IMG/VR virus record: IMGVR_UViG_3300009104_000054
Coordinates: 1-37,231 of that record
Length of the DNA: 37,231 nucleotides
Direction: 5' to 3' (one strand)
Source of the DNA: a virus
Shown here: in pieces, positions 1-37,231 of the stretch
Layout of the letters: each line of letters starts with the position of its first letter
Numbering within the stretch: the stretch's first letter is position 1
Position numbers and translations under genes: made by a program
The notes under the pieces: model-generated
What the model saw: only the letters and a program-made list of their open reading frames with translations
What the model was told of the DNA's origin: nothing
The model's database searches: none

Positions 1-67
1 CTTGATGGTTCTTAATCGCAGAAGACGAAAACTCCATCACGTCTATATCGCCAAGCTCAACTCCCGC
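1..67. repeat. Terminal direct repeat, left copy (assembly overlap)
   Basis: Bases 1-67 are identical to 37165-37231. A reading frame on the minus strand stays open and in phase when the two ends are joined there. This is the signature of a circular or circularly permuted molecule closed by the assembler, rather than of a true terminal repeat inside a gene. It gives a unit length of about 37,164 bp. Confidence 0.95.
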
Positions 68-2347
68 TGAGATTTTCAATGTATGGTCAACTCCATCAAC
101 ACCCACAGAAAAACTAGTGCTGTCAGCAATTAAGCGGATTGCCGCATCACCACTCGCCGTCTCATTATCTACAAGAATTGCTGGCTGCGAACCTGAGTGT
201 GGTTGAAATACGGTCAGCGGCCCATGCCCATCAGCATCAGAGGGTACGCCGCCTATGCCCACCAGTGCGCCACTACTTGATCCGTCCACATAAAAGGCAT
301 TGGCAGTGGCATCAGCTTCAATCCTGAAATCTATGTCTGAGGAATCCTCGTTTATGACCACCACCTTCTGGTCTGATCCGTCTTGATAGCACCGGATAAA
401 GGATGCTGCACCGTCATCCACTTCAAGGTGGATATTATCTGTCCCCGCTGATGAAGTAATTTGACACCTGCCGTTAGGCGAATCCTGTCCCACCCCTAAA
501 TCTCCACCTGTGGTCAGGGAAACGTAGCTACCAGTTCCAAGCGCACTTGAGTTCAGAATCTTGAACTTATTGGAATCGTCCTGATCCAGTCCCATTACCC
601 ACTCTCCGGTGGAGTTTTTGAGCCAGATTGACGAGTCTCCACTCGACGTATTTTCAACCTTTATCGCAGCTTCAGTGCTTGCGGCGTGAGATAAGTGAAG
701 TAATCTGTCTGGAGCGTCCTCCCCTATTCCAACATAAGCTGTGTCATAATATATTTTGCTTGCCGATCCCTCCGACCATAATGATGAGCCGCCACCAGAC
801 ACGGTAGCCCACGTATTGTCGCCTCTCAGGTAAGTTGTGCTGTCTTTAGTTCCTGTTGCGGTCAGCCCTGTCGTTGCCACCAGCCCATCACAGTTCGTCA
901 ATGTTCCACTTGCAGGGGTGCCGAGCGCAGGTGTCACCAGCGTTGGACTCGTAGCAAAGACCAGCGAACCGCTGCCTGTCTCGTCCGAAATAACCCCCGC
1001 CAACTGCGCGGAGGTCGTAGCTGCCATGACAGAAAGGTTGTCTGTCGTATAAACCCCGTTGGTAACTGTTGCTGCATTGCCTGTGCAGCTGCCGGAACTC
1101 CCACTCGCATTGCCCGTTAAAGCACCGACGAATGTGGTTGCCGTTACGGTTGAGGAGTTGGGGTTGTAAGTGAACGCCCCCGTGTCATCTAAAAGTGCGT
1201 TTGACTCATCGTGAAGCACAACTGGAAATGCCGTGTCTGCTGTTGAGTCCGTGACTGTAACAGTGGAGGCAAGCGTAGCCGTAGCCGCATTGCCTGTGCA
1301 GCTACCTGATGAGCCGCTCACATCTCCCGTTACATCCCCTGTCAGATCGGCCACGACAGGGTTGTCAAGATTAAGGGTTACGGCCCCTGACGTCCCACCT
1401 CCGTTAAGGTTCGTTCCGGCTGTGACTCCAGTTATATCACCAGTAGTAGGTGCTGCCCATGAAGGGACGCCAGACGCAAGAGTCAGCACCTCTGTGTCAG
1501 AGCCTTTTGCAAGTTTTGCTAATGTTGTTGCAGTATCAGCATAAAGAATGTCACCTGCTGTAAATCCTGTTAATGTTGTTCCGCCCTTCGCAACAGGTAT
1601 TACATTATTATAGGTTGTTGCGTTCCCACTTGAAATTACATCGCCCGTTAAATTCGCATTGGTGGTGACTGTAGCCGCATTGCCCGTGCAACTACCTGAT
1701 GAGCCACTCACGTCCCCAGTGACATCGCCCGTCACATCCCCCACAAAGTCCGTGGAAGTCACCGAGGTCAGCCCTGTAATTGTTGTATCTAGGTTGAGGG
1801 TTACAGCCCCGCTTGTGCCGCCACCATTCAGATTTGTCCCGGCAGTAACGCCAGTAATGTCGCCAGTAGTCGGGGAAGTCCACGTAAGACCGCCCGATGC
1901 GCTTGCCTTTGCGGTCAACACGTAGTCATCAGTGGGCGAGTTATCCACCTTCAGGTTTGCCTCATCCACCACGTCGTCAGCAATGGTGGCAGCGTTACCT
2001 GAACTCGTAACTTCTCCTGTTAAATTTGCATTAGTTGTAACCGTGTCAGCGTTACCCGTAAGGTCGCCTGTCACGTCTCCGGTTACATCACCAGTAACAT
2101 CACCAGTGAGGTTGCCTGTAACATTACCCGTCAAGGCTCCCACCACGCCACCTGTTGCCGTGGTTATCCCCGACACCTCAAGTGTGCCAGTTGACTTGAC
2201 CCCGGCAGTGCTTACTTGAAGGGCAAAGGTGTTCTCCGCATCCCCATCAGTCAACGCAACCAAGGTTGCCCCGTCCCCACCACCTGACGGCAGGGCAAGG
2301 AGTTGGTCGTACGAACTGGAAATTGTGCTTCCCGTTAAATTAGCCAT
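1..2347 (-). CDS. Tail fibre protein, N-terminal part (continues across the ends)
   Basis: The gene starts at 2347, directly after the stop of its upstream neighbour (TAG then ATG), with a G-run just upstream as ribosome binding site. The frame is open to position 1 and continues at 37164 to a stop at 36773, giving 912 aa in all. The N-terminal third has short tandem GDVTG units and longer repeats: TTGDITGVTAGTNLNGGG twice, and a GDVSGSSGSCTGNAAT-type segment three times. The later part is Gly/Ser/Thr/Asp-rich beta-type sequence. This composition is typical of trimeric fibre shafts in which short repeats build the stalk and the C-terminus binds the host. Fibre identity is inferred from repeats, size and position next to the structural genes. 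The receptor cannot be predicted. Confidence 0.85.
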   Translation of the reverse strand, partial: MANLTGSTISSSYDQLLALPSGGGDGATLVALTDGDAENTFALQVSTAGVKSTGTLEVSGITTATGGVVGALTGNVTGNLTGDVTGDVTGDVTGDLTGNADTVTTNANLTGEVTSSGNAATIADDVVDEANLKVDNSPTDDYVLTAKASASGGLTWTSPTTGDITGVTAGTNLNGGGTSGAVTLNLDTTITGLTSVTSTDFVGDVTGDVTGDVSGSSGSCTGNAATVTTNANLTGDVISSGNATTYNNVIPVAKGGTTLTGFTAGDILYADTATTLAKLAKGSDTEVLTLASGVPSWAAPTTGDITGVTAGTNLNGGGTSGAVTLNLDNPVVADLTGDVTGDVSGSSGSCTGNAATATLASTVTVTDSTADTAFPVVLHDESNALLDDTGAFTYNPNSSTVTATTFVGALTGNASGSSGSCTGNAATVTNGVYTTDNLSVMAATTSAQLAGVISDETGSGSLVFATSPTLVTPALGTPASGTLTNCDGLVATTGLTATGTKDSTTYLRGDNTWATVSGGGSSLWSEGSASKIYYDTAYVGIGEDAPDRLLHLSHAASTEAAIKVENTSSGDSSIWLKNSTGEWVMGLDQDDSNKFKILNSSALGTGSYVSLTTGGDLGVGQDSPNGRCQITSSAGTDNIHLEVDDGAASFIRCYQDGSDQKVVVINEDSSDIDFRIEADATANAFYVDGSSSGALVGIGGVPSDADGHGPLTVFQPHSGSQPAILVDNETASGDAAIRLIADSTSFSVGVDGVDHTLKISAGVELGDIDVMEFSSSAIKNHQ
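2056..2136 (-). repeat. 12-bp tandem repeat encoding GDVT units
   Basis: About six degenerate copies of a 12-base unit (plus strand of the form catcaccagtaa) lie in the fibre gene and encode successive GDVT/GDLT tetrapeptides. Copy-number change would stay in frame, so shaft length could vary by slippage or recombination. Confidence 0.7.
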
Positions 2348-2617
2348 CTAAAACCCCCATGCTTTTTTAATCTGCTTGCAACTAAACGGGGAGCGTTTTA
2401 GGAACCGCGACCCTTGGGCGCATTCCAGCTTGTGATACCCGTCCTTAACCTGCTCTGCCTGAGACGGGATTCCAACCGCCTTCCCTGTCATGGCAAAGCC
2501 CTGCGGCGTGCAGCTCTTGAGGTACACCACTCCGTCAAGAGTGACAGTCTCGCGCCCTACTGGCACAAGCCGCTCGATGGTGTCGCCCTCGCTGTTCTCG
2601 AACGTGTAAAGCGGCAT
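2348..2617 (-). CDS. Small virion-region protein, unknown (89 aa)
   Basis: I do not recognise this family. The protein opens with MPLYTFENSEGDTIERLVP, which resembles the start of small zinc-ribbon-like proteins of the regulatory FmdB type. The CxxC pairs of that family are absent; cysteines occur only at scattered places (KSC, LEC, FSC). The C-terminus is basic. Its start codon overlaps the stop of the upstream gene by one base (TAATG), and its own stop abuts the fibre start, so the three genes are probably translationally coupled. The position between capsid and fibre suggests a minor structural or assembly role, which is inference only. Confidence 0.7.
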   Translation of the reverse strand: MPLYTFENSEGDTIERLVPVGRETVTLDGVVYLKSCTPQGFAMTGKAVGIPSQAEQVKDGYHKLECAQGSRFLKRSPFSCKQIKKAWGF

Positions 2618-2907
2618 TACAGCCCCTCTTCCTCGTCCTGAGCCACCGCTGCCGCCATGAGTTCCTCCTCCATGGCAGCCATCTCGTCCGCCTCAGCGTC
2701 CGCCTCGTCCATCTCAGCTTCTGCTTCAACATACTCAATAGGCTGACCGCCAGCGGTCGTAAGTTCAACGTGTGCTGTCCCGTCCTCGTTAATCCCGACG
2801 ACTTCACCTTCAACCGTTTCGAGGACTACAACGTCCCCCACTTCCGGTGCAACTTCCGCGCCATCCTCAAGCTCGGACACCAGTGCATCCAATGGTAATC
2901 TAATCAT
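2617..2907 (-). CDS. Small acidic protein downstream of the capsid gene (96 aa)
   Basis: I chose the ATG at 2907 because an AAGAAGG ribosome site lies about seven bases upstream. A longer reading to 3003 would run through a strong hairpin (2945-2963). The N-terminal half has alternating hydrophobic and Gly residues (GDVVVLETVEGEVVGI), consistent with a small beta-barrel. The C-terminal third is a low-complexity Glu/Ala/Met/Asp tail ending in EEEGL. A gene in this place, just after an N4 gp56-type capsid gene, could encode a capsid decoration or assembly factor. No family was recognised. Confidence 0.7.
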   Translation of the reverse strand: MIRLPLDALVSELEDGAEVAPEVGDVVVLETVEGEVVGINEDGTAHVELTTAGGQPIEYVEAEAEMDEADAEADEMAAMEEELMAAAVAQDEEEGL

Positions 2908-2944
2908 CTCACAACCTTCTTTATGTTTATCTGAATGACCGCGA

Positions 2945-2963
2945 GAGGGGGGTTTGCCCCCTC
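2945..2963 (-). other. GC-rich hairpin after the major capsid gene
   Basis: A perfect 7-bp stem (GAGGGGG / CCCCCTC) with a 5-base loop lies between the capsid stop and the next start. No T-run follows on the minus strand, so it is not a standard intrinsic terminator. It could lower read-through or protect the 3' end of the capsid message. Confidence 0.45.
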
Positions 2964-3017
2964 CCACGGTTATAATAAGGGTTACTCCGCCTTTAGGCTT
3001 CATAACTTGTTCAACCT

Positions 3018-4082
3018 TTAGGCGGTTGAGTCAGTTTTGCTACGCATTACAACGTAGTAGTTGCAGTTCAACCGCAGCGTAGTCCAAAAAGTTTTGAACC
3101 CAGCAGTGGTTAGCTGATTAAGCGGATCAGTCTTGTCAGCCGAATCAGTGATAATCACCTTCGGGCTAAACGGAGACTGGCTGCTCAACTCAGGAACTCC
3201 ATAGGCTTGCTCGCCGAGGAATACAGTTGCGCGGATGTTGGCACCCGCAGCGCGTGTTCCTGTGCCGCCTGTCGAGAACGCAAAGCGGTCATCGTCATCA
3301 GACGAGTAAACCGAACTCCATCCGTTCGTGTGAAGGATGAATTTTGCGCCATACAACGAACCAACTTCACCTTTGTAAAGTTCGTCCACGTTGCTGTACT
3401 GTGCAGCGTTCAACCACTCGTTGACCTTCATAATATCGCTCAACACCTGTGGACTCGTAGCAGCCACGTACATTCCGCCCTTGACGGGTTGTGCGCGGTT
3501 AACCTTGAGCTTTGTCACAGCGTCGAGGATGGATGAAGCGGCCATGATGGATGTCGCATCAGTTACTGCGTCAAAGGTGGAGTAGTCCGTCCCGCCATCA
3601 GCGTACATCTCAGTGAGCGTATCGCTGTTGTCCAGTGCGGAGCCGTCCCCGTTCTCCTTCGCAGTTCCGGCAACATTCGATCCAACGATCGTGTTGCGGG
3701 TTTGCGTATCCATGTCAAGAGCAGCATCCTGCCCGTTGATCTTGATGCTCTGCTGCAATGAATTAAATAAATCCGTTGCATTCAGAACGTCCGTCAACTT
3801 GATTACTTGCCCCCGCTGGATCAGGTCTTTGCTGATCTTCGTGAGGCTGATTGAACGTGTCCCGGTTGGCCCTGTTCCCTCAGTCGATAGAGTCTCTATC
3901 GAGCTGGTGGACGGTGCATCAAACCGAAACATTGATATTGCCTTGTGACCCGACTTCGCAGGAAGTGGAGCCTTCTGGGCAAACTGGTCGAGTACCAGTG
4001 CTTGTACAGCATAGGACAGTAATTTCTTACTGAAATAATTCTGATACTGGCCAGATAATGAGGTAGTGGTATTCAGTGCCAT
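3018..4082 (-). CDS. Major capsid protein, N4 gp56 family
   Basis: This 354-aa protein forms the head shell. The N-terminus has the pattern of the N4 gp56 family: a short polar lead, then YFSKKLLSYAVQALVLDQFAQ, then a KSGHKAISMFRF-type segment. A central polar region and a C-terminal half rich in Gly/Ser/Thr complete it. The length fits the family. The start has GGAAAGG nine to ten bases upstream. It sits between the scaffold gene and small downstream genes, the usual place. The hairpin downstream may insulate its high expression. Confidence is high for the role, and good for the family from the N-terminal pattern. Confidence 0.9.
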   Translation of the reverse strand: MALNTTTSLSGQYQNYFSKKLLSYAVQALVLDQFAQKAPLPAKSGHKAISMFRFDAPSTSSIETLSTEGTGPTGTRSISLTKISKDLIQRGQVIKLTDVLNATDLFNSLQQSIKINGQDAALDMDTQTRNTIVGSNVAGTAKENGDGSALDNSDTLTEMYADGGTDYSTFDAVTDATSIMAASSILDAVTKLKVNRAQPVKGGMYVAATSPQVLSDIMKVNEWLNAAQYSNVDELYKGEVGSLYGAKFILHTNGWSSVYSSDDDDRFAFSTGGTGTRAAGANIRATVFLGEQAYGVPELSSQSPFSPKVIITDSADKTDPLNQLTTAGFKTFWTTLRLNCNYYVVMRSKTDSTA

Positions 4083-4124
4083 AATTTACCTTTCCGCCAA
4101 CACCACGACCAACTCACACCTGAA

Positions 4125-5063
4125 CTAGAGAAGCTCTCCGTCGAGTTCCATCGCTGCACGTAACAGATATTTCTCCTGCTCCGCATCGCTCATATCCTCG
4201 AAACTTCTTGCTCCATCCAGTTTCTCTGCTGTGAATCCGCCTTGTACTGACGTTTTCTTTTCCAGTTTATTGTATTTTTGCTGTAACTCATTGAACTTGG
4301 CAGCAGACTCCTTTGAGTTGTCCGACTCCAAGGCCAGCTTCGCCATCTGTACTGACAGTTCCAACCCGTCCGGGCCGGAGGTCAGTGACGGGAATTGCTG
4401 TAGCAGAGACATTGCCTTCTTGGTTATGGGCTTGCTGTTGTCTGTCAAGTCCGGGTTGTTCTTCATCAGTTCCTGACGCTTTGCTTCCCATGCCTTGTCC
4501 CGCTCGGCCTTGAATGAGTCTATCTTGGCTTGTTCGCTCGCCGCTTTAAGCTCTCTAGCTTTTTCACGGGCGTCTTCCGCCAATCCAGTGTCTCCTTCAT
4601 TGTCAAGCCTAACAGCCGCATCCTCATAATCCTCGGCAGTAAACCCTTTATCATCCCGATACCCGCTCTGTGCAGCCAACTGCTGGCGTTGGATTTCCAA
4701 CTCCTCAGCCTGTTTCTGCAACTGAGCCGTGGCTTCCTTGAGCTGTTCCTTGTCCGCATTTACATCGGCCCAAGTCTTGTTCAAGCGAGCCTGATTCTTG
4801 GCATACTTGCTCTGCTTCTTCTCGTCGGCAACCTCTTCAGGCTGCGCCTCTTTCAATGAACTACTGTTCTGAGTGTCTTGATCCGGAGGAGGCGATTCCT
4901 CGACTTCCTCCTGTTGCGACTCCGGTGGAGTCTCCTCCGTTTCCGGTTCGGGTTCTGGAAGCATCTCTACTTCCGGTTGTTCCCCCGCTTCAACAGAAGA
5001 ATCATACTCCTGTGCAGCGGCCAACAGTTGGTCGGCGGTTACTTCGCCAGTTTCCTCTGCCAT
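4125..5063 (-). CDS. Capsid scaffolding protein
   Basis: The start at 5063 is fixed by AAAGGAG upstream, and gives 312 aa. The protein is highly charged. Residues 1-90 are Glu/Pro/Gln-rich and acidic. A long predicted coiled coil follows, rich in Lys, Glu, Gln and Ala (for example AQLQKQAEELEIQRQQLAAQ). A compact C-terminus has a basic/aromatic patch and ends in a leucine-rich helix. This composition, with its position directly upstream of the capsid gene, is that of a phage scaffold which directs procapsid assembly and then leaves. Sequence identity to a named family is not claimed; the role rests on composition and gene order. Confidence 0.82.
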   Translation of the reverse strand: MAEETGEVTADQLLAAAQEYDSSVEAGEQPEVEMLPEPEPETEETPPESQQEEVEESPPPDQDTQNSSSLKEAQPEEVADEKKQSKYAKNQARLNKTWADVNADKEQLKEATAQLQKQAEELEIQRQQLAAQSGYRDDKGFTAEDYEDAAVRLDNEGDTGLAEDAREKARELKAASEQAKIDSFKAERDKAWEAKRQELMKNNPDLTDNSKPITKKAMSLLQQFPSLTSGPDGLELSVQMAKLALESDNSKESAAKFNELQQKYNKLEKKTSVQGGFTAEKLDGARSFEDMSDAEQEKYLLRAAMELDGELL

Positions 5064-5098
5064 CAAACACTCCTTTATCTTTGAATGCTGTCCTCGTC

Positions 5099-5121
5099 CT
5101 GCCCCCGCATTCATGGGGCAG
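5099..5121 (-). other. Hairpin upstream of the scaffold gene
   Basis: CTGCCCC / GGGGCAG form a 7-bp stem with a 9-base loop in the 74-base gap between the 111-aa gene and the scaffold gene. No T-run follows. Its place ahead of the scaffold-capsid pair suggests an mRNA processing or stabilising element, or a weak attenuator. Confidence 0.4.
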
Positions 5122-5137
5122 ACCGTGCTGTGATGTC

Positions 5138-5473
5138 TTAACTCAACGAACGCTCGACATCAAATGCGTCCGTTGTAAATTCTTCAATTGGCTCAACATC
5201 CTTCGCCAGAGCCTCAAGTGTATGCACTGTCGTTCTCATCCCATTGGCATATCCAGCCTCTATTTGCAAGTTCTTTTTATCGCACTGCATAACTACGTGG
5301 GAGTTTTGCCGTAAAACCATGTTCAAAAGTATGGCCCTGAGCTTCGTTCCCGCCGTTCCTGACAGGAATTGCCTCAACGCATTTGCGTCCGACACCTCCC
5401 AGCCGGGGTCTTCTACCCACGGAAGGTTACTAGATAGACGCCAAGCAATGCGAATAAACTTAAAAAATCTCAT
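5138..5473 (-). CDS. Unknown protein between portal and scaffold (111 aa)
   Basis: The start shares a base with the portal stop, so the two are coupled. The N-terminus is basic and hydrophobic (MRFFKFIRIAWRL). A conserved-looking middle (LRQFLSGTAGTKLRAILLNMVL) is followed by a segment with CDKKNLQIEAGYANGMR. Genes at this place in podovirus-like genomes often encode small proteins of unknown use that travel with the portal. No catalytic motif or membrane segment is evident. Confidence 0.75.
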   Translation of the reverse strand: MRFFKFIRIAWRLSSNLPWVEDPGWEVSDANALRQFLSGTAGTKLRAILLNMVLRQNSHVVMQCDKKNLQIEAGYANGMRTTVHTLEALAKDVEPIEEFTTDAFDVERSLS

Positions 5474-7389
5474 CAGTAGTCTCCCTGCATGGCAACCGCT
5501 TCCGTCTCCTCAATCGCTTGAGCTTCGGGTTGCGGAACTTGTCCGGTCATTGCTTGAATCTCCATCTGGCCCTGTTCCTCTTTACTCGGCATGAAACCAA
5601 GCTGCACAAGATACTCCTCGACATCCTTCCGCAATGCTCTCGCGTTGTTGGTGTCCAGTTCCTCGTAGGCATTTAGGAGTTCGCCCAGTCTGGAGCTAAT
5701 GGCTTGCTGGCCTTGAGGCGGAATCTGCATACCGCTCTGTCTGGCCTTCTCAAGGAACTGCATCAGCACCCCGATCCTTACCCGATAATCCTGACCGCCC
5801 TGAAGCGGAATCATCTCCCCAATCAACAGTGCCGGGATCAGTTTCTTCTCGTCAGCAACCTCGTTGCCCTCCTTCTCGTTCGGGTCTTGCACCAGCCTCG
5901 GAATCAGTGACGGGTCTTCCAACTCAAGAATGCTCTTGTCCAGCTCAACCTGATTGATCCACGGGCTTCCCGCAAACAACTGCTTCCTCTGCACCGCCTT
6001 GTTCAGCAACATCGCCTTGCTAATCATGTCCATGCCGCCACGCGGTTCAATCTGGTACTCGTCATGTAACGCAACCGGATCAACCATCAAGCTGTCCTCA
6101 AGGAATCGGTACTGCAAATCCTCTCCATCAAACTGAACCAGAAGCTCCCATGCCTGACGGTATAAGCTCCCCAATGCCTGACGGAAAAGTCGCAACCTTA
6201 AATCCATATTCTGCTGGGCTTGGGCATTTATGGACTCAATCTCGGTGGCCGTCCGGCGGTCACTTGAACCTCCAGCCTGATTGATTCCATAATCAGGAAC
6301 CGTAACACGGTTCTCCGCAACTGACTGTGTTAACTGCAACTCCTTGTCAAAGTCCACAGGCGGCTGAGGCATCGTGACAGGCGCAATGCCGAAGGGCAGA
6401 ATCTGTCCGGGCTTCATCCGCAGGTTAACTGAGTTGGGCAAATCCCGTTCAGCCCTGAAGAGTGGCTGATTGAAGAGCGTTCCGCAGTCCATCCGCTCAT
6501 TCCAAACCTTGTTCAAGCTGGCCTCGAAAGCTCCGAGCATCTCGCACACGCCACGGGGGCTGTACCAACCGCCATCAGTGATCTCGTACTCACACGAAAC
6601 AAACGGGGGTTGGCCATGATCGTAAGGAACCTCCATCGTATCCCGCAACTTGATGTCCGGGGCTTGGGGTGAGAAGGTTTCAACCTCCCATTTCCCGTCC
6701 TTCTCTCTCCGGTTATAAACTTCCCAGACAATTACCTGATCCTTGTCAGGACTAAACGTCAAGCCCTCGCGTATCTCGCGCTTGTTGCGGAGATCATTAC
6801 TGATACCTTCGTCCTCAGACATCCCACCCCGAATCTGGTCAGTAATCTTCTTCGAGTCCTTATAAATTCCAGCTCGCTTATAGGCGGCGAGGCTCATGGG
6901 CAAAACGTGTGTAAACCTGTCGGCACTATCCATGCCTTTCGTCCAAGGCGGAACAATGACATACATCGGGTCAACCGCCTGAAACTCAACCCGCTTCTTG
7001 TCCGGGTTCCAAAACACCTTCATCACTCCCCGACCACCCATCAACATATGGTCGATCCAGCTCATTACTTCCGGTGCGTAGTTGCTCTTCTCATGCAGCT
7101 TATAGCTGAACCACTGTTCAGCCGCTGTCGTGAAACCTGCGAGCTGCGATCTCATCGGCACGAACGTGGCCAACACCTCAAGACCCATCGCTTGCTGAAA
7201 GAACCCCGGCTTCAGCTTATTGATGGTTGTGTCTATGAGGGGGAAGTGGGTATCAGCAGCGTTCGGCCACGGCTTGTGCTTACGACGCAAACCGTTGTTA
7301 CGCATCTGATACCAAAGTCCCTGCCGCGTCTCCCACTGGGAGCGCGACCTGATGTCGTCCAGTACCTCTGTATAAAGCTCTTCGCTCAT
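5473..7389 (-). CDS. Portal protein (head-tail connector)
   Basis: This 638-aa protein would form the dodecameric ring through which DNA enters and leaves. Length and features fit podovirus-type portals: an N-terminal segment with WPNAADTHFPLIDTTINKLKP, a wing/stem region with WEVYNRREKDGKWEVE, a TVPDYGINQAGGSSDRRTAT-type stretch followed by Gln-rich helices, and a disordered acidic C-terminus. The start overlaps the stop of the small basic gene upstream (ATGA). The order terminase, portal, scaffold, capsid supports the call strongly. The subfamily is not resolved. Confidence 0.9.
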   Translation of the reverse strand: MSEELYTEVLDDIRSRSQWETRQGLWYQMRNNGLRRKHKPWPNAADTHFPLIDTTINKLKPGFFQQAMGLEVLATFVPMRSQLAGFTTAAEQWFSYKLHEKSNYAPEVMSWIDHMLMGGRGVMKVFWNPDKKRVEFQAVDPMYVIVPPWTKGMDSADRFTHVLPMSLAAYKRAGIYKDSKKITDQIRGGMSEDEGISNDLRNKREIREGLTFSPDKDQVIVWEVYNRREKDGKWEVETFSPQAPDIKLRDTMEVPYDHGQPPFVSCEYEITDGGWYSPRGVCEMLGAFEASLNKVWNERMDCGTLFNQPLFRAERDLPNSVNLRMKPGQILPFGIAPVTMPQPPVDFDKELQLTQSVAENRVTVPDYGINQAGGSSDRRTATEIESINAQAQQNMDLRLRLFRQALGSLYRQAWELLVQFDGEDLQYRFLEDSLMVDPVALHDEYQIEPRGGMDMISKAMLLNKAVQRKQLFAGSPWINQVELDKSILELEDPSLIPRLVQDPNEKEGNEVADEKKLIPALLIGEMIPLQGGQDYRVRIGVLMQFLEKARQSGMQIPPQGQQAISSRLGELLNAYEELDTNNARALRKDVEEYLVQLGFMPSKEEQGQMEIQAMTGQVPQPEAQAIEETEAVAMQGDY

Positions 7390-7550
7390 TTTAATCCATA
7401 CTTCTTACCACCCGCAGCCTTGCGTGGCGCAGATGCCATCTTGCGGCGTCCAGCCTTGGTAACTTTACGCTTGAGACTCTTACGCGCTCCGCGCCTTGCT
7501 CCGAGTGAGTCGTCCTGTCTTGCCTTGTATCCTTGTTTTTTTGCTGCCAT
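7386..7550 (-). CDS. Small basic protein upstream of portal (54 aa)
   Basis: The start at 7550 has AAAGGA about eight bases upstream. The stop overlaps the portal start by four bases (ATGA). The protein begins MAAKKQGYKARQDDSLGARR and is then almost wholly Lys/Arg/Ala/Gly. I recall similar short proteins beginning KKQGYKARxDESLGxRRG beside portal genes in other phages, but their function is unknown to me. The charge suggests nucleic acid binding or an internal head role. Its first 71 bases overlap the end of the upstream gene in another frame. Confidence 0.75.
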   Translation of the reverse strand: MAAKKQGYKARQDDSLGARRGARKSLKRKVTKAGRRKMASAPRKAAGGKKYGLK

Positions 7551-7647
7551 TGGTTTTTCCTTTAGTTGTTTCCTGTTCCCATTTCTTTGCCATTGCTGGC
7601 TTGTTAGCGTGCATCCACCTTCGTTGCTTCTTACTCTTAAACGGCAT
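7480..7647 (-). CDS. Small phage protein of the PFKSKxQRRWM type (55 aa)
   Basis: The protein starts MPFKSKKQRRWMHANKPAMA and continues KKWEQET. I recognise this as a widespread short phage family whose members begin PFKSKAQRRWM(Y/F)A and have AKxWxxET. Its function is not known. The usual family length is about 40 residues, so the C-terminal 25 residues here are extra and overlap the next gene in a different frame. The start overlaps the upstream stop by one base (TAATG) and has a GGAAGAGG tract ahead of it. Confidence 0.75.
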   Translation of the reverse strand: MPFKSKKQRRWMHANKPAMAKKWEQETTKGKTNGSKKTRIQGKTGRLTRSKARSA

Positions 7648-7781
7648 TACCTGCCTCTTCCACGATTACGACCTCGCGGGGCAACTTTCCCCGCTTTCAA
7701 GTCTTCCTTGGTCGGCACAGTAAATCCTTGTGGCGTGACTTCTCCCGCCTTGGCTTTGGGTTGTTTAACTTTCTTTGCCAT
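7647..7781 (-). CDS. Very short basic protein (44 aa)
   Basis: The start at 7781 is preceded by GGATAGGTAAG. The 44 residues are Lys/Arg/Pro/Gly-rich, with MAKKVKQPKAKAGEVTPQGF at the start and an RGRNRGRGR tail. There are no motifs beyond basic charge. It is packed between the zinc-type protein and the PFKSK gene and coupled to the latter by TAATG. It may bind DNA or RNA; this is inference. Confidence 0.6.
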   Translation of the reverse strand: MAKKVKQPKAKAGEVTPQGFTVPTKEDLKAGKVAPRGRNRGRGR

Positions 7782-7782
7782 C

Positions 7783-8019
7783 TTACCTATCCTCCCAATC
7801 CGCGAACTCTGTCGGGTAAGGATGCCGAACACCCATACCCATCCAAGCTATCCGCATTATCATCTCCGCACGCAGGGCATCACTAATGCAGTCATTACAA
7901 TAGACGCCGCCAGTCGCCCGATCTTCAGCTACGGTGTGACCAAGTTCGTCGCATACAGAACAATCCGCCAACCGTGAATCAGTTGGGCCGATACTTGATT
8001 TGGCTATTGCAACCATCAT
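7783..8019 (-). CDS. Zinc-ribbon-like protein downstream of terminase (78 aa)
   Basis: Two adjacent ATG codons (8019 and 8016) follow the terminase stop within two bases, so translation is coupled. The protein carries CSVC and CNDC spaced by about 17 residues, a CxxC...CxxC pattern fit for one zinc ion. The C-terminal part is acidic and aromatic (YPTEFADWEDR). Small treble-clef or ribbon proteins next to terminase genes are common in phages and may act in packaging or as HNH-like remnants. No HNH histidine/asparagine signature is seen here. Confidence 0.7.
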   Translation of the reverse strand: MMVAIAKSSIGPTDSRLADCSVCDELGHTVAEDRATGGVYCNDCISDALRAEMIMRIAWMGMGVRHPYPTEFADWEDR

Positions 8020-8020
8020 C

Positions 8021-9613
8021 CTAATATCCCATGAACATCCCCTGCGGTATCGAGTCCTGCTCAAAATTCCTCTCGGCATCGTCCATAATATCCTCAAGCG
8101 AAGGACGGGTAATGGCGTTGAAATGCTCCCAGCTTCCCCCAATTCCGCCGCCACAAGCAATACAACCCATTACCGCGTCCGCCCTGTCGGGACTATCCAA
8201 ACCCCTCGCTCGCATAGAGTCCTTCCTCTCCAACCCTAACTTCCCCGTCCGGCTAACCTCAGCTCGCCTTGTCACCATCTGCTGGTGAAGCATCTGGTCA
8301 TCCGGTAAAATTATCTCACGCTTCTCAACAGCCCTTGCAGCCGTGTGCCACATCTCCGCACTCCGGTTCGCGTAGCGGTCATCAAACGGCTTCGCCCCGA
8401 AGTTAACCCTGTGTATGTCATACCCCGCATCCATCAAAGCATCGCACAATGGCAAACCCAGTCCCCCTTCATCAGCATAAATCTCGTCCTGAGTCAAGCC
8501 ATGTTTTTTAATAAGTGAAATTATTTTGCCTATAGTTGTGTTCGTGTTCTTTTCCCGCCAGCAAACCATGTCCATTACCTTGTTGCCCTGCCGCATCGCA
8601 AACACACATTCATCACCGCCAGCAGCGAAGTCTATGAAGGCAACACGCATCCCCAACTCCAGCTCAGGCGGGTTCTGCAAACACTCCTCCAAACTCTTCA
8701 GGTTCAAGACCAACCCGTCCGCACTGTCATCAACGAACTCACCGTAAATCATTGACCGCACCAACGGACTATTCTCACCGTACAACTCTATCTGAGACTC
8801 AATCCATTCCTTCGTCAAATGTGGACAGTCATAAGCCGTAACAGTATGGCACTTCCAAAACTTGCGCTTCTTGGTAAACGACTCATAGAACTCCCCAGCC
8901 GCAGCCCCCGGACTCGACATCACCAGCAATCGACTGGGCTGACATCTGGCTATGGCTGTGAAGATGGAATCTGGGACGGTCTTCGCCTCATCAACAATCA
9001 TCAACAGATTCTCTGTCGGCCCCTGCCTGTGCCAACCCTCGAACTTGCCGGGATCGTTCGTGCTAAACCCAATCGCCCTAGACCCATTCGCATAGTGCAA
9101 CTCGTTACTCGTGATCCTCCATCCCTGACCCAAACCCCCAACAAACTTTCTGAGTGTCGGCCAGAGCTGCCCCTCGACCTGACGCCAGACACCCGCAGTC
9201 GTCACAACCAGACTGTCAGGGAACCTGACCATGTGCCACAGGATCGAACTCGCCGCAACCACACTCGTCTTGCCGCTTCCGTTCGCAGCCTTTAAGGCAA
9301 CGCGACTCTCCTTCTCATTCAAGTCCGTCAACACTTTCCGCTGCCAATCATAGGCATCCATCTGCAAAAACGTCTTGGGAAAGTTCTCAAGCAGACTCGC
9401 CTCCTCAAGCGCATCGTGATCCTTCGCAATCCGCTCAAGCGCAGCTCTGGACTTCTTCTCACTTGGGGAAAGGATCAGGGAAGGTGCAGGAGCTTTCTTA
9501 ACCTTCTTGGTCGGCAAAACCACATCGAACTTCCCGGCTTTAGGCTTGGGGCCAGTTCGCTTTATCTTGGGCTGCTTCTTCAGCAGCTTCAACTTCTTCT
9601 CCTTGTCACTCAC
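8021..9613 (-). CDS. terL: Terminase large subunit
   Basis: This 530-aa protein is the packaging motor. An N-terminal basic tail is followed by the ATPase domain, with Walker A ANGSGKTS (residues 110-117), Walker B LLMIVDEA (203-210) with its catalytic acidic residue, and coupling motif LLVMSSPG (229-236). The nuclease domain has the expected acidic residues: D328 in AFIDFAAGGDE, D381 in IYADEGGLG, and D479 in SPDRADAVMG. Every key residue is present and the length is normal. Its start overlaps the end of the 72-aa gene upstream. The type of packaging (cos, pac or direct repeat) cannot be read from this alone. Confidence 0.96.
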   Translation of the reverse strand: MSDKEKKLKLLKKQPKIKRTGPKPKAGKFDVVLPTKKVKKAPAPSLILSPSEKKSRAALERIAKDHDALEEASLLENFPKTFLQMDAYDWQRKVLTDLNEKESRVALKAANGSGKTSVVAASSILWHMVRFPDSLVVTTAGVWRQVEGQLWPTLRKFVGGLGQGWRITSNELHYANGSRAIGFSTNDPGKFEGWHRQGPTENLLMIVDEAKTVPDSIFTAIARCQPSRLLVMSSPGAAAGEFYESFTKKRKFWKCHTVTAYDCPHLTKEWIESQIELYGENSPLVRSMIYGEFVDDSADGLVLNLKSLEECLQNPPELELGMRVAFIDFAAGGDECVFAMRQGNKVMDMVCWREKNTNTTIGKIISLIKKHGLTQDEIYADEGGLGLPLCDALMDAGYDIHRVNFGAKPFDDRYANRSAEMWHTAARAVEKREIILPDDQMLHQQMVTRRAEVSRTGKLGLERKDSMRARGLDSPDRADAVMGCIACGGGIGGSWEHFNAITRPSLEDIMDDAERNFEQDSIPQGMFMGY

Positions 9614-9824
9614 AGCTCACTTCGCCCTGCGTCTCAATCCAAACGTGCGCCCCGCAACTCAGCGGTTTATCAGGTCGATACACCACACAGCTCGGCCCGT
9701 CAATCTTAACCGAGTGCGCGTAGACATTCGTCTTATAGGTCTTGACCGTCAAAACAGGATCATTACTCCCGTTTTTCCGATTGGCCTTGATGATGTGCTG
9801 GTTGACGTGAATGACCGTCTTCAC
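9606..9824 (-). CDS. Conserved small phage protein between terminases (72 aa)
   Basis: A GTG start overlaps the small terminase stop by one base (TAGTG). The sequence MKTVIHVNQHIIKAN with a later VVYRPDKPLSCGAHVWIET belongs to a short conserved phage family that I recognise by pattern: HVNQH near the start and a YRPDKPLxCGAxVWIET end. Its function is not established. It is probably a compact beta-rich protein. Location between the two terminase genes suggests expression with packaging genes. Confidence 0.8.
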   Translation of the reverse strand: MKTVIHVNQHIIKANRKNGSNDPVLTVKTYKTNVYAHSVKIDGPSCVVYRPDKPLSCGAHVWIETQGEVSCE

Positions 9825-10204
9825 TAATTGCGCTGCTTAACGCGCTCCGGAATCGAAGACAACTGCGACAGCAACTCTGGTGAGATAGTGCTTTTCGGAG
9901 CTGCCGCTCCACTCGCTGCCGTCTTCTGACTCCAGTGCGGGAAGCGGGATTGCAGGAAAGCCAATGCCAACTTCCCATCCCGACTCTCCATTATCTTCCT
10001 CACCAGTGCCTCCTCAGCTTGAGCTTGTGCCGCCATCACCTGCGCGTTTAACTTCGGCTTCTCCTTCCGAAGCCTCTCCAACCTGCGCGGTGATATTCCA
10101 CAAGCCCCACAAGCCGCCGTCAAACTCAACCCCAACGACAGCTTCTCCAAGAACATCTTCAAGGTGTCCCCAGTCAAATTCTTCTTGACGGATATGTCAG
10201 CCAT
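9824..10204 (-). CDS. terS: Terminase small subunit
   Basis: The ATG at 10204 gives 126 aa. A longer frame upstream runs through very GC-rich non-coding DNA and is not credible. Residues about 20-55 form a helix-turn-helix of the small terminase/Nu1-like type (SLTAACGACGISPRRLERLR). A helical region that could oligomerise follows (NAQVMAAQAQAEEALVRKI), then a Pro/Ser/Ala-rich linker and a short C-terminal helix likely to contact the large subunit. The protein would recognise the packaging site, which may lie just upstream in the repeat-rich gap. It is the first gene of the late block; no strong Shine-Dalgarno site precedes it. Confidence 0.8.
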   Translation of the reverse strand: MADISVKKNLTGDTLKMFLEKLSLGLSLTAACGACGISPRRLERLRKEKPKLNAQVMAAQAQAEEALVRKIMESRDGKLALAFLQSRFPHWSQKTAASGAAAPKSTISPELLSQLSSIPERVKQRN

Positions 10205-10312
10205 TTCAAAAAGGTACCACAAGTTGAAAATGTGTCCAGTATTTTGAGGGGGGTGGATATATACACGACACACGCGGGGGGTCGTGGTCCCCCGTCGTCG
10301 GCTCCGGGCCCG

Positions 10313-10510
10313 CCGCGCCCCGCTCGCCCGCGCCCGCGCCCCGCTCGCGCCCCGGCTTGAAAGGACACACGCGCCGCGCCGCGCCAAACCAAACCAGTTC
10401 ACCGCCGGGGGCAATGTTGGCGGGGGGAAAGGAAGATTGCCCCCTGTCCCGGCCCAAATTGCCCCGCTCTTAATAGAGCCCGGATACCATCCCGCCCCGC
10501 TTGCCCCGCT
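10313..10510 (+). repeat. GC-rich direct repeats (GCCCCGCT iterons)
   Basis: A 15-base direct repeat CCGCGCCCCGCTCGC occurs at 10313-10327 and 10334-10348, a 21-base period of about two helical turns. The core octamer GCCCCGCT recurs three more times by 10510. Tandem sites beside the small terminase gene fit a terminase recognition region; iterons also fit an origin. The octamer also appears singly inside genes, so only the clustering is remarkable. Confidence 0.55.
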
Positions 10511-10698
10511 TTGGCCCCGGCAAAACCGAATCGCCTGTAAGCGTTTGCCTAATACCATTACCGCGCTCGAATTTACGATGCGTTAGAACGCAACGTCGCG
10601 CCAGCAATGGCCAATTGCGCTTTTCATCCAATGCCCCCGGTAAAGCCTGAAATCCTGCTAGCATCTACCATGCCAAGTGATACCATTTGCGGTATTAC

Positions 10699-10707
10699 TT
10701 ATTCACA
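10699..10707 (+). promoter_or_regulatory. DnaA-box match TTATTCACA
   Basis: A perfect match to TTATNCACA lies in the divergent intergenic region. The phage encodes a DnaA domain IV protein at 22200, which raises the chance that the site is used. One such match per genome is expected by chance. Confidence 0.4.
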
Positions 10708-10773
10708 CCCTGTTAATTCTTTTTGAAGAAACAGCTTGAACCCAAAGGGGTTTAGGTTTAGGCTTTCCTTGAC

Positions 10774-11226
10774 ATGAAAAACGAAACAGCAAACCAAACC
10801 GACCCACTGAACAAACCCACAGACAGCGGATACACTTGGTATCAAGACGAGTTTTATAGACTATGCCAAATTGACGACGAAAAAATCAGGAATAAGGCGA
10901 AGGAGCAATTCCACACACTTAATAACGCTGGCACTCCCGCCAGTCATTGGAACCCAAAAGCAGAAACAAGCAATATGAAAAACTCATACGAAATCAAAAC
11001 CAAGAAACTGGAAAACGGCAACGGATTTATTTACGCGACAATTATAAACGGTTGCGAACATTGGGAGCGGCCCAACCAAGACATTGGAGAAACGTACGAA
11101 AATCAGCTCGGCTTTTCAAAGGAAAGCGACGCAATACTAGCAGCGGCCAAGTGCATAGTGCAGGAACTGCGCGGAGCCGAGCAATACGAGCAACATGAGG
11201 AAAATTTATTAAGATACGAGCAATAA
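10774..11226 (+). CDS. First early-block protein, unknown (150 aa, or 83 aa from an inner start)
   Basis: I do not recognise this protein. From the ATG at 10774 it begins MKNETANQTDPLNKPTDSGY. A short frame starting TTG after an AACAGC motif (about 10733) ends in ATGA overlapping this start, which favours 10774. A second start at 10975 (MKNSYEIKTKKLENGNGFIY) is preceded by AGAAACAAGCAAT, nearly identical to the leader of the gene at 14605. The real product may therefore be only the 83-residue C-terminal part. That part looks like a compact alpha/beta domain (IYATIINGCEHWERP, then a helix with DAILAAAKCIVQELRGAE). Either reading precedes the ArdC gene and is likely expressed with it. Confidence 0.65.
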   Translation: MKNETANQTDPLNKPTDSGYTWYQDEFYRLCQIDDEKIRNKAKEQFHTLNNAGTPASHWNPKAETSNMKNSYEIKTKKLENGNGFIYATIINGCEHWERPNQDIGETYENQLGFSKESDAILAAAKCIVQELRGAEQYEQHEENLLRYEQ

Positions 11227-11259
11227 AAACCCAAAACCCAAAACAGGAAACAGCAACCA

Positions 11260-12264
11260 ATGAAAACCAAAACAAAAAAGACGGTCTATCAAATCATCAC
11301 CGACCGCATTATCAAGGCACTCAAAGACGCAATCGCCAAGGGCGAGAGCGCACCATGGCACAAGCCATGGGCAACAAATGGCGCGTACCCAATCAACTAC
11401 AATACCCAAAAGAATTACCGGGGCGTCAATGTGTTCTTGCTTCACATGATGGGCTATGAATCGCCCACATGGCTCACCTTCAAACAAGCCAAAGAGGCGG
11501 CGGTAAAAGAGGCGCGTGCAGATGGGCGCGACATAGAAGAAACAACCAAGCCCACAAAATGGGGCACGAAATCCACGTACACAGAAGACGGTGAACCATT
11601 CAAGGGCGGAGTAAAGAAAGACGAGAAGGGAACTCCCGTTGTCTTTTGGAATTGGATAATGAAAGACGCCAATGGCAAGACAACCAAAGACGAGAAGCAA
11701 TGCGTTAAGAAAATCCCTTTCCTGAAATACTTCACCGTATTCAATATAGCGCAATGCGATGGCGTCGCGGACAAATGGGAAAAGCCTGAAGGCAAAGACC
11801 ACGAGCCCATCAAGGCGGCGGCGGATATAGTCGCGGACATGCCAAACGCGCCAACGATTGAACACAAAGAGGCGCGTGCATATTACAAGCCCGCATCGGA
11901 TACGGTGAACATGCCCCGCTTGGCATTGTTCGACACGCCAGAAGAATACCACAGTACACTATTCCACGAGCTGGTGCATAGTACCGGGCACGCATCGCGC
12001 CTTAATCGCGACGGTGTAACGGGCACGGTTCAATTTGGTTCACAGAATTACAGCAAAGAGGAATTGATTGCTGAGATGGGCGCGGCAATGTTATGCGGCG
12101 TCGCGGGCATAGACAACCAAGCCCTGAATGATAATAGCGACGCATACATGCGGGGCTGGATTAGTAAGCTCAATGATAATCCTGAGATGGCAGTTCTTGC
12201 CGGGGCACAAGCCCAAAAGGCGGCGGACTATATCCAAGATATTAAGCACGATAATAAGGGCTAA
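11260..12264 (+). CDS. ardC: ArdC-like antirestriction protein
   Basis: This 334-aa protein has the two-domain plan of ArdC. Residues about 5-150 are the N-terminal single-stranded-DNA-binding domain, with APWHKPWATNGAYPINYNTQ and a NYRGVNVFLL segment. The C-terminal part is a zincin metallopeptidase domain with HELVHSTGH at 236-244; two His ligands and the catalytic Glu are intact, and E272 in ELIAEMGAAML is the likely third ligand. ArdC proteins shield incoming DNA from type I/II restriction on plasmids and phages. The start has a GGAAACAGC leader. It is the earliest recognisable gene of the early block, fitting a need right after DNA entry. Whether protease activity is needed is not decided by sequence. 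Confidence 0.92.
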   Translation: MKTKTKKTVYQIITDRIIKALKDAIAKGESAPWHKPWATNGAYPINYNTQKNYRGVNVFLLHMMGYESPTWLTFKQAKEAAVKEARADGRDIEETTKPTKWGTKSTYTEDGEPFKGGVKKDEKGTPVVFWNWIMKDANGKTTKDEKQCVKKIPFLKYFTVFNIAQCDGVADKWEKPEGKDHEPIKAAADIVADMPNAPTIEHKEARAYYKPASDTVNMPRLALFDTPEEYHSTLFHELVHSTGHASRLNRDGVTGTVQFGSQNYSKEELIAEMGAAMLCGVAGIDNQALNDNSDAYMRGWISKLNDNPEMAVLAGAQAQKAADYIQDIKHDNKG

Positions 12265-12269
12265 TGTTG

Positions 12270-12322
12270 GCAGATCACGGCACGCCTTGCGAGGCGTGCC
12301 CTATCTGCTCGCATGATGCGAG
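12270..12322 (+). other. Two adjacent hairpins after ardC
   Basis: GGCACGCCT / AGGCGTGCC pair perfectly over 9 bp around a TGCG loop (12279-12300). Outside it, GCAGAT / ATCTGC add 6 bp. A second hairpin, CTCGC-atgat-GCGAG, follows at 12308-12322. No T-run follows. It lies six bases after the ardC stop and before the next gene. It may cap the ardC message, cause partial termination, or be a processing site. Confidence 0.55.
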
Positions 12323-12345
12323 ACAGTAAAACGAAAGTAAACAGC

Positions 12346-12699
12346 ATGAAAACAGGATACGAAAAAGAGATGGAACAAATGCCCCGCTCATTTGAGGGCG
12401 ATATAATGGGCGGCAAGGTTAGCTTTGAAAAGCAATGGAAAGCACTCACTCCACTAGGGGAAAGGCGATGGGATGAATTCGAAAAGGCCGGGTTAAAGTA
12501 TTACTTTATGCCTGACTTTATAGAGTGGCAAGACTGCCCGGACGCTGAGGGATACGCAAGCGCAATTGACTTGGGCGACAAATGGCGGGCGGAAAGATTT
12601 GCGAAAAGTATTTCCGATAATCAAGCGCGGATTGTAGGCAACGACGGGCACGGCTGGGTTGTTGCAATGGAATTTAATCACGAGCCGTTGCACTATTAA
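12346..12699 (+). CDS. Unknown early protein (117 aa)
   Basis: The start at 12346 is chosen because GTAAACAGC directly precedes it, the same leader used by the next gene. An upstream ATG at 12313 falls inside a hairpin. The protein is rich in Trp, Tyr and Phe (GLKYYFMPDFIEWQDCPDAE) and has mixed charge. It looks like a small globular domain, without signal peptide or known motif. Small genes next to ardC in phages and plasmids are often counter-defence or host-takeover genes, but nothing shows this directly. Confidence 0.72.
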   Translation: MKTGYEKEMEQMPRSFEGDIMGGKVSFEKQWKALTPLGERRWDEFEKAGLKYYFMPDFIEWQDCPDAEGYASAIDLGDKWRAERFAKSISDNQARIVGNDGHGWVVAMEFNHEPLHY

Positions 12700-12734
12700 A
12701 CACCAAACCAAAACAACTAACGAAAGTAAACAGC

Positions 12735-13043
12735 ATGGAATACAAAGACACAAAAAAACAAGGGGCAAGCATGGATAGCCGGAACCTCGGAGGCTTTACG
12801 CTTTTGCAAATCTACCCATACCCGGATTACACCACGGTACTAATGAAAAACGGCGTGCCGATTCAGACATTCAAAGACCACATAACAGCACAGCAAATGA
12901 TGGAGGTCTATCAACGAAACGAAAGACAAGCCTATAACCTAATGGCAAGCGCGGTTGATGGATGGAAAGACATCTCAATTGAACACGGCAAAACCCAGCA
13001 AGAACATTACAAACGCGCTAACGTAGACCTGCACTGGAGATAA
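12735..13043 (+). CDS. Unknown early protein (102 aa)
   Basis: The start is preceded by CGAAAGTAAACAGC, the same leader as at 12346. The N-terminal half has beta-type sequence (LGGFTLLQIYPYPDYTTVLM) with GVPIQTF. The C-terminal half is helical and charged, ending in DLHWR. No family is recognised. A second ATG twelve codons in (MDSRNLGGF) is possible, but it lacks the leader. Confidence 0.7.
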   Translation: MEYKDTKKQGASMDSRNLGGFTLLQIYPYPDYTTVLMKNGVPIQTFKDHITAQQMMEVYQRNERQAYNLMASAVDGWKDISIEHGKTQQEHYKRANVDLHWR

Positions 13044-13153
13044 ACAACAAAAGCCCGTTAATGGCGGGAAGAAACAGCAACGAAACACCCGCCAAACCCA
13101 ATGGGCCGAGCGGGTAGAGAATAACAAGACAACGAAATAAGGAACAGCATAAA

Positions 13154-13519
13154 ATGAAAAGCACACTATCAGTAAACGAGACTCAAGACCTACTACTACA
13201 GGACGACAACGCCGCTTGGAGTTACAACGGGGCGAAAGCACTGGCCGAATGGTTGGACAATCTGGACGAGGAATGCGGAACAGAAACAGAGTTTGACCGG
13301 GTGTCAATCCGCTGCGAGTTCAGCGAGTACGACAGCGCACTGGATGCCGCCACACAACAAGGCGGCTTTGAACCGGACGAGGACAGCGACGGCGACGAGA
13401 ACGAAGCCGCCGCACTGGAATGGTTGCAAGACCGGACGATTGTCATAGAGTTTGAAGCTAACACCGGGGACATTGAAAACCTCCGGTCAACCGGGACAAT
13501 AATCATGCAGGACTTTTAG
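13154..13519 (+). CDS. Highly acidic early protein; possible DNA mimic (121 aa)
   Basis: This 121-aa protein has 31 Asp/Glu and only 6 Lys/Arg, a net charge near -25. Acidic residues are spread over the length and concentrated in a FEPDEDSDGDENEAAALEW segment. The N-terminus (SVNETQDLLLQDDNAAWSY then GAKALAEWL) and the end (IIMQDF) resemble a recurrent family of phage/plasmid accessory proteins whose function I do not know. Acidic DNA mimics such as Ocr and ArdA block restriction enzymes, and this gene lies one kilobase from ardC. A mimic role is inference. The leader is AAGGAACAGC. The 110-base gap upstream holds a degenerate leader copy and weak hairpins. Confidence 0.78.
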   Translation: MKSTLSVNETQDLLLQDDNAAWSYNGAKALAEWLDNLDEECGTETEFDRVSIRCEFSEYDSALDAATQQGGFEPDEDSDGDENEAAALEWLQDRTIVIEFEANTGDIENLRSTGTIIMQDF

Positions 13520-13521
13520 TC

Positions 13522-13530
13522 TGTGAATAA
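13522..13530 (-). promoter_or_regulatory. DnaA-box match (TGTGAATAA on plus strand)
   Basis: The exact reverse complement of TTATTCACA lies just after the stop of the acidic protein gene, inside an 11-base repeat CTGTGAATAAC that recurs at 13849-13859. It could bind DnaA or the phage DnaA-like protein, or only be a shared junction sequence. Confidence 0.35.
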
Positions 13531-13552
13531 CCTAGCAAGGGGACAAAACACA

Positions 13553-13858
13553 ATGAACCCACACAACCAAACAGACTACATTGCCAGACACTTCGACGAA
13601 AAAGGGCGCGGAATGTCTTGGCCATCGGATGAAAAGGACTCGACGGTTATGATAATTCAGTCGAAGGACTACCGCCCCGGCTACGTTTTCGGGGAGCGAA
13701 TAATACTGAGACGTATTGAAGGCAGCACACCACGAGACCCGCTGCAATGGGAGACAATCTCCGAGGCAGAGCTGGAGGCACTGGGGCCAACGGACGAAGA
13801 GAGAAGGCGGGCATTGGATACTGTATTCGATGACGACAACCCGACAGCCTGTGAATAA
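13553..13858 (+). CDS. Unknown early protein (101 aa)
   Basis: The ATG at 13553 has AAGGGG about ten bases upstream. A GTG at 13523 in the same frame is less likely. The protein begins MNPHNQTDYIARHFDEKGRG and has a central beta-rich part (VMIIQSKDYRPGYVFGERII) and an acidic helical end. No known motif was found. It lies between two copies of the CTGTGAATAAC repeat; the second overlaps its stop codon. Confidence 0.72.
   Translation: MNPHNQTDYIARHFDEKGRGMSWPSDEKDSTVMIIQSKDYRPGYVFGERIILRRIEGSTPRDPLQWETISEAELEALGPTDEERRRALDTVFDDDNPTACE
13850..13858 (-). promoter_or_regulatory. DnaA-box match, second copy (TGTGAATAA)
   Basis: This is the same 9-mer as at 13522, spanning the stop codon of the 101-aa gene. 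With the 10699 site it makes three perfect matches of identical sequence (N = T) in 3.2 kb of the early block, more than chance would give. Confidence 0.35.
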
Positions 13859-13865
13859 CTTTATC

Positions 13866-13894
13866 TTGTAAAGCCAAGCCGCTTAGCGTATAAG
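13866..13894 (+). promoter_or_regulatory. Sigma-70-like promoter
   Basis: TTGTAA and TATAAG are separated by exactly 17 bases. They match the -35 consensus at 4 of 6 and the -10 consensus at 5 of 6. The site lies in a 63-base gap before the gene at 13922, about 28 bases ahead of its start. It would give an internal early transcript made by host polymerase. Confidence 0.5.
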
Positions 13895-13921
13895 TACAAC
13901 CAGCGAAAGGAACAGCAGCAA

Positions 13922-14284
13922 ATGAAAACAAAACTAGAAGCACGCGCTGAGAAGCGACTAAAGCAAGTGAACAAACTGGTGGGAAGACTGAAGCACATTG
14001 ACACAGCCCTCCTCTGGCCTATGAACATAATGAATTGGGGGTCGGGCGGCTCATACGGGCAACCGTATGTATTGGTAACACCACTGACAATGGCGGACAA
14101 AATGAAAACGCCGCAACCAAAGAAGGCGGACACTGAAGCACGGGCGGCATGGGATAAGACGCACGCTTGGCATCAGGGGCAGTTAATGCAAAGAGTCCGG
14201 GCGAAACTACACGCCGCCGGGATCACATACTACGCTTATCGGAATCGTCCGGTGAGTCAGTCCATAATTGTAAAAGTCAAATAA
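13922..14284 (+). CDS. Unknown early protein (120 aa)
   Basis: The leader AAAGGAACAGCAGCAA precedes the ATG. The N-terminus is a basic helix (KLEARAEKRLKQVNKLVGRL). A segment with WPMNIMNWGSGGSYGQPYVL follows, then a second basic helical region (QLMQRVRAKLHAAG) and a beta-like end (SQSIIVKVK). The charge suggests nucleic acid contact. No family is recognised. It is the first gene after the internal promoter. Confidence 0.72.
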   Translation: MKTKLEARAEKRLKQVNKLVGRLKHIDTALLWPMNIMNWGSGGSYGQPYVLVTPLTMADKMKTPQPKKADTEARAAWDKTHAWHQGQLMQRVRAKLHAAGITYYAYRNRPVSQSIIVKVK

Positions 14285-14296
14285 GGAGGGTGAATA

Positions 14297-14542
14297 ATGC
14301 CACTAGATAAACAGCAGAAACAGAGGCTACAGGAACGCCTCAAGAGAAACACACTCACCAGAGCGTTGCTTAATTACGAGCAACTCCTGCGTAACGGAGA
14401 CGACATGCACGCCTCACAGGTAAAGGGGTTTGTCGACGGGGGATGCGTAAGCCATCGCGTCCTTATTGGCATGGACGGGGAGAGGTTCAGGACGACGGAA
14501 GAAGTTATGGTGAAAACGCTGCTGAGAGAATTGCAGCAATGA
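14297..14542 (+). CDS. Unknown small early protein (81 aa)
   Basis: A good AAGGAGG site lies nine bases upstream of the ATG. The N-terminal 30 residues are a strongly basic helix (DKQQKQRLQERLKRNTLTRA). The middle has a short turn-rich part (GFVDGGCVSHRVLIGMDGER), and the C-terminus is helical. It may be a small nucleic-acid-binding protein. It is unusual in this part of the genome in using a classical Shine-Dalgarno site. Confidence 0.7.
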   Translation: MPLDKQQKQRLQERLKRNTLTRALLNYEQLLRNGDDMHASQVKGFVDGGCVSHRVLIGMDGERFRTTEEVMVKTLLRELQQ

Positions 14543-14604
14543 GCCAACACAATTACCCTTGGCTAGGTCAAGGGAGACAGCAACCAAAGAAAGAAACAAG
14601 CAAC

Positions 14605-14907
14605 ATGAAAACAAAACGAACGGAACTGAAAACCAAACCCGAAGTGGAGATCCACACCGGGGACAAGCACAACACAACTTACCAGATTTACATAGTGAAT
14701 CCCGGCGAGCGTGTAAAGATAACGAACCACAAAAGTATGTGGTTTCCGTATGACCCATGCGACACAACTCCGTCGCTGGTCTATGTCCGGTTAAGTTCGA
14801 TGGGCATAGAGGCAGAGGAGTGTGACGTTAACGACGCCAGTAAATGGGCGTGGATTCAGAAGCTCATGCAAGAGGGCTTGAACCAGCACAATAAGGGGGG
14901 CGAATAA
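14605..14907 (+). CDS. Unknown early protein (100 aa)
   Basis: The start at 14605 follows AAAGAAACAAGCAAC, nearly the same leader as the inner start at 10975. An in-frame extension to 14443 would overlap the previous gene heavily and is rejected. The protein is beta-rich (TTYQIYIVNPGERVKITNHK, then LVYVRLSSMGIEAEE), followed by a C-terminal helix with WAWIQKLMQEGL. No family is recognised. Its stop overlaps the next start (TAATG). Confidence 0.72.
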   Translation: MKTKRTELKTKPEVEIHTGDKHNTTYQIYIVNPGERVKITNHKSMWFPYDPCDTTPSLVYVRLSSMGIEAEECDVNDASKWAWIQKLMQEGLNQHNKGGE

Positions 14908-15107
14908 TGACAGCAAAAGAAACAAAGCAACAAGACATAATTGAACACGTTCAAGAACACGCCTTATTTTATGAGGCGCAGGAAAAAGAACCTTACGCAG
15001 TCATCTGGGACGATGAAACATTCTGGGCAGCAGAACCGCATGAGCTGGTAAAGCTCATCGTAGCGCATGAGAAGAAGATCGCAGCAGCGAAGGGAGGCGA
15101 AGCATGA
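14907..15107 (+). CDS. Unknown small early protein (66 aa)
   Basis: The start overlaps the upstream stop by one base and has AAGGGGGG upstream. The short, mostly helical and acidic protein has an aromatic core (EPYAVIWDDETFWAAEPHEL) and a Lys/Ala-rich C-terminus. The role is unknown. It is coupled to the next gene by ATGA. Confidence 0.65.
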   Translation: MTAKETKQQDIIEHVQEHALFYEAQEKEPYAVIWDDETFWAAEPHELVKLIVAHEKKIAAAKGGEA

Positions 15108-15484
15108 ACTACACACGAGTAACAAAGGAAAACATGGGCGACACGTTGCCCTATGTAATGATAGTCCACAAGACAGGCGGCGTCTTTTTCCTGAACAGGA
15201 GATACGAGCTACTAAAAGAGAAACGCAACACGGCAAGGACGAAATGCCTCAAGCAATTCTTCTGGGAGAACCAGTCGCAATGCCAACGGGGATGGATGCC
15301 AACGAGAGACACCCAATCTCCGGCATGGGCCAAGCCGCTACATGATGACGACTTCATGTCGTACTGGGTCAAGGATCATTTTGACGCTGACCCTAAAAAG
15401 GTGAGGGAGCTGTCGTGCATCATCATGTTGCCAGACCTACCCATGTCCCCGATCCTGTTACTCCAACAGAAGGTCGAAGCATGA
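15104..15484 (+). CDS. Unknown early protein (126 aa)
   Basis: The start overlaps the upstream stop (ATGA). The protein opens with a beta-hairpin-like segment (LPYVMIVHKTGGVFFLNRRY), then a basic helix, then a Trp-rich part (FFWENQSQCQRGWMP), and ends in a hydrophobic stretch (SCIIMLPDLPMSPILLL) that is probably too polar at its edges to span a membrane. It is coupled to the endolysin gene by ATGA, so it may be co-expressed with lysis, but nothing in the sequence shows a lysis role. Confidence 0.68.
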   Translation: MNYTRVTKENMGDTLPYVMIVHKTGGVFFLNRRYELLKEKRNTARTKCLKQFFWENQSQCQRGWMPTRDTQSPAWAKPLHDDDFMSYWVKDHFDADPKKVRELSCIIMLPDLPMSPILLLQQKVEA

Positions 15485-15927
15485 AACACTTGGCACTAAT
15501 CATAACGGGCGCGGCCATGACGGTGAGCGCGGAACCAATCCCGCCCAAAGAGATAACGTCTCGCCAATTATGCGCGGCGACGTTAATCCTAGAGTCCGGT
15601 GGTGAGGGCAGGGAGGGAATGCAAGCAGTGTGGGAAGTGGTCTGGCAACGGGCGAAGCTGCGAAAGCTGACGCCCCTTGGCGTCGTAACCCAGCGTAAGC
15701 AGTTTAGCTGCCTCAACAATATAACACCGGGGCGGGCTATCGCTACGGCCCAACGCCACCCGATGTGGCGTCACGCTTGGGGCATAGTGTCTGCCCCGCC
15801 AGTGACGCAACTCACCGGGAAGGCAGATCACTACCATGCGACCACGATCAAGCCGCCTTACTGGGCGGACGCAACCAAGGCAACCGTAACGATAGGGCGA
15901 CACAAGTTCTATCGGTTAGGATATTAG
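15481..15927 (+). CDS. SleB-type cell wall hydrolase (endolysin) with signal peptide
   Basis: This 148-aa protein has an N-terminal Sec signal (MKHLALIITGAAMTVSA, cleavage likely after SA at about residue 17) and a SleB/Hydrolase_2 domain. The catalytic Glu lies in LILESGGEGREGMQAVWEVV (E38). The later GKADHYHATTIKPPYWAD and the IGRHKFYRL end are also typical. Such enzymes cleave peptidoglycan glycan strands. A secreted endolysin needs holin only to depolarise or trigger. It is the only visible lysin, yet it lies on the early strand and far from the holin-like genes (35.6-36.1 kb). The start overlaps the upstream stop by four bases. Confidence 0.85.
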   Translation: MKHLALIITGAAMTVSAEPIPPKEITSRQLCAATLILESGGEGREGMQAVWEVVWQRAKLRKLTPLGVVTQRKQFSCLNNITPGRAIATAQRHPMWRHAWGIVSAPPVTQLTGKADHYHATTIKPPYWADATKATVTIGRHKFYRLGY

Positions 15928-15929
15928 AT

Positions 15930-16100
15930 ATGAAGTGCCCACATTGTAATCAAAACATCGTACTCTTTGCCGACGCTGGCAGGATCGGAGGATCGGCAAA
16001 GAGTGAAGCAAAAGCAAAGGCCAGTCGGCTTAACGGTAAGCTCGGAGGGAGACCAAAGGCAGTTAAGAAGGAACCAAGCGGAGAGTCTAATGAATCGTAA
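15930..16100 (+). CDS. Small zinc-knuckle protein with GGxAKSEAK/GGRPK motif (56 aa)
   Basis: The ATG at 15930 follows the endolysin stop by two bases. A CPHC pair lies near the N-terminus (MKCPHCNQNIVLFADAG). Then comes RIGGSAKSEAKAKASRLNGK and GGRPK. The last pattern (RxGGxxxSxAKxxAxRxNGxxGGRP) is common in short phage and plasmid proteins and in nucleic-acid-binding tails. It is probably a small DNA- or RNA-binding protein. A single CxxC implies either dimeric zinc binding or a remnant. Confidence 0.65.
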   Translation: MKCPHCNQNIVLFADAGRIGGSAKSEAKAKASRLNGKLGGRPKAVKKEPSGESNES

Positions 16101-16305
16101 CCCCTATAGAGACCCCTCCTTAAACCCAAGGAAACCAATTATTGGGTCATGGATGATCTGTAAGTGGGGTGCAGCGAGTCTTATAAAAAGTAAGACGCCG
16201 CTTATTGGATTGCCTGACGACTACCTCGTCTGTAAAAGCAAGATTATACATACTCGGAACACCATGTCGAGTTTTATTTACTCACAACACAGCTTAATAC
16301 TATGA
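16090..16305 (+). CDS. Unknown small protein (71 aa)
   Basis: The start overlaps the previous gene by 11 bases, with GGAG six bases upstream. It encodes a basic protein (MNRNPYRDPSLNPRKPIIGS, then two Cys and several Lys). The stop overlaps the next start in ATGA. No known motif was found. The tidy overlaps on both sides are the main support. Confidence 0.5.
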   Translation: MNRNPYRDPSLNPRKPIIGSWMICKWGAASLIKSKTPLIGLPDDYLVCKSKIIHTRNTMSSFIYSQHSLIL

Positions 16306-16469
16306 GAGAACCACAGATACATTGGCCCGCTGATATGCGGGAAGATCAACTAGACCGTCGAGAGTTTAGTCACTGGCTTGAAGCCGTGCAGGACATCGAC
16401 GCCGAAAAGAAACGCAACACTAAACAAAAGGAACAAGCAAATGAGCAAGGCAAAAGAGGATTACATTGA
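16302..16469 (+). CDS. Unknown small protein (55 aa)
   Basis: The start is coupled to the upstream stop (ATGA), and the last 29 bases overlap the start of the next gene in another frame. The sequence (MREPQIHWPADMREDQLDRR, then a charged helix) looks like a small helical protein. No family is recognised. Note that the AACAAGC leader of the next gene lies inside this coding region. Confidence 0.5.
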   Translation: MREPQIHWPADMREDQLDRREFSHWLEAVQDIDAEKKRNTKQKEQANEQGKRGLH

Positions 16470-16824
16470 CTCACAGGATAGGGCTCAATCGCATGAGGAT
16501 GAGCTACGAGGCATCCGAGACGGTATGCGGTGGAGCAGGTGGGGGCCACAGGTTAGGCTCGATAAGGTCGGGGAGTTCGAGATATGGGAAACGATACCCA
16601 AGCGTGATGGACATGGCGGGATCAGGCGTGAGCTGGGTGAGACGTTCCTCATTGATGGGGTGACGTATTCCGTGGTAGAGATTACGCCCGGAGCTGCTGT
16701 AGCGAAGGAAACACTGGCGAGAATCGTCCAATACATTGACGACAATGGCGAAGAACGAGAGCGAAAGGTCAGGGGGAAAGGAACCATCCGAGTTTCACTT
16801 TATCGTCAGGCATCAGATGAGTGA
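16441..16824 (+). CDS. Unknown early protein (127 aa)
   Basis: The start at 16441 follows AAAGGAACAAGCAA. The N-terminus is a charged helix (SKAKEDYIDSQDRAQSHEDE). A beta-rich part with GPQVRLDKVGEFEIWETIPK and FLIDGVTYSVVEITPGA follows, with a basic end. The pattern suggests a small barrel domain. The function is unknown. Confidence 0.68.
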   Translation: MSKAKEDYIDSQDRAQSHEDELRGIRDGMRWSRWGPQVRLDKVGEFEIWETIPKRDGHGGIRRELGETFLIDGVTYSVVEITPGAAVAKETLARIVQYIDDNGEERERKVRGKGTIRVSLYRQASDE

Positions 16825-17035
16825 GGAGGAGGAGGCCGCTATGGATTTCTGCGGGGATTTGAAATCCCTCGCAGATGTCCATGAGGTACGCGGCTGCGAG
16901 GTCGAGCGAATGGGTAACGCCATGATCTACGCTGGACTCTGCGCCATTAACCAGCGCAAGCGGAACCGTGCCGAGGCAGCACTGAAGGCGTGCGAGATCA
17001 TCGAAAACTGGCGGACGTTCCCCGAAGAGGGCTGA
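16817..17035 (+). CDS. Unknown small helical protein (72 aa)
   Basis: I prefer the ATG at 16817, eight bases before the upstream stop and with CAGG upstream. An ATG at 16745 in the same frame would overlap the previous gene by 80 bases and has no ribosome site. The protein starts with an acidic run (MSEEEEAAMDFCGDLKSL) and is then helical, with Cys, Met and Ala. No family is recognised. It ends the first part of the early block; the next 197 bases hold no gene. Confidence 0.55.
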   Translation: MSEEEEAAMDFCGDLKSLADVHEVRGCEVERMGNAMIYAGLCAINQRKRNRAEAALKACEIIENWRTFPEEG

Positions 17036-17132
17036 ATTTCACGAGCGGGAAACTGTGCCGATACACGAAACTAAACAGCACGAAACTCCACAAATGGAGG
17101 GGCCATGCCTCTAAATTAGGCGATCAAAAAGT

Positions 17133-17220
17133 CCAGTTAATTGACTGACAAATCCAGTTGTCGATCACTGGTGAACAACTAACCCGATTAAACTGTTGAC
17201 GGATACCGAATAATATACCA
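17133..17220 (+). promoter_or_regulatory. Candidate operator/promoter of the ribbon-helix-helix gene
   Basis: Two CCAGTT direct repeats begin at 17133 and 17154, 21 bases apart. Each also starts an inverted pair: CAGT-N6-ACTG (17134-17147) and CAGT-N8-ACTG (17155-17170). A further ACTG half lies at 17192-17195. An AT-rich TAATAT (17211) could be a -10 box with a poor TTAAAC -35 at 17 bases. Symmetric half-sites spaced by two helical turns fit binding by a dimeric regulator, most simply the product of the next gene (autoregulation). Confidence 0.45.
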
Positions 17221-17232
17221 ATCTTGGTGGCC

Positions 17233-17430
17233 ATGAGCGAGGAAGATGATACCAACACCGCAGTAGTGAGTAAGCTGCACCCGGACATAACCCGGCGGGG
17301 ATTACACATTAGAATCACTGAACAACACCATGAGAAGCTGGACATGATAGTCCGCGAGACAAGCCGCTCGAAGCGCGAAGTCATCGAGATGCTAATTGAT
17401 ATGGCAAAAGTTGGGAAGTACAGCGAATGA
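17233..17430 (+). CDS. Ribbon-helix-helix transcriptional regulator (65 aa)
   Basis: The ATG at 17233 follows TTGGTGG. After an acidic 20-residue lead, residues 23-58 have the Arc/CopG-type fold pattern: a beta strand (RGLHIRITE), a first helix (HHEKLDMIVRET) and, after SRSK, a second helix (REVIEMLIDMAKVG). Such proteins bind DNA as dimers of dimers through the strand. It has its own upstream region with symmetric half-sites and a strong hairpin behind it, so it is likely a self-regulated one-gene unit. It is the only clear transcription factor in the genome and a candidate early/late switch. Confidence 0.75.
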   Translation: MSEEDDTNTAVVSKLHPDITRRGLHIRITEQHHEKLDMIVRETSRSKREVIEMLIDMAKVGKYSE

Positions 17431-17434
17431 ATTT

Positions 17435-17503
17435 GGAGGGGTTGCATTGCTTTCTCAAGGGCATCCACTGCCCGCACCTCCTTGCGATGTAATCCCTCCT
17501 TTT
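17435..17503 (+). terminator. Long nested hairpin with T-run (terminator or structured leader)
   Basis: Bases 17435-17450 pair with 17484-17499 over 16 positions, allowing three G-U pairs, starting with GGAGGG / CCCTCC. The 33-base loop contains a second hairpin, GGGCA-tccac-TGCCC (17459-17473). TTTT follows the 3' arm. The element starts five bases after the regulator stop and ends just before the ribosome site of the Lar-like gene. The T-run fits intrinsic termination, but the loop is much larger than usual. Confidence 0.55.
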
Positions 17504-17519
17504 AATTAAAGGAAGAACA

Positions 17520-17981
17520 ATGCCAGACACAACAACTGAAAGCGTGTGGAACACAATCGAGGTAGAGCTACTTCCCTGTCCGTTCTGCGGGGTGGACGCA
17601 GAGACAGACTACTATAATGACAGGGGCGGCGACCACGGGGATGTGTTCTACATTAGATGCGAGGACGGCTGCGTGACCCTGAGCGACTCTACTCCAGAAG
17701 AGGTTTGTGATACGTGGAACACGCGAGCTGACAAACTGCTGGTGAAACAAGCACATAAGTTTACTCAGAAAACGAGAATGGCATATCACTCTACCACTTT
17801 TGCCTTGGGGATGCTCAAGGAGATGAAGGAGGTTGCTGACTGGATGATTGCTGTGGTTAAACCGGATAGCGATGGCGAGTACGTGGGTCATAGCTGTCCA
17901 TCTCTCGAACTTAAAAGTATGTCTGATGACCTGAAAAGACTGGGGTGGGTTAGGAAGGACAAGGATGAACAGCAGAAGTAA
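17520..17981 (+). CDS. Lar-like restriction alleviation protein (153 aa)
   Basis: The N-terminal 70 residues match the Lar zinc-ribbon family: LLPCPFCGVDAETDYYND (C20, C23), then IRCEDGC (C47, C51) and a terminal DTWNTRA. Lar of the Rac prophage alleviates type I restriction, and this short ribbon is common in phages. The remaining 80 residues are helical and contain KEMKEVADWMIAVVKPDSDG, which is not part of the family; this extension may add a second function. The start has AAAGGAAG upstream. Confidence 0.78.
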   Translation: MPDTTTESVWNTIEVELLPCPFCGVDAETDYYNDRGGDHGDVFYIRCEDGCVTLSDSTPEEVCDTWNTRADKLLVKQAHKFTQKTRMAYHSTTFALGMLKEMKEVADWMIAVVKPDSDGEYVGHSCPSLELKSMSDDLKRLGWVRKDKDEQQK

Positions 17982-18318
17982 AGGCAAACGAGGCGAGCTT
18001 GAATGGCGTGACCAGATCATCGCCGCCGGGAAGGAGCGCGGCAAAGAGTGGGAGGCTCGACGAGGGCAGCAGTTCTCAGGCAATCCAGACAGCCCAGACG
18101 TAGTGACTAACCTACCCTTTCACTTTGAAGTTAAGCGAGTCGAGAGACTAAACATAGATAGTGCAATGAAACAAGCAGAAGGCGAGTGCGGGGACAAGCC
18201 CCCACTGGTTGCCCATCGCAAGAATGGTGGCCCGTGGATGGTGACGATGCTCGCACCAACCTTCTTTAACCTAATAGAAGAAAGAGAAACCAATGCCAAA
18301 CAAAGAAAGCAGCAGTGA
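17965..18318 (+). CDS. Holliday-junction-resolvase-like PD-(D/E)XK nuclease (117 aa)
   Basis: The start overlaps the Lar-like gene by 17 bases and has GGAAGGACAAGG upstream. Motifs fit resolvase-like nucleases: E11 in GKRGELEWR, D45 in DSPDVV, E55 and K57 in FHFEVKRVE, and a later LVAHRKNGGPWMVTM. All catalytic residues are present in the right order. The product probably cuts branched recombination or replication intermediates before packaging. It lies next to the ERF gene, which makes a recombination module. A related VRR-NUC-type nuclease is an alternative. Confidence 0.78.
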   Translation: MNSRSKGKRGELEWRDQIIAAGKERGKEWEARRGQQFSGNPDSPDVVTNLPFHFEVKRVERLNIDSAMKQAEGECGDKPPLVAHRKNGGPWMVTMLAPTFFNLIEERETNAKQRKQQ

Positions 18319-18853
18319 CACACTGACAACCGTGCTGGCCAAGGCTCAGTCGGAACTAAAGAAAGCAGCCAAGTCGGCTGACAACCCCTACTTCAAGTCG
18401 AAGTATGCGGGGCTGGACGAGGTGATAGAAGCCTGTCGTAACACGCTCAATAAGCACGGCATCGCCGTGACTCAGACTGTGGAGTGTGTGCCGGGAGCGA
18501 TAAGGCATCCTCACCCCTACTCAGAAGAAGGGGAGGCGGTAACTACCGAGCAGCAGACAGTCCTCGCGACTACCCTGCTCTACGGGGATCAGTCCATCAG
18601 GAGCGTTATCCCCTTGGACTACAAGCGTGGTGATATGCAGTCCTTCGGGTCGGCCATGACCTATGCGAAGAGGTATGGGCTGTCTTCGATATGCTGCCTT
18701 GCCACTGAGGACGCACTGGATGATGACGGCAACAAGGCTGTGGGCGAGGAGAAAGTTGCGGCGAAGGTCAACAAGCGCAGCAACTATCGCAAGCCCAAGT
18801 CAATCGCACAGGAAGTAGCACCAGCCACTACGGCCGAGGACTTCCTGAAATAA
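18293..18853 (+). CDS. erf: ERF-family single-strand annealing protein
   Basis: This 186-aa protein has the ERF domain: NPYFKSKYAGLDEVIEACRN (31-50), HGIAVTQTV, and GSAMTYAKRYGLSSICCL (119-136) followed by the acidic TEDALDDDGN. ERF proteins anneal complementary strands, and in P22 they drive circularisation and recombination. The C-terminus is basic, ending in an acidic EDFLK, the common tail that contacts SSB. It overlaps the resolvase-like gene and is followed by a structured RNA element. Confidence 0.9.
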   Translation: MPNKESSSDTLTTVLAKAQSELKKAAKSADNPYFKSKYAGLDEVIEACRNTLNKHGIAVTQTVECVPGAIRHPHPYSEEGEAVTTEQQTVLATTLLYGDQSIRSVIPLDYKRGDMQSFGSAMTYAKRYGLSSICCLATEDALDDDGNKAVGEEKVAAKVNKRSNYRKPKSIAQEVAPATTAEDFLK

Positions 18854-18859
18854 TAATTT

Positions 18860-18957
18860 GAGGGATGGGCAGGAAAGATAGCCAAGCTCTTAGCGTCCTT
18901 TGGGATGTTCGGCAAACCAACGCTTAACTCGGCTACGCCGTGACCTGCCTGTCCCTC
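18860..18957 (+). ncRNA. 98-nt nested stem-loop, candidate structured RNA
   Basis: A 14-pair outer stem (18860-18873 with 18944-18957, two G-U pairs) encloses three further stems in line: TAGCC/GGCTA (18879-18883, 18931-18935), AGCGT/ACGCT (18892-18896, 18920-18924) and TTTG/CAAA (18899-18902, 18913-18916). A 10-base loop is at the tip. It begins six bases after the erf stop and ends six bases before the next AAGGAG. No T-run follows. The structure is by hand pairing, with no energy calculation. Confidence 0.5.
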
Positions 18958-18974
18958 ATTAACTAAGGAGAATT

Positions 18975-19154
18975 ATGGACAACAGGGAGTCAAAAAAAAA
19001 TCAAGTTATACTGGACGAACACCTTGTTAATCTACGTGCCTATGGTGATGCCACGCGGTTGGGCCTAACAGATTCTGGGTCTCGCGCTCAACGTAGGTGG
19101 CGGGATCGGTTGGATCGGCTAAGGGCCAAGCGTGAAGCTAAAAGGAAGAAATGA
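18975..19154 (+). CDS. Small basic protein (59 aa)
   Basis: AAGGAG lies six bases before the ATG, and the stop overlaps the next start (ATGA). The protein (MDNRESKKNQVILDEHLVNL, then RRWRDRLDRLRAKREAKRKK at the end) is strongly basic at its C-terminus. It is likely nucleic-acid binding. No family is recognised. It is the first gene after the structured element. Confidence 0.65.
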   Translation: MDNRESKKNQVILDEHLVNLRAYGDATRLGLTDSGSRAQRRWRDRLDRLRAKREAKRKK

Positions 19155-19429
19155 GATCATATGACGGTATGGATTCGTACGAGTTTATGCACTCCAACGG
19201 CAACTACCGAGTGCTGGCTTATATGGTTCAACCGTTCTTTGATAATGAGGATGGAGAGCTGATGCCCGACACTCCGATCATGAAGTTTATCCCGCTGGAG
19301 AATGACTCAGGAGTCCTCGACGCGATGAGGCACAGGAAGACGGCCTATAACAAGGAGTACTGGAAGCGGTATAAAGAGAGACGAGAGAGAAGAAGAAATG
19401 AAGGAGGATTATGTTTGGAAAACACCTAG
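19151..19429 (+). CDS. Unknown early protein (92 aa)
   Basis: The protein is coupled to the upstream gene by ATGA. The N-terminal half is aromatic and mixed (SYEFMHSNGNYRVLAYMVQP). The C-terminus is a very basic helix (EYWKRYKERRERRRNEGG). No known motif was found. Its last 19 bases overlap the next gene. Confidence 0.65.
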   Translation: MRSYDGMDSYEFMHSNGNYRVLAYMVQPFFDNEDGELMPDTPIMKFIPLENDSGVLDAMRHRKTAYNKEYWKRYKERRERRRNEGGLCLENT

Positions 19430-19728
19430 TCATAGAGAGCAACGATCTGTACAGGGCGCAGCTAGAGAGTAAGGATGCCAAAGGGATTCCATCCTACTTT
19501 AAGATTGAGATAGGGCTTTACGACTGTGCGTGGCTTGACGGGTTTAGGTGCGTTACGACAGGCGGGGAGACGTCTGACGATTGGGATAATCCGTATGTAA
19601 AAGAGAGGGAGTGGGCTTATCAGGCGTGGAAAGCTGGGGCTTTAGCTGGTGAATCTTACAACGAGTATCTCGCAAAAGAGATCAGGGTAAGAGAGGAGAT
19701 GGAGATTGATGATAGAAAAAGAAATTGA
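19411..19728 (+). CDS. Unknown early protein (105 aa)
   Basis: GAAGGAGG lies five bases before the ATG, inside the end of the previous gene. The sequence is rich in Trp, Tyr and Gly (YDCAWLDGFRCVTTGGETSD, then WAYQAWKAGALAGESYNEYL). It ends in charged residues. No family is recognised. Its end overlaps the start of the split nuclease gene by 20 bases. Confidence 0.65.
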   Translation: MFGKHLVIESNDLYRAQLESKDAKGIPSYFKIEIGLYDCAWLDGFRCVTTGGETSDDWDNPYVKEREWAYQAWKAGALAGESYNEYLAKEIRVREEMEIDDRKRN

Positions 19729-19915
19729 CCACGAACATCGGGCGCATCACAAGGACTTCCCGCCTTCATCGCTGCCAGCACTGGCCAAGTGTCCGTGCTA
19801 CCGATCATCAGACACAGTGGGGGCGGCAGCTATTCGCGGCACAAAGCTACACGAAAGGCTTGAAGCCCTGCTAACCAACGGGGATTTAAAGAAGTATATT
19901 AAGCCCGATGCTTGA
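19709..19915 (+). CDS. Cas4-like/DUF2800-type nuclease, N-terminal half (interrupted)
   Basis: The start at 19709 has GGAG upstream. The 68 residues hold what is normally the N-terminus of Cas4/RecB-like phage exonucleases: HHKDFPPSSLPALAKCPCYR, with the first Fe-S-type cysteine, and AAAIRGTKLHERLEALL, with the GTxLHE histidine motif. The frame ends after YIKPDA, far short of a full enzyme. The catalytic part continues 1.3 kb downstream as a separate gene (21210). The last codons lie in an 11-bp repeat shared with the downstream junction. Either the gene is broken by insertion, or the enzyme works as two chains. Confidence 0.75.
   Translation: MIEKEIDHEHRAHHKDFPPSSLPALAKCPCYRSSDTVGAAAIRGTKLHERLEALLTNGDLKKYIKPDA
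19901..19911 (+). repeat. 11-bp direct repeat AAGCCCGATGC, left copy
   Basis: This sequence occurs at the end of the N-terminal nuclease half and again at 21203-21213, where the C-terminal half begins. The distance is 1302 bases (434 codons). In both places one frame reads KPDA. It may be a target-site duplication or a short homology used for insertion. Confidence 0.6.
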
Positions 19916-19985
19916 CCACATGGAATACAACAGCCAAGGCGATGAGCGCAACCGCAAGATCACCAATAACATTGGACGCCCATGA
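19908..19985 (+). CDS. Possible 25-aa peptide at the insertion edge
   Basis: An ATG inside the 11-bp repeat opens a 25-codon frame (MLDHMEYNSQGDERNRKITN, then NIGRP). Its stop overlaps the next start (ATGA). It could be real and coupled, or only a by-product of the junction. No ribosome site is evident. Without it, 19916-19981 holds nothing recognisable. Confidence 0.25.
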   Translation: MLDHMEYNSQGDERNRKITNNIGRP

Positions 19986-20320
19986 AACAACATTCACTAC
20001 AAAGTACCAGTCCATACTCATTAGACGGTACTGACATACAGAAAGACACAACTAAAATGAAGGATAGATCACCTAGCGAAATAAGGGAACAAGCCATCAT
20101 GTGTTTTAAGCAGATGGCACGACCCAAGTACAACATGGGCCAACGGGAAAAGGGAACCAATCTTGATGACCACCCTGATCTGGTTGGGGCCATTAGGGAG
20201 GAACTGGTTGATGGCTGGTTCTATCTCGACAGCCTAGCCAAGCAGATTGATGACAAGAACAGTCGCATAGCAGATCTGGAGTCCGAGGTTGAGCGATGGA
20301 AGGAGCAAGCTAAAAGGTAA
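19982..20320 (+). CDS. Unknown protein inside the interrupted nuclease (112 aa)
   Basis: No family is recognised. The protein has a polar N-terminus, a central part with IREQAIMCFKQMARPKYNMG and a GAIREELVDGWFYLDSLA helix, and a C-terminal coiled coil (IDDKNSRIADLESEVERWKE). An inner ATG at 20057 is an alternative start. It lies two bases before the PD-(D/E)XK gene and is probably co-translated with it; the coiled coil could serve as partner or oligomer domain. Confidence 0.62.
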   Translation: MKQHSLQSTSPYSLDGTDIQKDTTKMKDRSPSEIREQAIMCFKQMARPKYNMGQREKGTNLDDHPDLVGAIREELVDGWFYLDSLAKQIDDKNSRIADLESEVERWKEQAKR

Positions 20321-20322
20321 GC

Positions 20323-20841
20323 ATGGACATCAACACACCAAAGGGCCAGAAGTCATTGGGATACGAGCGGGATGCGGTGTGTCTGTTCTGCAAGCTCTAC
20401 CCTCAGTACCAGTTCATCGAGACAAACAAGAACACCCCCGCAGCCATAGACGGCTTCTTCTGTCTGGATGGTGGGAGTCAAATTGACTATGCGGTTGAGA
20501 TCAAGACCCGCAACATGACAAAGGAGATGTTGCATAATCGGTTTGGCAACACATGGCTCGTCACCTACGACAAGATTATCAGGGGGCAACAGGTAAGCGA
20601 CCTGCTGTGCGTACCCTTCATCGGTATGCTCTACCTGATCCCTGACAAGATACTTTACACGTTGAAGATCACCGATGAGCTGGGGAAGTTCGTCATTGAT
20701 TTCGGGGTGGACAACACGCGCACACAGGAAACCATAAACGGGGGGTTGGCATGGCGTACCAACGCATACCTCTCAATGGAAACAGCCAAGGAGCATCAAT
20801 GGAATACAAGACAACGTGCAGACTATGCAAGAACGAGATAG
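20323..20841 (+). CDS. PD-(D/E)XK-type nuclease inside the interrupted nuclease (172 aa)
   Basis: The start lies two bases after the previous stop. The core motif is AAIDGFF (Asp about residue 46) followed by DYAVEIKTRNMT (Glu 64, Lys 66). A strand-helix region with FGNTWLVTYDKIIRGQQVSD and LLCVPFIGMLYLIPDKILY follows, and a TRTQETINGGLAWRTNAYL end. I recognise this layout from short phage proteins with a V(E/D)xK centre, usually without assigned function. The residues fit a restriction-like or homing-type endonuclease. Its place in a 1.3-kb block that splits another gene fits an invading nuclease. Confidence 0.68.
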   Translation: MDINTPKGQKSLGYERDAVCLFCKLYPQYQFIETNKNTPAAIDGFFCLDGGSQIDYAVEIKTRNMTKEMLHNRFGNTWLVTYDKIIRGQQVSDLLCVPFIGMLYLIPDKILYTLKITDELGKFVIDFGVDNTRTQETINGGLAWRTNAYLSMETAKEHQWNTRQRADYARTR

Positions 20842-21008
20842 TGATAGAGATTAACGATGAGAAGGACTCAGCGGCCAAGGAGGTCGGGGTCAATCTGGAC
20901 ACATGGATAAGCAACTCGAAAGTCCTATGCGAACCATGCTACACCTACAAGGAGACGGGGAGTAGGCCAACCAACACGCCACCCATGAAGGACTTTCTGT
21001 TCGAATGA
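20799..21008 (+). CDS. Small zinc-binding-type protein (69 aa)
   Basis: The ATG at 20799 has AAGGAG five bases upstream, inside the end of the nuclease gene. Two cysteine pairs are present: TTCRLCKNE near the N-terminus and LCEPCYTY about 35 residues later. Between them lies an acidic helix. The spacing fits one zinc ribbon. It ends KDFLFE. It may be a DNA-binding accessory; no family is recognised. Confidence 0.62.
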   Translation: MEYKTTCRLCKNEIVIEINDEKDSAAKEVGVNLDTWISNSKVLCEPCYTYKETGSRPTNTPPMKDFLFE

Positions 21009-21223
21009 AACATAGACATGGAACCATCGAGGAGTGGGAGATCATAGCCAAGGAATGCCTTGCCGATCCTCACGCAAGCAGGAGTGAATGTCTCTCTGCC
21101 CTGATCGGGATTACCCAGAGCAAGGATGAGTGGCTCAAGGAGAAGCTCGCAGCGCAGATGAAGATAGCGTGGAAGGCGAACACCGCAATACTCAGGAAGA
21201 TGAAGCCCGATGCCGAGAAGTAA
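21005..21223 (+). CDS. Unknown small protein ending in the repeat (72 aa)
   Basis: The start overlaps the upstream stop (ATGA). The protein is helical (TIEEWEIIAKECLADPHASR, then KEKLAAQMKIAWKANTAILR) and ends KPDAEK. These last residues are encoded by the right copy of the 11-bp repeat, in the same frame as the YIKPDA end of the N-terminal nuclease half. The tail may thus derive from the ancestral nuclease sequence rather than from this gene. Confidence 0.58.
   Translation: MKHRHGTIEEWEIIAKECLADPHASRSECLSALIGITQSKDEWLKEKLAAQMKIAWKANTAILRKMKPDAEK
21203..21213 (+). repeat. 11-bp direct repeat AAGCCCGATGC, right copy
   Basis: This is identical to 19901-19911. It provides the ATG (21210) from which the C-terminal nuclease half is read, and in another frame the KPDA codons at the end of the 72-aa gene. 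Confidence 0.6.
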
Positions 21224-21797
21224 ATATCCCAAGGAAGTAATATGGTCAGCGCAGTACATCATGTCTGTCGTTGGTCGGAAGAAGCTCATCACTGAGGAAC
21301 GCATCTCAGTCATGCGAGACGGCGAGGAGATCACGTTCGGCAGCATGGACGCCTATTGCAAGGGCCACCTGTTCGACCTGAAGACCGGACAGAAGCGGGA
21401 CTACAAGCAACAGATGGCGGCGTATGCGCTGGGCGTTATGCAGAAGTACGGTGACAAGGAGCTTACTTGCCACCTAGTTTACTCCCGCTTCAAGGGTGTG
21501 GATAAGTTCTCTTTGACCCGTGAACAAGCTGAAGATATTGTCTACGCCATCGTTGACTCCGTTAACGATCCCACCCGCTCACCGTGGCCATGTGAATACT
21601 GCGCTTGGTGTGCCAGAAAGGAATCTTGCACAGCTTTAAAACATTTTGCTTATACCATCGGCGGACAGATGGACGCGATGAAGCACATCAATCTCAATGC
21701 CCCACTGAAGCCAGCCGTTCGTCAACGGTTACTCTCCATCGTCGATGCGGTGGAGAATTGGTCAGAGGGCATTAGGGAAAAGGTAAACAAGGAATAG
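21210..21797 (+). CDS. Cas4-like/DUF2800-type nuclease, C-terminal catalytic half
   Basis: This 195-aa product has the catalytic core of Cas4/RecB-like exonucleases: D in TFGSMDAYC, D-x-K in LFDLKTGQK, and the QMAAYALG motif. A cysteine cluster CEYCAWCARKESC follows, giving the three or four C-terminal cysteines that, with one N-terminal cysteine, hold the Fe-S cluster in this family. The N-terminal GTxLHE segment is missing and is found in the gene at 19709. Its frame is closed just upstream by TGA, so translation must begin within the repeat. KYPKEVIWSAQYIMSVVG would follow KPDAEK naturally if one T were absent after GAGAAG (near 21220). It is likely a 5'-3' resection enzyme for ERF, if active. 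Confidence 0.8.
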   Translation: MPRSKYPKEVIWSAQYIMSVVGRKKLITEERISVMRDGEEITFGSMDAYCKGHLFDLKTGQKRDYKQQMAAYALGVMQKYGDKELTCHLVYSRFKGVDKFSLTREQAEDIVYAIVDSVNDPTRSPWPCEYCAWCARKESCTALKHFAYTIGGQMDAMKHINLNAPLKPAVRQRLLSIVDAVENWSEGIREKVNKE

Positions 21798-21801
21798 TAA
21801 T

Positions 21802-22101
21802 ATGCCTGAAGATACAAAACCAAAGCTGACCTTCTCGAAGGCCGCACGCAAAGCCTACCTCTACAAGAATGAAAAGAAGAGGGAAGGCTCTAAAGACCCT
21901 GACTATAAGGGTAAAATATTCGACCTCAACGTCAAGGAGCTGGCTGAGATTGCTGATGAAGAAGGCAACGTCACCCTGTTCCTGTCCGGTTGGGTCGAGG
22001 AAGACCAGAGTGGAACCACGAGGGTCGGTGTATCCGTCCAGAAGGGTATCCCACAGGAAGGAGCAGCAGTAGCGGCAGAACCCGCCAATGCACCATTCTA
22101 A
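21802..22101 (+). CDS. Small DNA-replication-associated protein, ssDNA-binding-like (99 aa)
   Basis: The start lies four bases after the nuclease stop. The protein contains KNEKKREGSKDPDYKGKIFD, then a strand-rich part (NVTLFLSGWVEEDQSGTTRV then GVSVQKG) and an Ala/Pro tail. Short phage proteins with a KNEKKxxGSKDPDYxGxI start and an SGWxxE strand occur beside recombination genes and resemble small OB-fold single-strand-binding proteins. This identity is inferred from pattern and context. It is the last gene before a strong terminator. Confidence 0.6.
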   Translation: MPEDTKPKLTFSKAARKAYLYKNEKKREGSKDPDYKGKIFDLNVKELAEIADEEGNVTLFLSGWVEEDQSGTTRVGVSVQKGIPQEGAAVAAEPANAPF

Positions 22102-22176
22102 CCTTGCTGAGTGGCAAGGCTAAACCTCCCCCTCCCTGTTTGTAATACTGCTGTTTCGGGGAGGGGGAGTCTTTTT
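22102..22176 (+). terminator. Intrinsic terminator with preceding hairpin
   Basis: CTCCCCCTCCC (22126-22136) and GGGAGGGGGAG (22159-22169) form a perfect 11-bp stem with a 22-base loop, followed by TCTTTTT. A smaller hairpin CCTTGC-N6-GCAAGG (22102-22119) lies just before it and directly follows the stop of the 99-aa gene. This would end the main early transcript. Confidence 0.85.
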
Positions 22177-22199
22177 CAACCGCAACACAAACTTATGTT

Positions 22200-22607
22200 A
22201 TGAAGACTAAAGACAAGCGCATCACTGATGTTGACAGGGCTTATCACCGAATGGCTGTGCTGGCCACGGCAATAGGGTTCGACGTTCACGAGGCGGACAT
22301 CGGGGGTAGAAGCCGCAGGGACAGGGTTGCCCATGCGAGAATGACGGGCTACTGGCTAATGCGAACCTCGATAGGCACACCCTACGAGATTATCGGAATC
22401 CTGTTCGGGAGGGATCATTCTGGGGTCATGTACGGCTGCGGAAGGATCAGCGACATGATCGAGCTTGGCACGACGACCTACAGCAATAACTGGGCAAAGG
22501 AGATTAAGGAATCCCGCAAGCGATTCGCCAAGTTCCACAAGGCTCGCGTTGAGGTCGATGTGGAGCGCAAGCTAAAGGAGGTGGCAAGTGTCATTGAATC
22601 TACCTGA
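22200..22607 (+). CDS. Stand-alone DnaA domain IV-like DNA-binding protein (135 aa)
   Basis: Residues about 36-100 match the DnaA C-terminal DNA-binding domain: a basic loop and helix (GGRSRRDRVAHARMTGYWLM), a helix-turn-helix with TPYEIIGILFG, and the signature GRDHSGVMYGCGRISDMI (DnaA: GRDHSTVxxAxxxI). The AAA+ domain is absent, so it cannot form a normal initiator filament. It could bind DnaA boxes to seize, mark or block initiation. The basic C-terminus (KKRFAKFHKARVEV-like) may add DNA contact. It lies after the terminator, so it needs read-through or its own promoter; none is clear in the 23 bases between. Confidence 0.8.
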   Translation: MKTKDKRITDVDRAYHRMAVLATAIGFDVHEADIGGRSRRDRVAHARMTGYWLMRTSIGTPYEIIGILFGRDHSGVMYGCGRISDMIELGTTTYSNNWAKEIKESRKRFAKFHKARVEVDVERKLKEVASVIEST

Positions 22608-22812
22608 GCTACGCAAACCCACCTCAGTCTGGGAGCTGAAACAAATCATCGAGCTGATCGACGAACGCATGACTGAGCTGCGCCGTCACCGTGGCGAGAA
22701 CGCTACAGGCGACTATATGTGGGACAGTGATACTGCCAAGGCAGAATACATGAAGCTGCATGGGCAACGCACTGCGATCCGCAAGAAGATACTCGACACT
22801 AAATTAGGTTAA
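22588..22812 (+). CDS. Unknown small helical protein, last early gene (74 aa)
   Basis: A GTG start at 22588 has AAAGGAGG eight bases upstream, inside the DnaA-like gene. The protein is helical (SVWELKQIIELIDERMTELR, then a basic end). No family is recognised. Its stop overlaps the convergent minus-strand gene by 14 bases. Confidence 0.65.
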   Translation: MSLNLPELRKPTSVWELKQIIELIDERMTELRRHRGENATGDYMWDSDTAKAEYMKLHGQRTAIRKKILDTKLG

Positions 22813-23065
22813 TGAAAGTGACACAACCCTTTGTAATGGCTGTTGCATCCACAGTAGGGTCTTTCTCGACTTCAGCGTACTGGCTAGAGGCCACGACAAT
22901 GAACTGCTTGTGGATTTTCAACAAGACCCCAACGGTTACACACGGGAAGGGCTTCACCTTGGACAGCTCATCCTGAACGTAACCTGCGGGGTCAAGCCAT
23001 TGCACCTTCACCCGCTTCCCTACCCAGCTCTTCGGGAACTTGTTCCTATATCCTCTCCCAATCAT
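22799..23065 (-). CDS. Unknown small protein, last late gene (88 aa)
   Basis: The start at 23065 lies inside the end of the nuclease gene. The protein has a basic start (MIGRGYRNKFPKSWVGKRVK) and then a strand-rich part (VQWLDPAGYVQDELSK, VTVGVLLKIHKQFIVVAS) and GCVTFINLI. This pattern (SWVGKxVKVxWxDPxG) suggests a small barrel domain; no function is known to me. It ends the late block, converging on the last early gene. Confidence 0.68.
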   Translation of the reverse strand: MIGRGYRNKFPKSWVGKRVKVQWLDPAGYVQDELSKVKPFPCVTVGVLLKIHKQFIVVASSQYAEVEKDPTVDATAITKGCVTFINLI

Positions 23066-23477
23066 CCTTGTACTTCTCCCACTTGCTGACGAGCCTGTTC
23101 CCCTTTCCTTTACCTGCCGGGAACAGGACGGCAATACTCGACCCGTCCTTGGAAGTCTCCTCAACGGGAATGATGTAGTATCCATCATGGATCATGTCCT
23201 CAAAGTCATGCGAGTAGGGGGCGAAGAGAACCATGAAGTCACAGTCGCCCCTCGTATAGCTGAGGTTCTTTGTGCGGCAATGCTTTAGTGAGCAGCGATA
23301 GCTTCCGCCCTTGTTGATGTTGGCTGACTTGACCTGTATCCGTCTGGCCTTTCCATCCTTCTCAGCAATCAAGTCGTAAGAGTCCTCATTGAGAGGCCAG
23401 CTTACTGTGAATCCACGCTCAACAAGTTTCTTTGCGACGGCAAGTTCCGCAACACTGCCTGTTCTTTTTGGTTCTAT
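23046..23477 (-). CDS. PD-(D/E)XK nuclease without a normal start codon (143 aa)
   Basis: The conserved region starts EPKRTGSVAELAVAKKLVER, then D35 in DSYDLIAEKDGK, the Q-V-K centre RRIQVKSA (K50), and CDFMVLFAPYSHDF. This is the pattern of PDDEXK endonucleases of the group I intron/PF11645 type. The frame is closed 5' by TGA near 23510, and between there and the conserved region there is no ATG, GTG or TTG. A GGAGG site lies at a normal distance from an ATA (23475-23477). A TTG at 23372 would remove D35. Options are an AUA start, a -1 frameshift from the preceding gene, a sequencing change of ATG, or a dead gene. Confidence 0.65.
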   Translation of the reverse strand: MEPKRTGSVAELAVAKKLVERGFTVSWPLNEDSYDLIAEKDGKARRIQVKSANINKGGSYRCSLKHCRTKNLSYTRGDCDFMVLFAPYSHDFEDMIHDGYYIIPVEETSKDGSSIAVLFPAGKGKGNRLVSKWEKYKDDWERI

Positions 23478-23494
23478 GGTTATTGTCCTCCACC

Positions 23495-26400
23495 CTATTT
23501 CTTTTTCTGCGACCCCTCTTCAACGGCTATGTTCACCAATGCCCGCTCAGTCGCGCCGTTAAGGAACCCAGTGCCCGTGAGATAGTTCCGCCACTGCAAC
23601 TGTTCAAGCTCTCTCTGGTTCTTGCTCGCTTGGTCGAGTTCCTTGGTAGGGGTCGGCCAACGCTCGTTAAAGTCCTTGAGGTACAGTTCGGCCCTCTTCA
23701 TTGGGGTAAGGCTCAATGATGTCTTCTCGTCCCAAGTGAGCTTCTTTTGAATCCCGTTCAGCCTGTTCTGTATGGCTGTCCTGATCCTTGTGTCCTCACT
23801 GAACTCACCCAAGTCGCTATATTTCCTGTGCATCCTGAGCCACAACTCTGAGGTCTTCTTGGTTCCGAAGTTACCGACATCCTCTGCGTCAACGTCTTTC
23901 ACATTCTCTTCCACCCAATCCCCGGCAATCCGGTTCGCCTTCATTGCCTGTGTGGCGTCCTCCTTGAGCTTCTTCTCCAAGTATTTCTGCCTTCGCTCAT
24001 CCACCATGAAGTTCGAGGCCACGAACCTTGAGAGGAACATCCCCTTGATGTGATTAAGCGTTTCACTGTCATAATACTTGCGCCCTTTCACTTTCCGCTT
24101 CGGCACAAATTGCCCAATTAAGTCGGCTGTCCAAGTCTCAACGGCGTGCTTCAGCCTGATGGGGCTTCCGCCATATAGGTTCGCAGCCGCGATGTACCCC
24201 GCCTCAGTGGACGGCTTCCGCTGTTCACTTGGGTCTGGGGTTACGCCCCTGCGTTGAGGCATAAGGTATCTCTTGCGCCATGAATCACGAATGTTGTCAC
24301 CGGAAGCAGTCTCGTACAGGTATTTCAAGGCTGGGTTTGACTGGGAAATCAGCCCCTCTTTAATCCCGGAAATATCCGACCCAAGCTCCAACGGCCCGAA
24401 GTCCCCCGCTGTCCGCCAGCCAATGTCTGCTACAGCCTTGCCGATGGTGTAGTCAGGGTCTTTCTCGAACGCCATATTGACAAATCCTTCCGCGATGTTG
24501 GCAACCCCTCGCAAGAGGTCGCGCTTGGGCAGCTTGATGGCATCACGCTTGAAAAACTTCCGCAGGTGGGCAGGGATTTCATCCTCCAGAATCAGCCCGT
24601 TACCGTCCTTGTCCAGAGACTTCACCAGATTCATCTTCTCAATGTCCGTGCCATGCGCCGCGACGAAACTCTCCTTGAAGAATATCCAGTAATTATCTCG
24701 TTCCTGCTGGGATGTGTTCAGGTAATCCTCCCGGTAATCTCTCTGGTTGTTGATCGCGTGCCATACAGTCGGGAGAACCACTGCCCCCATCATCCTCGCC
24801 ACTGCCTTTCGTCCTTCGGGGCTTTTAAGGTCTGTAACCCTCTGGAGATCACGGGCAGCACCCTGCATCCGGGCATTGTAGAACATGAACAATACGTCCA
24901 TCTGTCTGCCCCACCTTCCTGAAACCGAGAACTGCGGCGAACCCATTTGCTTCATCACTTCCCTGCGCCACTCCGGGTTCTCCTCGAAAAACCTCTCCAT
25001 GTTGCGAATGTACCGCCCGTTCTTGTCCTTTATCTTGGGAACCTTCTCGAAGAAACCAAGCCCGCGCTCCTGTCGCAATGCCCGCTCAATTCCCACCAGC
25101 TTGCCCATCTCCTCAATCGCATCAGGGATGACATCTATCCATCGCGCTCCCTTCTCGAACCCCTGAACACCACGCTCAACCGTCGTCCCCTGCAACATAC
25201 CGTCAAACCTCGGAAGCCGCCCCACCAGATTGTAGTCAGGATCAATGGCGTTCTTCAAAGTTTGACCTGTCAGCCCGCTTCTGGCTGCTTCCCTGTAAAA
25301 GTCTCCCGGCTTACCCATGTTCCCCATGAATGCCCTAGCGAATGCAACCGGATAGTCAACCGCAATGAACCTCGCCCAGTCAATAGGATTGACCCTCAGC
25401 CCTGTCCGGGCAGTTAGTGCGTTGGTCGGAAGATCAGACAGTAGCGCATTGACGATCTGGAACGGGGCCGACCACTTGGTTGCTCCAACCTTGAGTGGCC
25501 TCGATGTATGGGCCAAGAGTCTCCAAGCCGCATGCTGCTTTTCCCCGAATGAATTGATCGCCTCGGCAACACCTGAATCAACGGCGTACCTTTCCACGTT
25601 GCCGTTGCGGATAACAGTGAACTCGCCCATACCCGGTGGAGTCTCCTTTTTCTTGCCGAGCCTCTGCATGAATGCTTCAACCCCGCCAACATTGGTCTTC
25701 TCGCCTTCAGGCCCAACCACCATGTCCTTCAGGTCGCGCTCCATGATGTCCACAAACTCGCGCTTGGCCTTGTTGTATTCCACAATGACAGTGATGTCGT
25801 GCAGCTTATTCCGCATTGTCTCAGCCACATCAGCAATCGTAAATGCAGGGTCATCAATCCCGGTTACGCGGTGGAGAGATAGCTTTTCCCTACCCACTTT
25901 ATCCCGCAACCCAGTCGCCTTTCCCTCGTCCTTCAAATATTTCTCAAGCATCCAAGGGGTATAGTGTTCATTGGAAAGCTCAATCCTGATGCGCTGCTCC
26001 TTGCTGATAATGCCTCCCTCCACCAGCGTGTCCATCATCTTGCTCGCCTCAGCGCGGAATGCCCCGCCAATTTCCTCCAGCTTCTTAAACTGTTCAGGGG
26101 TGATGTCCTTCTTGAACAGTTTCATCGTGTCCTTGACCATCTTCGGTGTCCAGTATTTCACTTCACCGTTGTCTTCGAGGAAAGCGGCAACTCTCTTGTC
26201 GCTCCTCGCCTTGAGGTTGCTCTTGATTTCCTCAAGGTCTTTGATGTAGGCATCGACTCCCTTCCTTTCTTTACGGGCGTATTCCGCACCACCCGCAAAC
26301 AGCTCCTTCGCCCCCTCGATCTCCTTGTCGATCTCCTTGATCTGATCGCTGCGAGACTTCCCTGACTTGAGCCTGTCCTCCATGCGTTTCAGGAAGGAGT

Positions 26401-28504
26401 ACACCCCGAACTCCTTGCTCAAGCCTGATTCCTTGAGCGGAACCGATACCGCCTCGTCAAAGGACAAAACTCTTTCCTTGGCTTTTGCGTAGCTGCCCGG
26501 AAGGAACTCGAAGAACATTTCCGCCGGGGCTCCCGCCTCCTTCACGCCATAAAACTTCTCCATGCTCCTCTGGAGGGCAGTTGCGGGCCTGAACGATGTT
26601 ACCTGCGAGGTTATAGCCCTGTCCCACAGGCTCATCCTGAATTTATCTCCAGCAACTTCAGGGTCTTCCCCTTTTAGCCAACCCCAGAAACGGCCCCAGC
26701 CTCCACCTTCACCGCCTCCCTTGCCCGCGTCACCGAACCCAGCCTGACGCTTGGCAATTTCCAGTAACTCTGCCGCCTTTGCTGCCTTTGCTGCCTTTAC
26801 TGCTTCGCCCTTCTTCATGGCATCGAGGAGGTGCTGCTTGACTTCTCCCCCACGACTTTCCCGGCTCCTTAATGCCTCCACTACCTGATTGAGGTCTGCC
26901 TTCAGGGCATCCTCGACCGGAACATCCTTCGCTATCTCCGGGTCTTTGGGTAATGGAATATCCTTACGCAACGGAACATCAAGGGCCATCTCCGGGTCTT
27001 TAGCCATCTCCGGGTCTTTGGGTAATGGAATATCCTTCAGTGGGGGTGGTTCCTTCAGCGGAACTTCCGGCCTGATTGGGGTGTCCTTTATCAAGGCGTC
27101 CCTTACGGAAGTCTTGGGAGCCCCCTCAGCCGTTGGCTCAACAGCAGTTCCTCTTTGATGCTCAAACAAGAGTTGCTGCTCCCCCACCCTAGCATAAAAG
27201 TCTGGCCACGATTCGTCTGGCAACTTCTCCAGAACCTCACGTTCCCTAACCTTGGGCTCTTCAATCGGCTTGGGTTCAGCTTTCTTGCGCCTGACAGACT
27301 CCCGGTAAACCTTCATTGCCTGTGTAGGGGTCTTGACGTTGGCACTCTTGAACTCGCTCTTTAGAGCCCCCTTCATCGCCCCGCCAGCAAACAAGGTAAG
27401 CAACGCCTGTCCCACAAAGGCTTCCGTTTTGTCTTGAAGTGAGACATCAGGGTTTTCCAGAATCCTCATCAACTCCGGGTGATGCTCAATAACATTTCTG
27501 GTGAGGTCTAGGGAGAATGCACCATGACCAGCCCGAAGGATCGCCGGGGCTTCCTTCGCTACCACGCCAAACCCCATAGTCGCCGCACCGCCGGGAGACA
27601 CGATTGACTCGGTAAGACCATTAACAGCGTTCAGTATTCCAACCGCAACGTCCCGACCAACACCGCCCCCCGGAAACAGTGTCTTAACGTCCTCTTCCCT
27701 TATCTCTGGTATATCCAGAGGCGACTCGAATAATCCGCTAATAAGCCCGTGCTTATCCAGCTTACTTCCCATCGGCTTATATTCGCCAAGGTATCCAACT
27801 TCTGGCCCCCAGAGCTTGCGAGCAGCCTCGCTGCTCCTGAATGCTCCGTAAGGGGATCGCGGGGGAGCTGGGCCTACAGTCTTCCCCCCAAGGGCCGTTC
27901 GAGCCTTGGCCATTGCCGTGCCGACCTCCTGATCCATTTCAATGGCATCCAGCGACTTCCCGAAATGCTTGAACCTCAAGCCGAACTCTCCCTCAAACTC
28001 ATCCAACTTACGAATGAGCGCGTCCTCCTCCTCTTTCGCTAAACTTCTGGCCTCTTTTCGCCTGTCCTCCTCGGAGGTCAATGGGAGCGTCTCAGAAAGG
28101 CGTGTCACCTTGTCAACCCAAGCCTTTCTGTCCTGTGCTATCTCTCGGTAGAAAGGGGCAAGTCTTTTTTGGGTTTCCCAGTGCTTACGCTCGCGCTCGT
28201 CCCTTTCCAGTTCGGGAATTTTCTCATACCACTCCCTAGCTCTCGCGGCCTGTTCCCTTTCTATCTCTGCTGCCCTACCCTCAGCCTCCTTCTCAGCCTC
28301 CTTGCGCTTACGCAACCTTTCGTAAATCTTTTCCTGCCCTGTTAATTCCTTCTCTGTCTCGACAATGGGCTCAGGCTTCTCTTCCCCGACAACAGTGAAG
28401 GGCTTGCTGAAGTCAAACCCCGACTCCTTTTCCGTCTCCTTCGGCTTCTCCTTAACAACCGTGAAGGGCTTGCTGAAGTCAAACTCTGTTGGGGGTTCGG
28501 CCAT
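23495..28504 (-). CDS. Very large internal virion/ejection-type protein (1669 aa)
   Basis: This is the longest gene. Residues 8-17 and 30-39 are two copies of FDFSKPFTVV. Residues 45-200 are a charged coiled coil. Around 500-540 lie KDIPLPKDPE(M/I)AKD repeats, and near 600 a Lys/Ala/Gly-rich linker. The C-terminal half has long amphipathic helices, with SAPFQIVNALLSDLPTNALT and a VLFMFYNARMQGAARDLQRV segment of the type seen in large polyvalent phage proteins (LPD38-like). Such proteins are packed in the head and enter the cell with the DNA, forming a conduit or carrying enzymes. I see no polymerase, lysozyme or protease motif. Its 3' end, AAAAAGAAATAG, may allow slippage into the next frame. 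Confidence 0.8.
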   Translation of the reverse strand: MAEPPTEFDFSKPFTVVKEKPKETEKESGFDFSKPFTVVGEEKPEPIVETEKELTGQEKIYERLRKRKEAEKEAEGRAAEIEREQAARAREWYEKIPELERDERERKHWETQKRLAPFYREIAQDRKAWVDKVTRLSETLPLTSEEDRRKEARSLAKEEEDALIRKLDEFEGEFGLRFKHFGKSLDAIEMDQEVGTAMAKARTALGGKTVGPAPPRSPYGAFRSSEAARKLWGPEVGYLGEYKPMGSKLDKHGLISGLFESPLDIPEIREEDVKTLFPGGGVGRDVAVGILNAVNGLTESIVSPGGAATMGFGVVAKEAPAILRAGHGAFSLDLTRNVIEHHPELMRILENPDVSLQDKTEAFVGQALLTLFAGGAMKGALKSEFKSANVKTPTQAMKVYRESVRRKKAEPKPIEEPKVREREVLEKLPDESWPDFYARVGEQQLLFEHQRGTAVEPTAEGAPKTSVRDALIKDTPIRPEVPLKEPPPLKDIPLPKDPEMAKDPEMALDVPLRKDIPLPKDPEIAKDVPVEDALKADLNQVVEALRSRESRGGEVKQHLLDAMKKGEAVKAAKAAKAAELLEIAKRQAGFGDAGKGGGEGGGWGRFWGWLKGEDPEVAGDKFRMSLWDRAITSQVTSFRPATALQRSMEKFYGVKEAGAPAEMFFEFLPGSYAKAKERVLSFDEAVSVPLKESGLSKEFGVYSFLKRMEDRLKSGKSRSDQIKEIDKEIEGAKELFAGGAEYARKERKGVDAYIKDLEEIKSNLKARSDKRVAAFLEDNGEVKYWTPKMVKDTMKLFKKDITPEQFKKLEEIGGAFRAEASKMMDTLVEGGIISKEQRIRIELSNEHYTPWMLEKYLKDEGKATGLRDKVGREKLSLHRVTGIDDPAFTIADVAETMRNKLHDITVIVEYNKAKREFVDIMERDLKDMVVGPEGEKTNVGGVEAFMQRLGKKKETPPGMGEFTVIRNGNVERYAVDSGVAEAINSFGEKQHAAWRLLAHTSRPLKVGATKWSAPFQIVNALLSDLPTNALTARTGLRVNPIDWARFIAVDYPVAFARAFMGNMGKPGDFYREAARSGLTGQTLKNAIDPDYNLVGRLPRFDGMLQGTTVERGVQGFEKGARWIDVIPDAIEEMGKLVGIERALRQERGLGFFEKVPKIKDKNGRYIRNMERFFEENPEWRREVMKQMGSPQFSVSGRWGRQMDVLFMFYNARMQGAARDLQRVTDLKSPEGRKAVARMMGAVVLPTVWHAINNQRDYREDYLNTSQQERDNYWIFFKESFVAAHGTDIEKMNLVKSLDKDGNGLILEDEIPAHLRKFFKRDAIKLPKRDLLRGVANIAEGFVNMAFEKDPDYTIGKAVADIGWRTAGDFGPLELGSDISGIKEGLISQSNPALKYLYETASGDNIRDSWRKRYLMPQRRGVTPDPSEQRKPSTEAGYIAAANLYGGSPIRLKHAVETWTADLIGQFVPKRKVKGRKYYDSETLNHIKGMFLSRFVASNFMVDERRQKYLEKKLKEDATQAMKANRIAGDWVEENVKDVDAEDVGNFGTKKTSELWLRMHRKYSDLGEFSEDTRIRTAIQNRLNGIQKKLTWDEKTSLSLTPMKRAELYLKDFNERWPTPTKELDQASKNQRELEQLQWRNYLTGTGFLNGATERALVNIAVEEGSQKKK
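26934..27037 (-). repeat. 32-bp exact repeat in the internal virion gene
   Basis: The plus-strand segment that starts atctccgggtctttgggt occurs at 26934-26965 and 27006-27037, 72 bases (24 codons) apart. A partial copy lies between them at about 26987-27003. It encodes KDIPLPKDPE-type units. Recombination would add or remove whole codons. Confidence 0.75.
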
Positions 28505-28513
28505 GATGGTATA

Positions 28514-30088
28514 TTACCTCGGCAACGGAACCCATTTGCCGCCTTTCAGCGTGAACCATTTGCCGCCAATAATCATAACCTCCGCTTTATTATCGCCCTG
28601 TTCAAGGGTGTATTGCACTCCTTCCTCCGGGTTTTCTGGGAGCCCTCCGAGCGTTGGTTCCTTCGGTGCTTCTGGCCCTTTCAGTTCTCCCTCTTTCGGC
28701 AATGCTGGAACTTTCGATGTGCCCATTACCTTCTGATCTTCGTGCGTCCGGTCTTCAGGTTTTTTGTTCCAAATTAGAGTCAGTTTATCCTTGGCAATAG
28801 GGACAAATGCTCTCAATGATCGCTTCATCCCATCCTTACCAACGACCGCGAACGACTCATATTCTAGCTGTGCATTAGCCAGTGCAATGTTCTTCCTGCC
28901 CTCCTCGGTGTGGGGGTTCATCTTCTCCCGCGCTACATGGCTGTCCCTAATCTTCCAAGTGCGATGCTTATACGCTCCCTTATCATCCATTACATTGTAA
29001 GTTTCCCACGGAGTCTCCTCCAGCTCCTTGGCAATGCGCTCTGCCTTGGCATCGTGGATTTTATAGATTCGCCTTACAGCTTCCGCCAAATCCTTCGGGT
29101 TGGTCTTGAAGTCTGCCTTGGCCTTGTCCCACGGCTTATATTCCTTCGGGGCATTGGGAACCTGAATGGCTGTCTTGTATTGGTTCTGCAAGAACTGAAG
29201 TTCTCGAAGATCACCAACCTCTGCCTTGGCACTCTCAAAGCTACTGAGTGCTGAGTTCCTTATATCATCAGGCAACTCTCCGCCTTCGTGAGTCCTCCCC
29301 CACAGCTTCTCAAGCACTGGCTCCCACGTAGACTCTACGTTTTCCTTCTTTGCCTTCCAGTTCGCTGCGTAAGTTTCTCCTGCTGTCCTCGCTGCGCTGG
29401 CGATGTCTGCCTGTTCCTTGCGGAAACCTTGCAGCCACGCGCCTGACTGATATGTAGTCCGAGGGTGAGGGTTGGCATCCCTTGTTAAACCCTTTGCCGC
29501 TGCCAATCGTCCTGCGGCAATTTCCCCGTTTATGGTAAAGTCATCAAGTTGCTTCAGCTTTTCATCGAGCTCCTCTTCGCCCTTAACTCTTAACCTCAGT
29601 GCCTCTGCGTAGGCTCTATTATTTTCTCTGAGTAGGTCAGCGATGTTCTCCTTCCGTAAAAAGACATCCCATGCCCTCGCATCCCCAGCAAGGACTTGAG
29701 CCTCGTCATACCCTCGCTTCTCTTCCAAGTCTCGCTGCGCTTTCATTATCTCAGAAGCTCCCAGCACTGCTCCGGGCCTCTTCAATGACCGAATAGCCGC
29801 TTCCACGCGCTCCCTTTGCGGGGCCTCAACGGGGAATAAGTGGTGCTGCTGGAGCATCCTTTCCTGAATGGCGGGGATGTGCTCTACAGGCACTCCCGCC
29901 TGATGTCGGCCCGAAATTATGTCCATCTTCTCCTGCCGACCGCGTTCGAGTGCATCCGCAATTTTCTTGTCAGCATACTCTCGGTCAGCGATCTTTTCCT
30001 CCTCCTTGCGCTTGCGCTCGGCAAGGGACGACCCTAACGCCCACCCCTCCTTGGCTCCTCCTGCAAACCCTCCCAAAAAATTACCCAT
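28514..30088 (-). CDS. Internal virion-type protein (524 aa)
   Basis: The protein starts with a Gly-rich hydrophobic stretch (MGNFLGGFAGGAKEGWALGS), then a charged coiled coil (AERKRKEEEKIADREYADKK) and long helical regions. The C-terminus is strand-rich (AEVMIIGGKWFTLKGGKWVP). A G/A-rich N-terminus plus helices is common in ejected virion proteins that enter the membrane. It lies between the 748- and 1669-aa genes with gaps of under 20 bases. The role is inferred from order and composition. Confidence 0.75.
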   Translation of the reverse strand: MGNFLGGFAGGAKEGWALGSSLAERKRKEEEKIADREYADKKIADALERGRQEKMDIISGRHQAGVPVEHIPAIQERMLQQHHLFPVEAPQRERVEAAIRSLKRPGAVLGASEIMKAQRDLEEKRGYDEAQVLAGDARAWDVFLRKENIADLLRENNRAYAEALRLRVKGEEELDEKLKQLDDFTINGEIAAGRLAAAKGLTRDANPHPRTTYQSGAWLQGFRKEQADIASAARTAGETYAANWKAKKENVESTWEPVLEKLWGRTHEGGELPDDIRNSALSSFESAKAEVGDLRELQFLQNQYKTAIQVPNAPKEYKPWDKAKADFKTNPKDLAEAVRRIYKIHDAKAERIAKELEETPWETYNVMDDKGAYKHRTWKIRDSHVAREKMNPHTEEGRKNIALANAQLEYESFAVVGKDGMKRSLRAFVPIAKDKLTLIWNKKPEDRTHEDQKVMGTSKVPALPKEGELKGPEAPKEPTLGGLPENPEEGVQYTLEQGDNKAEVMIIGGKWFTLKGGKWVPLPR

Positions 30089-30105
30089 AAATCATTTCTC
30101 CTTAA

Positions 30106-32352
30106 TTATCCCCATGTTTTTCCTGCGTAGATGCCAACAGCAGTCCCCGCTAATTCCCCAAACGGACTGGGAGCCATAGCCATGTCAGCCTGTTTCCCCC
30201 AGATGTTCGCTTGTGTCCCAAAGTTCTGGGAAGCCAGTTGCTGTTGGCCCTGCAACATTCCCATCACATTGGTGGGCTGGTATTGAATAGGCTGGAAGCT
30301 GGATGCCACAGCCTGTTGCGCTCCGGGCAATGCCCCGAACTGTGCAGCTACAGGTGTTAACCCAGAGAAGCTCTGAAGGTTGGCCATCTGCTGCTGTTTC
30401 AACTGCTCCTCACTCATCGTCTTCTGCATGGCACTGGCAAAGGACTGTTGCGCGGCTTGATTGCGCTGCGCCATCGCCTGTTGTTGCCTAGCCAAATCCG
30501 CTTCAGCAGCCTGATTGCGTTGAGCTGCTCCCTGAAGCTCCATGCCGTACTGCGCCTGACGGGTTGCCCCCTGCTGACCCAGTGCAGACAGTAACGATTG
30601 ATACTCGCTTTCCTCTGCCTGATTGCGTTGGGCCATCGCAGACAATTCGTCTGCCCTCTCGCGCATCCGCTGGGAGGTATCAAACTCAACCGCCTGTGCG
30701 CCCAACCCAAACTGTTGACCTCTTGTCTGGTTGATCTGGTTAATGATCCCGGAGAGGTTTGAAAATTCCTGCTGCTCGGCTTCGGTTCTCTGCCCGATAG
30801 CGGCCAGTTCATCAGCCCTTTCCCGCAGTGTAGCCTCCTGATCCGCACCAAGTCTCTGCATCCCCATGCCAAACTCAGCTTGTTCAGCACCTGTGCGTTG
30901 CTGAATCCCCATCAACTTGTTGGACAGATTCTGCTGGGCAATCCTAGATTGATAATCACCAGCCGTCTGGCCGGAGCCATAAAAGTTTAACAGATCAGAG
31001 ATAGCCGCCCTCTGTCCGGCTTCCTCCGCCTGACGTACCGCAGCCGCTTCCTCAATCGCTGCTCCGCCACCAAAGATGTTGCCCAATCCTGCTGCCCTGC
31101 CTCTGGCTATGCGTCTGGCTTCTTCACCCATCAATCTGGATGTCTCGCCTGACTGCGCTCGCCTGAGCAGTTCTTCCTCGGCAAACTCTCTAGCTGCCAT
31201 TGACTCTGCATCCAGCGGAACCTCCGGTATATCCGTTAACCGCTCAAGTGTAGGCGCAGCTTCAGCACGCTCCAGTGCCGCCATCTCACCTACCCTGCCG
31301 AACTCAGGGGCCGCTGCCACATCCATCTCTGCGAGGGTCGGGGCTGCTCCAAGTCTTTCAAGGTCGCCAAATGCTGCTGCTCTTTCGTACTCAGGCACAT
31401 CTCCAAGTCCAACTTCGGGCAGGGAAGGGGCAATACCTACCTGCTCCAGCAGGGCGGGATCAACTGCCTTCTCCATAGTGGGAAGGTCGGGGAGTTGTCC
31501 CGGTGTGTAACCCTGCGCGAGTTGACCCAGCAACTCTCTCGCTGCAAATCCCGTTGGATCGCTTTTCTCAAGCAGATCACGCGCACTGGTTACAAAGTCA
31601 TCACCATACTCATCAGCAAAATCCAGAAGGAACTCGGCCTTCTCGGCTCCGTATTCCTTTTCCCATTCCCAACGCTTAATAGCACGGTCAATGTCGCCCA
31701 TGCCAGTAAAGTCAACGTCTATGGCTTCATCGCGATCAACAGCTTCCCGCTCGCCAATCATATTGCCGTTTGCGTCGTAGGTGGTCTTGAAATACTGGTT
31801 GGCGTTTAGTATGTCGCCACCCGGACTTTCGTATCCGGTCAGTGTCCTGACCTGCTCGGACATAGGTTGGGTTCCAGAGAATCCGTCTGCCCAGCTCTCT
31901 CCAGTGGTGGGGTTACTCCGCCCCTTGAGGTCGTTCTGCACCTCACTTGAATGCCACTTCTTCCCCACCAAATGATCCATCTCCGCATACGGGTATTTCT
32001 GGTCGCCTCTTCTTGTGTCGGGGATAATCGTAAAGCCGCTTAACTCGCCCTCCGAGTTCACTGTTGCTTCAACTACCCCATAATTACCCTGCCCCACTGA
32101 AAAGTCTGAAGGGCCGCTGGTGTTGACCGTCTCATTGGAGTAAACAGGCTCATACCCTGTCGGAACATCCGTGGCAACCTTCTCATACTTGATCCTAGAG
32201 CCGTCAGCATTGCGAACATCACGCATCAGCTCCTCGCCAAACTCCATTGCGCGGGAGAGCTTCGCCATGTGTTCCGCTGTCTCAATGTTCGCCGCAGCTA
32301 TCTCAGATGCTGTTGGTGGTGTTGGAGGCTCTGGCGTACTAGGTTTTCCCAT
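30106..32352 (-). CDS. Gln/Ala-rich virion protein (748 aa)
   Basis: The N-terminus is Pro-rich (MGKPSTPEPPTPPTASEIAA). The first 270 residues are mixed. Residues about 290-420 repeat a LPEVGLGDVPEY / APTLAEMDVAAAPEF pattern. The C-terminal half has RADELAAIGQRTEAEQQEF-type coiled repeats and many AQRNQAAE units, and ends in AGTAVGIYAGKTWG. Such Gln/Ala coiled repeats are typical of internal core or tail-needle-like proteins. With the 524- and 1669-aa proteins it forms a three-gene set like the internal core proteins of T7 (gp14-16) by position. No enzyme motif was found. Confidence 0.76.
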   Translation of the reverse strand: MGKPSTPEPPTPPTASEIAAANIETAEHMAKLSRAMEFGEELMRDVRNADGSRIKYEKVATDVPTGYEPVYSNETVNTSGPSDFSVGQGNYGVVEATVNSEGELSGFTIIPDTRRGDQKYPYAEMDHLVGKKWHSSEVQNDLKGRSNPTTGESWADGFSGTQPMSEQVRTLTGYESPGGDILNANQYFKTTYDANGNMIGEREAVDRDEAIDVDFTGMGDIDRAIKRWEWEKEYGAEKAEFLLDFADEYGDDFVTSARDLLEKSDPTGFAARELLGQLAQGYTPGQLPDLPTMEKAVDPALLEQVGIAPSLPEVGLGDVPEYERAAAFGDLERLGAAPTLAEMDVAAAPEFGRVGEMAALERAEAAPTLERLTDIPEVPLDAESMAAREFAEEELLRRAQSGETSRLMGEEARRIARGRAAGLGNIFGGGAAIEEAAAVRQAEEAGQRAAISDLLNFYGSGQTAGDYQSRIAQQNLSNKLMGIQQRTGAEQAEFGMGMQRLGADQEATLRERADELAAIGQRTEAEQQEFSNLSGIINQINQTRGQQFGLGAQAVEFDTSQRMRERADELSAMAQRNQAEESEYQSLLSALGQQGATRQAQYGMELQGAAQRNQAAEADLARQQQAMAQRNQAAQQSFASAMQKTMSEEQLKQQQMANLQSFSGLTPVAAQFGALPGAQQAVASSFQPIQYQPTNVMGMLQGQQQLASQNFGTQANIWGKQADMAMAPSPFGELAGTAVGIYAGKTWG

Positions 32353-32355
32353 GAT

Positions 32356-32766
32356 CTATTCCTTGATTAAACGTCTCCGTGCCTTGTCCATAGGCACACA
32401 AATTACCTTGTTATCATGCTTGGGGCGTACCCAAGCGATTAAATTGCAGTCTTTCCCGAATCTCTCCCACATTTGCGTGTATAAATCCTTCAGCACATCC
32501 GGCTCCTTCGCCACAGTAGCGTCCACATAACAAATCTTCCCGCCTGTGTCACAGTAATCTGTCCGGCATTCCTTCTCGTTATCAACATAACGCAACACAG
32601 CCGCACCCACCAGCTTACCTTCCTTGACTGACACCAAGTATCTTTGTTTGACGACAAACCACCTCACCCAACTCAACAACCTGCCCGGAGGCCAACCGGA
32701 ACAATGCTCAAGCTCTGACCTGAACAGGTTCGCAATCCCGATTGTCATGGTGTCCGTGTTGTTCAT
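32356..32766 (-). CDS. GNAT-like protein near tail genes (136 aa)
   Basis: The start overlaps the upstream stop (ATGA). The layout resembles small GNAT-like phage proteins: strands with RYLVSVKEGKLVGAAVLRYV, an acidic turn with YVDATVAKEPDVLKDLYTQM, and NLIAWVRPKHDNKVICVP. The acetyl-CoA loop signature (Q/RxxGxG/A) is not visible, so catalytic activity is doubtful. Genes of this kind often lie among tail genes of podovirus-like genomes; their role is unknown. Confidence 0.6.
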   Translation of the reverse strand: MNNTDTMTIGIANLFRSELEHCSGWPPGRLLSWVRWFVVKQRYLVSVKEGKLVGAAVLRYVDNEKECRTDYCDTGGKICYVDATVAKEPDVLKDLYTQMWERFGKDCNLIAWVRPKHDNKVICVPMDKARRRLIKE

Positions 32767-34595
32767 CTCTCAGGGGTAATGGGTTGGCCAAAGGCACTTG
32801 ACTGGACTGAGTGCAACGCAAGTCTGCCGCCGTCTGCCTTCACCTTAAACTGTAGCTGATTAAATCTGCCCTTGGATACCATGTTGAATCCCTTGCGAAT
32901 CAGGTTGGTGTCTGCCGGGAGGGAAAGGCTTGCCTCCAATGCCGTGCCGCTGGATGACAAGTCCTTGTAGTAATTTATGTCACCTGTAATTGCGTCAGCG
33001 TGAATGTTTCCAAAATTAAACTGGGTGGAGTAGCCGATCTTGTCTCCCCATGTCTCGCCAAAGGTATAGGCTCGCGTTTGGATGTAGGATTCGTAGGTTG
33101 AATTGCCGTCCTTGTAATCCGCAATGGTGGTGGCATCCTCAGATACGGAATCATCCCAAGTGTACATCTCGCCGTTCTGCGTCCCGATGTTGAGCTTCAG
33201 TTCTCCATCAAATGCGCTGATAACAAAGCTCCTCGCCTCCCAGCCCGACCAGTGACCACACCAAGCTGCTGCAAGGAGGTTAAAGGTCAGTACCGTGTCC
33301 GGTGTAGTGGCCGAATCCAGCGGGACAGAGAGCATATAACGGTTGCGCCAGTAAATGGCTGTGCAAGTGCTGACCGCAGCCTGATTGATGCGCCCGATAT
33401 AGTCGTTAATGTTGCGACTGACAGGAAGTGACACGTCCGTCTCTGTACCTGCCTGAATGGATTGCAATGACTTCACGCCATCACGGGAAAGGAACATAAT
33501 ATCCGCACCCACCTGCTGGACTGTGCCGTCTGCCACACATCCAGTCCGGTTATTGACCAGCTTAATGCTCCATTGGGAGGCTTTGAGTGTCGGGTCAGCG
33601 TTAACCTTGTAAATGCTTCTTTCCTTGAACACATACAGGTCAAAGTTCTGTCCGGGCATCAGGGCAGTGATGGGGTCACGGTCATTACCGATCCGAAGGT
33701 TGTCTGCCGCCAAATCCCACGCATCTCCGTCCAGTATTCCCGAACAATACAGGGTATCCGCAGGAACATCCGGGTGTGCGCTGGTAGCGAACAGCCTGTT
33801 GGTGTGGGTTACAATAAATTTAGGTTTTCTGGGAGTTTGGGTGACGTTAGCTGTTCCTGTCGCGTCTGTCCCACTAGTGGGGGAAGAGAAGCTCACATCA
33901 GGCGGAGCGTCCTTGTCATAGCCAGTTCCCTCATTAGTAATGGTCACTCCGACCACTGATCCGTCATAACCAAGGATTGCGGTTCCCAGTGCCGTAGTCC
34001 CGCTGCTTGGCGCAGCTATCGTGACAGTTGGAACAGCAAGATAACCGCTGCCGCCCTCGGAAATGGTGATGCTACTGATTTGACCTGCGGAAATCGCCAC
34101 AGCAGTCACCGGATCAACACTTCCGTTGACATAACGCAGGTCAGCCGATCCGTCCGTGTAATACATTCGGTTATTCAACTGGGCGAACCTAACCTTGGCC
34201 CCGGAAACAAAATCTGCGCCGGTTAGCAGGGTAAAGGTTCCGTCTTCAGTGGCAGCTTTCAGATAGTTTGAGCCATCAGCGATCATTAGATACTCCACGC
34301 TGCCCGTGTCAAAGTATCCAAGCGAGATAACTGGCGCAACCAAGCCTTCCCAGAGTCCATCCTCATCCTCCCAGTTAACCGCTGTCTCATCCCAGATCAA
34401 GTACCCCGCAGCAAGGCTTGTTCCCCTCCTAGTGACAGCGTTTCCAAATTCATCAAGGTCAATATTCTTGCCCTCCGCAAAAGCGTTCTCTGGAATCAGG
34501 TTTGCGCGAGATGCGCTGACTTGACCGCCCACAAAGCTATTGTTCCCGTCCAGTATAATCGGGTCATCCAATACTTCATTTGCGATAACAGGCAT
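32763..34595 (-). CDS. Tail tube/nozzle protein, T7 gp12-like
   Basis: This 610-aa strand-rich protein opens with a pattern seen in gp12-type nozzle proteins: GGQVSASRANLIPENAFAEG, then the NIDLDEFGNAVTRRGTSLAA hook. WD-like beta segments follow (LFATSAHPDVPADTLYCSG, FDLYVFKERSIYKV, IMFLSRDGVKSLQSI). Two copies of a GSGYLAVPTVTI / GTGYDKDAPPDVSF unit are inserted at about 180-255, likely an added surface domain. The length is shorter than T7 gp12 (about 790). It is placed directly after the gp11-like gene, as in T7-like order. It would close and extend the short tail. Confidence 0.78.
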   Translation of the reverse strand: MPVIANEVLDDPIILDGNNSFVGGQVSASRANLIPENAFAEGKNIDLDEFGNAVTRRGTSLAAGYLIWDETAVNWEDEDGLWEGLVAPVISLGYFDTGSVEYLMIADGSNYLKAATEDGTFTLLTGADFVSGAKVRFAQLNNRMYYTDGSADLRYVNGSVDPVTAVAISAGQISSITISEGGSGYLAVPTVTIAAPSSGTTALGTAILGYDGSVVGVTITNEGTGYDKDAPPDVSFSSPTSGTDATGTANVTQTPRKPKFIVTHTNRLFATSAHPDVPADTLYCSGILDGDAWDLAADNLRIGNDRDPITALMPGQNFDLYVFKERSIYKVNADPTLKASQWSIKLVNNRTGCVADGTVQQVGADIMFLSRDGVKSLQSIQAGTETDVSLPVSRNINDYIGRINQAAVSTCTAIYWRNRYMLSVPLDSATTPDTVLTFNLLAAAWCGHWSGWEARSFVISAFDGELKLNIGTQNGEMYTWDDSVSEDATTIADYKDGNSTYESYIQTRAYTFGETWGDKIGYSTQFNFGNIHADAITGDINYYKDLSSSGTALEASLSLPADTNLIRKGFNMVSKGRFNQLQFKVKADGGRLALHSVQSSAFGQPITPER

Positions 34596-35329
34596 TACTC
34601 TACAAAATCATCCCTTGACCAGTGATCCACCACCGCCGGGATGATGACACTCACCTTGTCCTGCTGCACGTTGTCCAGATCACGGCATATTTGCAGTAGA
34701 TTAGCCGCTTCAGTAAATTTAACCTGCGCCTTCTGGTATTGCATGGAGCGTTCCAGCATATCACCCTCCGAATACGCCAGTAAGGCGTTTTCTGCCCCGT
34801 TAATTATGGGGCTGTCCGAGTCGCCCATCTCCACGAACTTCAATTTGCCAAGGGCATAGAGGGTTCCAGCGTTCTTGGGTGTGGCAATGGGTTTGATTCG
34901 GCAATTTCCGCTCGCATCAGGCGGTAGGGGAACAAAGTTTTGCGGGTTAGCCCTGCGACTGGAAGTGTTGTTCCACATATTCGGGTTCAACTGGAAGAAT
35001 TGAACCCAACTCCCCCCAACACACTCCATTCCATCCTCTTTCCCCGTCTCCGTGAACCTCACGGCTACAATGAAGTCCAGTTTTGGAGCGGTCGAGGCAA
35101 CAGTGGAGGAAGTTGGGTAATAAAATATGGTTGGATCATCAGATAAGGTAATGATTTCGTCCTCGGCAGAGACAGAAGTTGAAACGACACCCATTGAATT
35201 AGTCCAGAGCGATGCTTCAAACATCATCCGGTAACGATTGTTGATGAACTTCTTGCAGGTCGCCACTGACGCACTGTCCGTGTCGCTCATCTTCGTCGTT
35301 ATCTGGTCTGCCAATTCAGTTAATGTCAT
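34595..35329 (-). CDS. Head-tail adaptor / gp11-like tail tube protein
   Basis: This 244-aa protein begins MTLTELADQITTKMSDTDSA and has CKKFINNRYRMMFEASLW, a helix pair common to gatekeeper/adaptor proteins. A strand-rich middle and a C-terminal helix with ALLAYSEGDMLERSMQYQKA and KFTEAANLLQICR follow. These features match phage head-tail connectors of the gp11 type. The start overlaps the lipoprotein stop by one base. It is followed with no gap by the gp12-like gene. Confidence 0.75.
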   Translation of the reverse strand: MTLTELADQITTKMSDTDSASVATCKKFINNRYRMMFEASLWTNSMGVVSTSVSAEDEIITLSDDPTIFYYPTSSTVASTAPKLDFIVAVRFTETGKEDGMECVGGSWVQFFQLNPNMWNNTSSRRANPQNFVPLPPDASGNCRIKPIATPKNAGTLYALGKLKFVEMGDSDSPIINGAENALLAYSEGDMLERSMQYQKAQVKFTEAANLLQICRDLDNVQQDKVSVIIPAVVDHWSRDDFVE

Positions 35330-35538
35330 CAGTCTCCCCTCTCTATCTCCGATTCAAGCTCTGCGATTGTGTCCAGAGCTTCCCTTACCCATTCAGGAGC
35401 CGCTATCGTCGCCGCCTGAAACTGCGGGTGAGCTATCATCCTTTCCCCGTTGTCCAGACGCGGCGAGAAGCACCCCGTCAACAGCAGCACGGTTGCGATC
35501 ACGCTTTTCCCCCAACCGTTCCATCGCTGCCTTATCAT
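35329..35538 (-). CDS. Small lipoprotein, candidate outer-membrane spanin (69 aa)
   Basis: I chose the ATG at 35538, with GGAG nine bases upstream; a TTG at 35553 is less likely. The N-terminus is a lipoprotein signal: basic RQRWNGWGK, hydrophobic SVIATVLLL, lipobox LTGC (Cys about residue 23). The mature part of 46 residues is polar and ends in an acidic helix. The gene overlaps the end of the upstream gene by 146 bases in another frame, as Rz1 does with Rz. The mature part is less Pro-rich than classical Rz1, so the spanin role is tentative. Confidence 0.65.
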   Translation of the reverse strand: MIRQRWNGWGKSVIATVLLLTGCFSPRLDNGERMIAHPQFQAATIAAPEWVREALDTIAELESEIERGD

Positions 35539-35617
35539 CCAGCTTATCTCCAATCCTTTCCACGGCCTCCACCAGCTTCGGTAGGGCCGCTAAACCCTTC
35601 AACGCCTCCAGAATCAT
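35393..35617 (-). CDS. Small helical protein overlapping the lipoprotein gene (74 aa)
   Basis: The start overlaps the holin-like stop (ATGA). The first 35 residues form an amphipathic helix (MILEALKGLAALPKLVEAVE, then RIGDKL), and the end is Ser/Gly/Asp-rich. There is no clear membrane span, so it is not an ordinary inner-membrane spanin. The lipoprotein gene starts within it in a different frame. It may act in lysis by context. Confidence 0.6.
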   Translation of the reverse strand: MILEALKGLAALPKLVEAVERIGDKLDDKAAMERLGEKRDRNRAAVDGVLLAASGQRGKDDSSPAVSGGDDSGS

Positions 35618-35811
35618 TTCTTCTTCGCAGCATATTCCTTCATCGCATCCACAATTCCCTGACCGCCAATGTACGCAGGGACAATTATAACCACTGCGCC
35701 TATAACCTGTTCAGCCACTTCCGGTGACAGGTTCAACCATTCAGTGGCCATGACAGTTAACAAGCCGCCAATAGCCATCCAGAGTTTACGTGACTTCAGT
35801 TTTTCCTTCAT
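35614..35811 (-). CDS. Holin-like membrane protein (65 aa)
   Basis: Two hydrophobic segments are separated by a short acidic turn: LWMAIGGLLTVMATEWL and VIGAVVIIVPAYIGGQGIV. Both ends are lysine-rich (MKEKLKSRK, YAAKKK), as in small two-span holins. I recognise the RKLWxAIGGLL...GQGIVDA pattern as a common phage holin-like type. It starts at the stop of the 52-aa membrane gene (TAATG). It likely makes or times the lysis lesion. Confidence 0.72.
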   Translation of the reverse strand: MKEKLKSRKLWMAIGGLLTVMATEWLNLSPEVAEQVIGAVVIIVPAYIGGQGIVDAMKEYAAKKK

Positions 35812-35969
35812 TATTCTTTTAGTAGTTTAGCAATCTTAACCGCCGTCCAGACGCAGGTCATGGCAAGCAGTAGTATCTTTAGCATTAGCTCAATATCAGT
35901 CAGGCTGACCGTGGCTAATACACCACCGTTCACCCCGAACATCTTGAGGTATTCACTTATGTCTTCCAT
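35811..35969 (-). CDS. Small single-span membrane protein (52 aa)
   Basis: The start at 35969 has GGGTGG upstream. The protein begins MEDISEYLKMFGVNGGVLAT and has one membrane span (LMLKILLLAMTCVWTAV) followed by a basic end (KIAKLLKE). I know of similar short phage proteins with FGVNGGVLA and one span beside holins, but not their function; an antiholin or second holin is possible. Confidence 0.65.
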   Translation of the reverse strand: MEDISEYLKMFGVNGGVLATVSLTDIELMLKILLLAMTCVWTAVKIAKLLKE

Positions 35970-35980
35970 TTGCATCCACC

Positions 35981-36154
35981 CTACTCATCCTTTAAATCAA
36001 TAAACACCCACCCGTTCTGCATACGAGCCAGTTCCTCTATCTCACCCAACCGCTCAGTCACTGCCGTGACAGATACGTGCTGCACGATGGCAACACACAA
36101 CAGGCATACTGCCGTTATCTGCCAGAAGAACAAACTGAGCTTCGGGATACTCAT
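35981..36154 (-). CDS. Small membrane-anchored protein (57 aa)
   Basis: The start overlaps the upstream stop (ATGA). An N-terminal span (LFFWQITAVCLLCVAIV) is followed by a short predicted periplasmic helix (TAVTERLGEIEELARMQNGW). An N-in, C-out anchor with a helix is the plan of a minimal inner-membrane spanin, though it is much shorter than usual. It lies at the head of the lysis cassette. Confidence 0.6.
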   Translation of the reverse strand: MSIPKLSLFFWQITAVCLLCVAIVQHVSVTAVTERLGEIEELARMQNGWVFIDLKDE

Positions 36155-36495
36155 TCACTGGATTCCTCGCCTTTCACCCACGGCAATGGCTTTCGCATCG
36201 GCTGAAGTTTTTTCGCCTCAATGTGGGCGTCAAGAACTCCCAGAATATTATTGTCTTCAATGTACTTTTCGGCAACGGCATCAAACCACGCCTTGTCCAA
36301 CTTCTCGTAATCAACAAAATTGTCGGGGTCTACGGTCAGGTTGATTGTGTTATCCGTACGAACAGCATGACCGTCATCTGATGTTGCCACGACTCGGATA
36401 AGGTGATTAACCACAACATCATCCCTCAAGGCACCACCAACCTCTAGTCGGTGAACATAGGGTTCTGTGTGGATTATTTTATATGTGTTAGCCAT
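36151..36495 (-). CDS. Unknown protein downstream of the fibre (114 aa)
   Basis: The first half is strand-rich (MANTYKIIHTEPYVHRLEVG, VVVNHLIRVVATSDDG, then TINLTVDPDNFVDY). The second half is helical (KAWFDAVAEKYIEDNNILGV) with a basic, Trp-containing end. It may be a tail fibre accessory or assembly chaperone, judged only from its position. It is coupled to the lysis cassette by ATGA. Confidence 0.68.
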   Translation of the reverse strand: MANTYKIIHTEPYVHRLEVGGALRDDVVVNHLIRVVATSDDGHAVRTDNTINLTVDPDNFVDYEKLDKAWFDAVAEKYIEDNNILGVLDAHIEAKKLQPMRKPLPWVKGEESSE

Positions 36496-36511
36496 AAATT
36501 GTTATGTGTTG

Positions 36512-36751
36512 TTAAGTTGCCTTGTTTCGCTTCTGCCGCTCCATAAGATAGCGCGGTCTGGAGTATTTCAAAACTCGCCTCAACTCCTTGTCAGTTAGCT
36601 CCGCGCCCAATGAATCATCACCATCAGCATACGCTTTAGCTTTCCATGAGGTATCGTGCAGTTGGCATAAAATGCTTACCACCTCGGTCAGTTCCTCCAG
36701 CGACAGGTTAACCTTTTCGCCATCCAGAAATTTTTGTGTGTTTTCGTTCAT
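36512..36751 (-). CDS. Unknown small protein after the tail fibre (79 aa)
   Basis: The ATG at 36751 is 13 bases from AGGAGG; a TTG three codons upstream is four bases from it, so the start is uncertain. The N-terminal half is helical with NLSLEELTEVVSILCQLHDT. The C-terminus is basic (LRRVLKYSRPRYLMERQKRN). It lies directly downstream of the fibre gene; its role is unknown. Confidence 0.65.
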   Translation of the reverse strand: MNENTQKFLDGEKVNLSLEELTEVVSILCQLHDTSWKAKAYADGDDSLGAELTDKELRRVLKYSRPRYLMERQKRNKAT

Positions 36752-36772
36752 AAAAATCAAACAGCCTCCTGC

Positions 36773-37231
36773 TTAAGGGGAGTCGTTGCAACTCCATGAG
36801 AAGTCGGAATCATCGCTATTAAACCAATCGTTGCCGTACCACTTTGAAACCCCGTCAGAAGTGAGGGTTATTTGAGGGTACAAATAACCACCGGAAATAA
36901 TCCAGTTGTTGTATGTGCCATAATGGTATGAGTCATATCGCGTTATCATCTCATCGGAGCTGTCTGTTGTAACAACCTTAACAGTATTATCTCCACTGAA
37001 GTGAAAAAAGCTGAACCGTCTCCCCGCAGGGACATCCGCAGCAGCCGGGATGGTCAGCGTGTAGTTGGTGGTGTATCCGGTTGACCACACAACTGACTGG
37101 TCGGTTCCATTCTCAGTAATAGAGGAGCTTGACCCAGAGTTAATCGTGACATTGGTCATCGTGCCTTGATGGTTCTTAATCGCAGAAGACGAAAACTCCA
37201 TCACGTCTATATCGCCAAGCTCAACTCCCGC
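36773..37231 (-). CDS. Tail fibre protein, C-terminal part (continues from position 1)
   Basis: This is the same frame as the gene starting at 2347, joined through the 67-base terminal overlap. The fibre end is strand-rich with many Ser, Thr, Asn, Tyr and Trp (YHYGTYNNWIISGGYLYPQI, then WYGNDWFNSDDSDFSWS). Aromatic and Asn-rich tips are usual for receptor-binding ends. An internal ATG at 37204 is not a separate gene start: the frame is open upstream of it to the window edge. Confidence 0.85.
   Translation of the reverse strand, partial: AGVELGDIDVMEFSSSAIKNHQGTMTNVTINSGSSSSITENGTDQSVVWSTGYTTNYTLTIPAAADVPAGRRFSFFHFSGDNTVKVVTTDSSDEMITRYDSYHYGTYNNWIISGGYLYPQITLTSDGVSKWYGNDWFNSDDSDFSWSCNDSP
37165..37231. 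repeat. Terminal direct repeat, right copy (assembly overlap)
   Basis: This is identical to bases 1-67 and shows that the record closes into a circle. Confidence 0.95.

Follow-up and report, generated by a model that had tools for sequence, protein, structure and literature searches.

The window, that is, the whole 37,231-nt stretch of viral DNA that was analysed (IMG/VR record IMGVR_UViG_3300009104_000054), carries a run of plus-strand genes in which two ORFs with the motifs of one nuclease flank a block of small genes. The features of this run are as follows.

17965–18318, plus strand: RusA-like/PDDEXK_15 resolvase-type gene (phrog_244, E 3e-18; PDDEXK_15 below cut-off)
18293–18853, plus strand: ERF-family single-strand annealing protein, likely the partner recombinase (Pfam ERF, E 6e-25; phrog_155)
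19709–19915, plus strand: N-half of the split nuclease, 68 aa, with PPSSLPALAKC28PC30Y and an RGTKLHE helix, ending YIKPDA; positions 4–62 of the whole-enzyme profile
19901–19911, plus strand: left copy of the 11-bp repeat AAGCCCGATGC, at chance level
19982–20320, plus strand: orfA, 112 aa, with the family-typical start probably at ATG 20057; homologues in 20 of 23 block-type loci
20323–20841, plus strand: central-slot gene, 172 aa, a predicted stand-alone PD-(D/E)XK nuclease with an Hjc/SPARDA-nuclease-like fold; family in 7 loci
20799–21008, plus strand: small CxxC...CxxC protein, 69 aa; homologues in further loci
21005–21223, plus strand: orfD, 72 aa, ending KPDAEK, directly upstream of the C-half, the start of which is overlapped by its 3′ end
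21203–21213, plus strand: right copy of AAGCCCGATGC, at chance level, 1302 bases from the left copy
21210–21797, plus strand: C-half of the split nuclease, 195 aa, with D47, D56LK58, Q68MAAY72, C128, C131, C134 and C140; positions 56–248 of the whole-enzyme profile
21802–22101, plus strand: SSB-like protein directly after the C-half (phrog_18154, single-strand DNA binding protein, E 5e-4)

The RusA-like, ERF, split nuclease and SSB genes form a predicted Red-type recombination module. Elsewhere in the window were found an anti-restriction protein (11260–12264; phrog_7245), a Lar-like restriction alleviation protein (17520–17981; phrog_599), a PDDEXK_5-like nuclease on the minus strand (23046–23372; E 9e-5, below the Pfam cut-off), and a 1669-aa protein on the structural-gene strand (23495–28504, minus), which had no PHROG match at E 0.001. 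A clear PDDEXK_5 match was also observed at 7295–7732 (minus) of contig L066.

Relatives were IMG/VR contigs found with the C-half and the N-half as queries, in which both halves were then mapped; contig scans of genomes using the C-half and the terminase returned no relatives. All 27 related contigs reaching both halves, one half being cut by the contig end in three of them, were split around a gene block and are here called the block type. The N-half stop precedes the block, which measures about 0.5–2.0 kb (500–1960 bases), and the C-half has a start of its own. Where a contig shows one half only, it stops short of the place of the other, and the N-half was never found alone except at contig ends. 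The conservation of the split is far beyond chance, every relative able to show the split having it. The whole-enzyme profile, generated from alignment A5, had exactly two matches per genome in 10 genomes, at positions of about 4–62 and then from 35–58 on, adjoining each other in model coordinates, and no intact copy of the nuclease was found with it elsewhere in these 10 genomes, six block-type records being among those searched.

Statistically, the dN/dS of most pairs was about 0.08–0.28 for the N-half and about 0.03–0.16 for the C-half, the close pair L020/L021 being uninformative, with an N-half dN/dS of 0.88 on a dS of 0.04. Both halves are under purifying selection, with dN/dS mostly about 0.1. 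Divergence of the N-half correlated with that of the C-half (r = 0.81), as did that of the SSB (0.82), compared with 0.22 for the ERF protein. The distances of the two halves being in step and that of ERF not, this indicates that the halves stay together despite exchange of the upstream ERF gene and of the slot gene lying between them. The split is a genuine, conserved and old feature rather than the scar of a recent insertion, and an assembly error as its cause was rejected, because the same structure appeared in these 27 contigs and in seven further ones described below.

In the Pfam search, the C-half matched DUF2800 (PF10926; E 2e-7, 30.8 bits against a cut-off of 21) with the match starting at profile position 101, and in the PHROG search it matched the phrog_69 exonucleases (E 2e-12). 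The N-half alone had zero Pfam matches, the window's C-half gave no match to the Cas4 Pfam model PF01930 at E 0.1 (this model reached E 0.012, below cut-off, with contig L044), and a PDB sequence search using the C-half profile returned nothing significant. Jointly, the N-half and C-half span one intact DUF2800/Cas4-AddB-type nuclease. Among 17 aligned block-type sequences, D47, D56/K58, Q68/Y72, C131, C134 and C140 of the C-half, as well as C28, G44, T45, L47, H48 and E49 of the N-half, were invariant in all 17, and the RGTKLHE helix of the N-half, a GTxxH-type motif, aligned with intact relatives. The D...DxK...QxxxY core, the upstream GTxxH-type helix and the curated family score that characterize RecB-like/DUF2800 enzymes were thus all found; what was not found was a single polypeptide, two ORFs being present in every block- and overlap-type record examined. 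The staple pattern of Cas4/AddB was likewise found, with C28 on the N-half and C131, C134 and C140 on the C-half, all kept in intact relatives, and the dispensable cysteines are C30 and C128, as seen in L080, L067 and L075. C128 is invariant among the aligned block-type sequences and also present in the intact L079 and L080, lost in L075, and absent from L067.

A preliminary description of this DNA, made from its sequence, had reported the 68-, 195- and 72-aa ORFs and the two copies of AAGCCCGATGC 1302 bases apart, all of which were present as described. Its view that a single Cas4/DUF2800-type nuclease is divided over two ORFs was supported by the above analysis, and the cluster cysteines that it assigned to both ends are conserved on both halves. 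It further proposed that a block of genes had been inserted with an 11-bp duplication, and this part did not hold. Exact direct repeats of at least 11 nt numbered three in 19200–22400, compared with a mean of 1.36 and a maximum of 6 in 200 dinucleotide shuffles. The repeat is kept in the near relatives L002 and L004 only, the latter being identical to the window in this region, while it is already broken in L003 and absent from L005–L007. An insertion with target duplication was therefore rejected, since the repeat is at chance level and missing from most relatives. The tail of the 72-aa gene, which had been tied to the nuclease, is not homologous to the N-half tail, and KPDA is conserved neither at the N-half end nor at the end of the 72-aa gene in relatives. 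Close relatives are all split and mostly lack the repeat, a situation that the same description had named as speaking against its insertion, and intact forms exist further away; full-length enzymes devoid of the GTxLHE segment, which it had also named, were not what we observed, as intact relatives have the N-terminal cysteine and a GT-type helix.

The genes between the halves usually follow the order orfA, slot gene, CxxC protein and orfD, and in the window all lie on the same strand. Among 23 loci, the slot is occupied by the window's 172-aa family in 7, by a DUF5843-like/phrog_18407 protein in 11, by phrog_13596 in 3, and by a unique protein in L003. It was observed to hold at least four mutually dissimilar proteins (window 20323–20841, L003 2527–3360, L020 629–1147 and L009 5119–5520), and hhalign between the slot families returned no match on shallow alignments, with which a common PD-(D/E)XK origin is still compatible. 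The AF2 model of the window's slot protein (pLDDT 68, pTM 0.63) matched a SPARDA nuclease and Hjc resolvases in Foldseek, with probabilities of 0.97–1.0 for the best. The other slot proteins have PD-(D/E)XK-looking motifs of DVK/EVK type, recognized by eye only, the structure prediction covering the window's version. No HNH, GIY-YIG or LAGLIDADG family was found among the block genes scanned, the sole HNH signal being a marginal PHROG match (E 0.07) in the block of L006, and an Rfam scan of 19000–22400 returned no intron family, its single match being sub-threshold and to an unrelated family. In several block-type relatives, the expected Shine-Dalgarno site of the C-half coincides with the conserved AWKA codons that end orfD (TGGAAGGC). 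It is possible that orfD is a third subunit.

Seven further contigs, belonging to four diverged groups, have no block, and in them the same two halves are overlapping ORFs. In this overlap type, the C-half ATG lies inside the last 8–17 nt of the N-half (overlaps of 8, 11 and 17 nt), always in the +1 frame relative to the N-half, and the Shine-Dalgarno match of the C-half start is weak or absent, which fits reinitiation after the N-half stop. A C-terminal extension of approximately 85 aa is kept by the overlap-type C-halves (L044, L070, L071 and L075), whereas block-type C-halves are without it. A homologue of orfA sits elsewhere in the genome of overlap-type phages (the L044 match being with the real window protein), and this position fits the movement of existing genes into the gap; orfD was not found in overlap-type records, and the slot families returned no matches there in a search run without a positive control. 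The nuclease is an intact single ORF in three distant relatives (L079, L080 and L067) and in the Akkermansia phages Chambord and Chantilly, all of which align along both halves.

In the phylogenetic tree, block-type (99/99) and overlap-type (99/96) sequences formed separate groups with the intact forms outside. Since the sister group has its split at the same place without a block, breakage of the gene most likely preceded the entry of the small genes. The common break point suggests a single fission as its simplest reading, which is favoured rather than proven, because the intact outgroups have long branches and a weakly supported separation (65/18); the order of events is likewise the one that the sequences point to. 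The natural intact L079 was folded with AF2 using the halves as alignment rows, giving a model of moderate confidence (pLDDT 78, pTM 0.57) that was poorest in the cysteine regions. According to this model and alignment A5, the break falls at about residues 52–54 of L079, in a loop between helices 46–51 and 54–70. The best Foldseek matches of the L079 model were RecE, AdnAB, Cas4 SSO0001, MGME1 and Dna2, with lambda exonuclease lower; the probability was high for the first matches, and all E-values were 0.03 or worse and thus above 0.001.

Based on these data, we consider it quite probable that the two ORFs encode one RecB/Cas4-AddB-type (DUF2800) PD-(D/E)XK exonuclease in two chains, which arose through fission followed by gene entry. 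The ancestral intact gene would have been broken in the loop between the two alpha-helices, the simplest cause being a frameshift indel that placed a stop codon beside a new ATG, and the overlapping ORFs may have been retained through translational coupling, as in the sister phage group. In the lineage of the window, orfA, an exchangeable slot gene, the CxxC protein and orfD would then have gathered between the halves. The chains, made separately from one gene cluster, are predicted to assemble in trans. C28, the first cysteine of the cluster, and the GTxLHE helix would come from the N-half, the D, DxK and QxxxY motifs together with C131, C134 and C140 from the C-half, and the four cysteines would form a putative inter-chain staple of the Fe-S (or Zn) type. 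The probable role of the enzyme is end resection on behalf of the ERF annealing protein and the SSB encoded alongside it. The two-chain assembly, the inter-chain metal site and the exonuclease activity are what we infer from the conserved residues. By analogy with Cas4 SSO0001, in which insoluble protein resulted from changing any one of the four cysteines (PMC3466216), C28 of the N-half should be required in a two-chain enzyme. More tentatively, and rather doubtfully, the staple may hold the chains together with activity requiring both, orfD and/or the slot nuclease may be further subunits, and genes may have been recruited to the fission point. If so, this would be a modular phage recombination nuclease with intervening genes recruited to a conserved fission point.

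Several other readings of the same locus were weighed. That a recent insertion broke the gene and left both pieces as decaying pseudogenes is hardly credible: the split does separate the catalytic core from the GTxLHE helix and the first cysteine, but the 27 contigs share it with all catalytic and cluster residues kept, the selection data contradict decay, and the pseudogene reading was rejected on purifying selection. The preliminary description had left the choice between an inactive and a two-chain enzyme, and purifying selection and co-conservation favour the latter and weigh against the former. The C-half might instead be an enzyme by itself, the N-half having become an accessory or separate protein. 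With C128, the C-half possesses four cysteines and could thus do without C28, which the invariant C128 could replace as the fourth ligand, and the whole D/DxK/QxxxY core lies on this half. We regard this as decidedly unlikely, since the intact L079 and L080 have C128 beside the N-terminal cysteine, C128 is missing from L075 and L067, and the N-half, which is under purifying selection, retains GTxLHE and an invariant C28 and was seen alone at contig ends only.

It is highly improbable that the halves are rejoined, be it through RNA splicing or an intein (block type) or through programmed +1 frameshifting (overlap type). The constant +1 frame of the overlap-type C-half would suit the frameshift, but the would-be shift sites differ (GAA-GTA-TGA, GAA-ATA-TGA and AAT-GAG-TAA) and to our knowledge none resembles the classical +1 motifs, so the programmed frameshift was rejected on the differing stop contexts. 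The block is packed with conserved genes, no intein match was obtained in the Pfam scan, and a group I intron was rejected, as no Rfam family was found in 19000–22400. Split phage enzymes are usually put down to a mobile endonuclease breaking the gene. Here, a free-standing endonuclease would have invaded and split the intact gene (cf. mobE in Aeh1 nrdA), with the chains still assembling, an explanation that agrees with the stand-alone predicted PD-(D/E)XK nuclease inside the window's block and with the variety of slot proteins in relatives, yet seems unlikely. In the sister group the break lies at the same point although nothing is inserted, which is not the pattern of a split by insertion, but an insert that was lost later in that group would also fit; in addition, the block genes scanned offer no homing endonuclease family beyond the marginal HNH match, SPARDA nucleases and Hjc resolvases are the nearest matches of the slot fold, and the window's slot family occurs in only 7 of 23 loci.

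The proposed two-chain enzyme from fission is of interest in several respects. Among relatives, an intact form, a split form without insert and a split form with the block are available for comparison and point to fission first and gene entry second. The predicted staple across two chains would make the role of the Cas4/AddB-type staple, chain-holding or regulating, testable in a natural two-piece enzyme, and switchable recombineering tools might be developed from a natural two-part exonuclease. The open-licence literature yielded no description of a split Cas4/DUF2800 nuclease. Other split phage enzymes, namely NrdA and the gene 43 polymerase, are functional, and the gene 43 case (gp43A/B of an Aeromonas phage) also permits a split first and an insert later (PMC2988022).

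Compared with known systems, the C-half matches both DUF2800 (PF10926) and phrog_69 exonucleases and the halves together align along intact phage enzymes, whereas here there are two ORFs and the C-terminal extension seen in intact forms is missing from the block-type C-half. As in the Cas4/AddB four-cysteine Fe-S staple nucleases (PMC3466216), one N-terminal and three C-terminal cysteines surround the D/DxK/QxxxY motifs; unlike them, the cysteines lie on two polypeptides, and the window's C-half does not match the Cas4 Pfam model. Aeh1 NrdA, T4 topoisomerase gene 60 and Aeromonas phage gp43A/B (PMC2988022) are similarly conserved phage enzymes encoded as two ORFs with DNA between them, but here the break separates metal-cluster ligands, relatives without an insert exist, and the insert consists of several genes with an exchangeable slot. 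Finally, the order of RusA-like gene, ERF, nuclease and SSB resembles the two-component phage recombination modules of an annealing protein and an exonuclease, from which this locus differs in that its nuclease partner is encoded by two genes.
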